Assembly (NCBI GenBank): GCA_017470935.1 | Contig: JAFUXG010000009.1 | Coordinates: 1-42,362 of the forward strand | Reading direction: 5' to 3' | Origin: Lachnospiraceae bacterium | GTDB taxonomy: Bacteria; Bacillota; Clostridia; Lachnospirales; Lachnospiraceae | DNA length: 42,362 bases | Part shown: in pieces, positions 1 to 42,362 of the stretch | How the letters are laid out: every line of letters begins with the position of its first letter | How positions within the stretch are numbered: position 1 is the first letter of the stretch | Position numbers and translations under genes: made by a program | The notes under the pieces: generated by a model | Database searches by the model: none | What the model was told of the DNA's origin: nothing | What the model saw: the letters and a program-made list of their open reading frames with translations, nothing else

Positions 1-140
1 ACCTTGCCGCGTACGTCATCATAGCTTTAACGGGATACTTAGAAACTCTTATCACCGTACAGAAAGTCATACAAAACGCACCATGCTGGCAGCTTACCTG
101 CGTCCGCCATACAAAAACAAAAGTTAACTAAACAGTAATT
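1..140. repeat. Left arm of dispersed inverted repeat (copy R1)
   Basis: These 140 bases reappear, reverse-complemented and with about ten differences, at 42060-42199. A partial same-orientation copy lies at 42269-42362. The first base of the window already lies in the element, so its left end is cut off. It contains no convincing open frame. The repeat ends five bases before the trmL stop codon. Because both window ends fall in the same repeat, the contig probably stops where assembly could not cross repeats. Confidence 0.85.
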
Positions 141-144
141 TCTT

Positions 145-636
145 TCACCAGGTGTATTTGTGCAGCTGTCCCTTAAACTCCAGATTCACGAATTTGTTCT
201 GCCGCAGTGCTTCGTATAGCACAATGGACACGGAATTAGATAGGTTTAAGGAACGAATGTCCGGAAGCATTGGGATGCGGATACAGTTCTCCTTGTTTTG
301 AAGAAGTATCTCTTCGGGTATGCCTGCACTCTCCTTACCGAACATTATATAACAGTTCTCCTCATAATGAACATCCGTGTATGTCTGCTTCGATTTCGTG
401 GTAGCCATATATATCCTGGCACCGGGATTCTTCTGAAGAAAGTCCTCATAGCATACATATCTGGTCACATCTAACTTATCCCAGTAGTCCATTCCTGCAC
501 GCTTCACCATCTTATCATTAAGTATAAAACCAAGGGGCTCAATAAGATGCAGTCTTGCACCTGCAGCCACACAGGTCCTTCCTATATTTCCTGTATTCGC
601 CGGCATCTCCGGCTCATGTAACACTATATTGATCAT
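145..636 (-). CDS. trmL: tRNA (cytidine/uridine(34)-2'-O)-methyltransferase, TrmL family
   Basis: This 163-residue SPOUT methyltransferase would 2'-O-methylate the wobble base of tRNA-Leu isoacceptors using S-adenosylmethionine, acting as a cytoplasmic dimer. The family motifs are all visible: NTGNIGRTC near residue 14 (motif 1), IMFGKESAGIPEEI near residue 96 (motif 2), and the knot-forming PMLPDIRSLNLSNSVS near residue 121 (motif 3). The length is that of a minimal one-domain TrmL with no added RNA-binding domain. The ATG at 636 has an AGAGGA ribosome site five bases upstream. The 3' end lies next to the R1 repeat and no separate terminator is visible. The fold assignment is firm; the exact tRNA target is taken from the family. 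Confidence 0.93.
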   Translation of the reverse strand: MINIVLHEPEMPANTGNIGRTCVAAGARLHLIEPLGFILNDKMVKRAGMDYWDKLDVTRYVCYEDFLQKNPGARIYMATTKSKQTYTDVHYEENCYIMFGKESAGIPEEILLQNKENCIRIPMLPDIRSLNLSNSVSIVLYEALRQNKFVNLEFKGQLHKYTW

Positions 637-719
637 AATTATCCTCTTTGATCTGCTCTCCCATTACATCATATCCTGTAATATATACTTATTGTTTACA
701 TTAATACCAGGAGTTTTCT

Positions 720-789
720 TTCAGCATACAATCTGCCATAGCTTCATACCTGTATATTCATTCAACACACAGTCTGCCAGCTTCACACC
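720..789. repeat. Imperfect direct repeat of about 30 bp at a gene 3' end
   Basis: Bases 720-750 and 761-789 are two imperfect copies of a segment whose core reads TCTGCCA(ta)GCTTCA. The second copy contains the stop codon and last codons of the minus-strand AIR-synthase-like gene. The first copy is non-coding, so it looks like a short local duplication downstream of the gene. The rest of the trmL-to-AIR gap holds nothing recognisable. Confidence 0.5.
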
Positions 790-1784
790 GGCACCTTCTG
801 TCCGTAGAATACCTCATTAAGCATATCCCCCTTAGGTGCAACCAGATATCTTTCCTCGTCTCCGATCGTGATCACACGCTTTTTCCCAGTGATAGTCTTG
901 CCAAGCAAAGCTGCATTTACTCCGGATTCCAGCATACGCTCTTTGAGTGCTTCTCCATTATCAGTTATTATAAGCAAGCTGCCCTGTCCATTCATCATAT
1001 ACGGATTGATATTAAAATATTCACACACCTCGATAATTTCCTGTTTCATTGGGATCGCACTGACAGGAAGCTCCGCCCCCATATTGCATGCCGAAAGCAG
1101 CTGCCACAGAGCGCCGAACACACCACCGTTTGAAACATCATGGGCAGCGTAAATGTTAATCTCATCATCAGCAATTGATTTCTCAATCACCCTAAGCTCG
1201 GGAAACAGTGATGTATACTCCATATAGGAGGCCGCAATATCAATATAGCTTCCTGCATATCTTGTCACAAGCTCAGTTCTCCGCTCCCTGGCAAGAATGG
1301 CTCCGCCATACAGTCCGGTCCATTTGGTCATAAGAATATCTAAGCCTTCCTTAACCTCCTTATGTCTGTTATCCCACAGCTTATGTCCATAGGCAGTCAC
1401 TATTACAGTTGGTGCATTCACTGTTGGAACAAGCTCCGTGTGTCCCGCCGCAATATCAATACCATCAATTTCTGCCTGCTTAGCCACTGCATCCATTATA
1501 ACTCTGAGCTCTGCCTCCTCACTGTGCTCTGGAAGAAGGACACCCAAAGAGACAGCAAAGGGCTTGCCCCCTGCTGCTATCACATTGTTGATCGCATTGT
1601 TATACGCATACATCTCATGTCCGCTATAATAAAAGGCAGTGGTGGCCATGGCTGTCACCATATCACCAAACACTGCCCCATCATGTCCTACTCCCGGCCG
1701 AAGGCTCAAATCCTTGCTCCGATACCGGATCGCATTCGCTACGGATCTTTTAAATGTATTCTCAGGCAGTTTACCTGTTCTCAT
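783..1784 (-). CDS. AIR synthase-related protein (PurM/HypE-like)
   Basis: This 333-residue protein has the two-domain AIR-synthase layout of the PurM/HypE/ThiL/SelD superfamily, whose members bind ATP and activate an oxygen or thiocarboxamide group. Visible elements are GVGHDGAVFG near residue 31, an Asn-rich helix (YNNAINNVIAAGG), AAGHTE near residue 112, and the second-domain signature AAHDVSNGGVFGAL near residue 213 with MNGQGSLLI near 265. HypE's C-terminal thiocarboxamide cysteine is absent: the protein ends in GQKVPV. It is therefore probably not HypE itself. No hyp genes are adjacent; hydF is about 20 kb away. The ATG at 1784 follows GGAGAACAAGGTGT. The substrate is unknown. Confidence 0.8.
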   Translation of the reverse strand: MRTGKLPENTFKRSVANAIRYRSKDLSLRPGVGHDGAVFGDMVTAMATTAFYYSGHEMYAYNNAINNVIAAGGKPFAVSLGVLLPEHSEEAELRVIMDAVAKQAEIDGIDIAAGHTELVPTVNAPTVIVTAYGHKLWDNRHKEVKEGLDILMTKWTGLYGGAILARERRTELVTRYAGSYIDIAASYMEYTSLFPELRVIEKSIADDEINIYAAHDVSNGGVFGALWQLLSACNMGAELPVSAIPMKQEIIEVCEYFNINPYMMNGQGSLLIITDNGEALKERMLESGVNAALLGKTITGKKRVITIGDEERYLVAPKGDMLNEVFYGQKVPV

Positions 1785-1904
1785 ACACCTTGTTCTCCAT
1801 CATAGCTCTACATTATTTCCGTTCATATATCAATTAATCATCACTTATGACATGATGATCCTTTACATTAAGAAATGCAATATCCCTAACCTTAAGACAT
1901 CCGA

Positions 1905-1997
1905 TACCATGTCGCCCGGCTGGTTCATGGAGACATTCGCAAAATATCTTCGATTGTATACAAACATACATAGAAGCCACTTTGCTCATTGTACCAT
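1905..1997. repeat. Palindromic element, copy C (87-bp period, divergent)
   Basis: TACCAT at 1905-1910 recurs at 1992-1997, a period of 87 bases. Between them the order of blocks matches the copy at 27764-27858: GTCGCC at the left, CATTCGCAAAATAT in the middle, a small hairpin (TGTAT/ATACA) and CTTTGCTCATTG at the right. The hairpin stem differs from the other copies by paired changes. It lies between the stop of the VanW gene and the start of the AIR-like gene, so it is part of the latter's upstream region. Confidence 0.7.
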
Positions 1998-2007
1998 AAT
2001 CTTTGTG

Positions 2008-3810
2008 TTAAGATATCAGATACCTTGACGCATTCTTAATCCTTTCAAAGATCATGCTGATGGTATTACTGCTTCCCTCCGGTGTTGCAGGCTCTGCAGC
2101 AGGCACCTCTGTAGCAGGTGCCTCTGTGGCTGGCGCTTCAGTGGCAGGCGCCTCAGTAGTATCTTTATCCTTATCCTTCTTCTTACTATCTGAGTCATCC
2201 TCATCTTCCTCGTCCTCATCCTCATCTTCCTTTTCCTTAGTTCCGATTCGAATCTTAGCCTTTGTTGCATTGTATTTACTTCTTCCGTAAGGGATCAGAT
2301 CACACTCTGTCTCCTCACCATCAACTGACACATGCTTATACACCTCCACATAATAGCCTGTATGCGCCTGTGTCTCTGTAACAGTCTTTCCCTCCTCCAA
2401 GGTATCGTCCTTAACCTCCTCCGGATCACCGGGTTCATAGGTCTCAACTGTCTTTGACTCAAAATATATCGTTCTGTTAGAAGGTCTTGTCTCATGGCCG
2501 TATATGGCAAAGGAGATGCTTCCTCCACCTGCATAGCCCTCTATGTATATAGGATATTCTGTGCTGTTAGTAAACTTGAAATCCATGTAATCACCGGCGA
2601 TGGCAGCATCCATTCCAAGAGGAACATAGGATACTGTAAGAGAATGGGGATATCTCTCATCCACCTGAAGCTCTGCCTGCAATACCGCATTATATAATGT
2701 GGTACTGACCTGGCATATTCCTCCGCCCAGTCCGTCCACCAGCTCATCATTAACATATTGGCCTGCGTTAGCATATCCATTCTCCTCAGTAAATGGAGAT
2801 ACAGTGTTAAACACTGAGAATTGTTCTCCCGGCATAAGCACCGTACCGCTTATCTTACTGGCACCATTGGCAAGATTCTGGGCACGGCTGGCAGTACCGC
2901 TGTACTGTGTCTGCTTCTGTCCCAATACTGAATCAATCTTTTGGAAATCCTCAGTAGTATATTGAGGCTGCTTCTCCTCAACCACAGCAGGAATTCTCAC
3001 ATCCTTATTCTTCCATACATCTCCAAGAAGCTCCTCCACTTCCTTGATGGTATCATCAACCTGTACAGTTGTTCCCACAACACCATCTGTTATAACAAAC
3101 TCTCCATCGACCCTTGAAATGCTGGCATTCTTAGGCTCTGTAACAACGCTCTCTGCCTCAGCCTCAATAAAATCCCTAAGCTTGCTCTCACTAAAGGTCT
3201 TCTCTGGCACAAGTATTGTATTGTCCTGTTCAAGTCCCTTTATCTCCTTATATCTGCAAAGAATATTGCCTCTTCTTCCGTAGCCAAGTGCCACGTCAAC
3301 TGCATCCTCTGCCGACACGTCAATCCCGATATCCTTAAATGTGGTGCTGAAGGATCCGTTTGCAGTGGTAAATGTAAGCTGCAGCCTGTCAATGCCCTTA
3401 ATATATGAACTGTATTCCTCTATCGCTTCAGCCCTTGTAAGTCCTCCCACATATACATCATCCAGATATACACCGGAATAAATAGTATCCGTATCGCTCC
3501 ACGAATATGAAGCGCTTCCTCTTGTAACTCTTGTGACATTACCCGCTTCGGTGGATATCTCATTATCATCTGAAGCATTGTCGCCAGTGTCCTTATCACC
3601 AGTATCCTCAGAGGAAGCTTCCTCTGTCTCAGTGTCACCACTCACATCTGCGCCCTGATCAGCCACTGCCTGAATAACATCTCCTTCATCAGCACCTGTC
3701 TCCTCGCTGGCAAATGATGTGTATGCTCCTGTACCTGCTGCTCCGATAACCAGCAGCGCTGCCATTAATTTAATTAAAGCTTTATTATTTCTATATTTTA
3801 TATTCTTCAT
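2008..3810 (-). CDS. VanW family protein with PG-binding and G5-like domains
   Basis: A secreted or membrane-anchored 600-residue cell-surface protein. A basic start and hydrophobic segment (about residues 10-35) form a signal anchor. An acidic spacer follows, then a YoaR-type putative peptidoglycan-binding region (about 85-190), a VanW domain (about 285-420, with MPGEQFSVFNTVSPFTEENG and GLGGGICQVSTTLYNA), and a G5-like domain (about 440-515). The C-terminus is a Glu/Asp run, a Lys/Asp run and four APATE-type repeats. VanW is linked to glycopeptide-resistance clusters, but most copies outside them are uncharacterised wall proteins. I chose the ATG at 3810 (MKNIKYRNN) because AGGA lies eight bases upstream; an earlier in-frame ATG at 3825 overlaps that site. 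Confidence 0.88.
   Translation of the reverse strand: MKNIKYRNNKALIKLMAALLVIGAAGTGAYTSFASEETGADEGDVIQAVADQGADVSGDTETEEASSEDTGDKDTGDNASDDNEISTEAGNVTRVTRGSASYSWSDTDTIYSGVYLDDVYVGGLTRAEAIEEYSSYIKGIDRLQLTFTTANGSFSTTFKDIGIDVSAEDAVDVALGYGRRGNILCRYKEIKGLEQDNTILVPEKTFSESKLRDFIEAEAESVVTEPKNASISRVDGEFVITDGVVGTTVQVDDTIKEVEELLGDVWKNKDVRIPAVVEEKQPQYTTEDFQKIDSVLGQKQTQYSGTASRAQNLANGASKISGTVLMPGEQFSVFNTVSPFTEENGYANAGQYVNDELVDGLGGGICQVSTTLYNAVLQAELQVDERYPHSLTVSYVPLGMDAAIAGDYMDFKFTNSTEYPIYIEGYAGGGSISFAIYGHETRPSNRTIYFESKTVETYEPGDPEEVKDDTLEEGKTVTETQAHTGYYVEVYKHVSVDGEETECDLIPYGRSKYNATKAKIRIGTKEKEDEDEDEEDEDDSDSKKKDKDKDTTEAPATEAPATEAPATEVPAAEPATPEGSSNTISMIFERIKNASRYLIS
2099..2158. repeat. Four tandem 15-bp repeats in the VanW gene tail
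   Basis: Four head-to-tail 15-base units (2099-2113, 2114-2128, 2129-2143, 2144-2158) with a consensus close to GCAGGCGCCTCAGTA encode the APATE-type repeats of the surface protein. The unit length preserves the frame, so copy-number changes would lengthen or shorten the stalk without breaking the protein. Confidence 0.9.
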
Positions 3811-3984
3811 AATCATCATCCTCATATATTATACTATATACTCCTGCCATCCAATCCTTGCACATACATCTTACATGGTAACTTCTTTCATTTCTGCAGT
3901 CTCATGCTTTATTATCCCATATGCTTAATTGATTTGACAAGAGAATCACTATTATGTATCATTTATATTATTAAGGAATGAATT

Positions 3985-4095
3985 CTAAAAACCAACCGTG
4001 GTAACAACAAGACTTATTACCATGGCAAGTACAAGAACAATAGCTATTACAGCAGATATTACACGCTGTTTCTTCTTATTGCTGAAGTTGAACAT
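3985..4095 (-). CDS. Small single-span membrane protein (36 aa)
   Basis: A 36-residue frame begins at ATG 4095 with GAGGTG about ten bases upstream. The product starts MFNFSNKKKQRV, a short basic N-terminus, and continues as one hydrophobic helix of about 22 residues (VISAVIAIVLVLAMVISLVV) ending TTVGF. It has the form of a small inner-membrane peptide with its basic end in the cytoplasm. It is divergent from the 4132 gene with only 36 bases between starts, so the two 5' regions overlap. No function is recognised. Confidence 0.6.
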   Translation of the reverse strand: MFNFSNKKKQRVISAVIAIVLVLAMVISLVVTTVGF

Positions 4096-4131
4096 TTATA
4101 AATAACACCTCTTTTCTGAAAGGATTGCTTT

Positions 4132-4770
4132 ATGAGAATATTAACCTTGCCAATCGCCATCACTATTCTTGTGGCGGTGCTTAACCACAACATTAACAAG
4201 AACAGGGATACGGATGGAAAAGTAACTGTCAGCTCCTTCCTGAAACGGGAGGAAAATGCCAACAGCGTAAGGAGAAAGGATATATCTAATCTCCCCTACA
4301 TTCATATTCCCTTTGAATCACTTCCCCTAGATATTACATTAAATGATGAAAAAATGCAATCAAAGATTGAAAAATATCTGAAAGAACTTGAATATTTGTC
4401 AGATAAACAGATGTTGAACCTTATCGGAGTGACCAATACGGAGCTCAAGGAGCAGTACGGTGTAGCCAATCTTGACAGGCTTACCACCTATGATCTCAAC
4501 TACGGCAAGGCATTGAGCAATCTCCAATGGTATGCCTCTGCAATATACGAGGAGCACCCCAAGGAGGCGGTGGAGATCATGGAGTACATGATCAAAGAGG
4601 GAACTGACATATCCACCACCTACGAGCTTCTGGGAACGTACTATGCAGGTGTAAATGACCGCGCATCCTTTGACAGATTATTCCCACGCATTCCCGACAG
4701 GGATTCGGTAAGCGGAAAGACTATACTTGCCAAACTTAATCAGATTCTTGAAGATAATCCTGATTTTTGA
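4132..4770 (+). CDS. Membrane-anchored protein of unknown function (212 aa)
   Basis: I do not recognise a family. The first 20 residues (LTLPIAITILVAVL) form a signal anchor. The remainder is soluble and mostly helical, with repeats resembling tetratricopeptide helices between about residues 120 and 200 (NLQWYASAIYEEHPKEAVEI, then TYELLGTYYAGVND). A role as an extracytoplasmic scaffold would fit but is inference. AAGGATTG precedes the ATG by five bases. A clear terminator at 4811-4835 ends the transcript, so it is probably a single-gene unit and not part of the sigma-factor operon downstream. Confidence 0.7.
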   Translation: MRILTLPIAITILVAVLNHNINKNRDTDGKVTVSSFLKREENANSVRRKDISNLPYIHIPFESLPLDITLNDEKMQSKIEKYLKELEYLSDKQMLNLIGVTNTELKEQYGVANLDRLTTYDLNYGKALSNLQWYASAIYEEHPKEAVEIMEYMIKEGTDISTTYELLGTYYAGVNDRASFDRLFPRIPDRDSVSGKTILAKLNQILEDNPDF

Positions 4771-4810
4771 ACCGCCGATAACACACTGGCTTTTAATAAC
4801 CGATACATTT

Positions 4811-4846
4811 CAGGGGACATATAAAATGTTCCCTGATTTTTATTGT
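4811..4846 (+). terminator. Rho-independent terminator after the 4132 gene
   Basis: CAGGGGACAT (4811-4820) pairs with ATGTTCCCTG (4826-4835) around a five-base loop, with one G-T wobble. ATTTTTATTGTT follows. It separates the 4132 gene from the operon starting at 4957. Confidence 0.88.
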
Positions 4847-4956
4847 TACCTATATGACGAGAAAATGCGATGGCAAAAATTATAAAATTCCATGCAACAC
4901 TTTTGACCAAGCCACACACTATTATTACAGATAACATTTATAAGGGTGGGAAAAGA

Positions 4957-7071
4957 ATGAAAAAAAGAATTACAGCAATCATCATATGTGTGTCAGTCAT
5001 ATTAATGATCTCATTTATTGTATTAATTATACATAGAAGCATCACAGATAGATCAAATTATAATAGTGAAGCTTATGATGATTTCATTTACACAGACGAT
5101 GTATATTACGAACCGATGGATGAAGATACACCCAATAAAGATGCATATTATGAATTCTCTATAGATGACATTGTGGCAGAGCATAAAAAAATCGATCCCT
5201 CTGAATATGACAAGCAGGATAACGAAAATCTGGTATCTGCACTGGCGTCATCAAGTCCCTTGCTACACGCAGAAAGCTATGATGATTTCTATGCAGTAAT
5301 ATTGCACTCCTATAACAGATATAACAATGCTGATGCCACCACTTTGGAAAGTAACACAACTGGTGAAGGTATACTCACTGACCATACCGAAGATGATGAT
5401 TCCGTTTCAGTTCCATTGGATCACTATATTTCCCTAACTTCCAATCCTTATTTTGATGAGGGAAATACTGTATTGACAGAGGATACATACATATACTCAC
5501 CATTAAATCCCGAATATATTATAGAGCCCGACATTATCAAACTGCCTATATTATCAATTTCACAATTGAGAGTTGAAAATGGCAGGCTCTCTAAAGCAAC
5601 AAAGATCATGCTAAGACCATCCTCCGACAGAACAGGTACACTGGAATACCAATTCAAGGAATTATACCTATACAAAAACATGCTTGCAGTCGCCTACCAG
5701 ATCAAAGCCTTTGATGATAATGCGGAAAGCTTCACAGTAACCTCATATATTGATTTTTATGATGTGACAGATAAGCACACCCCCGAAAAGATCAATACAC
5801 TGGTTCAGGACGGATACTATGAGAAATTGGCAGTTAACAACGGAATGTTATATGCAGTAAGCCGTTTTAACCCTGCCGCTGCTCCTGATAGCTATAAAAT
5901 AACTGAGCTTGACAGGTACATTCCTAATATAAACGGAAAACCTATATCCCCAGACAGCTTATTCTATAGCGGTCATTTATATAAGCCCAATATATATATG
6001 GTAACCTGCACAGAATTAGACGGAGACGCTAAGCTTACTGACAGCAAGGCTTTTTGCTGCTCAGACTCTAAGCTTTACTGGGGAAATGACAGTATGATCC
6101 TATACAGTAACATATATGATGCCATCGAAAAAACTGAAGTTATAGGAATCAAATTCTCTAATGGTGAAATAAGCAGCGGCAACCGCGGGGTAGTGGCAGG
6201 ATATATGAGCGATCCTTATGCAATATCCGAATATAACGGAAGACTTAGGATTGCCACTACAATTCCTGCAGATGATATGTCACGATACGACGGAAAGCTC
6301 CGGAAGGCAGATTCCCGAATCACAGATACAGCTTATAACGAAGACCACCTTACCATGTATGTTTTAGATAGCGAGCTGTCACTTTCCGGCAGGCTTTCGG
6401 ATATGCTGCCATATGACAGTATATGTTCAATAACATATATAGGTGATACCGCATATATCAAAAATAAAAATCCAAACGATGAAAAAATGCATCTTATCGA
6501 TCTTTCGGATCCCCACAATATTCATGCCATAGGATGGTCAGAGCTCCCGGATTTTTTTGTACAGCTCTATCCATTTGGTGATGATCTCCTTCTTGGCATG
6601 AACTCACCTTTATACCCGGAGGACACGAAGGTGGGATATTATAACGGCCACAAGCTTGCCATGTATGATATCTCAGATACATCATCCCTCTCTCTTTTGC
6701 ATGAGTATGACCCGCCGGAGGACTTATGTGACTGCTGTGTAATGTATGATCACACTGCACTTATGATGGATACAGAAAATAATTATATTGGATTCTGTAA
6801 TAAAGCCTATGACTATGACGGTCAAGGCGAATACACTCCATGCTGGCGTTACTCCACATACACATATGACAATATATCTGGATTTGTAAAGCTTCAAGAC
6901 TATGATATTGACGCTGCCGGTGATTACGATATAAATGAATCTGATATTGATGTAATAAGGGGCTTTTTTGCAGGTGATTATTTCTATCTGGTAACTCCTG
7001 ACTTCATTGAGAGCTATAAGATAGGCGAATTATCAGTCAATGAATATATAGATTTTGATAATGAAAAATGA
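4957..7071 (+). CDS. Membrane-anchored beta-propeller protein (divergent paralogue of the 7626 product)
   Basis: A 704-residue protein with an N-terminal signal anchor (about residues 3-28) and a long acidic linker. The C-terminal part, from about residue 190, matches the C-terminal beta-propeller domain of the 7626 product segment by segment: ITSYIDFYDVTDKHTPEKI-like strands, YDAIEKTEVIGI, VVAGYMSDPYAISEYNGRLR and a GDYFYLVTPDFIESYKIG end. It lacks the DEGDIVKTDGKYIYTAN segment that opens the propeller in the paralogue and lacks any sizeable cytoplasmic region. It is probably an extracellular partner or decoy sensor. An ATG exists at 4870, but the ATG at 4957 is preferred: AGGGTGGG precedes it and a proper signal anchor begins there. 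It ends 24 bases before the sigma-factor gene. Confidence 0.82.
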   Translation: MKKRITAIIICVSVILMISFIVLIIHRSITDRSNYNSEAYDDFIYTDDVYYEPMDEDTPNKDAYYEFSIDDIVAEHKKIDPSEYDKQDNENLVSALASSSPLLHAESYDDFYAVILHSYNRYNNADATTLESNTTGEGILTDHTEDDDSVSVPLDHYISLTSNPYFDEGNTVLTEDTYIYSPLNPEYIIEPDIIKLPILSISQLRVENGRLSKATKIMLRPSSDRTGTLEYQFKELYLYKNMLAVAYQIKAFDDNAESFTVTSYIDFYDVTDKHTPEKINTLVQDGYYEKLAVNNGMLYAVSRFNPAAAPDSYKITELDRYIPNINGKPISPDSLFYSGHLYKPNIYMVTCTELDGDAKLTDSKAFCCSDSKLYWGNDSMILYSNIYDAIEKTEVIGIKFSNGEISSGNRGVVAGYMSDPYAISEYNGRLRIATTIPADDMSRYDGKLRKADSRITDTAYNEDHLTMYVLDSELSLSGRLSDMLPYDSICSITYIGDTAYIKNKNPNDEKMHLIDLSDPHNIHAIGWSELPDFFVQLYPFGDDLLLGMNSPLYPEDTKVGYYNGHKLAMYDISDTSSLSLLHEYDPPEDLCDCCVMYDHTALMMDTENNYIGFCNKAYDYDGQGEYTPCWRYSTYTYDNISGFVKLQDYDIDAAGDYDINESDIDVIRGFFAGDYFYLVTPDFIESYKIGELSVNEYIDFDNEK

Positions 7072-7095
7072 TCCACACTTACGGAGGTGATAAAT

Positions 7096-7629
7096 GTGAA
7101 CAATGAAGAGATTACAGCTCATGTCCTGCTTGCCAAAAACGGAGATACGGGGTCCTTTCGCAAGCTCTATGAGCTATATTACAAGGACATGTACCGCTAC
7201 GCCTATTACATGCTAGGGGGCGGCGATGATGTGGAGGATGTCATAAGCGAAACAGTGCTTGATGCATTTACAGGCATTAAGAACCTAAGACATCCGGCAA
7301 AATTCAAGTCATGGATATTCCAGATACTTACCACAAAATGCAAGCGCCAGATTGCATCATACGTAAAGGACAGGGAAAACAGAAGGGATGAGGTGCCGGA
7401 GGAACAGCTTAGAAAGGAAGACCATCCCTACGCCTTAAGTGTAGATGTCCAGAATGCATTTGCCGCACTTAGCGAAATGGAAAGAACGGTTGTATCACTT
7501 ATAGTTTTTGGCGGTTATACAAGCAGAGAAGCTGCGAAAATAATGAAAAGCAAGGAAGGCACCATCAGGTCACTGAAAAGCCGTGCATTTAATAAAATGT
7601 CAGAATATTTAAAGGAGGAATTGGCATGA
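7096..7629 (+). CDS. ECF-like RNA polymerase sigma factor
   Basis: A 177-residue sigma-70 family factor made of region 2 (about residues 20-85, with LYELYYKDMYRYAYYML and the WIFQILTTKCKRQI end) and region 4 (about residues 115-170, with MERTVVSLIVFGGYTSREAA and a KEGTIRSLKSRA recognition helix). It would direct polymerase to a small regulon. I place the start at the GTG at 7096 because GGAGGTG at 7083-7089 then sits six bases upstream; the in-frame GTG at 7087 lies inside that site, and the ATG at 7094 is out of frame and stops at once. Its stop overlaps the next gene by four bases (ATGA), typical of a sigma/anti-sigma pair. Confidence 0.9.
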   Translation: MNNEEITAHVLLAKNGDTGSFRKLYELYYKDMYRYAYYMLGGGDDVEDVISETVLDAFTGIKNLRHPAKFKSWIFQILTTKCKRQIASYVKDRENRRDEVPEEQLRKEDHPYALSVDVQNAFAALSEMERTVVSLIVFGGYTSREAAKIMKSKEGTIRSLKSRAFNKMSEYLKEELA

Positions 7630-10196
7630 ACGAACAGGATATTATCAAACGCATAGAAAATGACACAAAAGACCTACCCATTCCTGACAGCATTTCTCCT
7701 TCTAATATGGAGAAGATGTTAAATGAACATATAGAACAGGAGGATGGAGAGACTTCTTCGAAGGCGGACAATATTAAGAACAATTCCGTTACGGGATCAG
7801 GTACAGATGGCGGAAGAAAAGATAGTGACAAGGTTAAGTCCATAATGTCATCCATGAGGCGCAGACGTATAGGTCTTGCCTTCGCAGCATGCTTTGGAGT
7901 TATAATAATTGGTTCCGGTGCCTTCGGAATCATCAGGCACAACATGGATAATGGGAGAAATTATTCCACAGACACTGCCGCCCTTACTGAAAGCGCTAAT
8001 GAAGAGGAATACGAAGAAGCAGCGGATGAGGCAGCTCCTGCAAATGATCCCGAATCCTCATATGCAGCAGATGGCTCCTCTCCCTCAGATGATGAAATAC
8101 TGGAAGCTAAGAAGCTGTCCGACGAAGAGATAGAAAAGAAAGAAAATGAGCAGCTGGAAAAGGACCTGGTCGCCTCAGGAGTCCTGTCAAAGCCCGACAG
8201 CTACGAGGACTACTATGACACCATGTACAGTGCCTACAAGGAGTCTGTCAAAAACTATATGTTACAGACCAATGATATTGATATTGCAGAAGAGAGCGTG
8301 GAAGACTCTGATATAGGAGGAGCCGAATATGAAGCTGCCGATGAGGCAACTGAGGCTGCCATGGAGGAGAGCGCCCCTGCAGCAGAGGCAGATCTGAGAT
8401 CTGCCACAAAGCAGTATGATTCCGCTGCAAACAGTATTACAGCTGATACCACATCAGGTAGTGGAAAGGAAGCAGACGAGAAGGACTACTCTTCCACCAA
8501 CACCCAGGAAAAGGCAGTGGATGAGGGCGATATTGTTAAGACTGATGGGAAGTACATCTATACTGCCAACCGCCACGGATACTATTCTTACTCATATGAT
8601 GACGTTTTCCCTACTATATCAATAACAAGGGCTTCTAACGGAAAACTGACTAATGTCTCAACAATTACCTTAGATGTACCTGAGACATCAGGCACCGTTA
8701 ACTACATGCTGGAGGAATTTTATATATATAAAAATTATCTGATAGTTTTATATCAGAAATCAACACAGAAAAAACCTAATATTTACAATAATTATAACGA
8801 TTTTGACGGCAACTATGATATGGAGGAATATTATGATGACTACTATAATGGATACTACTATGATTATGATTCATGGTTGTTTTCCCGTCAAAGCTGTATT
8901 GAAATATATGACATCACTGATAAGAAAAATCCTGAAAAGGTAAATACACTTTTTCAGAGCGGTTCCTATAACAGCTCAAGGATAAGCGATGGTTACCTAT
9001 ACACCATAAGCTATTTTGAACCGGAAACTTTGGCATTTCATGATTACAGAAAGGGACGTACCAACTACTCAGATTATGTACCATATATTAATGATGAGCG
9101 GATTGCATATAATGACATATATTACAGCAGACACCTTGAAACATTGGGCACATATGTTATCACCAGTGTTGACCTTTCAAGTCCCACCAGATTCACCAAC
9201 TCCAAGGCTGTATCAAGCTCCAACAGCCAGGTGTATGTAGGTGAAAAATCCATCTACCTATACAGGACTATATATGATGATATAGAAAAGACCGAGATAA
9301 TGCGCATAGGCTACAGCAAGGGAAACCTCTACATCGGAAACAGGGCAATGATAGCCGGATACCTGTACGGACCATTTGCACTATCGGAGTATAACAAGCA
9401 TTTACGGATCGTATCAACCATACCCGCCAACAACTTCTCCTGGTATGACAGCGGTGTATGGAGGACTGATACTAACAGCTCCGGATTTACCACAAGGATA
9501 AATGAGGACATTAACGCCGTATATGTATTAGATGAAAATATGCACCTTACAGGAAGGATAACAGGACTTGCTCCCGGAGAGATGATATACTCTGCAAGAT
9601 TCTTTGGGGATATTGGATACTTTGTGACCTACAAAAACACAGATCCTTTATTCTCTGTAGACTTCTCCAATCCGAAGGAGCCTAAAATATTAGGGCAGCT
9701 TAAGATTCCCGGCTTTTCCAACTACCTGCATTTCTACGGAACAGATACACTGCTTGGTATCGGTGAAGAACGTGATCCATACACACAGGATTTCAAGGGA
9801 CTTAAGCTTTCCATGTTCGACATCAAGGATCCGGCAAACGTGACTGAGGCGGATAAATTAATACTCAAAAACGTGTATTACAGCAGTGCCCAGTACGATT
9901 ATAAATCCATAATGATAGACCCTGATAAGAATGTGTTCGGCTTTATATACGAATATGAGGATTACAACAGCAATGGTGATTACACCTACTATTATTGCTA
10001 TTCCACCTACACCTATGACTCCGATAAAGGCTTCATAGAAACAGCCCGCTATAAGGTAGATTACGACTATATGTATGATCTTGGTTACGTTCGGGGTTTA
10101 TATATAGGTGACTACTTCTATCTTGTAACTCCGGAATCTATCGAAAGCTACAGGCTTGGAAGCGAGGACATGATAGACAGGATATATCTTGACTGA
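7626..10196 (+). CDS. Probable anti-sigma factor with extracellular beta-propeller sensor
   Basis: An 856-residue one-pass membrane protein. Residues 1-75 are charged and would be cytoplasmic. A stop-transfer-like RRRR cluster precedes a transmembrane helix at about 79-101 (IGLAFAACFGVIIIGSGAFG). The outer part has an acidic Glu/Ala-rich stalk (about 110-295), then a propeller opening with EKAVDEGDIVKTDGKYIYTA and running to the C-terminus, interrupted near residue 390 by a Tyr/Asp-rich loop. Four-base overlap with the sigma gene and GGAGG before the ATG indicate translational coupling. Anti-sigma function is inferred from position and topology; I see no canonical zinc HxxxCxxC motif. The signal sensed is unknown. 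Confidence 0.82.
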   Translation: MNEQDIIKRIENDTKDLPIPDSISPSNMEKMLNEHIEQEDGETSSKADNIKNNSVTGSGTDGGRKDSDKVKSIMSSMRRRRIGLAFAACFGVIIIGSGAFGIIRHNMDNGRNYSTDTAALTESANEEEYEEAADEAAPANDPESSYAADGSSPSDDEILEAKKLSDEEIEKKENEQLEKDLVASGVLSKPDSYEDYYDTMYSAYKESVKNYMLQTNDIDIAEESVEDSDIGGAEYEAADEATEAAMEESAPAAEADLRSATKQYDSAANSITADTTSGSGKEADEKDYSSTNTQEKAVDEGDIVKTDGKYIYTANRHGYYSYSYDDVFPTISITRASNGKLTNVSTITLDVPETSGTVNYMLEEFYIYKNYLIVLYQKSTQKKPNIYNNYNDFDGNYDMEEYYDDYYNGYYYDYDSWLFSRQSCIEIYDITDKKNPEKVNTLFQSGSYNSSRISDGYLYTISYFEPETLAFHDYRKGRTNYSDYVPYINDERIAYNDIYYSRHLETLGTYVITSVDLSSPTRFTNSKAVSSSNSQVYVGEKSIYLYRTIYDDIEKTEIMRIGYSKGNLYIGNRAMIAGYLYGPFALSEYNKHLRIVSTIPANNFSWYDSGVWRTDTNSSGFTTRINEDINAVYVLDENMHLTGRITGLAPGEMIYSARFFGDIGYFVTYKNTDPLFSVDFSNPKEPKILGQLKIPGFSNYLHFYGTDTLLGIGEERDPYTQDFKGLKLSMFDIKDPANVTEADKLILKNVYYSSAQYDYKSIMIDPDKNVFGFIYEYEDYNSNGDYTYYYCYSTYTYDSDKGFIETARYKVDYDYMYDLGYVRGLYIGDYFYLVTPESIESYRLGSEDMIDRIYLD

Positions 10197-10307
10197 CAAT
10201 TTAAATATTTTATCATATTGCCTTACAGCTCCATGAATGACATTTGCAAAGTCAGATTGAAATAATACAAGGCTCTCAAAGGCAGTCTTAAGAATCATAA
10301 TATAAAA

Positions 10308-10360
10308 ACAGGCAGGTTAGTGCATCCGCTAATACGGATCATCTAACCTGCCTGTCATTT
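10308..10360. terminator. Bidirectional rho-independent terminator
   Basis: ACAGGCAGGTTAG (10308-10320) pairs perfectly with CTAACCTGCCTGT (10343-10355). An inner stem ATCCG/CGGAT lies in the loop. CATTTTAT follows on the plus strand and a T-rich TTTTTATATT tract follows on the minus strand. It lies between the convergent propeller gene (plus) and the 53-aa gene (minus) and could end both. The rest of 10197-10394 holds a possible decayed palindromic repeat and nothing else. Confidence 0.85.
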
Positions 10361-10394
10361 TATCCATTCATTTAGTAAATCCTAAGTCAATCCT

Positions 10395-10556
10395 TCATTT
10401 ATCCTCTGTATCTTCTTTTATCCTCGGCATATACTGTTCATCTCCTGATTCAATGTAAAGAATGAAATCATTGATATCCTTCTCTGTCCAGCCTGCCGAT
10501 CTCAAACCTATTATAAATCTTGATTTTTCAGTCATATTCATACTATCTGCCTCCAT
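10395..10556 (-). CDS. Small conserved-looking protein (53 aa)
   Basis: A 53-residue frame starts at ATG 10556 with GAGGTG five bases upstream. A second in-frame ATG lies five codons in, itself preceded by GGAGG, and either could be used. The product is a compact helical protein with the core FIIGLRSAGWTEKDINDFIL and an acidic tail. This looks like a small two-helix regulatory or antitoxin-like protein, but I recognise no family. A strong terminator lies 40 bases downstream. Clear ribosome site, codon pattern and own terminator support it as a real gene. Confidence 0.6.
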   Translation of the reverse strand: MEADSMNMTEKSRFIIGLRSAGWTEKDINDFILYIESGDEQYMPRIKEDTEDK

Positions 10557-10673
10557 TCAATCACCTCTTCCCTTAATAATAAGCATTATTACTTATTCAT
10601 TTCGTCTGCACTTAGTTATAGTATAATTGAATCGAAAGGCTTTGTAAATAAGCAACTGTCTTTTATTGCATCT

Positions 10674-11486
10674 TCACTCAAGGTACATCCGGCGTACCAT
10701 ATCCTCCCGAAGCTTGTCCGGCAAAAGCTTAATAAGAAGAAGCGCCATCTTATATGTCAGTCCCACCGCTGCCCTTGCAGGCGGATTTTTCCTTCCGATA
10801 AGCTTAAGCACCAGCGCCGCCGCCTTCTCAGGACGGTCGCCGTTGCGCTCATCTTGCTCCATCCTGCCAACTGCCTTCCTTACATCAGCAGCAAATGGAG
10901 ATCCCTCCTTAATAAATGTTTTTCTCCCGTCCGTAAAGCCTGTTCTTGTGTCTCCGGGCTCTATTATGGTAGCCTTGATACCGTAGGGCTCCTCCTCTAA
11001 TCTCAGGGCATCAACATAAGCCTCCAGGGCAAATTTGCTGGCTGAGTACTGGCTCTGCATAGGTATTGAAACCTTTCCGGCAACAGAGCCCACCACTATC
11101 ACATAACCTCTCTTTTGCTTATGCATAAGCGGAAGAACGGCATTACAGACATTTAATACTCCAAAATAATTGACCTCCATCTGCTTTCTCGCATAGGAAA
11201 GAGGCGTCTCCTCTATTGCACCTGCATAGCCCGAGCCCGCTGCCAGTATGGCAATATCGATCCTGTCTATACCTTCAAACACGCGCCTGATGGATTCCTC
11301 ATCGGTCACATCCATTCTGAGCATTCGTATATATCCGCCACCACGGTAACGCTTCTCTCCCTCATGGCAGCTTCTGGAAATACCGGTAACATAAAAGCCT
11401 CTCTTTGCAAGACATACTGCACATGCCCTTCCAATGCCGCTAGAAGCTCCCGTAATAAAAACATTTTTTCCGTACTGATTATTCAA
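10674..11486 (-). CDS. Short-chain dehydrogenase/reductase
   Basis: A classical SDR of about 270 residues using NAD(P)H. It shows TGASSGIG (Rossmann glycine motif) near residue 11, a DVT motif for the adenine ring, the AILAAGSG strand, NYFGVLN, and the catalytic Ser with YSASK (Tyr and Lys) near residues 140-157, followed by IIEPGDTRTGF. The substrate cannot be read from sequence. The frame is open upstream into the cyclase gene. I prefer the TTG at 11486, which overlaps the cyclase stop by eight bases and begins just before the first Rossmann strand (NNQYGKNVFITG). The only upstream ATG (11621) would add 45 residues that are the out-of-frame reading of the cyclase C-terminus. The two genes are probably translationally coupled. 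Confidence 0.85.
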   Translation of the reverse strand: MNNQYGKNVFITGASSGIGRACAVCLAKRGFYVTGISRSCHEGEKRYRGGGYIRMLRMDVTDEESIRRVFEGIDRIDIAILAAGSGYAGAIEETPLSYARKQMEVNYFGVLNVCNAVLPLMHKQKRGYVIVVGSVAGKVSIPMQSQYSASKFALEAYVDALRLEEEPYGIKATIIEPGDTRTGFTDGRKTFIKEGSPFAADVRKAVGRMEQDERNGDRPEKAAALVLKLIGRKNPPARAAVGLTYKMALLLIKLLPDKLREDMVRRMYLE

Positions 11487-12609
11487 TTCCCTGTACCCCG
11501 CTATTCTTTTGTGAAATAATACAATTCCTTCCGGAATGCTTTGCCTTGTAGAGCAGCTCATCTGCCTGAGCAAGCATGCTTGTAAGCTGATTATATCCGA
11601 AGCAGTTGATGATTCCTCCACTTATGGTAATTACAAGGTTAGGATAATCCTCCCATTTAAGGTGTTCCACTCTCTTTCTTACATTCTCCACGCGGCGAAG
11701 CGCCTCTTCATCATCCTTTGCCCGAAGAAGCAGCACAAATTCCTCACCGCCGTATCTGGCAGCAATCTCGTTCTCTGCCGGATTAATTATGCCATTAAGC
11801 TCAGCACTGATCTCCTTAAGAGCCAGATCACCGAAAAGATGACCATAGGTATCATTTATAGACTTAAAGCGGTCAATATCAAACATGGCCACATAATACT
11901 TTCTCTCAGAAAAGAGACCTACACTCTCAAAATGTCTGAACAGCTCCCTTCGGTTAAAAAGTCCGGTAAGCTCATCCTTTTTTGAAAGATCATCCAGCCT
12001 TTCCAAAAGAATCTCCTTATTGTGGCGCTCCTTCTGATACTCAGAAAGAATAAGATATGTTGTCATACATACAAACAGCGAAACAAGGGTAATGGATGCT
12101 ATCATATCAATAATTCTGTCCTCTAAGGTGAGCTTTGCAAGAATATTAGTTGTAAACTGTGTCTTTGCTTTATTGCCCGCCATAAAATTATAGGAGATTC
12201 CAATAGTACACACGTGACATATAAGTGAGATCACAAAGCACACTATTCTCTCCATTCCTTTAAGAGTAGGAATTATTAAAAAAAGTCCTGCCAGTATGTA
12301 TAAGACCATGCCTGAATCAATTCCGCCACAGGAGAAGAATGTTACCGGAAGAACAAAGCAGTTCATTACATAGCAGAGCATTACTCTTGCCAGCCTTTCC
12401 TTCTTCCAGATAAAATTGATCATCATGATCACAAGCAGCAGAACTGCCGCCATAAGTGTACTTACAGACGCAAACATCCCCAGCTTCTCAATTACAGTGA
12501 CAACAGTGGATACAAGCACAATAGCCAGTGCAACAACGAGTATTACTGTGAATATCCGCTCCTCTAAGCTCTTATCCTCACCTAGTAATTTCTTGATTTT
12601 CTCAGCCAT
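11479..12609 (-). CDS. Membrane-bound diguanylate cyclase (GGDEF)
   Basis: A 376-residue protein that would make cyclic di-GMP from two GTP. Residues about 20-190 form five or six transmembrane helices, without a recognised periplasmic sensor domain. Residues about 205-370 are a GGDEF domain: KKDELTGLFNRREL, the metal-binding DIDRFKSINDTYGH, and the signature RYGGEEF, an active-type variant. No clear RxxD inhibitory site is seen immediately before the signature. GGAGGT precedes ATG 12609 by six bases. The last eight bases overlap the SDR gene start. Confidence 0.92.
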   Translation of the reverse strand: MAEKIKKLLGEDKSLEERIFTVILVVALAIVLVSTVVTVIEKLGMFASVSTLMAAVLLLVIMMINFIWKKERLARVMLCYVMNCFVLPVTFFSCGGIDSGMVLYILAGLFLIIPTLKGMERIVCFVISLICHVCTIGISYNFMAGNKAKTQFTTNILAKLTLEDRIIDMIASITLVSLFVCMTTYLILSEYQKERHNKEILLERLDDLSKKDELTGLFNRRELFRHFESVGLFSERKYYVAMFDIDRFKSINDTYGHLFGDLALKEISAELNGIINPAENEIAARYGGEEFVLLLRAKDDEEALRRVENVRKRVEHLKWEDYPNLVITISGGIINCFGYNQLTSMLAQADELLYKAKHSGRNCIISQKNSGVQGIE

Positions 12610-12703
12610 TTCCTACCTCCAAGCTCTTAAAACAACCTTACAGATAATTCCCCATTTATCCATAGTATTTATATCGTAAGCCTTTCATCCCTACATTACT
12701 CCT

Positions 12704-13888
12704 TCAATCATCAAGGCATCTTCTAACGTCTCCCTCAATGACCGAAATATCAGTAGTGGGCTCATATCTTTCAACCACATGCCCTCTTCTGTCTACAAGG
12801 AACTTTGTAAAGTTCCATTTAATATCGCTATTATTAGCATAATCAGGATCTGTCTCCTTAAGCTTTCTATCCAGAAACCTTCCATCCTGTGTGGATGTAT
12901 CAAATCCTGTAAACCCTTTTCTTGACTTTAAGTACTCGAAAAGCTTTGACTGCCCATCTCCGTTAACATGTATCTTCGCATATTGAGGAAATGATATCGC
13001 ATATCTTGATGTACAGAAGGAATATATCTCCTCCGAGGTTCCCGGCGCCTGATTCATGAACTGATTACATGGAAAGTCCAGGATTTCAAAACCATCCTTG
13101 CTATACCGCTCATACAGCTCCTCTAAAGCCCGGTATTGAGGAGTGAAGCCACAGCCCGTGGCAGTGTTGACGATCAAAAGCACCCTTCCTCTATGGTCGC
13201 TTAGCTTCTCTAAGCCTCCGCCTCTCGTCTCAACCTCATAATCGTATACTGTTTTATCAAGACCTGTAACATAATCATCCACATTACTGATTATCCATGA
13301 CAAATTCTTTATATCAGCCTGAACATTGCCTGTTTCCAGGGAATGATTACCGCCTGACACGCTATAAAATTCTATATTATGGTGCCCGCAGATTTCCCTA
13401 ATATTATCTGCCTTTGCAACAGGATCAGCAAGTCCTGAAAATGCAAGACCGTCTATATTTTTCATAAGCTGGAATGCCTGTTCAATGGGTGTATAGAAAA
13501 TATGCTCTGCTTTAATCCCATATTTACTGCAAAAAACAGTATCCACCACAGAGCCTATACTCTTGCTGACAAATATCACTCTGTCATAGCCTTCAAAGCA
13601 GACAGCTCCCTTAGCCGTACTCTGCTTCTTTATGCAGCTACCCTTCTCTAACTGGTCTTCAAGGAAGCGTATCGCCTCCCCCACATACTTAAGCACCACA
13701 TTCTTAACAGTCTGCGGATTTAATAGATTATCCCGTATCTCCTTTGTGATGCCGGCATCAATCCTTGTGGCATAGTCAAGCTCCACAATCTCATAGCCAT
13801 AGCCTATAAGCATTTTCTTTGTGTAGTACAACAATGGTCTTTCCGTAGAGTAACCTATCCCCGGAAAGAAAACAGCAATCTTCTTCAT
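12704..13888 (-). CDS. Fusion: alpha/beta-hydrolase-like domain + glutathione peroxidase
   Basis: A 394-residue protein with two parts. Residues 1 to about 205 look like a small alpha/beta hydrolase: FFPGIGYSTERP, a nucleophile-elbow-like VSKSIGSVV near residue 110, SGLADP, and a possible His in SGGNHSLE. Residues about 213-394 are a complete thiol peroxidase of the glutathione peroxidase family: NTATGCGFTPQY with the peroxidatic Cys (TGT codon, not TGA, so no selenocysteine), DFPCNQF and IKWNFTKFLV, which together give the Cys-Gln-Trp-Asn set. Standalone members have about 160-180 residues, so the N-terminal half is an addition. The frame is continuous with no internal ribosome site seen at the junction. 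GAGGAG precedes ATG 13888. A detoxification role fits the peroxidase; the hydrolase substrate is unknown. Confidence 0.87.
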   Translation of the reverse strand: MKKIAVFFPGIGYSTERPLLYYTKKMLIGYGYEIVELDYATRIDAGITKEIRDNLLNPQTVKNVVLKYVGEAIRFLEDQLEKGSCIKKQSTAKGAVCFEGYDRVIFVSKSIGSVVDTVFCSKYGIKAEHIFYTPIEQAFQLMKNIDGLAFSGLADPVAKADNIREICGHHNIEFYSVSGGNHSLETGNVQADIKNLSWIISNVDDYVTGLDKTVYDYEVETRGGGLEKLSDHRGRVLLIVNTATGCGFTPQYRALEELYERYSKDGFEILDFPCNQFMNQAPGTSEEIYSFCTSRYAISFPQYAKIHVNGDGQSKLFEYLKSRKGFTGFDTSTQDGRFLDRKLKETDPDYANNSDIKWNFTKFLVDRRGHVVERYEPTTDISVIEGDVRRCLDD

Positions 13889-13997
13889 GCACGCACTCCT
13901 CGCATTCCTATAGTATTTGTATATCGAACTTATACTGCATTCTCCCCGTAATAGCCTGCACTATGTCCCCATTATAATATCTCTATTCCTCTGTATC

Positions 13998-14561
13998 CTA
14001 CTTCCCGTTATACTCATTCATCGCCTGCTCCAATTCATCCTTAACAAGCATTGCCACCGCCTTAACTGCCCTGTCGTAGCCCTCTTCCATTCTCTCCTGC
14101 TCCTCCTTAGAGAAACGGGACAGCACATAATCAGCAAGATCCATCTTAGGCGGCTTCATACCAACCCCAATTCTGACTCTCGGAAATTCCTCCGTGTGTA
14201 AATGAGCTATCATATTCTTGATACCATTATGCCCTCCGGCACTGCCCTTGCCTCGTACCCTTAATCTTCCCACATCAAGGTTAATGTCATCATATATGAC
14301 TATTATGTCGCAGGGCTCAATCTTATAATATGCAGCAACTGCTGATATGCTCTCACCGCTTAAGTTCATGTAGGTCATGGGCTTTAACAATATAACCGTC
14401 TGTCCATCCAGCTTTCCCTTTCCATACATTCCCTTATGCTTAATGGTATCAAGGCCAATGCCATATTCATCAGCAATACGGTCGATGACCTCAAACCCCA
14501 CATTATGTCTCGTTCCCTCATATTTATCTGTAGGATTTCCAAGTCCTACAATAAGCTTCAT
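13998..14561 (-). CDS. pth: Peptidyl-tRNA hydrolase
   Basis: Pth releases tRNA from peptidyl-tRNA that drops off the ribosome and is normally essential. The 187-residue product has the expected length and the catalytic set: GLGNP (Asn), TRHNVGF (His), YDDINLD (Asp) and GGHNGIKN (Asn). I start at ATG 14561 (MKLIVGLGNP), where homologues usually begin, with GAGGATAAGG upstream. An in-frame ATG at 14606 overlaps the glmU stop and would add 15 basic residues; it cannot be excluded because AAGGA lies before it. The order spoVG-glmU-pth echoes the Bacillus subtilis arrangement. Confidence 0.95.
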   Translation of the reverse strand: MKLIVGLGNPTDKYEGTRHNVGFEVIDRIADEYGIGLDTIKHKGMYGKGKLDGQTVILLKPMTYMNLSGESISAVAAYYKIEPCDIIVIYDDINLDVGRLRVRGKGSAGGHNGIKNMIAHLHTEEFPRVRIGVGMKPPKMDLADYVLSRFSKEEQERMEEGYDRAVKAVAMLVKDELEQAMNEYNGK

Positions 14562-14598
14562 GACCTTATCCTCACCTTTCCCTCTTCTGCGAAACCAA

Positions 14599-15345
14599 TT
14601 AAGCATTTTCTCTTTCCTTAAGTATGGTCTCCGCTTCTGCCAGCTGATCTACAGAATTCACGCCCTTTATCTCATTTACATCATCCACTGTCATTGTGGC
14701 TACTGTTCCAAGATCCTCTGACTTAACGATCTCAATTGTATCCGTAAGATAATACTCACCCTGTGCATTATCATTGGTGAGCTTATCAAGTGCCTTAGAA
14801 AGAACAGCCGAATCAAACAGATACATACCCGAGTTAATCTCATCAACACGCTGCTCCTCTAAGCTGGCATCCTTCTGTTCAACTATCTTAACAAACTTGC
14901 CCCAGTTATCCTTGATTATCCTTCCGTATCCCGCAGGATCATCCACAACAGCCGTAAGAACAGTAATAGCATTCCCCTCTGCAATATGGGTATCCACCAG
15001 CTTCTTCAAGGTTTCCCCTGTTATAAGGGGCGTATCACCACAAAGCACCATGGTAATTCCTTCTTCACCAATGAAATCCGCTGCACATTTCACTGCATGT
15101 CCTGTTCCAAGCTGTTCCTCCTGCATTACATAATTAACGCAGTCTCCTACTGTCTTTTTAACAAGGTCAGCCTTATGTCCCACCACCAGGCATATATCCT
15201 TGTAATCTGCCCCTGCCTTATGGGCAGCCTCTATAGAATACTCCACCATAGGCTTTCCACAGGCTGTGTGGAGCACCTTTGGAAGCTCTGACTTCATTCT
15301 TGTGCCTTTACCTGCTGCCAAAATAACCGCTTTAATTCTTGCCAT
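14599..15345 (-). CDS. glmU: GlmU-like UDP-GlcNAc pyrophosphorylase, uridylyltransferase domain only
   Basis: A 248-residue nucleotidyltransferase that would make UDP-GlcNAc from GlcNAc-1-phosphate and UTP for cell-wall synthesis. It carries LAAGKGTRMKSELPKVLH (pyrophosphorylase signature with the binding Lys), QLGTGHA and the metal-binding CGDTPLI. Complete bifunctional GlmU has about 450 residues, the second half being a left-handed beta-helix acetyltransferase. That half is absent, and the next gene, pth, begins immediately, so the gene is either a natural single-domain form or a reduced one. Another enzyme must acetylate glucosamine-1-phosphate. GGGAGG precedes ATG 15345. Confidence 0.87.
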   Translation of the reverse strand: MARIKAVILAAGKGTRMKSELPKVLHTACGKPMVEYSIEAAHKAGADYKDICLVVGHKADLVKKTVGDCVNYVMQEEQLGTGHAVKCAADFIGEEGITMVLCGDTPLITGETLKKLVDTHIAEGNAITVLTAVVDDPAGYGRIIKDNWGKFVKIVEQKDASLEEQRVDEINSGMYLFDSAVLSKALDKLTNDNAQGEYYLTDTIEIVKSEDLGTVATMTVDDVNEIKGVNSVDQLAEAETILKERENA

Positions 15346-15551
15346 TATTATATCCTCCCAGATATTACATATTAGACTGGCTTATGGGAAACGCAATATC
15401 ACTACCACATTGTAAACATTGTATAGTTCCGGCAAAAAGTGTATATATATGTTTCCCAAAAGCCTGATATATAAGATATATTGTATGTGCAGTTCATACG
15501 CTAGCCAATCATACCACAAAATGTAGTTTTTTACAAATAGGATTTTATAAT

Positions 15552-15593
15552 AATGAATAATAACAAGAAAACCGGGAAGAAATCTCCCCGGCT
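15552..15593 (-). terminator. Rho-independent terminator downstream of spoVG
   Basis: Read on the minus strand, CCGGG pairs with CCCGG (plus 15572-15591) and the run TTTTCTTGTTATTATT follows. It would end the glgC-glgD-spoVG transcript before glmU. A second strong hairpin lies closer to spoVG at 15634-15670 (GCACCGG..GGCA/TGCC..CCGGTGC) but has no T-run. Nothing else is recognised between 15346 and 15712. Confidence 0.75.
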
Positions 15594-15712
15594 TGTTGTC
15601 CCATAATTGTAACCACCTTGCTCGGCGTAACCCCGCACCGGCGGCATTCCCCATATCTGCCACCGGTGCATACACCAGATCTTGTAAACCAAAACTCCCC
15701 CACAGTCTGCTT

Positions 15713-15988
15713 CTAAGCTTCGTCATCCCCCTCTTCCAGTGCCTTCTCGTACTCAGCGAGAATCAATGACTGAATTCGTGCTCTTGCTTCCTGATTAATA
15801 GGATGTGCTATATCCCTATAATCACCATCGGCCGCCTTGCGACTTGGCATTGCGATGAATAACCCCTTCTCTCCTTCGATCACCTTAATATCATGAACAA
15901 CAAACTCATTGTCCAATGTAATCGATACAATTGCCTTCATCTTGCCATCCTTATAGACCTTCTTAAGTCTGATATCTGTAATATCCAT
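15713..15988 (-). CDS. spoVG: SpoVG family regulator
   Basis: A 91-residue SpoVG, a small DNA/RNA-binding regulator linked to septation and sporulation in Bacillus and to virulence and metabolism elsewhere. The start [11 protein letters not shown], the core [31 protein letters not shown] and [12 protein letters not shown] are all typical. ATG 15988 is chosen because AGGGGAG lies seven bases upstream and homologues begin here; the frame extends 23 codons further upstream without a ribosome site. It follows glgD by about 110 bases and may be on the same transcript. Confidence 0.96.
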
Positions 15989-16097
15989 TTTGCTACTCCC
16001 CTTTGCACATGCAATCTTCTTATTTGATTCAGGGATTAACCCAACCTTCCCCATCAATCAGGCGTCCCATCTCATCTACATTCTCCAGAAAAGGTAC

Positions 16098-17222
16098 CTA
16101 CAGTCCGTAACGGAAATTCTTCTCTACAACAACCTTGATCTGACCGGGATCTGCTGTATGAATAGTATTCGCACGTAATGTATCACGGCTCTCCACAATA
16201 CAATTCTCAATAACTGAATTATCCCCAATATGCACGTCATTAAGAATAATAGAATTGCGGATCACACAATTGTTACCAACATAAACCTTCTTAAACAATA
16301 CTGAATTCTCGACTGTACCATTGACGATACATCCGCTTGCAATCAAGCTGTTATTAACTACTGCATCACCATTGTACTTAGCCGGCGGAAGATCATCCAC
16401 CTTTGAATATACATCAGGATACTGGCGGAAGAAGTAATCTCTTATATCCTTCTTCAGGAAATCCATATTGGTCTTAAAGTATGAATCAATAGTACCAATA
16501 TTCCTCCAGTATGAATCCATCTTGTATGCGTAGATCTTCTTAACACTCTTATATCTGATAAGAATATCCTTAACGAAATCTGTTCTTCCTTCCTTAGCAC
16601 ATGCCTCAAGAAGTTCGATCAGCTGACGTCTTCTGATCACGTACACTCCGATAGACGCTGTCTGTGTCTGTGCCACCAACGGCTTCTCCTCAAAGTCGAT
16701 AACCTGCATGTCATCGTTGCATTTCACAACTCCGAAACGGCTTACATCATCCTCTTCAGGATTGATATCCTTTGTAACAATGGTAATGTCTGCACCCTTC
16801 TCAATGTGCTGCTCTAATACCTTGCTATAATCTAACTTATATACGCCGTCACCACTTGCTATAACAACATATGGCTCATGACTTTCCTTCAGGAAGCTGA
16901 TATTCTGGTAAAGCGCATCCGCAGTACCCTGATACCAGTAACTGTTGGTCGTTGTAATGGTAGGTGTAAATACATAAAGTCCACCTTGTTTTCTACCGAA
17001 ATCCCACCATTTAGATGAGTTCAAATGTTCATTCAGCGAACGGGAATTATACTGTGTAAATACAGCAACCTTCTGAATGTGGGAATTGGTCATATTACTT
17101 AAGGAGAAATCGATTGCTCTGTAGCTGCCGGTAACCGGCATAGCTGCAACCGCACGCTTTGCTGAAAGCTCTCCCATTCTACTGCTGTTACCACCTGCTA
17201 AAATAATTCCTATTGCTCTCAT
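16098..17222 (-). CDS. glgD: Glucose-1-phosphate adenylyltransferase subunit GlgD
   Basis: A 374-residue homologue of ADP-glucose pyrophosphorylase: an N-terminal nucleotidyltransferase ([14 protein letters not shown]) and a C-terminal left-handed beta-helix (from about residue 285, hexapeptide repeats such as [15 protein letters not shown]). In Firmicutes GlgD acts as a non-catalytic or weakly catalytic partner that activates GlgC. The signature here is degenerate relative to Glg[16 protein letters not shown] in place of [15 protein letters not shown], which suits a regulatory subunit. The start overlaps the glgC stop by four bases (ATGA), with AGGTGA upstream, so the two are co-translated. 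Confidence 0.94.
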
Positions 17223-18493
17223 GCTTCGTCACCTACCTTTATTAAACTAGATCCACTCTTAAGTAATCCATCAGGATATTCTGACTTGTCAGTAGGTCCG
17301 AAGATCGCGGTATTCTTACCAATCTTAACACCTTCCGGAATAATTGAGTTCTCACCGATTGTAACAAGACCGAAGGAATAAATGTTAGGCTTCTTCTCAT
17401 TAGGTGCCTCTTCTCCTACACCAAGGTCACAGTTAGCTCCCACCTCAACGTTCTCAGCTATGATTGCCTTATCAACAACGCAGCCCTCGCCGATTACAGT
17501 ACCATTCATAATAATGGAATCCTTAACAACTGCACCCTTTCCGATAGTTACACCGGAGCCGATAACACAGTGGCTCACCTCTCCGTAAACCTCTGTTCCT
17601 TCACCTACAATACTCTCTGTCACCTTACCTGCCTCATCAATATACTGAGGAGGCAAGATATCACTCTTAGTGTAGATTCTCCAGAACTCTTCGTAGAGAT
17701 TGAACTCAGGAATAATGTCTACAAGCTCCATATTAGCCTCCCAATATGAACCGAGTGTTCCAACATCCTTCCAGTATCCCTTAAAGTCATAAGCTACAAC
17801 CTTAGAGCCATGTTCATGACAATGTGGAATTATATGCTTACCAAAATCACAGGAAGGTACGTCCTTAAGCTCCTCCAATGCATCCTTAAGCACGCTCCAC
17901 TTGAAGATGTAAATACCCATTGATGCCTTATTACTTCTAGGCTTCTCCGGCTTCTCCTCAAACTCAGAGATTACACCCTCCTCATCTGTGATAACAACAC
18001 CAAAACGGCTTGCCTCCTCCATAGGCACCTCGTATGTTGCCAATGTAATATCAGCGCCCATAGACTTGTGATGATCAAGCATCACCTCATAATCCATCTT
18101 ATATATGTGATCACCTGAAAGGATAAGAACATATTCCGGATTATAATAGTTGATATACTCAATGTTCTGGTAAATAGCATTCGCTGTACCTGTATACCAC
18201 TGACTGTTCTCGCTCTTCTCGTAAGGCGGTAATACTGTTACACCTCCGATGCTGCGGTCAAGATCCCAAGGAATACCGATCCCGATATGCTGATTGAGTC
18301 GAAGCGGTCTGTACTGTGTCAGCACTCCCACTGTGTCAATTCCTGAATTGATACAGTTAGAAAGCGGGAAATCGATGATCTTATACTTTCCGCCGAAAGC
18401 AACTGCGGGCTTGGCAAGCTTAGATGTCAATACACCCAGACGGCTGCCTTGTCCGCCTGCTAATAGCATGGCTATCATTTCTTTCTTAATCAT
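17219..18493 (-). CDS. glgC: Glucose-1-phosphate adenylyltransferase, catalytic subunit GlgC
   Basis: A 424-residue enzyme making ADP-glucose from glucose-1-phosphate and ATP, the committed step of glycogen synthesis. Key parts are [20 protein letters not shown] (pyrophosphorylase loop), [22 protein letters not shown] (metal Asp), FEEKPEKP (substrate site with Lys) and a C-terminal beta-helix with [10 protein letters not shown]-type hexapeptides. It is first in the glgC-glgD unit. GGGGTGAC precedes ATG 18493 by five bases. No other glg gene lies in the window. Confidence 0.97.
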
Positions 18494-18526
18494 AATGTCA
18501 CCCCTTTATGCAAGAATATGTAGTAC

Positions 18527-18556
18527 ATTATAACATCAAAAGTAAAAAATTGAAAC
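18527..18556 (-). promoter_or_regulatory. Probable promoter of glgC-glgD
   Basis: On the minus strand TATAAT (plus 18527-18532) lies about 35 bases before the glgC start, with TTTCAA 17 bases upstream as a weak -35. The stretch 18494-18768 between glgC and the thioesterase gene is very AT-rich with no open frame of note; apart from this promoter and the hairpin at 18769 I see nothing in it. Confidence 0.5.
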
Positions 18557-18761
18557 ATTTTTTATGCAATTTTACACAAAAAATATAATTTTTGGTAAAT
18601 ATCTCAATTATCATATTGATTTTTCGCATAAAAATTGCAATTTTTTGTCGAAATTCACCATAAATATATATAAATTGCATAAATTTACATTTATTTACAA
18701 ACCATATTATTATTTCATTTTTTATATTTTTATATACGTTTTTTCATCACTTTATATAAAC

Positions 18762-18795
18762 ATCAAAAAACACACCCTGAATGTCATGGTGTGTT
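18762..18795 (-). terminator. Terminator after the thioesterase gene
   Basis: AACACACC (18769-18776) and GGTGTGTT (18788-18795) form a hairpin with an 11-base loop. On the minus strand it is followed by a T-run (TTTTGATG), placing the stop just downstream of the 18819 gene. Confidence 0.82.
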
Positions 18796-18818
18796 TATTC
18801 TTTCAATTATTTCACTTC

Positions 18819-19256
18819 TCATCGTCTTGAAACAAGCTCAACTCCCACCAGCTTCTCTAACGTATCATATAGTTCCGGTAATTCCTTCTTAATTCTGACG
18901 GGTTTGAAATTCATATCCACAAGGCAGTGCGAGCTCTCAGCTTCGTTGTGAAGCAATGTCATATCCTCATTGTATATCTCATAGCTCATTTCAAACTTTA
19001 CACCATGAAACCTTGTAAGCTTAGGTATAATGCATATGGTCTCACCAAATCTCGCAGGAGTTCTGTAATTGCAGGACACAGACAGTACCGGGATCATAAT
19101 CCCCATCTCCTCAAGCTTGTCATAGTCAAGTCCTATCTGTGTCAGAAAATCCATTCTGCATTCCTCTAAGAACCTGATATAATTAGAGTGATGTACCACC
19201 TGCATCTTGTCAGTCTCGTAATAATTGATCTTTCTCTTGAAAACTTTATAATCCAT
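18819..19256 (-). CDS. Acyl-CoA thioesterase, 4HBT/YbgC-FadM type
   Basis: A 145-residue single hotdog-fold thioesterase that would cleave acyl-CoA or related thioesters. The N-terminal signature YYETDKMQVVHHSNYIRFLE includes the catalytic Asp and the HxxY region of the YbgC/FadM group. The length is normal. AAGGGTG lies about eight bases before ATG 19256, and the start matches the usual family start. It is an isolated gene with its own terminator; the physiological substrate is not predictable. Confidence 0.88.
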   Translation of the reverse strand: MDYKVFKRKINYYETDKMQVVHHSNYIRFLEECRMDFLTQIGLDYDKLEEMGIMIPVLSVSCNYRTPARFGETICIIPKLTRFHGVKFEMSYEIYNEDMTLLHNEAESSHCLVDMNFKPVRIKKELPELYDTLEKLVGVELVSRR

Positions 19257-19368
19257 ATATGCGCACCCTTAACCTGCTAAACCTGTACTGAGTTTAATCC
19301 TTAACCTTAACAGTCTCCTGCCTGTACCAGCCATCACGCAAAGCCTTGACCAGCATCAATAATAAATC

Positions 19369-21207
19369 CTAGAACTCTGTAATCTCGAACTTCTCCTGAA
19401 CGTACATATTAGCTTCATGTACATCATTCCTGCCCGGTTTTTTTGCCATCTTCATATCGGAATCGTCCACATCATCAGCTTTTTTATGCTTATCAGCTTG
19501 TCCACCCTCTGATACAGCTCTGCTTATCAGTCCGCTGTATTTTTTATCAGTAGTTATTGCACTTGCCATCCTGGCAACCTTTTCAGATGGCACACTGGCA
19601 ATTTTCTGTGATCTGTTGAAATGTGGAATCATAGGTACAATCGTCATATCTTCATCCCCAGATACATTCTCTAAGTCCGGAGTGTTTGCGGCATTGTCTT
19701 TATTGTTCTTATTCGCAGAAGCAGCCTCATCTCCTTCATCAGCTTCTGAAGGCTTCCTGCCTGGATTAACAGCAATATTGACCTCAGTTAATTTCCCATC
19801 TGTCTTCTGCCCGCCTATTATCGTCCGCCTATCCTCCGGCTTTGCTATAACCTGTGAAGGCTCCTGCTTCTTATCTGCTGCCAACGGCCTGCCGGGAGCA
19901 GTATCATCCTCCTCAAGTGATGCAGCCGCCTCCTTCTCCACTTCATTTACAAAGGACTCTGCGTCCACACCTTCCTCAAATTCATCATCATCAACGTACT
20001 CTATCTCGTATTCCTCGCCCTCTTCCAGCTCATCCTCAGTTACATATACGATCTCGTATTCCTCATCATCGTCCTCTTCCTCATCTGCCACTACATTTTC
20101 AAAGGACTTAGTATCTGTTGCACCAATATGTACGTTCACCACATTAGAAGCTTTATCTTCTGTTACATCTATCTGTCCATCCTTCTCCACCTCTGCAGCT
20201 TCTTTGGTTTCAAAGGACTTGTCACTGTCCGCATCTATCTGTGTTTTATTCGATGCACCCGCTTCAATGGATGCCACAATTTTGTCTGCGGTCAAATTAT
20301 CCGCATTTACTAATAAATCTGCCTTCCCTTTGTCAGCCATCTCTGTTACGGCAGTCTTCTTATTCTCGTTCTTCATCTTAGAGACTTCTTCCATCAAAGC
20401 ATCTCTCTGGGCAGTCATCTCAGCCAAAGCCTCCTCGGCCTCCTTAGCCGCTGCCTCCGCTTCCACTGCTGCCTCCACCGCTTCTCTTGCCTTCTCCTCA
20501 GCCTGCTGTGCCTTAATCTCCTGCTCAGTCTTAAGATCAAGAGTTAACTGCATGCTACCATCATCATACATGTCCGGATTTCTATGGCTGTTCATTCTTG
20601 CATTGAAAAGCTCATCAGACAGGAGCTGTCCTATCTCAAGTATCTGCTGGCTTCTATCCTTGCCATCCATCTCCGACAACCCATTCATAAGCTCAGCCTT
20701 ATTTTCAGCAAGAGTATTAAGCTTTTCCTCCATTGTACTAAGAATAATCTCATAGTCATTCTTCATATTCTGATATGTATCTGATATAAGGTTGGTAACC
20801 TCAGTAAGCATTTCATCAGTGTAGATAAGGGAGGCTCCATAGATTTCATTGGCATTGTCTAATGCATCTAACTCCTCCTGTGACATGGCAGAAAAATCCA
20901 CCGGATCAACATTGGTAGTTCTCTTGTTGACACGCATACGGCTTGCAGAGTTTTCTGCCTGATATATTATCCTCTCTGCTTCCTTCTTAGCCTCATTGAT
21001 AATCTTTCCCCTGCGGTCGTTAACCTCGTGATATGTCTTTATCTCCATATCAATCTGAGTCTTTAGCTCTGTAAGCAGAGACTGGACCTCATCCTTGTAG
21101 ATCATTACCTTTCCGGAGGCAAGGGGTACCGGCGAAGCCGAATCCATAATACTCTGAAGCCTTTCAATGATCTCTTTCGTTCTGCTCTTATCTGCGATTG
21201 TTTCCAT
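19369..21207 (-). CDS. Large acidic coiled-coil protein, cytoplasmic (612 aa)
   Basis: No signal peptide or transmembrane segment is seen. Residues 1 to about 200 are helical with a short basic stretch (SASRMRVNKRTTN), resembling the ATP-synthase-subunit-b or DivIVA-like coiled coils found in division and wall-growth proteins. Residues 225-290 are an Ala/Glu heptad-rich coiled coil. From about 290 the sequence is low-complexity and very acidic, with near-duplicate blocks EYEIVYVTEDELEEGEE and EYEIEYVDDDEFEEG. The C-terminus is basic, then ends MYVQEKFEITEF. A scaffold role is plausible inference only. GGGAGG precedes ATG 21207 by eight bases. Confidence 0.72.
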   Translation of the reverse strand: METIADKSRTKEIIERLQSIMDSASPVPLASGKVMIYKDEVQSLLTELKTQIDMEIKTYHEVNDRRGKIINEAKKEAERIIYQAENSASRMRVNKRTTNVDPVDFSAMSQEELDALDNANEIYGASLIYTDEMLTEVTNLISDTYQNMKNDYEIILSTMEEKLNTLAENKAELMNGLSEMDGKDRSQQILEIGQLLSDELFNARMNSHRNPDMYDDGSMQLTLDLKTEQEIKAQQAEEKAREAVEAAVEAEAAAKEAEEALAEMTAQRDALMEEVSKMKNENKKTAVTEMADKGKADLLVNADNLTADKIVASIEAGASNKTQIDADSDKSFETKEAAEVEKDGQIDVTEDKASNVVNVHIGATDTKSFENVVADEEEDDDEEYEIVYVTEDELEEGEEYEIEYVDDDEFEEGVDAESFVNEVEKEAAASLEEDDTAPGRPLAADKKQEPSQVIAKPEDRRTIIGGQKTDGKLTEVNIAVNPGRKPSEADEGDEAASANKNNKDNAANTPDLENVSGDEDMTIVPMIPHFNRSQKIASVPSEKVARMASAITTDKKYSGLISRAVSEGGQADKHKKADDVDDSDMKMAKKPGRNDVHEANMYVQEKFEITEF

Positions 21208-21447
21208 ATGTACATCCTCCCGCCTGTCTTACCGTTACCGGCAGGCAAAGCCTTTCCTTTATACAATACTTTTAATGCTCCGATCATCCGATGAACATCA
21301 CAGAACTGTAACACGCATCGGTCATATTATTGTATCAAATTTGAATACCTGAATCAAACCTTTTCTTTGTTATAAATGTACTTATTTTTTCAAGGCACAA
21401 CATATGCTGATCCTTAAATTTGCAGGCACAAAATAATGAGTCCTCTT

Positions 21448-22722
21448 CTACATTCTATCCTTGACAATTTCAATACTCCTGTCCAAAATTCCATTCATTT
21501 TCGCAATAGCTGTTCCATAATTAGTGAAGGGCACGCCTTGAGACAGAGCCAGATTCATTCTGTACCTTACAGCCTTCTCATTTAACATGCACCCCCCGCA
21601 TTGAATTATAAGCTTATACCTTGACAGCTCCTCCGGGTAGTCTCCTCCCGAGGTAAATGTGAATACAGGCTCAACACCTGTATACTTTCTTATGAGGTTA
21701 GGCAGCTTCACCGTTCCAATATCCTCGCACTGCCTGTGATGTGTGCACCCCTCTGCAATAAGAATGTTGTCACCCTCACTTATATTCTCTATGGCCATAG
21801 CCCCGTTAACAGCAGCCTCCAGGAAGCCCTTCCACCTGGCCATCAGTATGGAAAAGGAGGTGAGATATATATCCTCCGGCGTTATCTGTGATACTTTACC
21901 AAATGCCTGGCTGTCAGTTATAACCATATACGGTCTGGGACTTAGCCTATCCAATGTATCCGCCAATTCAGTATCCTTGACAACCACTGACACTGCCCCT
22001 GCCTCAAGAATATCCCTGATAACCTGCTGCTGCGGCAGGATCAGTCTTCCCTTTGGAGCAGAGGAATCAATAGGAATCACAAGAATAACAATATCCATAG
22101 GCTTTAACAGATCCCCCACAATAGGCTTTGAGGTATCATTAGATCTGATCAGATGAGCCATCCGTTCCTTTAACTGCTCTATACCCTCCCCTGTTTTACT
22201 GCTGACGTATAAGATCTTTGCCTTGTCATTTTTATCCGCGGTCAAATTGTCACCAGATCCGGTAATATCACATTTATTATATACAATAAGATATGGCAGC
22301 TCACGTTTCTTAAACTGATCAATCAGTGCGCTCTCATAATCGTTAAAGGAGTGCTCTTTTCCATCAAGCTCAACATTTGTAAATGCTGTAGCTTTATCGT
22401 AATTCTTATGCTCCTTCTCTTCTGCATCAATGACAAGAATCGCCATATCTGTTTTCTCAAGCACCTGCCTTGTCTTTTCCATCCTAAGCCTTCCAAGCTC
22501 GCCTTCGTCATCAATACCGGGAGTATCCATAATGAGCACAGGGCCTAAGGGCAGAAGCTCCATGCTTTTATATACAGGGTCCGTGGTAGTACCCTTTGTA
22601 TCTGAAACCACAGACAGCCTCTGATTGGTAATTGCATTTACCAGACTTGACTTTCCTGCATTTCTCATGCCGAAAAAGCCTATATGAATTCTGTTTGCTG
22701 ATGGTGTGTCGTTAAGTCCCAT
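21448..22722 (-). CDS. hydF: [FeFe] hydrogenase H-cluster maturation GTPase HydF
   Basis: HydF is the GTPase scaffold on which the diiron subcluster is built by HydE and HydG before transfer to the hydrogenase. The 424-residue protein has all G motifs: GMRNAGKSS (P-loop), GTTTDPV (switch I), DTPGIDD (G3), YNKCD (G4) and SSK (G5). A dimerisation domain follows, then the cluster-binding C-terminus with EGCTHHRQC and, about 50 residues later, QCGGCML. I start at ATG 22722 (MGLNDTPSANR) because GGAGGT lies seven bases upstream; the frame extends seven codons further without support. hydE and hydG are not in the window, but hydF implies [FeFe]-hydrogenase and fermentative hydrogen metabolism. Confidence 0.96.
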   Translation of the reverse strand: MGLNDTPSANRIHIGFFGMRNAGKSSLVNAITNQRLSVVSDTKGTTTDPVYKSMELLPLGPVLIMDTPGIDDEGELGRLRMEKTRQVLEKTDMAILVIDAEEKEHKNYDKATAFTNVELDGKEHSFNDYESALIDQFKKRELPYLIVYNKCDITGSGDNLTADKNDKAKILYVSSKTGEGIEQLKERMAHLIRSNDTSKPIVGDLLKPMDIVILVIPIDSSAPKGRLILPQQQVIRDILEAGAVSVVVKDTELADTLDRLSPRPYMVITDSQAFGKVSQITPEDIYLTSFSILMARWKGFLEAAVNGAMAIENISEGDNILIAEGCTHHRQCEDIGTVKLPNLIRKYTGVEPVFTFTSGGDYPEELSRYKLIIQCGGCMLNEKAVRYRMNLALSQGVPFTNYGTAIAKMNGILDRSIEIVKDRM

Positions 22723-22788
22723 TTTTCCTACCTCCAATGCCAATTATAAAATATATTATCATTTTTTTTACATTTTTACTATGTCTTT

Positions 22789-22817
22789 TTGTCATTTCGT
22801 GATATACTACATATTGT
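22789..22817 (+). promoter_or_regulatory. Probable promoter of the C39-like gene
   Basis: TTGTCA (22789-22794) and TATTGT (22812-22817) are separated by 17 bases and lie about 60 bases before the ATG at 22875. They match five and four of six consensus positions. The 152-base gap to hydF is divergent and must hold promoters for both genes. Confidence 0.45.
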
Positions 22818-22874
22818 GTACTAATCAAACTACAGCAACTAATTATTCAAAATACAAACGACAGGTGGGATATT

Positions 22875-24635
22875 ATGAACGGTTATGATAACAACGGACT
22901 TGGCAGCAGCGGCTTGGAGGACGAAGCAGGTGTAACAGCTTTTGGCAGTCAATATAATAACAATTATGAAAATGCCGGACAGTCCTTTGATGATTCGGAA
23001 TATGCTGGCGATGGATATGCCAGTCCTGGCAACACCAATACAGAATTCAGTGACCAGAGCTATAATAACGCTGGTTATAATAGTGCAACTTACAGCAGCG
23101 AAGGCTATGACAATACTGTATATGATAATACAGGTTACGGCAATACAGATTCTAATAACAGCGGCTATAGCAATTCCAGTTATGGCAATGAAGGTTATGA
23201 CAATACCGATTACAATAACAGCGGCTATAGCAATTCCGGTTATGATAATCAAGGCTACAACGGTAATTACGAGAACACCGGATATAGTAACAGCGGTTAT
23301 GATAACCAGCAGGGCTTGAATCTTGATTTCAACACAAAACCGATGAAGAAAACCACAGAAGACAGCAGGCAGACAGCCCCCTCTAAGGGCAGCAGCAGCC
23401 AGGATTTCACCGGAGTTGACGAGGACTTTGCCAAGGCAACAGAAAGCACTCTCCAAGCCTTAGGAGACGAGCTTACACCGGCAGAGATTGAGGATATGAA
23501 GCGTGAGAAGGCTGCCAGAAGAAGAAAACGCATGCTTCGCGAAAAGAAGCGCAAGGAGCGCATGCGTCAGGCAATCATACGCTGTACCCTTCTTGCAATT
23601 GCAGTTATACTTGTGATAGTGATAATCGTTAAGATATTTGCCGGTATCGGAGGTCTGATCAAGGGTGCAAAGAAAAAGCATGCCACCACTACCGAATCAG
23701 TTTCCACCGAGGCGACCACCACCGAGGAGCCTGTTGCCTCAATTGACGAGGAGATAGTTGCAAAGGAGCTTCCTGCAACAAGAGAGGAAGCACTTGAAAT
23801 GCTCAAAGCCCAGGGTGAGACAGATTCAGATATCAATAACATAGTGGAGAATGAAGCTGTATATCCTGATATTATGTTAAAGCACCTAGCAGTCAATTCA
23901 GAGCTTATAGATTTTGCCCTTAATTATCCCGCCAAGATCAGTATACCCTTCGATGGAGATTTCAGTATTGAGGCTGAAGCCAATGAAATGTCCCTGCTTA
24001 TGCAATATGATCCTGAATGGGGCTATGCAGACTATGGCGATACTGTTCTTGGTCTTAACGGAGCTGCTCCTACATGTCTCTCAATGGCATACATATACCT
24101 TACCGGTGACGGAACAAAGAATCCTATAATTATAGGTGATTTCAGCATGGAAAAGGGTTATCTTGATGAGAATGGCAATACTGACCATAAGCTGATGACA
24201 GAGGGCGCTGAAGAGCTTGGACTTGAATCCAATGAATTAGACATAGATAAGGATAATCTTATAGGTGCTTTAGATGAAGGCAATGCAGTAATATGCGAGG
24301 TACTTTCCGGCGACTTTACCAAGGAGAAGAGCTATATAGTAATATCTGACTATCGTAACGGCTTCTTCTATGTAAATGATCCCACAAGCCGGGCAAGAAG
24401 CCAGGTTGGCTGGGACTTCAAGAGACTAAGCTCACAGATTTCCACCATGTGGTCATTAAAGCGTGGAAGTGCTGCAACAGTAACAGATGATGCAGAGGGC
24501 ACAGCAGATACAGAGGGAGCTGACGGCGTATCACCAGAGGGTACCGATGGCGGCACAGCCGACGGAACCGGTGATGGCAGCACAGACGGTACTGATGGTA
24601 CAGATACCGGCAATACAGACAATGGCACAGAATAA
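22875..24635 (+). CDS. Membrane-anchored C39-like protein lacking catalytic residues
   Basis: A 586-residue protein with an odd layout. Residues 1-155 are Asn/Tyr/Gly/Ser repeats (NSGYSNSGYDN type). A strongly basic helix at about 205-233 (KREKAARRRKRMLREKKRKE) leads into one transmembrane segment (234-258), so the repeat domain should be cytoplasmic. Outside lie a Thr/Glu linker and a C39 peptidase-like domain (about 370-525) with LLMQYDPEWGYADYGD, LSMAYIYLTG and FYVNDPTS. The usual GCGPT is G396-A-A-P-T here, so the catalytic Cys is Ala, and the usual His before the IV-strand is Ser486 (EKSYIVISDY). C401 is displaced by four residues. It is probably a non-enzymatic binding domain. The tail is Gly/Thr/Asp-rich. 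AGGTGGG precedes the ATG. Confidence 0.83.
   Translation: MNGYDNNGLGSSGLEDEAGVTAFGSQYNNNYENAGQSFDDSEYAGDGYASPGNTNTEFSDQSYNNAGYNSATYSSEGYDNTVYDNTGYGNTDSNNSGYSNSSYGNEGYDNTDYNNSGYSNSGYDNQGYNGNYENTGYSNSGYDNQQGLNLDFNTKPMKKTTEDSRQTAPSKGSSSQDFTGVDEDFAKATESTLQALGDELTPAEIEDMKREKAARRRKRMLREKKRKERMRQAIIRCTLLAIAVILVIVIIVKIFAGIGGLIKGAKKKHATTTESVSTEATTTEEPVASIDEEIVAKELPATREEALEMLKAQGETDSDINNIVENEAVYPDIMLKHLAVNSELIDFALNYPAKISIPFDGDFSIEAEANEMSLLMQYDPEWGYADYGDTVLGLNGAAPTCLSMAYIYLTGDGTKNPIIIGDFSMEKGYLDENGNTDHKLMTEGAEELGLESNELDIDKDNLIGALDEGNAVICEVLSGDFTKEKSYIVISDYRNGFFYVNDPTSRARSQVGWDFKRLSSQISTMWSLKRGSAATVTDDAEGTADTEGADGVSPEGTDGGTADGTGDGSTDGTDGTDTGNTDNGTE
23101..23260. repeat. 60-bp coding repeats in the Asn/Tyr-rich domain
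   Basis: The block AATAACAGCGGCTATAGCAA recurs exactly 60 bases apart (23154 and 23214), and the AAGG-TATGACAATAC block recurs at 23101 and 23191. The repeats encode the Asn/Tyr/Gly-rich N-terminus of the C39-like protein and are in frame. Confidence 0.85.
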
Positions 24636-24675
24636 AATTCTTGCACATAATTTATATTAATCTATAAAGTCAGAC

Positions 24676-24715
24676 AGGCGACGGTTGTAATAACCGCCGC
24701 CTAATTCTTATTATT
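24676..24715 (+). terminator. Terminator after the C39-like gene
   Basis: AGGCG-A-CGGTT (24676-24686) pairs with AACCG-C-CGCCT (24692-24702), with one internal mismatch, followed by AATTCTTATTATTT. It lies between this gene and the convergent response regulator. Confidence 0.78.
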
Positions 24716-24766
24716 TAAATGAACCCTTCACATATGTACAACAATCAACGTTAATTCTCTACTCTC

Positions 24767-25474
24767 TCACTCATCTAACCCATGTTTCACCGCATATACC
24801 GCAAGCTGTGTGCGGTCTTTTAATGAAAGCTTATCAAGAAGCTTTGATACCTGGTTTCTGACAGTACCCTCTGCAAGATAAAGCTCTGCTGCTATTTCCT
24901 TGTTATCGTACCCCTCTGCCACAAGCCTTAACACATCTCTTTCCCTGTCGGTAAAAGAAATCTCCGTATCCTCATAGGCATCTGCTCCAGTTCTGTTTCT
25001 GCCAAAAAAACCTGTCTTCGATGATTGTTTCCCACCAACAACGTTATCACCTGTAGTCATCCTGCTCATCATAGTCTTATACACACCGTCACCAAAAACA
25101 CTGATGCCGCCATATACACTCTTAACAGACGCTATGACCTTCTCATCCTCCATCTCCTTAAGAAGATATCCGTCTGCACCACCAAGTACCGCCTTTTCAA
25201 CAGTTTCCTCATCATCAAAGGTGGTAAGCACTAGCACCTTAACATCAGGCAATTCCTTCTTGATGGCTTTAATTCCGTATTCTCCATCATAGCCAGGCAT
25301 TCTCATATCCATCATCACAACGTCCGGCTTATACACCTTGGACTTCTCAAATGCTTCCTTACCATTCTCAGCAAGAGCCACAACCTCTATTCCCTCATCC
25401 TGCTCCAGTACCGCCTTAAGCCCCTGGCGTAGTATCATGATGTCATCTGCAATCAAGACCTTTATCTTTTCCAT
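24767..25474 (-). CDS. LuxR/NarL-family response regulator
   Basis: A 235-residue two-domain regulator. The receiver has the acidic pair (ADD), phosphoacceptor Asp in VVMMDMRMPGYDG near residue 56, the Thr in LVLTTFDD and the Lys in YLLKEM. After a variable linker, the C-terminal LuxR-type helix-turn-helix (about 170-232) shows FTDRERDVLRLVAEGYDNKE and YLAEGTVRNQVSKLLDKL. It should dimerise and bind DNA once phosphorylated by the kinase encoded 26 bases upstream. AAGGAGAAG precedes ATG 25474. Targets are unknown. Confidence 0.94.
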   Translation of the reverse strand: MEKIKVLIADDIMILRQGLKAVLEQDEGIEVVALAENGKEAFEKSKVYKPDVVMMDMRMPGYDGEYGIKAIKKELPDVKVLVLTTFDDEETVEKAVLGGADGYLLKEMEDEKVIASVKSVYGGISVFGDGVYKTMMSRMTTGDNVVGGKQSSKTGFFGRNRTGADAYEDTEISFTDRERDVLRLVAEGYDNKEIAAELYLAEGTVRNQVSKLLDKLSLKDRTQLAVYAVKHGLDE

Positions 25475-25500
25475 GCGCTTCTCCTTCTTAATATTCCAAT

Positions 25501-26922
25501 TTATGAAAACAACCCCTTCTTCACCCTCACGTGAATGCGCGTTAGGAAGCCCTCTCCGTCAGAGGATATGAAACGTACCGTTCCACCAGCTTCCTCAACA
25601 CGCCTCCTGATCCCCGAAAGTCCATTGTTGTCCTTAATAGCCTCACAGCCCCTTCCATCATCACTTATAATAAGATCCAGACAGTCACCCTTAAACTTTA
25701 ATACAATATCCATCCTTGAGGCTCCTGCATACTTCAAAGTATTGGTAATGGATTCTCTTGTACAGTCATATAGCATCCTGGATAAATGAGAATACTGCCC
25801 GCCATCCTCTCCCTTGACCGTAACCTCAACAGGTATCTCCTTCACACGGCCTGCCAGCTGCATTATCCCTTGTGTCACAAGCTCATAGGAGGCTTCCTGC
25901 CTCATCTCATTTATCGCCTCACGAAGCTCCTTAATGCCCTGGCTCGTAAGGGTTCTTGCTTCTGACAGGTATGTTCCTGTCTCCTTGCTGTCTCCCTTAT
26001 CATTTGATACCTGTGCAAGCTTCATGTAGGACTGTATCATTGTAAGGGTGTGCCCTGCCGTGTCGTGCACCTGCTGGGCTATGCGGTTTCTCTCCCTTTC
26101 TAACAGAAGCTTTTCATTGGTTATGGCAAGCTCTCTCTCGAAATCCATAAAATGATATTTCATTGTTGCAAGAAGCACAAGAATAATTGATATACCGAAG
26201 CCAAGGGGTGTAATATCAAAGGTTGAATTCACAAGACCTGACAGATATACGGCATTCAAAAATACCGGAATTAAAACGGAGGCCACTATGAGAAACTGAC
26301 CGTTTTTCGTTGAATCACTTTTTGCCGGCTTCTCCTTTTGCCCGGCAGCTTCAGTTCCTTCCACTTTTTTCTTTTGTACGACAGAATTGTGCTCCTCTAA
26401 ATCCTCACCATTTTCTGTGTCTTCACCATCTCTTTTTCCCGAAGCTTCCCCCATATCAGCATACAGCAGAACCGCTCCCATAACAACAAAAATATAGGTT
26501 GCGATAACATTTGTATAGAAAAACACGCCATGTTCAACTATGTCAAAGTCAAAGCGCTTATAATACATATGAAAGACGGGGCTTGTGATCACCATGAGAT
26601 AATGAAAGGCTGCCACCATCCCCGGAACATATTTCATGACACCACCTTGCTTTTTCCCGGTATATTCACAGGCAAAGCAATACCACAAAGCCCCTATGGC
26701 GCATATACCGATATTGCCGATCACATATGATGTAACAAGCTGCCATGTACTTTCTGACAACAACAGGAAAATCTGGGACATGCACCAGACCACTACAGCG
26801 GCCTGGCAGCCCAGATACATTTTCTTATATCCTTTGTCCGGTACCAGCAGGTACAGTGCCGCCATACTGACAAGCACCGCACCTACCACCAATACATATA
26901 TAATCCCCAATACAAATCCCAT
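25501..26922 (-). CDS. Sensor histidine kinase, NarX/DesK-like with 7TM sensor region
   Basis: A 473-residue kinase. Residues 1 to about 240 carry seven or more hydrophobic helices, interrupted by a charged cytoplasmic insert near residues 168-205. The HisKA_3 dimerisation helix has RNRIAQQVHDTAGHTLTMI with the phospho-His. The ATPase domain shows DCTRESITNTLKYAGASR (N box) and DDGRGCEAIKDNNGLSGIRR (G1 and G2). I start at ATG 26922, preceded by GAGGG about seven bases upstream, rather than the in-frame GTG at 26949, which falls in the hairpin at 26942-26973. It is paired with the response regulator 26 bases downstream. The helix-rich input domain suggests sensing of the membrane or a hydrophobic ligand. 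Confidence 0.92.
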   Translation of the reverse strand: MGFVLGIIYVLVVGAVLVSMAALYLLVPDKGYKKMYLGCQAAVVVWCMSQIFLLLSESTWQLVTSYVIGNIGICAIGALWYCFACEYTGKKQGGVMKYVPGMVAAFHYLMVITSPVFHMYYKRFDFDIVEHGVFFYTNVIATYIFVVMGAVLLYADMGEASGKRDGEDTENGEDLEEHNSVVQKKKVEGTEAAGQKEKPAKSDSTKNGQFLIVASVLIPVFLNAVYLSGLVNSTFDITPLGFGISIILVLLATMKYHFMDFERELAITNEKLLLERERNRIAQQVHDTAGHTLTMIQSYMKLAQVSNDKGDSKETGTYLSEARTLTSQGIKELREAINEMRQEASYELVTQGIMQLAGRVKEIPVEVTVKGEDGGQYSHLSRMLYDCTRESITNTLKYAGASRMDIVLKFKGDCLDLIISDDGRGCEAIKDNNGLSGIRRRVEEAGGTVRFISSDGEGFLTRIHVRVKKGLFS

Positions 26923-26941
26923 ACCACTACCCTCGCACAAC

Positions 26942-26985
26942 AAATCCACTCTGACTTAATACAGAGTGGATTTATTAAGTGTTTT
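26942..26985 (-). terminator. Perfect 12-bp inverted repeat, probable terminator of hepT
   Basis: AAATCCACTCTG (26942-26953) and CAGAGTGGATTT (26962-26973) are perfect complements around an eight-base loop. It starts just past the hepT stop and lies between hepT and the kinase gene on the same strand. The T-rich tract is stronger on the plus strand (ATTAAGTGTTTTTATAT) than on the minus strand (GATTTGTTGTG), so termination of hepT may be partial. Confidence 0.6.
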
Positions 26986-27386
26986 TATATATTTATACTT
27001 TCAATATATTTCTTTATCGCATTAAAAAATATTTCTGCATTTTCTACCTGATCTAATGTGTCTGCCTTAGATACAACATAAAAATCATCATAGTCACTAC
27101 TATTTCTAACTGTAAAAGCATTTTCAATTATATCTGACAATTCAACATCTAATATATTTGTTTTTATATATTTCTCTCTAAAATGAGATATGTTTCCTGT
27201 ATGTCGTTTGAACTCTACTCCTTCTAATGCAATAACACTTCTTATCGAATGATATATACAATAATATGACCTGTTAGCAGCCGCTTTGTAGTCTCCGAGT
27301 CTAATTAAGTCTTTAGCCGTTTTAAGACACTGTTCTGCCTCGGAAAGTCTATATTCACACAAATCACTTCTACTTAAGCTACCCAT
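26985..27386 (-). CDS. hepT: HEPN-domain toxin, HepT-like
   Basis: A 133-residue all-helical HEPN protein. Its helices include a Tyr-rich core (NRSYYCIYHSIRSVIALEGV) typical of the group paired with minimal nucleotidyltransferases. Active HEPN RNases carry RxxxxH; here the matching site reads R-N-S-S-D-Y-D-D, the R..DY form common in this branch, so RNase activity is less certain. It overlaps mntA by eight bases, and its ribosome site GAGGGG lies inside the end of mntA. In the studied HepT-MntA system the nucleotidyltransferase adds AMP units to HepT and silences it. Clearly a two-gene module; the toxic activity is inferred. Confidence 0.85.
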   Translation of the reverse strand: MGSLSRSDLCEYRLSEAEQCLKTAKDLIRLGDYKAAANRSYYCIYHSIRSVIALEGVEFKRHTGNISHFREKYIKTNILDVELSDIIENAFTVRNSSDYDDFYVVSKADTLDQVENAEIFFNAIKKYIESINI

Positions 27387-27717
27387 AGAGCACTATCCCC
27401 TCTCGTTCAACATTTTGATAAAATGGAAGAACATCAAGCCTGTCATAAAAAGAATCCTTATCCTTAATAAAAAGTGAAACCATTATATTATAATCAAGTC
27501 CTATTCTACTGGATAATCTACACATTTTTTTTCTATATTTTGAAATATCTTGTTCGTTGCAATTAAGAAGGAACATTATATCTATATCTGATTCATTATC
27601 ATAATCTCCTCTTGCATATGAGCCATAAAGTACTATTTTACTGATCTTATCACCAAGAAGCTCAATACCACCATCAACAATCTCCTGAGTAAGCTTATTA
27701 ATATTATCAGAAAGCAT
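27379..27717 (-). CDS. mntA: MNT-domain nucleotidyltransferase antitoxin, MntA-like
   Basis: A 112-residue minimal nucleotidyltransferase with the signature GSYARGDYDNESDIDIMF (GSx10DxD, both catalytic Asp present) and a third acidic position in GLDYNIMV. It has no other domain. It is the first gene of the pair, with GGGAG before its ATG. By analogy with MntA it would polyadenylylate HepT. Both genes are more AT-rich than their neighbours and sit beside an array of palindromic repeats, which is consistent with acquisition as a mobile module. Confidence 0.88.
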   Translation of the reverse strand: MLSDNINKLTQEIVDGGIELLGDKISKIVLYGSYARGDYDNESDIDIMFLLNCNEQDISKYRKKMCRLSSRIGLDYNIMVSLFIKDKDSFYDRLDVLPFYQNVEREGIVLYG

Positions 27718-27763
27718 ATTATCAACTCCCTTCTACTACAATTCATAATTCCATCAAATATAA

Positions 27764-27858
27764 TATATCATGCCGCCTAGCGGCTCCATGTGGTCATTCG
27801 CAAAATATCCGATTTTGCACGCAAGCGTGCAAATCGGCTGCTTTGCTCATTATATCAT
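27764..27858. repeat. Palindromic element, copy A (87-bp period)
   Basis: TATATCAT at 27764-27771 recurs at 27851-27858, a period of 87. The left part holds GCCGCCTAGCGGC, a small palindrome. The right half is a strong hairpin at 27809-27837 (CCGATTTTGCACGC with GCGTGCAAATCGG). It lies in the 253-base gap between mntA and the 27971 membrane protein, and that gap is filled mainly by this element and the next one. Confidence 0.88.
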
Positions 27859-27951
27859 GTCAACTAAATTCGCACTTCGTGCTCATTAAGGTGCCAGATA
27901 TAAGTTCTACTAAGGTTCGCTTTGCTCACCAAGTAGAAACTATTATATCAC
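27851..27951. repeat. Adjacent related palindromic unit (93-bp period)
   Basis: Immediately after copy A, TATATCAT (27851-27858) is followed 93 bases later by TATATCAC (27944-27951). The unit has its own hairpins (GCACTTCGTGC, and AGTTCTACT near 27904 with AGTAGAAACT near 27931), plus TTCGCTTTGCTCACC, which resembles the right end of copy A. It appears to be a second, different member placed head to tail and sharing the boundary word. Confidence 0.6.
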
Positions 27952-27970
27952 AAAACAAACAATATATAAA

Positions 27971-29515
27971 CTATAAATCTGATAAATCATGTCCTTCCTT
28001 TTCCTTCTTGATGGCGATCCCCACAAGCACAACACCTGCTATGAAGAGATATACCCACCACTCGATGGAAAGCCAGAACTCTCTGGTAAGATAAAGTGCA
28101 AGGAGTGACAGTGTAGCCGATGAAGCGATAACATACTCTCTGTGATTCTTAATTGCTGCCACCACAAGCATTACGATACCTGCTATTCCAAGGAACATAA
28201 GGCAGATAAGCTCCTCTACTGCAAGATTGTGTAACAAAAGTACAAGCAGTGTAACGCATGTGAGTATGAACTGTGCCATGCGGATTCCCTTTGCCTTATC
28301 ATACCAAATGATTCCCAAAAGAACAATCCCTGCACCGAAGAAAAGACTTCCTGCCTCTACCGCAAAATAATCAAGGTCCAATGCTGCAACAAGGAATAAT
28401 GCTGCAAGTTCACCGAAGAATAAGGTGAATGTCTTCATGATCCGCTTTGCTGTATCATTTACTATCACAGAATCAACAGATGCAAATATGAATGCGAACA
28501 TGACAGAGCTTGCCATTGCCGCTAAGTATAATATATCCCATGAAAGACTATGGAACCATTCTGTCTTTGCTAACGCAAATAATGAAACCTCAAGTAACAC
28601 CATAAGTCCGTGAACAACCGCAAGCTTAACATACTTATCTCCTCTTTCCCTGTACCACATTACACCTAAGCTTATTGCGGATGCCGTGGCATAAGGCACA
28701 AGTGAATATAAATGAACATTGTCATGCTTCCATGTTTCAAAGCCTGCAAATATCTGACAAAGCACTGACAGCCAGTTAACTGCCAGCACCATAGCGGTAA
28801 GCTCCACTCTTTCAAGAAGTACCATTAAGATAAGGTCAATTATAAATGCTGCAAAGAGCCACCATTTAAACACATCACTGTTAAAACTTACATCATACAT
28901 AAATTTATGCAGCTCACAAACAAAATAAGTATTTGTCGCTAAAAGCCCTATGCTCTGTGCAATTCTGTACCCGATATGCTCTGTTTCCTTATACTTAAAT
29001 GTTATAATAAGTGTAAGTGCAACAAGGGGAATAACGCCTGCCAAATCATTAACGCTTGCATCAAACACAAGGAAAAACATTACTGTCAATATGGTCGAAA
29101 GAATCCCGAAATCCCACACCTTTCTCTCCTTAAAGAATCGATATGCAATTCCTATTCCCGCTGCAAACAGTCCCCACATTGCCCGGTCTGCGTTATTAAA
29201 GGTATTAGAAACACCAATGTAATCAATGTATCCGTTCACCGTGTCCCAGCCACCTAAGAATGATACAGTAACGAAGCCTGTTCCTGCTGACGCCAGGTAG
29301 TACAGTGCATGCTCTGTCTTTGTAAGAATCCCTTTTTCCCTAAGCTTCCATGTTACCACATAAAGTCCTGCCACTACGCATGTGAGTATCATCTGTTTTC
29401 CTGTCTCGGATAAATGCTGCCACGCTGATGTGACGAAGATACTGCCGGCTATCAAAATGAATATGACGCCTACCACCAGCAATAATGTTGAAATTTGATT
29501 TTTCTTCTTTTCCAT
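27971..29515 (-). CDS. Polytopic membrane protein, DUF2157-like
   Basis: A 514-residue protein consisting almost wholly of hydrophobic helices (about 16-18). The N-terminus (STLLLVVGVIFILIAGSIFV, then TSAWQHLSETGKQMIL) resembles the start of DUF2157-type membrane proteins, which in Lachnospiraceae are often large and uncharacterised. Charged cytoplasmic residues close the C-terminus (KKEKEGHDLSDL). There is no catalytic motif I can name. I start at ATG 29515, with GAGAGGTG six bases upstream. The frame continues ten codons further without support. No function is assigned. Confidence 0.72.
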   Translation of the reverse strand: MEKKKNQISTLLLVVGVIFILIAGSIFVTSAWQHLSETGKQMILTCVVAGLYVVTWKLREKGILTKTEHALYYLASAGTGFVTVSFLGGWDTVNGYIDYIGVSNTFNNADRAMWGLFAAGIGIAYRFFKERKVWDFGILSTILTVMFFLVFDASVNDLAGVIPLVALTLIITFKYKETEHIGYRIAQSIGLLATNTYFVCELHKFMYDVSFNSDVFKWWLFAAFIIDLILMVLLERVELTAMVLAVNWLSVLCQIFAGFETWKHDNVHLYSLVPYATASAISLGVMWYRERGDKYVKLAVVHGLMVLLEVSLFALAKTEWFHSLSWDILYLAAMASSVMFAFIFASVDSVIVNDTAKRIMKTFTLFFGELAALFLVAALDLDYFAVEAGSLFFGAGIVLLGIIWYDKAKGIRMAQFILTCVTLLVLLLHNLAVEELICLMFLGIAGIVMLVVAAIKNHREYVIASSATLSLLALYLTREFWLSIEWWVYLFIAGVVLVGIAIKKEKEGHDLSDL

Positions 29516-29687
29516 AACGAACACCTCTCTCTTATCTTTACACACTGCATGTCGAGCCTATAGGGAATGCTTATACACTCTTAATTACATATTACCTGTA
29601 AGTGCTTCACATGCATTTCATTCTTTGTTCTGATATTAATATACAAAATGCGGCGTCCATTTGTTAGATGTCATTTGTCACAACAGG

Positions 29688-29731
29688 ACATAAAAAGAGA
29701 GTGACATTTGTCACTTTCACAAATGCCACTC
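29688..29731 (-). terminator. Rho-independent terminator of the copper operon
   Basis: On the minus strand GAGTG-G-CATTTGT and ACAAATG-T-CACTC (plus 29699-29731) form a 13-bp stem with one mismatch and a seven-base loop, followed by TCTTTTTATG. It lies 34 bases beyond the copA stop. A second TGTCATTTGTCAC word just beyond it (29669) looks like a partial copy of the stem. The rest of 29516-29764 holds nothing clear. Confidence 0.88.
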
Positions 29732-29764
29732 CAGCTTTAAATGAAATATTATCATGTCCAAAGA

Positions 29765-29974
29765 TCAAGCCACAGAAACAACAGTATAATCCTTGTCCTC
29801 AACAGCCTTCTTAAGCACATCATCAGCAACCTCTGCAGAAAGTGAAACCTCTGCCGTTCCCTTCTCATGACTTACAACTGCCTCTGCCACACCGTCAATT
29901 GCCTCCAAGGCCTTCTTGACAGTTGCCTCACAGTGTCCACACATCATACCCTCGATTTTCATTGTCTTACTCAT
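29765..29974 (-). CDS. copZ: Internal in-frame start for a free CopZ copper chaperone (69 aa)
   Basis: Inside the copA frame the sequence AATAAGGAGGACATTATT stands directly before ATG 29974. This is a near-perfect ribosome site at normal spacing. Starting there gives a 69-residue protein (MSKTMKIEGMMCGHCEATV...) of the usual CopZ length, with MxCxxC copper ligands and the ferredoxin-like fold pattern. The Asn-rich linker before it reads like a translated intergenic spacer. The locus may therefore make both a long CopA-CopZ and a free CopZ. Internal initiation is inferred from the site; it has not been shown. Confidence 0.7.
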   Translation of the reverse strand: MSKTMKIEGMMCGHCEATVKKALEAIDGVAEAVVSHEKGTAEVSLSAEVADDVLKKAVEDKDYTVVSVA

Positions 29975-32659
29975 AATAATGTCCTCCTTATTTATTATAT
30001 TATTTCTTTCATCATTATTATTGTTTGTCTCGTCCAAATGTATATTATCATTACCACTTTTCTTTGGATTGTTCATCTGTGCATTATTTGATTCTGAGTA
30101 ATCACTATCCATTGCAAGCTTACGCCCATCAGCATTTGCCTTATCTATATGCTCCTTCGTCTCCGGCTCTGTCTTCCCATGCAGCTTTACCAAATTAAGC
30201 CTTAGGGCATTAGTCACCACACAGAAGCTTGATAGGCTCATTGCCGCCGCACCAAACATAGGATTAAGCTGCCAGCCAAAAAGCGGAATCCACACTCCCG
30301 CTGCCAGAGGGATTCCTATAACATTATATATAAATGCCCAGAAAAGATTCTCATGTATATTTCTAAGGGTCGCCCGGCCAAGGGTCACAGCATCCACCAC
30401 ATCCATCAGGCTGCTCTTCATCAGCACCACATCCGCTGCATCCATGGCAATATCCGTTCCGGCACCGATAGCAATCCCAACATCAGCTCTTGTAAGGGCA
30501 GGAGCATCATTTATTCCGTCACCCACCATTGCGGTCTTCCCCTGTTCCATAAGCTCTCTTATCCTGCTCTCCTTGCCATCAGGAAGCACTCCTGCAATGA
30601 CCTCACTGACACCTGCCTGTTCTCCTATTGCCCTTGCGCTCTCCTCGTTGTCACCTGTTATCATCACAACCTTGATACCCATATCCTTAAGACAGGCTAT
30701 GGCCTCACAGCTATCCTCCCTAATAACATCTGCCACAGCTATTATGCCCATAAATGTATCATTTCTTGCAAATAAAAGTGGTGTTTTGCCCTGGGATGAA
30801 AGCTCATGCAGCTTATTCCTTATATCATCTGATAATGTATTTTCAATTCTTCCTTCAACCGCTATATCTTTTCCCACTATAGACGGATTGTTATTATCTG
30901 ATGTTGTATTGATTTCACCTTTACCGTTCAAAAGCACTCTAGAAATAAATGCTGCATTGCCGCCATATATATCTGCTCCCTTCCACCTTCCCTTAAGGCC
31001 GTTGCCGGGAAGCGCCTGGAAATCTGTGACTTTACCAAGATGTTCATTCAATGCACATATATCTTGTCCGTCACACATTTCATTGCTATTGGAAGAATCC
31101 ATCATGGTATCATTATTATTAGCTGTACAAAATTCGTCAACACTATCATCATCTAAAACTCTATCATATCTATTCTTCAAGTATGACCGGCCATACTCAA
31201 TGACCGCATGTGCCAGCGGATGTTCACTTAAGTCTTCAAGGGCACATGCAAGCTCCACCAGCTCCTTTTCGGTCACTTTCTCCGCAGGGATTACATCCGT
31301 AACCTTAGGCTCGCCCTTTGTAATAGTCCCTGTTTTATCAAGAGCAACCATACGCACACGTCCTGCCGCCTCCAAGGACGCAGCGGTCTTATATAGTATT
31401 CCATGCCTTGCACCAACACCGTTACCCACCATAATGGCAACAGGCGTTGCCAGACCCAGAGCACACGGACAGCTTATTACGAGCACCGATATTCCTCTTG
31501 CAAGTGCAAAGCCGATCTCCCTGCCAAGCAGCAGCCAGGCCACAGTGGTTATCACCGCAAGGGTTATGACTGTAGGAACAAATATACCCGACACCTTATC
31601 TGCAACCTTGGCGATAGGCGCCTTGGTGGCAGCCGCATCCTGTACCATACGGATGATCTGTGAAAGCGTAGTATCCTCTCCCACCCTTACTGCCTGACAT
31701 TTCATAAAGCCGGATTGATTGATAGTTGCGGCAGATACACTATCTCCCACCTGCTTATCAACAGGTATGCTCTCTCCTGTAAGGGCAGCTTCATTCACAG
31801 CTGAATATCCTTCCACCACCACTCCGTCAACAGGAATATTATCTCCGGGACGCACCACAAAGATGTCACCTTCATTTACATCCTCAACAGGTACCTCGCA
31901 CTCTGCTCCATCCCTTACAACAACCGCCGTCTTAGGTGCCAATCTCATAAGTCCCTTAAGTGCATCCGTGGTCTTGCCCTTGGATCTTGCCTCTAACATC
32001 TTTCCCACAGTAATAAGTGTCAGGATCATTGCCGCCGACTCAAAATAGAACTCATCCATAAATGACATGACCTTGTCGGCATCACCCTCAACCTGTGCCC
32101 AGCTCATAGCATACAAGGCATAAGTGCTGTATATAAATGCCGCAGAAGCTCCCAGTGCCACCAGAGTATCCATGTTAGGTGCGCCATGCATAAGGCTTGT
32201 AAAGCCACTCCTGAAGAACTTCTGATTGATTACCATGATCACAATTGTCAGCAGCATCTGGGTCAGCCCCATAGCCACATGGTTACCATCCATAAATGCA
32301 GGAAGCTTCCATCCGAACATCATATGTCCCATGGATATATACATGAGCATTGCAAGGAATACAAGAGAGCTTATTAGCCTCTTCTTAAGCAGCGGCGTCT
32401 CCTTATCCTCAAGCATAGCCTCCTCTTCCGCATGGGAGACAGCAGACTTTTTGTCCGTGGTTAATTTTCTTGATGCACCATATCCCGCCTTCTCTACGGC
32501 AGCTATAATATCCTCAGGCCTTGCCGTACCCTCAACCCCCATGGAGTTAGTCAGCAGGCTTACTGAACAGGAATCCACTCCCTCCACAGAAGAAACAGCC
32601 TTCTCAACCCTGGCGCTGCAGGCTGCACAGCTCATACCGGTTACAATGTATTGTTCCAT
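29765..32659 (-). CDS. copA: Copper-exporting P1B-type ATPase fused to a CopZ-like domain
   Basis: A 964-residue membrane pump that exports Cu(I) using ATP. Residues 1-70 are a heavy-metal domain (GMSCAACS). The membrane region follows, with the ion motif SCPCALGLATP near residue 397. The ATPase part has DKTGTITKGEP (phosphorylated Asp near 438), SEHPLAHAV, and MVGDGINDAPALTRADVG. The nucleotide domain holds two Asn/Ser-rich insertions. After the last membrane helices comes an Asn-rich linker (about 840-895) and a second metal domain (GMMCGHCEA) that is a whole CopZ. AGGGGA precedes ATG 32659. It is the second gene of the csoR operon, 25 bases after csoR. Typical CopA lacks the C-terminal CopZ. 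Confidence 0.95.
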   Translation of the reverse strand: MEQYIVTGMSCAACSARVEKAVSSVEGVDSCSVSLLTNSMGVEGTARPEDIIAAVEKAGYGASRKLTTDKKSAVSHAEEEAMLEDKETPLLKKRLISSLVFLAMLMYISMGHMMFGWKLPAFMDGNHVAMGLTQMLLTIVIMVINQKFFRSGFTSLMHGAPNMDTLVALGASAAFIYSTYALYAMSWAQVEGDADKVMSFMDEFYFESAAMILTLITVGKMLEARSKGKTTDALKGLMRLAPKTAVVVRDGAECEVPVEDVNEGDIFVVRPGDNIPVDGVVVEGYSAVNEAALTGESIPVDKQVGDSVSAATINQSGFMKCQAVRVGEDTTLSQIIRMVQDAAATKAPIAKVADKVSGIFVPTVITLAVITTVAWLLLGREIGFALARGISVLVISCPCALGLATPVAIMVGNGVGARHGILYKTAASLEAAGRVRMVALDKTGTITKGEPKVTDVIPAEKVTEKELVELACALEDLSEHPLAHAVIEYGRSYLKNRYDRVLDDDSVDEFCTANNNDTMMDSSNSNEMCDGQDICALNEHLGKVTDFQALPGNGLKGRWKGADIYGGNAAFISRVLLNGKGEINTTSDNNNPSIVGKDIAVEGRIENTLSDDIRNKLHELSSQGKTPLLFARNDTFMGIIAVADVIREDSCEAIACLKDMGIKVVMITGDNEESARAIGEQAGVSEVIAGVLPDGKESRIRELMEQGKTAMVGDGINDAPALTRADVGIAIGAGTDIAMDAADVVLMKSSLMDVVDAVTLGRATLRNIHENLFWAFIYNVIGIPLAAGVWIPLFGWQLNPMFGAAAMSLSSFCVVTNALRLNLVKLHGKTEPETKEHIDKANADGRKLAMDSDYSESNNAQMNNPKKSGNDNIHLDETNNNNDERNNIINKEDIIMSKTMKIEGMMCGHCEATVKKALEAIDGVAEAVVSHEKGTAEVSLSAEVADDVLKKAVEDKDYTVVSVA

Positions 32660-32684
32660 GATAATATCCCCTTTAATTCTTTTC

Positions 32685-32990
32685 TTACTTCATCATCTTT
32701 CCAATTAGGGCAACCAGCTCATCTATGGTTTCATCCTTGCCCTCTCTTATGTCTTCTGCAACACAGGTCTTTATATGATTAGAAAGCAGCTCCTTATTAA
32801 ATGCATTCATTGCTGCGGTCACTGCCGCTGACTGTACAAGTATGTCAGTACAGTATGCACTCTCCTCCACCATACGTCTGATTCCTCTAATCTGTCCCTC
32901 AATGCGACTCAGCCTGTTGATAAGCTTCTTATATTCATCCGGTGTGCGCTCCTTTGTTCTGGCGCAGTGACAGCATTTCTCTTCTTCCAT
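32685..32990 (-). CDS. csoR: Copper-sensing repressor CsoR
   Basis: A 101-residue DUF156 repressor that leaves DNA when Cu(I) binds. The Cys-His-Cys copper ligands are present: Cys in EESAYCTDILVQ, and His and Cys in SNHIKTCV. The N-terminus has an additional CCHCAR cluster. Start at ATG 32990 (MEEEKCCHC) because GGAGGAG lies six bases upstream; the frame runs 26 codons further without support. It precedes copA and has a matching operator in its own promoter, so the operon is autoregulated. Confidence 0.95.
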   Translation of the reverse strand: MEEEKCCHCARTKERTPDEYKKLINRLSRIEGQIRGIRRMVEESAYCTDILVQSAAVTAAMNAFNKELLSNHIKTCVAEDIREGKDETIDELVALIGKMMK

Positions 32991-33092
32991 CGCAATCTCC
33001 TCCAAAAAATGTCTTGTAGTACTTCTGTTATTCAGTATTATAAATATTACTATATCAAGTGTCTCCAATTTCTATTCATATAAACTGTACAT

Positions 33093-33121
33093 ATTATATA
33101 CCCCCTCGGGGTATATTGCAA
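33093..33121 (-). promoter_or_regulatory. csoR-copA promoter with CsoR operator in its spacer
   Basis: On the minus strand TTGCAA (plus 33116-33121) and TATAAT (plus 33093-33098) are exactly 17 bases apart. The spacer is almost entirely a perfect palindrome, ATATACCCC-CTC-GGGGTATAT (33096-33116), of the CsoR box type. A bound repressor would cover the spacer and part of both promoter elements. Confidence 0.88.
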
Positions 33122-33200
33122 GTAAAAAATAAAGCCAGCCCAAAAGCCAACGTCACTTAGTTAAGCATCCTACTATTAAGTTAAGAACTTCCCATTAAAT

Positions 33201-33228
33201 AGGGTATGTACCTTTCGATACATACCCT
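33201..33228 (-). terminator. Hairpin, possible terminator of the toxin-antitoxin module
   Basis: AGGGTATGTA (33201-33210) pairs perfectly with TACATACCCT (33219-33228) around an eight-base loop. It lies downstream of the 33300 gene on its strand, followed there only by the weak tract TATTTAAT. The remaining sequence between 33122 and 33299 holds nothing I recognise. Confidence 0.55.
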
Positions 33229-33299
33229 TTATAAGTATTTCAGAAAATACACCATGCTTTTCTGCATCTCATTCACGGATAACCTCTTTAATTTCACTT

Positions 33300-33485
33300 C
33301 TATGCCTTTTCGCGCAGTTTTCTATTCCTCTCCTGAACAGCTTTACGAATCTTCTCACCCATGGTTTTAGAAATTGGAGGGCAATCTTCATCATACACAA
33401 CAGGCATATCAGCGGCTCTACGAATTTCTTCAATTTGCTCCTGCGTTGGTCGCTCCCACGGATATAAAGTCTTTTCAACCATCAT
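33300..33485 (-). CDS. Small protein, third gene of the HigBA-like module (61 aa)
   Basis: A 61-residue frame with GGAGATTATT before ATG 33485. The product contains LYPWERPTQEQIEEI and VYDEDCPPISKTMGEKIRKA, with a highly basic C-terminus, and has no membrane segment. The Pro/Cys patch DEDCPP recalls short proteins found near toxin-antitoxin genes, but I do not recognise a family. It follows the XRE antitoxin by 16 bases on the same strand and is probably co-transcribed. An overlapping frame at 33269-33478 was judged a shadow. Confidence 0.6.
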   Translation of the reverse strand: MMVEKTLYPWERPTQEQIEEIRRAADMPVVYDEDCPPISKTMGEKIRKAVQERNRKLREKA

Positions 33486-33501
33486 AATAATCTCCTAATC
33501 G

Positions 33502-33774
33502 TCATAGTTTTTTCAGCGGTACAATTTGCAAAGTATAACCTAATGGTGTCAAAACTCTTAATAAACTATCGATCTGCGGCGAATGAACATTCTTTTCAAG
33601 CCTTGCGATTACCGGCTGCTTAACATTACTTTTCCTCGCTAATTCCGCTTGAGATATCCCCTGCTCTTCTCTAATCTCCACCATTGTTCTTATTAATTCC
33701 TTTTCCAATTCAATTATTTTTTCATCCTCGTCGGATATGTCAAGTTCTTCTCTAAACTCTTTCCATGTACTCAT
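33502..33774 (-). CDS. XRE/HigA-type antitoxin
   Basis: A 90-residue protein with a Cro/CI-type helix-turn-helix in its second half (SQAELARKSNVKQPVIARLE) and an N-terminal helical extension (FREELDISDEDEKIIELEKE). Such antitoxins bind the HigB/RelE partner and repress the operon. The gene starts four bases inside the end of the toxin gene (ATGA-type overlap). The toxin-first order is typical of higBA modules. Confidence 0.85.
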   Translation of the reverse strand: MSTWKEFREELDISDEDEKIIELEKELIRTMVEIREEQGISQAELARKSNVKQPVIARLEKNVHSPQIDSLLRVLTPLGYTLQIVPLKKL

Positions 33775-34133
33775 TCCTTGTACCTCCTCTTATAATCATC
33801 TAATTCACGGATAGCCTTCTTAATTTCTCTTCTCGGAGTTTTCTGCGTCTTTTTCAAAAAATGATGTAACAAAATAAAAGTATTATTATTGTAATAAGCA
33901 TATAATATTCTTGTGGACAATGGTCTGAGTTCCCATATTTCACCTTCCAAATGTTTTGTTACAGGTTTCCCTACTCTTGTTCCCATTTCTTGTAATAAAT
34001 CAATATATGTAACAACTTTACCAAAGCAAACCTTAGCCTCTTTACTTGTATCGCGTTTTTCTTTCAGTTCACGTATAAATGTTTTCACATCACTAAAACC
34101 GTGTATATCCTCATAAAGTTTAATATTATACAT
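33771..34133 (-). CDS. HigB/RelE-superfamily (Gp49-like) toxin
   Basis: A 120-residue protein of the phage-derived Gp49-like/HigB group, ribosome-dependent mRNA interferases of the RelE superfamily. Visible features are KTFIRELKEKRD, KHLEGEIWELRPLSTRILYA and the ILLHHFLKKTQKTPRREI tail with conserved Phe-Lys-Lys and Arg residues. I start at ATG 34133 (MYNIKLYED) because GGAGATTTA lies directly upstream; nine more codons are open but lack support. The gene is first in a three-gene unit. Confidence 0.87.
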   Translation of the reverse strand: MYNIKLYEDIHGFSDVKTFIRELKEKRDTSKEAKVCFGKVVTYIDLLQEMGTRVGKPVTKHLEGEIWELRPLSTRILYAYYNNNTFILLHHFLKKTQKTPRREIKKAIRELDDYKRRYKE

Positions 34134-34274
34134 TAAATCTCCTTTCTGGTATAATAACAAATTTGATATAAAAAATCAATAGCAAATTTGATATGGTTTT
34201 TTACATTTTTGCATAGCAAAACTAATCCAATGTATTTGTGTATAATTATTATGTACTTTTCAATAAAATCATGT

Positions 34275-34317
34275 TATAATACTTCCAACGGAATAATAAT
34301 ATAACATTCCATCGGAA
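34275..34317 (+). promoter_or_regulatory. Promoter -10 with two operator-like palindromes before the XRE gene
   Basis: TATAAT (34275-34280) is followed directly by TTCCAACGGAA (34283-34293) and, 24 bases further, TTCCATCGGAA (34307-34317). The two 11-base palindromes differ only at the centre. Their position over the likely transcription start suggests autorepression by the downstream XRE regulator. The -35 element is not clear. The remaining 34134-34274 is AT-rich and carries the divergent toxin promoter region. Confidence 0.6.
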
Positions 34318-34356
34318 TTGTCAACGCTTAATTTTATTTACAAGGAGAACAGACTT

Positions 34357-34698
34357 ATGCAATACGAATTATCAACCAAACGCTTAGCGGAACAGAGAAA
34401 CAAATTTGGAATTACCAAGCTTGAGGCTGCCAGGAGAATGAATCTTTCCCAGGGGACCTATGTGCGTTATGAGAACGGCAGCAGAAAGCCTAATTATGCT
34501 ACCATCAACCTGATGGCTCATGTGCTTGAGACCACCGCAGAGTATCTTACGGGACAGACAGATGATCCCTCTTGCGATTCTATCACCATTACAAAAGAAA
34601 ATGATCCCGTTACCTACGAGATCATTTCAGAGATCAATAATTATGATGAATATCAGTTAAACCGTTTGTTAAAATATATCAGAAAGTCATCCTTATGA
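34357..34698 (+). CDS. XRE-family transcriptional regulator
   Basis: A 113-residue DNA-binding protein with an N-terminal Cro/CI helix-turn-helix (about residues 8-62: LAEQRNKFGITKLEAARRMN, SQGTYVRYENGSRKP, HVLETTAEYLTG) and a short helical C-terminus that may dimerise. ATG 34357 is chosen because AAGGAGAAC lies at normal distance. It is divergent from the HigB-like toxin gene and convergent with the DUF1846 gene, with only seven bases between stops. Two palindromes in its leader are candidate self-binding sites. Confidence 0.85.
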   Translation: MQYELSTKRLAEQRNKFGITKLEAARRMNLSQGTYVRYENGSRKPNYATINLMAHVLETTAEYLTGQTDDPSCDSITITKENDPVTYEIISEINNYDEYQLNRLLKYIRKSSL

Positions 34699-34705
34699 TA
34701 TAGGA

Positions 34706-36187
34706 TCATTTATGGAACAGCTTATTGGTCTGGTATACAGGGGAGCATGTAAGGTTAACACCCAGCTTCTTGAATGTGCTTTCATCCACATTGGAAAGGA
34801 TTACTGATGAATGTACCTCACAGCCCTTAAGCTTATCAAGCTGATCCATGGCAAGCTTTGTATTCTCATCTGTCCTTGCACATATTGTAAGGGCGATGAG
34901 GATCTCATCTATGTGAAGTCTCGGATTGTTGCCTCCAAGCTTCTCAGTCTTTAGCTGCATGATGGGCTCTATTATCTCAGGGGTTATGAGCTTCACGCTG
35001 TCATCAAGTCCTGCGAGAATTTTTAAGGAATTCAGCAGCATAGCTGAGGAGGCTCCCAGGAGCTCAGAGGTCTTGCCTGTAACCAATGTTCCATCCGGAA
35101 GCTCTATGGCTGCAGCGGGCTCACCTGTAAGCTCTGCCTTTGTATTGGCTGCCGCAACCACCTTTCTATCCTGGATTCCAATACCGCTCTTCTCCATGAG
35201 CAGCTTGATCTTATCTATCTCTCCCTGGGTTCCTGAGCCCTTTCTGAGCTCACACTGAGCTGTGAAATATCTTCTTATTATCTCCTGATTAGAGGCAGCT
35301 CTCACAACCTCATCATCAACAATACAGCAGCCGGCCATGTTAACCCCCATGTCAGTAGGTGACTTATAGGGGGATTCACCGTAAATCTTGGTAAACATGC
35401 CATTTAATACAGGGAATACCTCCACATCCCTGTTGTAGTTAACTGTTGTCTTGCCATAGGCATCAAGATGAAATGGATCTATCATATTGACATCATTAAG
35501 GTCTGCTGTTGCTGCTTCATAGGCAAGGTTCACAGGATGGTTAAGAGGAATATTCCATATAGGAAATGTCTCGAACTTAGCATAGCCTGCGTCAATGCCC
35601 CTCTTATGCTCGTTGTAGAGCTGGGACAGACAAACCGCCATCTTACCGCTTCCTGGTCCCGGCGCAGTAACCACCACCAATGAATGGCTGGTCTCGATAT
35701 AATCATTTTTCCCGTAGCCCTCGTCGCTTAGGATAAGAGGGACATTACTTGGATATCCGGGAATGGAATAATGTCTGTACACCTTAATTCCAAGAGCCTC
35801 CAGCCTCTTCTGATAGTTAACAGCACTTTCCTGTCCCGCAAAGCGTGTCATGACCACACTTCCGATGTATAATCCATAGCCGCGAAATGCATCAATAAGG
35901 CGGAGCACATCCACATCATATGTTATGCCAAGGTCGCCTCTCACCTTATTCTTCTCGATGTCTCCTGCATTAATTACTATGACGACCTCAACATCCTCCT
36001 TAATCTTTGCAAGCATGTTGATCTTACTGTCTGCAGCAAAGCCCGGAAGCACCCTCATGGCATGGTAGTCATCAAAGAGCTTGCCTCCAAACTCAAGATA
36101 GAGCTTACCACCAAACTTACCAATCCTTTCCTTAATGTGTTCTGACTGCATCTTCAAGTATTTGTCATTATCAAATCCTATCTTCAT
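34706..36187 (-). CDS. DUF1846 family protein
   Basis: A 493-residue soluble protein of the DUF1846 family, which is widespread in Firmicutes with no settled biochemical role. Recognisable segments are the N-terminal MKIGFDNDKYLKMQSEHIKE, LYLEFGGKLFDDYHAMRVLP, and the loop VVTAPGPGSGKMAVCLSQLY, which resembles a P-loop-like Gly-rich turn. Its length is normal for the family, and no signal or membrane segment is present. It stands alone, convergent with the XRE gene and upstream of nothing obviously related. Identity is firm; function unknown. Confidence 0.9.
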   Translation of the reverse strand: MKIGFDNDKYLKMQSEHIKERIGKFGGKLYLEFGGKLFDDYHAMRVLPGFAADSKINMLAKIKEDVEVVIVINAGDIEKNKVRGDLGITYDVDVLRLIDAFRGYGLYIGSVVMTRFAGQESAVNYQKRLEALGIKVYRHYSIPGYPSNVPLILSDEGYGKNDYIETSHSLVVVTAPGPGSGKMAVCLSQLYNEHKRGIDAGYAKFETFPIWNIPLNHPVNLAYEAATADLNDVNMIDPFHLDAYGKTTVNYNRDVEVFPVLNGMFTKIYGESPYKSPTDMGVNMAGCCIVDDEVVRAASNQEIIRRYFTAQCELRKGSGTQGEIDKIKLLMEKSGIGIQDRKVVAAANTKAELTGEPAAAIELPDGTLVTGKTSELLGASSAMLLNSLKILAGLDDSVKLITPEIIEPIMQLKTEKLGGNNPRLHIDEILIALTICARTDENTKLAMDQLDKLKGCEVHSSVILSNVDESTFKKLGVNLTCSPVYQTNKLFHK

Positions 36188-36261
36188 CCCTCTGCTCTCC
36201 CGTATATTTCTTAAATATATTATCTCATATTAATTCTTGTATTCAGACCTTCAAAGAGCTA

Positions 36262-37164
36262 TCACCCCAGTGTTCTTATATATTCCTCAACACTTGTGAC
36301 CGCACAGGCACCATCTGCCACAGCTGTAACCACCTGACGAAGCACCTTGGTACGCACGTCTCCCGCTGCAAAGAAGCCCTCTGCCGAGGTGACACAGGTC
36401 TCGTCTGCCTTTACATATCCGGCATTGTCAAGCTCCACAACTCCTTCAACAGCCTTGCTTAATGGAATCATACCCACAGCAATAAACACACCGTCAACCT
36501 CAAGTGTTCTTCCATCCTTAAGCACAAGGGAAGCCACCGAATCAGTTCCCTCAACCTTCTCAGGTACTGCCGACAGAACAAATTCCACATTCTCTGCTTC
36601 CTTAAGCTTTTCCACTGTTATAGGTGAGCCTCTGAACTCATCACGGCGGTGTATCAGATATACCTTCTGTGCAAGCTTTGAAAGGTATAATGCATCATCA
36701 AGGGCTGTATCGCCACCACCTACAACTGCGACTGTTCTTCCCCTGAAAAATGATCCGTCACAGGTTGCACAGTAGGAAACTCCCTTGGCGGCAAGATCAT
36801 TTTCACCGGGAATCCCTAAGTGTCTGTGCACTGCTCCTGCTGCATATATAACAGTCCTGGTCTCAAGCTCACTCTCATCCTTCAACTTGATCACCCAGGT
36901 CTTGTCCTTCTTCTCAAAGCCCACAGCTTCACCGGTCTTGAACTCTACGCCAAGACCTTCCGCATGCTGGCGGAACTTCTCACCGAGGTCAAATCCATTA
37001 GTCCCCGGAAGCCCAAGATAGTTATCCACCTGGCTGCTCTCTGCCACCTGGCCTGTGCCATAAAAGGTCTTCTCCACTATCACAACATCAAGGTTGGCTC
37101 TCTTTGCATACACAGCAGCCGACAACCCGGCCGGGCCGCTGCCAATTATTACAACATCGTACAT
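36262..37164 (-). CDS. trxB: Thioredoxin reductase
   Basis: A 300-residue low-molecular-weight flavoprotein that passes electrons from NADPH to thioredoxin. It shows the FAD motif GSGPAG near residue 9, the redox pair SYCATCDGSFF near residue 135, the NADPH motif VVGGGDTALDDA, HRRDEFRG and the FAD-binding GFFAAGDVRTK. I start at ATG 37164 (MYDVVIIGSG) because GGAGATTGAAG lies just upstream; 13 further codons are open but unsupported. It is followed by DUF1846 and preceded by trpB, with no thioredoxin gene beside it. Confidence 0.95.
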   Translation of the reverse strand: MYDVVIIGSGPAGLSAAVYAKRANLDVVIVEKTFYGTGQVAESSQVDNYLGLPGTNGFDLGEKFRQHAEGLGVEFKTGEAVGFEKKDKTWVIKLKDESELETRTVIYAAGAVHRHLGIPGENDLAAKGVSYCATCDGSFFRGRTVAVVGGGDTALDDALYLSKLAQKVYLIHRRDEFRGSPITVEKLKEAENVEFVLSAVPEKVEGTDSVASLVLKDGRTLEVDGVFIAVGMIPLSKAVEGVVELDNAGYVKADETCVTSAEGFFAAGDVRTKVLRQVVTAVADGACAVTSVEEYIRTLG

Positions 37165-37225
37165 CTTCAATCTCCTTTCTGTAATCTGTCCTGCCTTTGA
37201 CATCTGTGGAATTGATTTCTATAAT

Positions 37226-38593
37226 CTACTCCACCTTCGGCATCTGTGAAATTGACTTCTGCAATTCCTCATCTGTCGGTATATAATCTCCCATTTCCCC
37301 ATCATTGTACTTCTGATAAGCTACAAGATCAAAGTATCCTGTACCTGTAAGGCCGAAGACGATATTCTTCTCCTCGCCGGTCTTCTTACATTTAATGGCT
37401 TCATCTATGGCTACACGGATAGCATGTGATGATTCCGGTGCAGGAAGAATCCCCTCAACCCTTGCAAACATCTCTGCTGCTTCAAACACACTGGTCTGCT
37501 CAACACTTGTAGCTCTTATAAGCCCCTGGTCATAAAGCTCAGACACAATAGAGCTCATTCCATGGTAGCGAAGTCCTCCTGCATGGTTAGCTGACGGAAT
37601 GAATCCGCTTCCCAGCGTATACATCTTAGCTAACGGACAAACCTTGCCTGTATCACAGAAATCATAGGCATACACGCCTCTTGTAAGGCTTGGACATGAG
37701 GCAGGCTCAACTGCAATAATGTCATAAGAAGCCTCACCTCTTAAAATCTCGCCGGCAAATGGTGATATAAGCCCTCCCAGGTTAGATCCACCACCTGCAC
37801 ATCCGATTATCATATCAGCCTTAATTCCATATTTATCAAGAGCAGCCTTAGTCTCAAGACCAATAACTGACTGGTGGAGCAGTACCTGGGAAAGCACCGA
37901 TCCTAACACATAACGGTATCCCTCCTGAGTTACGGCTGCCTCCACAGCCTCTGATATGGCGCATCCAAGACTTCCTGTGGTTCCCGGAAATTCTGCATTT
38001 ATCTTACGCCCCACCTCTGTATTCATGGAAGGTGACGGTGTAACATTAGCACCGTAGGTTCTCATAACCTCACGTCTGAATGGCTTCTGCTCATAGGAAA
38101 CCTTAACCATATACACCTGGCAGTCCAGATCAAAGTATGAGCATGCCATGGAAAGGGCTGTGCCCCACTGGCCTGCACCTGTCTCTGTTGTCACACCCTT
38201 TAACCCCTGCTTCTTTGCATAGTAAGCCTGTGCAATAGCAGAATTAAGCTTGTGGCTTCCTGAGGTATTATTACCCTCAAACTTATAATAAATGTGCGCA
38301 GGCGTATCTAACTTCTTTTCAAGACAATATGCCCGAACAAGTGGAGAGGGACGATACATTTTATAAAAGCTTCTTATCTCCTCAGGAATATCAAAGTAAG
38401 CCGTTGTATCATCAAGCTCCTGACGTGCCAGCTCTTCACAGAATATTCCTGAAAGCTCCTCCAATGTCACCGGCTTAAGTGTACCTGGATTAAGAATTGG
38501 CGCCGGTTTCTTCTTCATGTCTGCCCGGACATTGTACCAGCGGTCCGGCATCTCCTTTTCCTCTAAGTAAATCTTGTAAGGTATCTCACTCAT
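37226..38593 (-). CDS. trpB: TrpB2-type tryptophan synthase beta chain
   Basis: A 455-residue pyridoxal-phosphate enzyme joining indole and serine to give tryptophan. It belongs to the longer TrpB2 branch: N-terminal extension with RWYNVRADMKKKPAP, PLP lysine in NTSGSHKLNSA, ETGAGQWGTALS, the phosphate-binding GCAGGGSNLGG, and a C-terminal GLTGTGYFDL. No trpA or other trp gene is adjacent, which fits the view that TrpB2 works alone in indole salvage. GGAGGATG lies before ATG 38593. A hairpin in the leader may be regulatory. Confidence 0.94.
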   Translation of the reverse strand: MSEIPYKIYLEEKEMPDRWYNVRADMKKKPAPILNPGTLKPVTLEELSGIFCEELARQELDDTTAYFDIPEEIRSFYKMYRPSPLVRAYCLEKKLDTPAHIYYKFEGNNTSGSHKLNSAIAQAYYAKKQGLKGVTTETGAGQWGTALSMACSYFDLDCQVYMVKVSYEQKPFRREVMRTYGANVTPSPSMNTEVGRKINAEFPGTTGSLGCAISEAVEAAVTQEGYRYVLGSVLSQVLLHQSVIGLETKAALDKYGIKADMIIGCAGGGSNLGGLISPFAGEILRGEASYDIIAVEPASCPSLTRGVYAYDFCDTGKVCPLAKMYTLGSGFIPSANHAGGLRYHGMSSIVSELYDQGLIRATSVEQTSVFEAAEMFARVEGILPAPESSHAIRVAIDEAIKCKKTGEEKNIVFGLTGTGYFDLVAYQKYNDGEMGDYIPTDEELQKSISQMPKVE

Positions 38594-38618
38594 TTTGTTA
38601 CATCCTCCTATTCTAATT

Positions 38619-38664
38619 CAACATCTTTGCTGTGTCTCTTCTAATCACCTTAACAAAGATGCTG
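38619..38664 (-). promoter_or_regulatory. Hairpin in the trpB leader
   Basis: On the minus strand CAGCATCTTTG and CAAAGATGTTG form an 11-bp stem, with one G-U wobble, around a 24-base loop. The wobble works only in minus-strand RNA (the plus strand has an A-C mismatch), which supports a role in the trpB leader. No T-run follows, so it is not a simple terminator. The remaining 38665-38757 is AT-rich. Confidence 0.45.
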
Positions 38665-38757
38665 TTTTTTATAATTAATTTAACAATGTAATTATTGTAT
38701 TGTTGCTAACAATTTTCTACTATGGATATACCCATATATATTCTATATCACATGTTA

Positions 38758-39591
38758 TCATTCTTTAATCCGTGACAGACACCAGACGAATGCCTTCCCA
38801 GTCCTGATATCCGAATCCCTGAAATGATTTCCCTCATTCCATTCAAGTATGGATCTCACCTTTTGGTCTTCCAACATTATATCATGTCGCCTATCGGCTC
38901 CATGTGGACATCTTCGTTCCACTTCGGTCGGCGCAGAACCAATGTCCACTGGACATTGTGCGCCGCAAAATACCCGATCTTGCACACAAGTGTGCAAATC
39001 GGCTACTTTGCTCATTATATCATACTGTTCACGGATGCAGTCACCAACTCTCGCCATGACCTTGTTCTTGGTTTTTTCCTCCTTATCCCCAAGACTAAGA
39101 TACACAGCACCTGCTTTGATGTCATGCGCCTTTGCATAATCTATCCATCCTGGAAACCATACAGAGGGCGAGGCTGCAGCAATTCCATAAAACCTGTCAG
39201 TCTCATACCCACACCACAGCGAGAACAGCGCCGCAAGGGAATAACCGCCAATGATGATCGGAACATCACTTGACAGACCACACCGGTCCAGCACATCAGG
39301 GATCAAACACCTTTTTATAAATGAAAGGGTCTGATCGGCACCGCCCTTAAAGGACTCCTTCCCAAAGACAGGCTCCGCCTTCCAGGGTGACAGCTCCCCA
39401 TTCCAGTCATTTATCCTTAACGCTGCAAGGGCAAAGGTCTCTCCCGCCTCATTCACAATATATTCCACCTGCTTGTCAAGAAGCTCTGTATCATGCTCAT
39501 CCACAGGCTGTATGAGAATACATTCAATATTGTCACAGCTATATAATATACATTCCTTGTTTTCTAAATTATAAGTTGTTTTGTTCATCAT
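38758..39591 (-). CDS. Alpha/beta-hydrolase esterase with in-frame repeat insertion
   Basis: A 277-residue alpha/beta hydrolase. The nucleophile elbow is IIGGYSLAALFSLW (Ser about residue 120), followed by AASPSVWFPGW, VYLSLGDKEEKT with the likely acidic partner, and WNEGNHFRD with the catalytic His near the C-terminus. This layout recalls small EsteraseD-like enzymes. Between EQYDIM and LEDQKV, 46 residues are encoded by a dispersed palindromic repeat (38876-39023); without them the chain would be about 231 residues. The insert falls between the acidic and His regions and leaves the frame open. I take ATG 39591 as start, but its ribosome site is weak (GGTTGGGA), and another repeat fragment lies just upstream. 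The gene may be functional or decaying. Confidence 0.75.
   Translation of the reverse strand: MMNKTTYNLENKECILYSCDNIECILIQPVDEHDTELLDKQVEYIVNEAGETFALAALRINDWNGELSPWKAEPVFGKESFKGGADQTLSFIKRCLIPDVLDRCGLSSDVPIIIGGYSLAALFSLWCGYETDRFYGIAAASPSVWFPGWIDYAKAHDIKAGAVYLSLGDKEEKTKNKVMARVGDCIREQYDIMSKVADLHTCVQDRVFCGAQCPVDIGSAPTEVERRCPHGADRRHDIMLEDQKVRSILEWNEGNHFRDSDIRTGKAFVWCLSRIKE
38876..39023. repeat. Palindromic element, copy B (138-bp period), inside the esterase gene
   Basis: ATTATATCAT at 38876-38885 recurs at 39014-39023, exactly 138 bases (46 codons) apart. The ends match copy A: ATCATGTCGCC..GGCTCCATGTGG at the left, and CCGATCTTGCAC..GTGCAAATCGGCT and CTTTGCTCATTATATCAT at the right. A 51-base middle section, absent from copy A, forms a nested hairpin (GGCGCA at 38930 with TGCGCC at 38959; inside it CAATGTCC with GGACATTG). 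The right hairpin occupies 38974-39002. Confidence 0.92.
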
Positions 39592-39630
39592 TCCCAACCA
39601 TATAATCTCTTATATGTCTCACCTTTGCCC

Positions 39631-39730
39631 ATTATATCACGTCGACTGTCGTCTCCATATGTTCATCTGTTCATCTTCGGTTCACTCCGATTCCCGGAGA
39701 ACCAATGTCCACAGGAGATCATGCGCCGCC
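39631..39730. repeat. Palindromic element, copy D (partial, long form)
   Basis: ATTATATCACGTCGACTGTCGTCTCCATAT and, further on, the GAACCAATGTCCACAGGA and ATGCGCCGCC blocks match the left end and middle hairpin of copy B, but the right hairpin and right boundary are missing. The element stops where the ttcA coding end begins, and the ttcA stop and last few codons lie in the GCGCCGCC block. CACCTTTGCCCATTATATCAC just before it looks like the right end of another copy. Confidence 0.72.
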
Positions 39731-40897
39731 AGAGTGCGTTTCACGCATGTCATAGTCATCAAGAAAATGATGCTTTACCCCATCCTGCTTATATGCTATC
39801 ACAGTGGAGAGATTCACATTCTCCACACTTCTGAATATATTCTTCTCGATCACAGGGTCCTTTGCTGCCAGCTGCGCAATAAGCGCCTTTATCTCTGCCC
39901 GCTTCGAGCCCTTCTCAGTTCCACCGCAGGAGGCGCAGCTTTCAGTAAACCGGCAGGCACACTGTATAAAGTGTAAATGGTTATAATCCCTCCAATGCTT
40001 TATCGCTGCCTCCCTTACAAGATAGAGAGGGCGTATAAGCTGCATCCCCGGGAAGTTGGTGCTGTAAAGCTTTGGCATCATGGTCTGCACCTGCCCACCA
40101 TATAGCATTCCCATTACAATGGTTTCTATAACATCATCATAGTGATGTCCAAGAGCAATCTTATTACATCCAAGCTCTTTTGCCTTGCTGTAAAGATAGC
40201 CTCTTCTCATTCTTGCGCAGAGATAACAGGGAGAGCCCCCAATATCATCACCTGCCACAACGTCAAATATATCATTTTCAAACACAGTAATAGGAACATG
40301 CAAAAGCTTTGCATTATCCTTGATGGTCTGATAATTAATATCATTATAGCCCGGATTCATCACAAGAAAAACGACTTCAAAGTTTTTCTTCCCATGTCTT
40401 TCAAGCTCCTGAAAAAGCTTTGCCATGAGCATGGAATCCTTGCCACCCGAGATACATACAGCAATCCTATCCCCATCCTGAATCATCTCATACTCATTGA
40501 TTCCCCTTGTAAATGGGCGCCATATATCCTTACGGAACTTCTTGACAATGCTTCTCTCCACATCCTTGTAGGTAGTGTCATTCTCATCAAACTGAGCCAT
40601 CCTGTCAGCTAACACCTTACGCTTATAAGCCTGGAATCCACTCTCCACAGCATATATCTCATAGCCCTCAGCCTGCATGTTGATTGCAATCTCGGCAGCT
40701 CTTATATCAGTATAGCATATAAGATAGATGGGCTTGTCCTTTGGAAGCTCAGCAATATGTTCATTCCACTCTTCCCAATATATATTAACAGCACCGGGAT
40801 AGGTCTCCCTTCGGTAATCCTCTGATCTACGCACATCCACGATCATCTTATCCCTGCTGTCGCCTTCCATCTCGTCAAATGTGACCATATGTTTCAT
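39719..40897 (-). CDS. ttcA: Rhodanese-TtcA fusion, tRNA 2-thiocytidine synthase family
   Basis: A 392-residue fusion. Residues 1 to about 105 are a rhodanese domain with DVRRSEDYRRETYPGAVNI and an active-site loop LICYTDIRAAEIA bearing the sulfur-carrying Cys. Residues about 115-392 are a PP-loop ATPase of the TtcA family: AVCISGGKDSMLMA, GSPCYLCARMRRGYL (first CxxC), GHHYDDVIET, and CASCGG late in the chain, giving the three-to-four Cys needed for an iron-sulfur cluster. The enzyme thiolates a tRNA cytidine; the rhodanese can supply sulfur directly. The stop codon lies in a repeat fragment (copy D), so the last residues (SGGA) may be repeat-derived. The ATG overlaps the stop of a small upstream frame. 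Confidence 0.9.
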   Translation of the reverse strand: MKHMVTFDEMEGDSRDKMIVDVRRSEDYRRETYPGAVNIYWEEWNEHIAELPKDKPIYLICYTDIRAAEIAINMQAEGYEIYAVESGFQAYKRKVLADRMAQFDENDTTYKDVERSIVKKFRKDIWRPFTRGINEYEMIQDGDRIAVCISGGKDSMLMAKLFQELERHGKKNFEVVFLVMNPGYNDINYQTIKDNAKLLHVPITVFENDIFDVVAGDDIGGSPCYLCARMRRGYLYSKAKELGCNKIALGHHYDDVIETIVMGMLYGGQVQTMMPKLYSTNFPGMQLIRPLYLVREAAIKHWRDYNHLHFIQCACRFTESCASCGGTEKGSKRAEIKALIAQLAAKDPVIEKNIFRSVENVNLSTVIAYKQDGVKHHFLDDYDMRETHSGGA

Positions 40898-41042
40898 TTT
40901 TTCTTCTTACCTTTTCTATTCTTACCACTATTATTGGCAGTATTACCTGTTTTTGATTTTGTGCTTCCACTTATCTTATTGCTTTCATTTGAATATAAGT
41001 CATATGATTCATATGATATTTAGTATACACTGGCTTATCCAT
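40894..41042 (-). pseudogene. Small frameshifted gene between DUF624 and ttcA
   Basis: GAGGAG with eight-base spacing precedes ATG 41042, giving MDKPVYTKYHMNHM..., which stops after 23 codons at 40971. In the -1 frame, open from about 41019, the sequence reads SYESYDLYSNESNKISGSTK and then a Lys/Asn/Gly-rich tail ending NRKGKKKK. Its TGA at 40894-40896 overlaps the ttcA ATG as ATGA. A single-base change in the shared region (about 40974-41019) would give one protein of about 49 residues with a basic tail, coupled to ttcA. No slippery heptamer is seen, so mutation or sequencing error is more likely than programmed shifting. Function unknown. Confidence 0.45.
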
Positions 41043-41057
41043 ATAGATATCTCCTCT

Positions 41058-41963
41058 CTATTTATGAATATTATTAGTATTATTTTCTTGTGATAAAGCT
41101 TCGACTTGTTTGGTAAATTCCATTTTTACAAGGTCTTCTTCTCCATCCTCCGGCTTAGCCTCAAGCTTATCGAAGAGACTTCTAAGCCTGTAGGAGCATG
41201 TATATGCCACAAACGCCGCCAGGAATACAAGCCACAGATACCATGTATAGAAAAGCCACGCCTCTCTTAGATAATACAGCATTGCCGGTATCATCCACAA
41301 AAAGAAGACCGTTGCCCATGTGCCAAGATGAAGTATAGACGCCAATAATGAGTTCTTGATCATATTGAGGTTGGTGTTCTCATAGCGCGCCACAAGCGGG
41401 AACAACAAGGGCACCGTAAATGTTAGAACCAAAAGCTCAAGCCCAAGCACCATCACCAGTATATCCGCTGATTTTCCACTTGCACTAAAGATATGTTGAA
41501 ATTGTAGATATATCAGATAAAAGATTACAAGCAGTCCCACCCATAGCTGCGTTGCCTGCTTAAAATTACTTTTGAAAGCCTTAAAATACCCATCCTTAAT
41601 AGGGACATCCTCATTGCGCACCATCTTAAGGGTCACTGTATACATGGCAGTAAATGAGGCCCCCATGGTAACAACAGGTATAGAAGTCAATGTGAAAAGC
41701 AGATTCAATATAAACAAATCTCCAAACTTTTCACATGTTCTGAAAAATCGTTCCTTAGGTGTAAGCTTTCTTCTAAGCTCACCCTTATACTCATCATCAA
41801 TCTTAGAAAAGTCCATAAGGGTATCGTCACTTGTAGCTTCTTTCGCTATAATATCCTGTTTATTATCAACAGCTTCCTGTATATTATCAATCTTTGCTTC
41901 TTTATTTTCTAAAGCTTCGGTATTTGTTTTCTTTGATTTCTTATTCGATTTATTATTCGCCAT
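41058..41963 (-). CDS. DUF624/YesL-like membrane protein
   Basis: A 301-residue protein. After a long charged cytoplasmic N-terminus (residues 1-70, Lys/Asn/Glu-rich), it shows the YesL/DUF624 pattern: FGDLFILNLLFTLTSIPVVT, then GASFTAMYTVTLKMVRNED, and about six transmembrane helices. The C-terminus is charged. In Bacilli and Clostridia such genes often lie beside sugar ABC-transport or glycosidase genes, but none is here. I start at ATG 41963 (MANNKSNKK); upstream codons are open but only a modest site (GGAATTAGTGGAATC) can be pointed to. It is first in a likely unit with the frameshifted small gene and ttcA. Confidence 0.82.
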   Translation of the reverse strand: MANNKSNKKSKKTNTEALENKEAKIDNIQEAVDNKQDIIAKEATSDDTLMDFSKIDDEYKGELRRKLTPKERFFRTCEKFGDLFILNLLFTLTSIPVVTMGASFTAMYTVTLKMVRNEDVPIKDGYFKAFKSNFKQATQLWVGLLVIFYLIYLQFQHIFSASGKSADILVMVLGLELLVLTFTVPLLFPLVARYENTNLNMIKNSLLASILHLGTWATVFFLWMIPAMLYYLREAWLFYTWYLWLVFLAAFVAYTCSYRLRSLFDKLEAKPEDGEEDLVKMEFTKQVEALSQENNTNNIHK

Positions 41964-42059
41964 GATTCCACTAATTCCTTTATTACTTATTCCCCCTACT
42001 GTATTTAACCACAAATGCTCTTCTAAATCAAGAGTTTAAGGTTACTAAAGACTTCATAA

Positions 42060-42199
42060 AATTACTGTTTAGTGAATTTTTGTTTTTGTATCACGTACGC
42101 AGGTAAACTGACAGCATGGTGCGTTTTATATGACTTTCTGTACGGTGATAAGAGTTTCTAAGTATCCCGGTAAAGCTTTGATGACGTACGCGGCAAGGT
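42060..42199. repeat. Right arm of dispersed inverted repeat (copy R2)
   Basis: This is the reverse complement of bases 1-140 with about ten substitutions. The match begins at AATTACTGTTTAG and ends at CGGCAAGGT, the mirror of the first base of the window. No open frame of note is present. Confidence 0.88.
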
Positions 42200-42268
42200 G
42201 CTTAGTCGCCATCCATGGCTTCGGCGCACCTGCTCGGCATCCATGCCTCGCATCCGCTGGGTATTTAT
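42200..42268. other. Spacer between R2 and R3 with small hairpins
   Basis: About 70 bases hold the words GCCATCCATGGC and GGCATCCATGCC, each a short palindrome with the same CC loop, plus GC-rich surroundings. They form the loop of a larger palindrome made by R2 and R3. Confidence 0.6.
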
Positions 42269-42362
42269 CGGGATACTAAGAAACTCTATATCACCTCCCA
42301 GATGTCATACAAAACGCACCATACTGCCAGCTTACCTGCTGTTCGTGGATACCGAAACTATA
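42269..42362. repeat. Third, partial copy of the end repeat (R3)
   Basis: From CGGGATACTAAGAAACTCT to the window end, this follows bases 31-125 in the same orientation, including the 19-base word GTCATACAAAACGCACCAT and CAGCTTACCTGC. It is more divergent than R2 near its end and is inverted relative to R2. Confidence 0.8.

Follow-up and report, generated by a model that had tools for sequence, protein, structure and literature searches.

Palindromic repeats inserted in frame into genes are known above all from Rickettsia. Elsewhere, REP sequences and the GTAG- and CGTC-tagged repeats are mobilised by RAYT (Y1) transposases. Tyrosine-recombinase elements of the Tn916/CTnDOT type use conservative site-specific recombination of a circular form, and have a short variable sequence at each end, next to a half-site common to element and target.

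Passages of two published accounts describe Rickettsia palindromic elements (RPE) as palindromic repeats of ~100–150 nt that lie in frame in unrelated protein genes and are read as extra peptide (PMC10969869, PMC3733652), and a section of the review among them calls the effect of such inserts on the proteins unexplored (PMC10969869). REP are presented, in part of one of these sources, as small dispersed hairpins at gene ends that give flanking open reading frames (ORFs) their stop codons and are sometimes intragenic (PMC3733652). In excerpts of the same literature, QMITE2 is placed mostly in 3′ untranslated regions (PMC10969869), and enterobacterial copies of ERIC/RU are reported to occur inside genes (PMC10969869, PMC2759123).

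Here we describe an in-frame insert in an esterase gene within a 42,362-nt stretch of DNA from a Lachnospiraceae bacterium (hereafter the window, meaning the whole stretch analyzed). The insert very probably represents one copy of a mobile element of Lachnospiraceae-type bacteria that is small, modular and free of genes (~70–136 nt, two to three hairpin modules), carried by the esterase as a tolerated passenger.

Results

An In-Frame Insert in an Esterase Gene

Within an open, minus-strand frame of 279 aa, 148 nt at 38876–39023 carry ATTATATCAT at both ends. The features of the locus are as follows:

38758..39597, minus strand: host gene, alpha/beta-hydrolase (ORF), 279 aa with the insert and 233 aa without it
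39015..39020, minus strand: left copy of the repeated 6-mer ATATAA, with TATG before it (end alignment)
38883..39014, minus strand: inserted element proper, 132 nt, TGAGCAAA...GGCGACATG in coding orientation
38965..39011, minus strand: hairpin C, a long stem whose arms vary, usually capped by a CTTG loop (alignment of copies)
38912..38963, minus strand: optional module B, ~51 nt (modular matches; approximate boundaries)
38883..38904, minus strand: hairpin A, with the CATGGAGCCGATAGGCGACATG end (fold and copy alignment)
38877..38882, minus strand: right copy of the repeated 6-mer ATATAA (end alignment)

The net gain is 138 nt, in frame, which adds 46 aa to the esterase; once these nucleotides are excised from the ORF, EQYDIM abuts LEDQKV and the protein reads ...IREQYDIM-LEDQKVRSILEWNEGNHF.... 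An earlier note, made from the sequence alone, had described a 138-bp in-frame unit here, with the Ser and His motifs of the host intact and a Cys- and Arg-rich inserted peptide, and had proposed a check against orthologues. The analysis agrees on each of these points: the host frame is intact across 233 codons, the GYS and GNHF motifs (the latter the probable catalytic His motif) are retained in the alignment, the Cys/Arg-rich peptide has four Cys, and the 46 residues are missing in 16 of 16 non-self homologues (15 other genomes) that aligned across the junction in tblastn with the collapsed protein. The boundaries of the unit were refined, in that 138 nt stands as the net gain and consists of the 132-nt element proper plus one repeated 6-mer, with the ends of the element set from the six-base block and the gltD comparison described below.

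The homologue search covered 98 genomes and gave a match at E ≤ 1e-10 in 17, of which one was the window's own and one (G007) matched via the repeat only. A full alignment of the 16 homologues has an identical gap in all of them, and the collapsed esterase is one residue longer than most; the closest homologue shares 54% amino acid identity, and the absence of the insert there is seen at the protein level. The Pfam Esterase model (PF00756) gave E 0.015 and 15.5 bits against the host, under its curated cut-off of 22. The host family profile matched 2qm0 BES (E 6.2e-9) and IroE-like chains, and in this profile comparison the family resembles BES/IroE-type esterases.

A repeat search restricted to the local 700 nt returned nothing, the repeat being visible only over the whole window. 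That the 46-aa in-frame insert is real and not chance was confirmed in its own genome, as the same DNA matches 35 stretches there (E ≤ 0.001), the best other copy being 95% identical over 146 nt.

Distribution of Copies

A covariance model built from 17 copies gave 71 matches at E ≤ 0.1 in the window genome, opposite-strand shadows included, and curation left 52 copies in this draft assembly (75 contigs, 78% complete). Matches were present in 25 of 26 same-genus genomes, the window genome among them, and totaled 264 in the 26 genomes, again with shadows; in a sampling of the family they occurred in 29 of 200 genomes and 28 of 199 genera. Of 31 pattern matches, most were in uncultured Lachnospiraceae and other Clostridia of rumen and gut, and the two that fall in unrelated phyla may be chance. 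Viral contigs held no exact pattern match, the pattern covering part of the family only, and a similarity search of plasmid and phage records found no similar DNA.

For the analyses below 121 copies were kept (52 + 69, out of 58 + 78 model matches), which are a subset of all copies. Fifteen matches were excluded: ten were shadows of the palindrome on the opposite strand, three scored ~25–30 bits, and two, at 44 and 45 bits (L102, L170), were omitted inadvertently. The rule used to flag tandem copies is crude and mislabeled a few (e.g., L067).

Besides the esterase copy, the window holds three further model matches, unmentioned in the earlier note:

39629..39723, minus strand: second copy, diverged, 33.7 bits (model), 73% by blastn
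27760..27859, minus strand: third copy, short form without module B, 114.2 bits (model)
1899..1998, minus strand: fourth copy, 70.4 bits (model)

The second lies between the esterase and the gene upstream and overlaps the 3′ end of that rhodanese/ATP_bind_3 gene (39719–40897, Pfam), whose last codons and stop it appears, from the sequence, to supply. The third is located ~110 nt past the end of the gene at 27971–29545, and the fourth directly after a VanW/PG_binding_4 gene (2008–3825, Pfam).

Other repeats were also observed. A 141-nt inverted repeat, 93% complementary, occupies positions 1–141 and 42059–42199, near both contig ends, and the assembly was perhaps broken at this repeat. Tandem repeats with a 30/60-nt period lie at 23089–23308, inside ORFs on both strands. 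Two copies (L073 and L082) have their flanks in common too, as would follow from duplication of a larger block.

Modular Build and Fold

The copies are modular, consisting of hairpin C, the optional module B, which also occurs alone, and hairpin A; a search for a large autonomous copy by way of its A hairpin gave 39 matches in the window genome. The insert folds markedly better than shuffled sequence: the coding strand at 38870–39030 reached −64.9 kcal/mol against a shuffle mean of −41.4 (z −7.0, 0 of 200 shuffles as low), and the opposite strand of the insert also folds well (z −5.2). Among the 17 sequence-aligned copies, 95.9% of pair cells were standard pairs and 14 of 26 pairs showed changes on both sides (12 of 19 in hairpin C), where shuffles averaged 8.3 and 1 of 500 was as high. 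Sliding the pairing partners abolished this covariation signal. As judged from the aligned copies, the fold of the element is better conserved than its sequence. A known Rfam RNA was rejected as an identity for the element on the lack of a model match, none being found at E ≤ 1 in window positions 38600–40000 and none at E ≤ 0.1 in 7 loci.

At three loci of the window genome (L012, L014, L015; contigs C58 and C54) module B stands alone, in tandem with short host-derived pieces, and by eye adjoins apparent tRNA-gene ends; module B seems to be a second repeat family nesting in the first. Four other loci (L099, L133, L146, L187) are head-to-tail arrays of two to three units with a period of ~78 or 87 nt and a common 6-nt junction, and such arrays could gain units, or lose them precisely, by slippage between the repeats.

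In-Frame Copies in Other Genes

The earlier note had also suggested a search for further intragenic copies, and a second one was found in frame inside gltD of a congener (G013; TIGR01317, 622 bits, matched as two stretches), a well-conserved enzyme gene whose frame is intact with the insert. A strong gltD match was present in 19 of the 26 genus genomes, and DNA was aligned for 11 of the 18 others: all 11 are without the insert at the DNA level, the gap being exactly 78 nt in ten and 84 nt in the remaining one (L247). The occupied site reads TTTG-AAAAAA-[72 nt]-AGAAGA-T, its two 6-mers being unlike (AAAAAA left, AGAAGA right), and the empty sites read TTTG-AGAAGA-T in G004 and TTCG-AGAAAA-T in the window genome, with larger differences in the others. 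On the protein, the insert of 26 residues maps between chain residues 284 and 290 of PDB 7mfm.

In a third case, an HD-domain protein of the same congener, the element is fused in frame at the C-terminus: the protein terminates in ...EEHERMSKGVASVLARESDTFAIENTESTDDGKE, its last 29 residues being element, read in the same frame as in the other cases. Two relatives keep the target (CATG-AGAAAA-TGA) and then continue differently, the left side alone being comparable.

These three genes are the only recognisable ones read through by in-frame copies among the 121 examined. All three insertions are sense and in the same phase, and the gene length before the element is 583 nt in the esterase, 859 nt in gltD and 1990 nt in the HD-domain gene. 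The other copies are intergenic, at gene ends, or in short ORFs unconfirmed as genes. A 393-aa frame in G007:C425 was rejected as an intragenic case, as it spans the end of one gene to the start of the next and the copy is thus intergenic. Ten distinct opposite-strand ORFs of at least 120 aa run across copies, and none was counted; of the six that were checked, five had no Pfam family and the sixth had two Pfam matches below the cut-off. Also left out of the count were short read-ins before a stop at L124 (+13 nt), L185 (+26 nt) and L138, where genes read 13–32 nt into the copy and so acquire a short new C-terminus from the element.

Further Loci Compared With Relatives

Twelve further loci were compared with relatives. 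At six (L061, L151, L158, L084, L076, L087) the conserved gene end runs on and relatives are without the element. This supports no more than the left boundary, since the intergenic sequence on the right has diverged beyond alignment. At two (L124, L152) relatives are also occupied, and four (L179, L153, L156, L199) could not be judged. At L061 some relatives also bear the element or remnants, and the element ends in T rather than G, as in its target; at L151 the occupied gene has ATG before the 6-mer where five relatives have ATC, ATT or ATA. Both loci carry the relatives' own gene sequence at both ends (GGGGAG at L061, AAACAG at L151), but they decide little since the start of another unit follows each and the right copy could stem from an array. 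The single copies at L084, L076 and L087 have identical 6-mers that are one to two bases off those of relatives.

The same gene junctions were seen to bear the element or remnants in several species (L061/L171/L275/L276, L124/L278/L279, L152/L298), indicating that some insertions are old or that some sites are hot spots.

End Signature and Target Motif

Ends could be anchored at TGAGCAAA and GACRTG in 105 of the 121 copies; 67 were scored as single, and 65 were left after dropping one duplicate and one copy at a contig end. In these 65, the six bases just outside the element agree between the two ends of one copy beyond the level seen between copies. Summed over all six columns, within-copy matches number 290 of 390 bases versus 238.7 by permutation, and the 6-mers are identical in 17 of 65 pairs versus 4.45 expected (0 of 20000 permutations as high), the remaining 48 being non-identical. 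Three columns carry most clearly (48, 49 and 46 matches versus 37.7, 32.6 and 27.5 expected; p < 0.0005 each), followed by a fourth (p 0.0125) and a fifth (p 0.057), and the sixth is nearly invariant and without signal; the lowest p among 22 columns outside the block was 0.041.

The left flank is mostly TRTG (T in 44, A or G in 50, T in 53 and G in 52 of 65), and T follows the right 6-mer in 39 of 65, so the usual form of the ends is T-R-T-G-N6-[element]-N6-T. The right end of the element (RTG) itself resembles the left flank of the target (TRTG), and tandem units have one N6 junction in common. For a putative target-site duplication, the gltD gain corresponds to 72+6 nt, and some loci suggest 6–8 nt; owing to the odd ends at L151 and L061 the repeated length may lie anywhere in that range. 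Terminal inverted repeats were absent, the terminal 15 nt matching at 3.38 positions versus 3.51 in shuffles (105 copies), and a MITE with inverted ends was rejected for lack of them.

Placement at Gene Ends and Reading Frame

Among copies with sufficient flank, 40 of 100 have an ORF of 80 aa or longer on their own strand that ends between −60 and +30 nt of the left end, compared with 12 of 101 for the other strand, and for 15 of those 40 the target motif itself contains the start of the stop codon, at −8, −3 or 0. Copies thus favor gene 3′ ends in sense orientation. The stops offered by the target, TG-A at −8 and N6-TGA at 0, close two sense frames and leave one; in the esterase, ATG-ATA-TAA-T is concealed in another frame within the codons TAT GAT ATA ATG.

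Net lengths fall into the three classes of codon phase as 43, 24 and 38 of 105 copies, multiples of three being the 43. One sense frame is open through the element's own composition, in the 138-nt and 87-nt forms alike, and 30 of 105 copies would be readable in that frame versus 1 and 7 in the other two. Antisense, 25–35 of 105 would be readable per frame. No antisense in-frame case was found in a recognisable gene (six of ten candidate ORFs tested), and because the antisense strand is equally readable, an open frame alone is insufficient for the sense bias, which must stem mainly from targeting or other selection.

Discussion

Origin of the Insert

Observed in this study are the dispersal of the copies, some of them near-identical, empty sites in gltD DNA and in esterase proteins, the agreement of six bases at the ends, and sense copies at gene 3′ ends. 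To explain them, we infer an enzyme acting in trans, probably recognising folded hairpins, that would insert the element at TRTG-N6-T-type motifs through an exchange staggered by 6 nt. Two sense frames of the motif, (R)TG-A...TGA, contain stops, and occasionally the motif would lie inside a gene in the third frame; a copy landing there, with a length of 3n and no stop, would allow the gene to survive, lengthened by some peptide. On this view the esterase insert, which lies directly ahead of the GNHF segment, would be a tolerated passenger and not a selected domain, and the in-gene cases look like survivors of chance hits, that is, tolerated accidents.

Other origins of the insert fare less well. 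An ordinary lineage-specific insertion, host sequence expanded in tandem, or an artefact of assembly at a repeat is extremely improbable; the genome is a draft and repeats can break assemblies, but dozens of unrelated places match the segment, a single gene accounts for both flanks, and the same kind of insertion occurs in another genome whose relatives are without it. That the peptide is useful and selected, as a new loop or for metal or partner binding via its four Cys, is very unlikely. Its Cys/Arg-rich make-up, the open frame in both the 138-nt and 87-nt forms and the use of one frame in three proteins would suit such a role, but the family shows no constraint of net length to 3n, 3 of 121 copies are in-gene, and there is wide divergence among the three inserted peptides, since hairpin C changes in sequence but retains its pairing. 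The esterase might instead be decayed or dispensable, its in-frame retention being coincidental, and this we regard as unlikely: the gene is patchy (17 of 98 genomes, counting its own and the one matched through the repeat) and the element's own make-up keeps one sense frame open, yet the 233 host codons, the similarity to the best homologue and both motifs are preserved, and the gltD copy sits in a well-conserved enzyme with its frame intact.

Mode of Integration

For REP/RAYT mobility the Y1 transposase (PF01797) was searched: there were 0 matches in the draft window genome, and it was also missing in G004, G001 and G012, which have 38, 23 and 19 element matches and are drafts as well, so that absence is not absolute. 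Y1_Tnp was present in 13 of the 26 genus genomes, including the copy-rich drafts G013, G008, G006 and G007. Mobility of this kind was rejected on its absence from the window genome, G004, G001 and G012. This leaves either of two chemistries: a staggered cut of 6 nt made by a transposase, or site-specific recombination across a 6-nt overlap.

The same element could move by conservative site-specific recombination of a circular form, in which case the 6 nt would be an overlap (coupling) sequence, one 6-mer from the donor and one from the target, and not a duplication; we consider this a realistic, if somewhat improbable, account. The RTG end of the element and the TRTG flank of the target are alike, as expected of two half-sites, terminal inverted repeats are absent, and tandem units have one N6 junction in common; in gltD, AAAAAA, common in the family, stands on the left and AGAAGA, as in G004, on the right. 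Against it, L061 and L151 have relatives' sequence at both ends, as a duplication leaves, but an array may explain the right copy, and the ends of L084, L076 and L087 are identical and within one to two bases of relatives. These identical 6-mers lean toward a staggered-cut transposase; the unlike gltD 6-mers, the pairs that are not identical (48 of 65) and the common RTG half-site lean toward site-specific recombination.

Returning to the mobile element as the source of the insert, we tentatively propose, as plausible and falling a little short of probable, that these family-wide, gene-free hairpins use a mechanism undescribed for elements so small, a structure-guided integration at TRTG-N6-T at gene 3′ ends that leaves a 6-nt repeat without terminal inverted repeats, third-frame insertions becoming new peptide. 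If such a new mode of integration is true, then, with stops in two frames of the target, insertions would either land past a gene and do no harm or, in the third frame, yield in-frame peptide. A member brought into culture would open up the questions of how such hairpins move and how often peptide is added to working proteins.

Comparison With Known Systems

A literature search, with most subscription journals outside its coverage and so weak evidence of absence, found no paper on such an element in Lachnospiraceae among the entries listed. By the observations above it is a small mobile palindromic element that differs from both RAYT-borne REP and inverted-end MITEs. It shares with REP the form of a small dispersed hairpin adjoining gene ends; unlike REP, its copies are flanked by a six-base repeat and built of modules, and the window genome, G004, G001 and G012 have no Y1_Tnp, which other copy-rich genomes do have. 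Like the MITEs (Correia, RUP, ERIC/RU, QMITE2) it is a short non-coding mobile element, but it has no terminal inverted repeats and no parent IS was recognised. A 6-nt overlap-like region at its ends may recall elements of the Tn916/CTnDOT type, from which it differs in being ~70–136 nt and gene-free.

There is also a likeness to RPE, as the earlier note had proposed. The parallel holds in that a short palindromic repeat lies in frame within unrelated genes (esterase, gltD and the C-terminus of the HD-domain protein). It does not extend to frequency, as just 3 of 121 copies lie in frame in genes here, versus nearly half for RPE in the sections of the published accounts drawn on. Further differences are the six-base end repeat and the preference for gene 3′ ends measured here, and the Lachnospiraceae-type host. 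The element resembles RPE in effect, and works like them by analogy of outcome. The same outcome is now seen in gut-type Firmicutes, together with insert-less relatives, an end signature and a target motif that would explain which frame can be entered.
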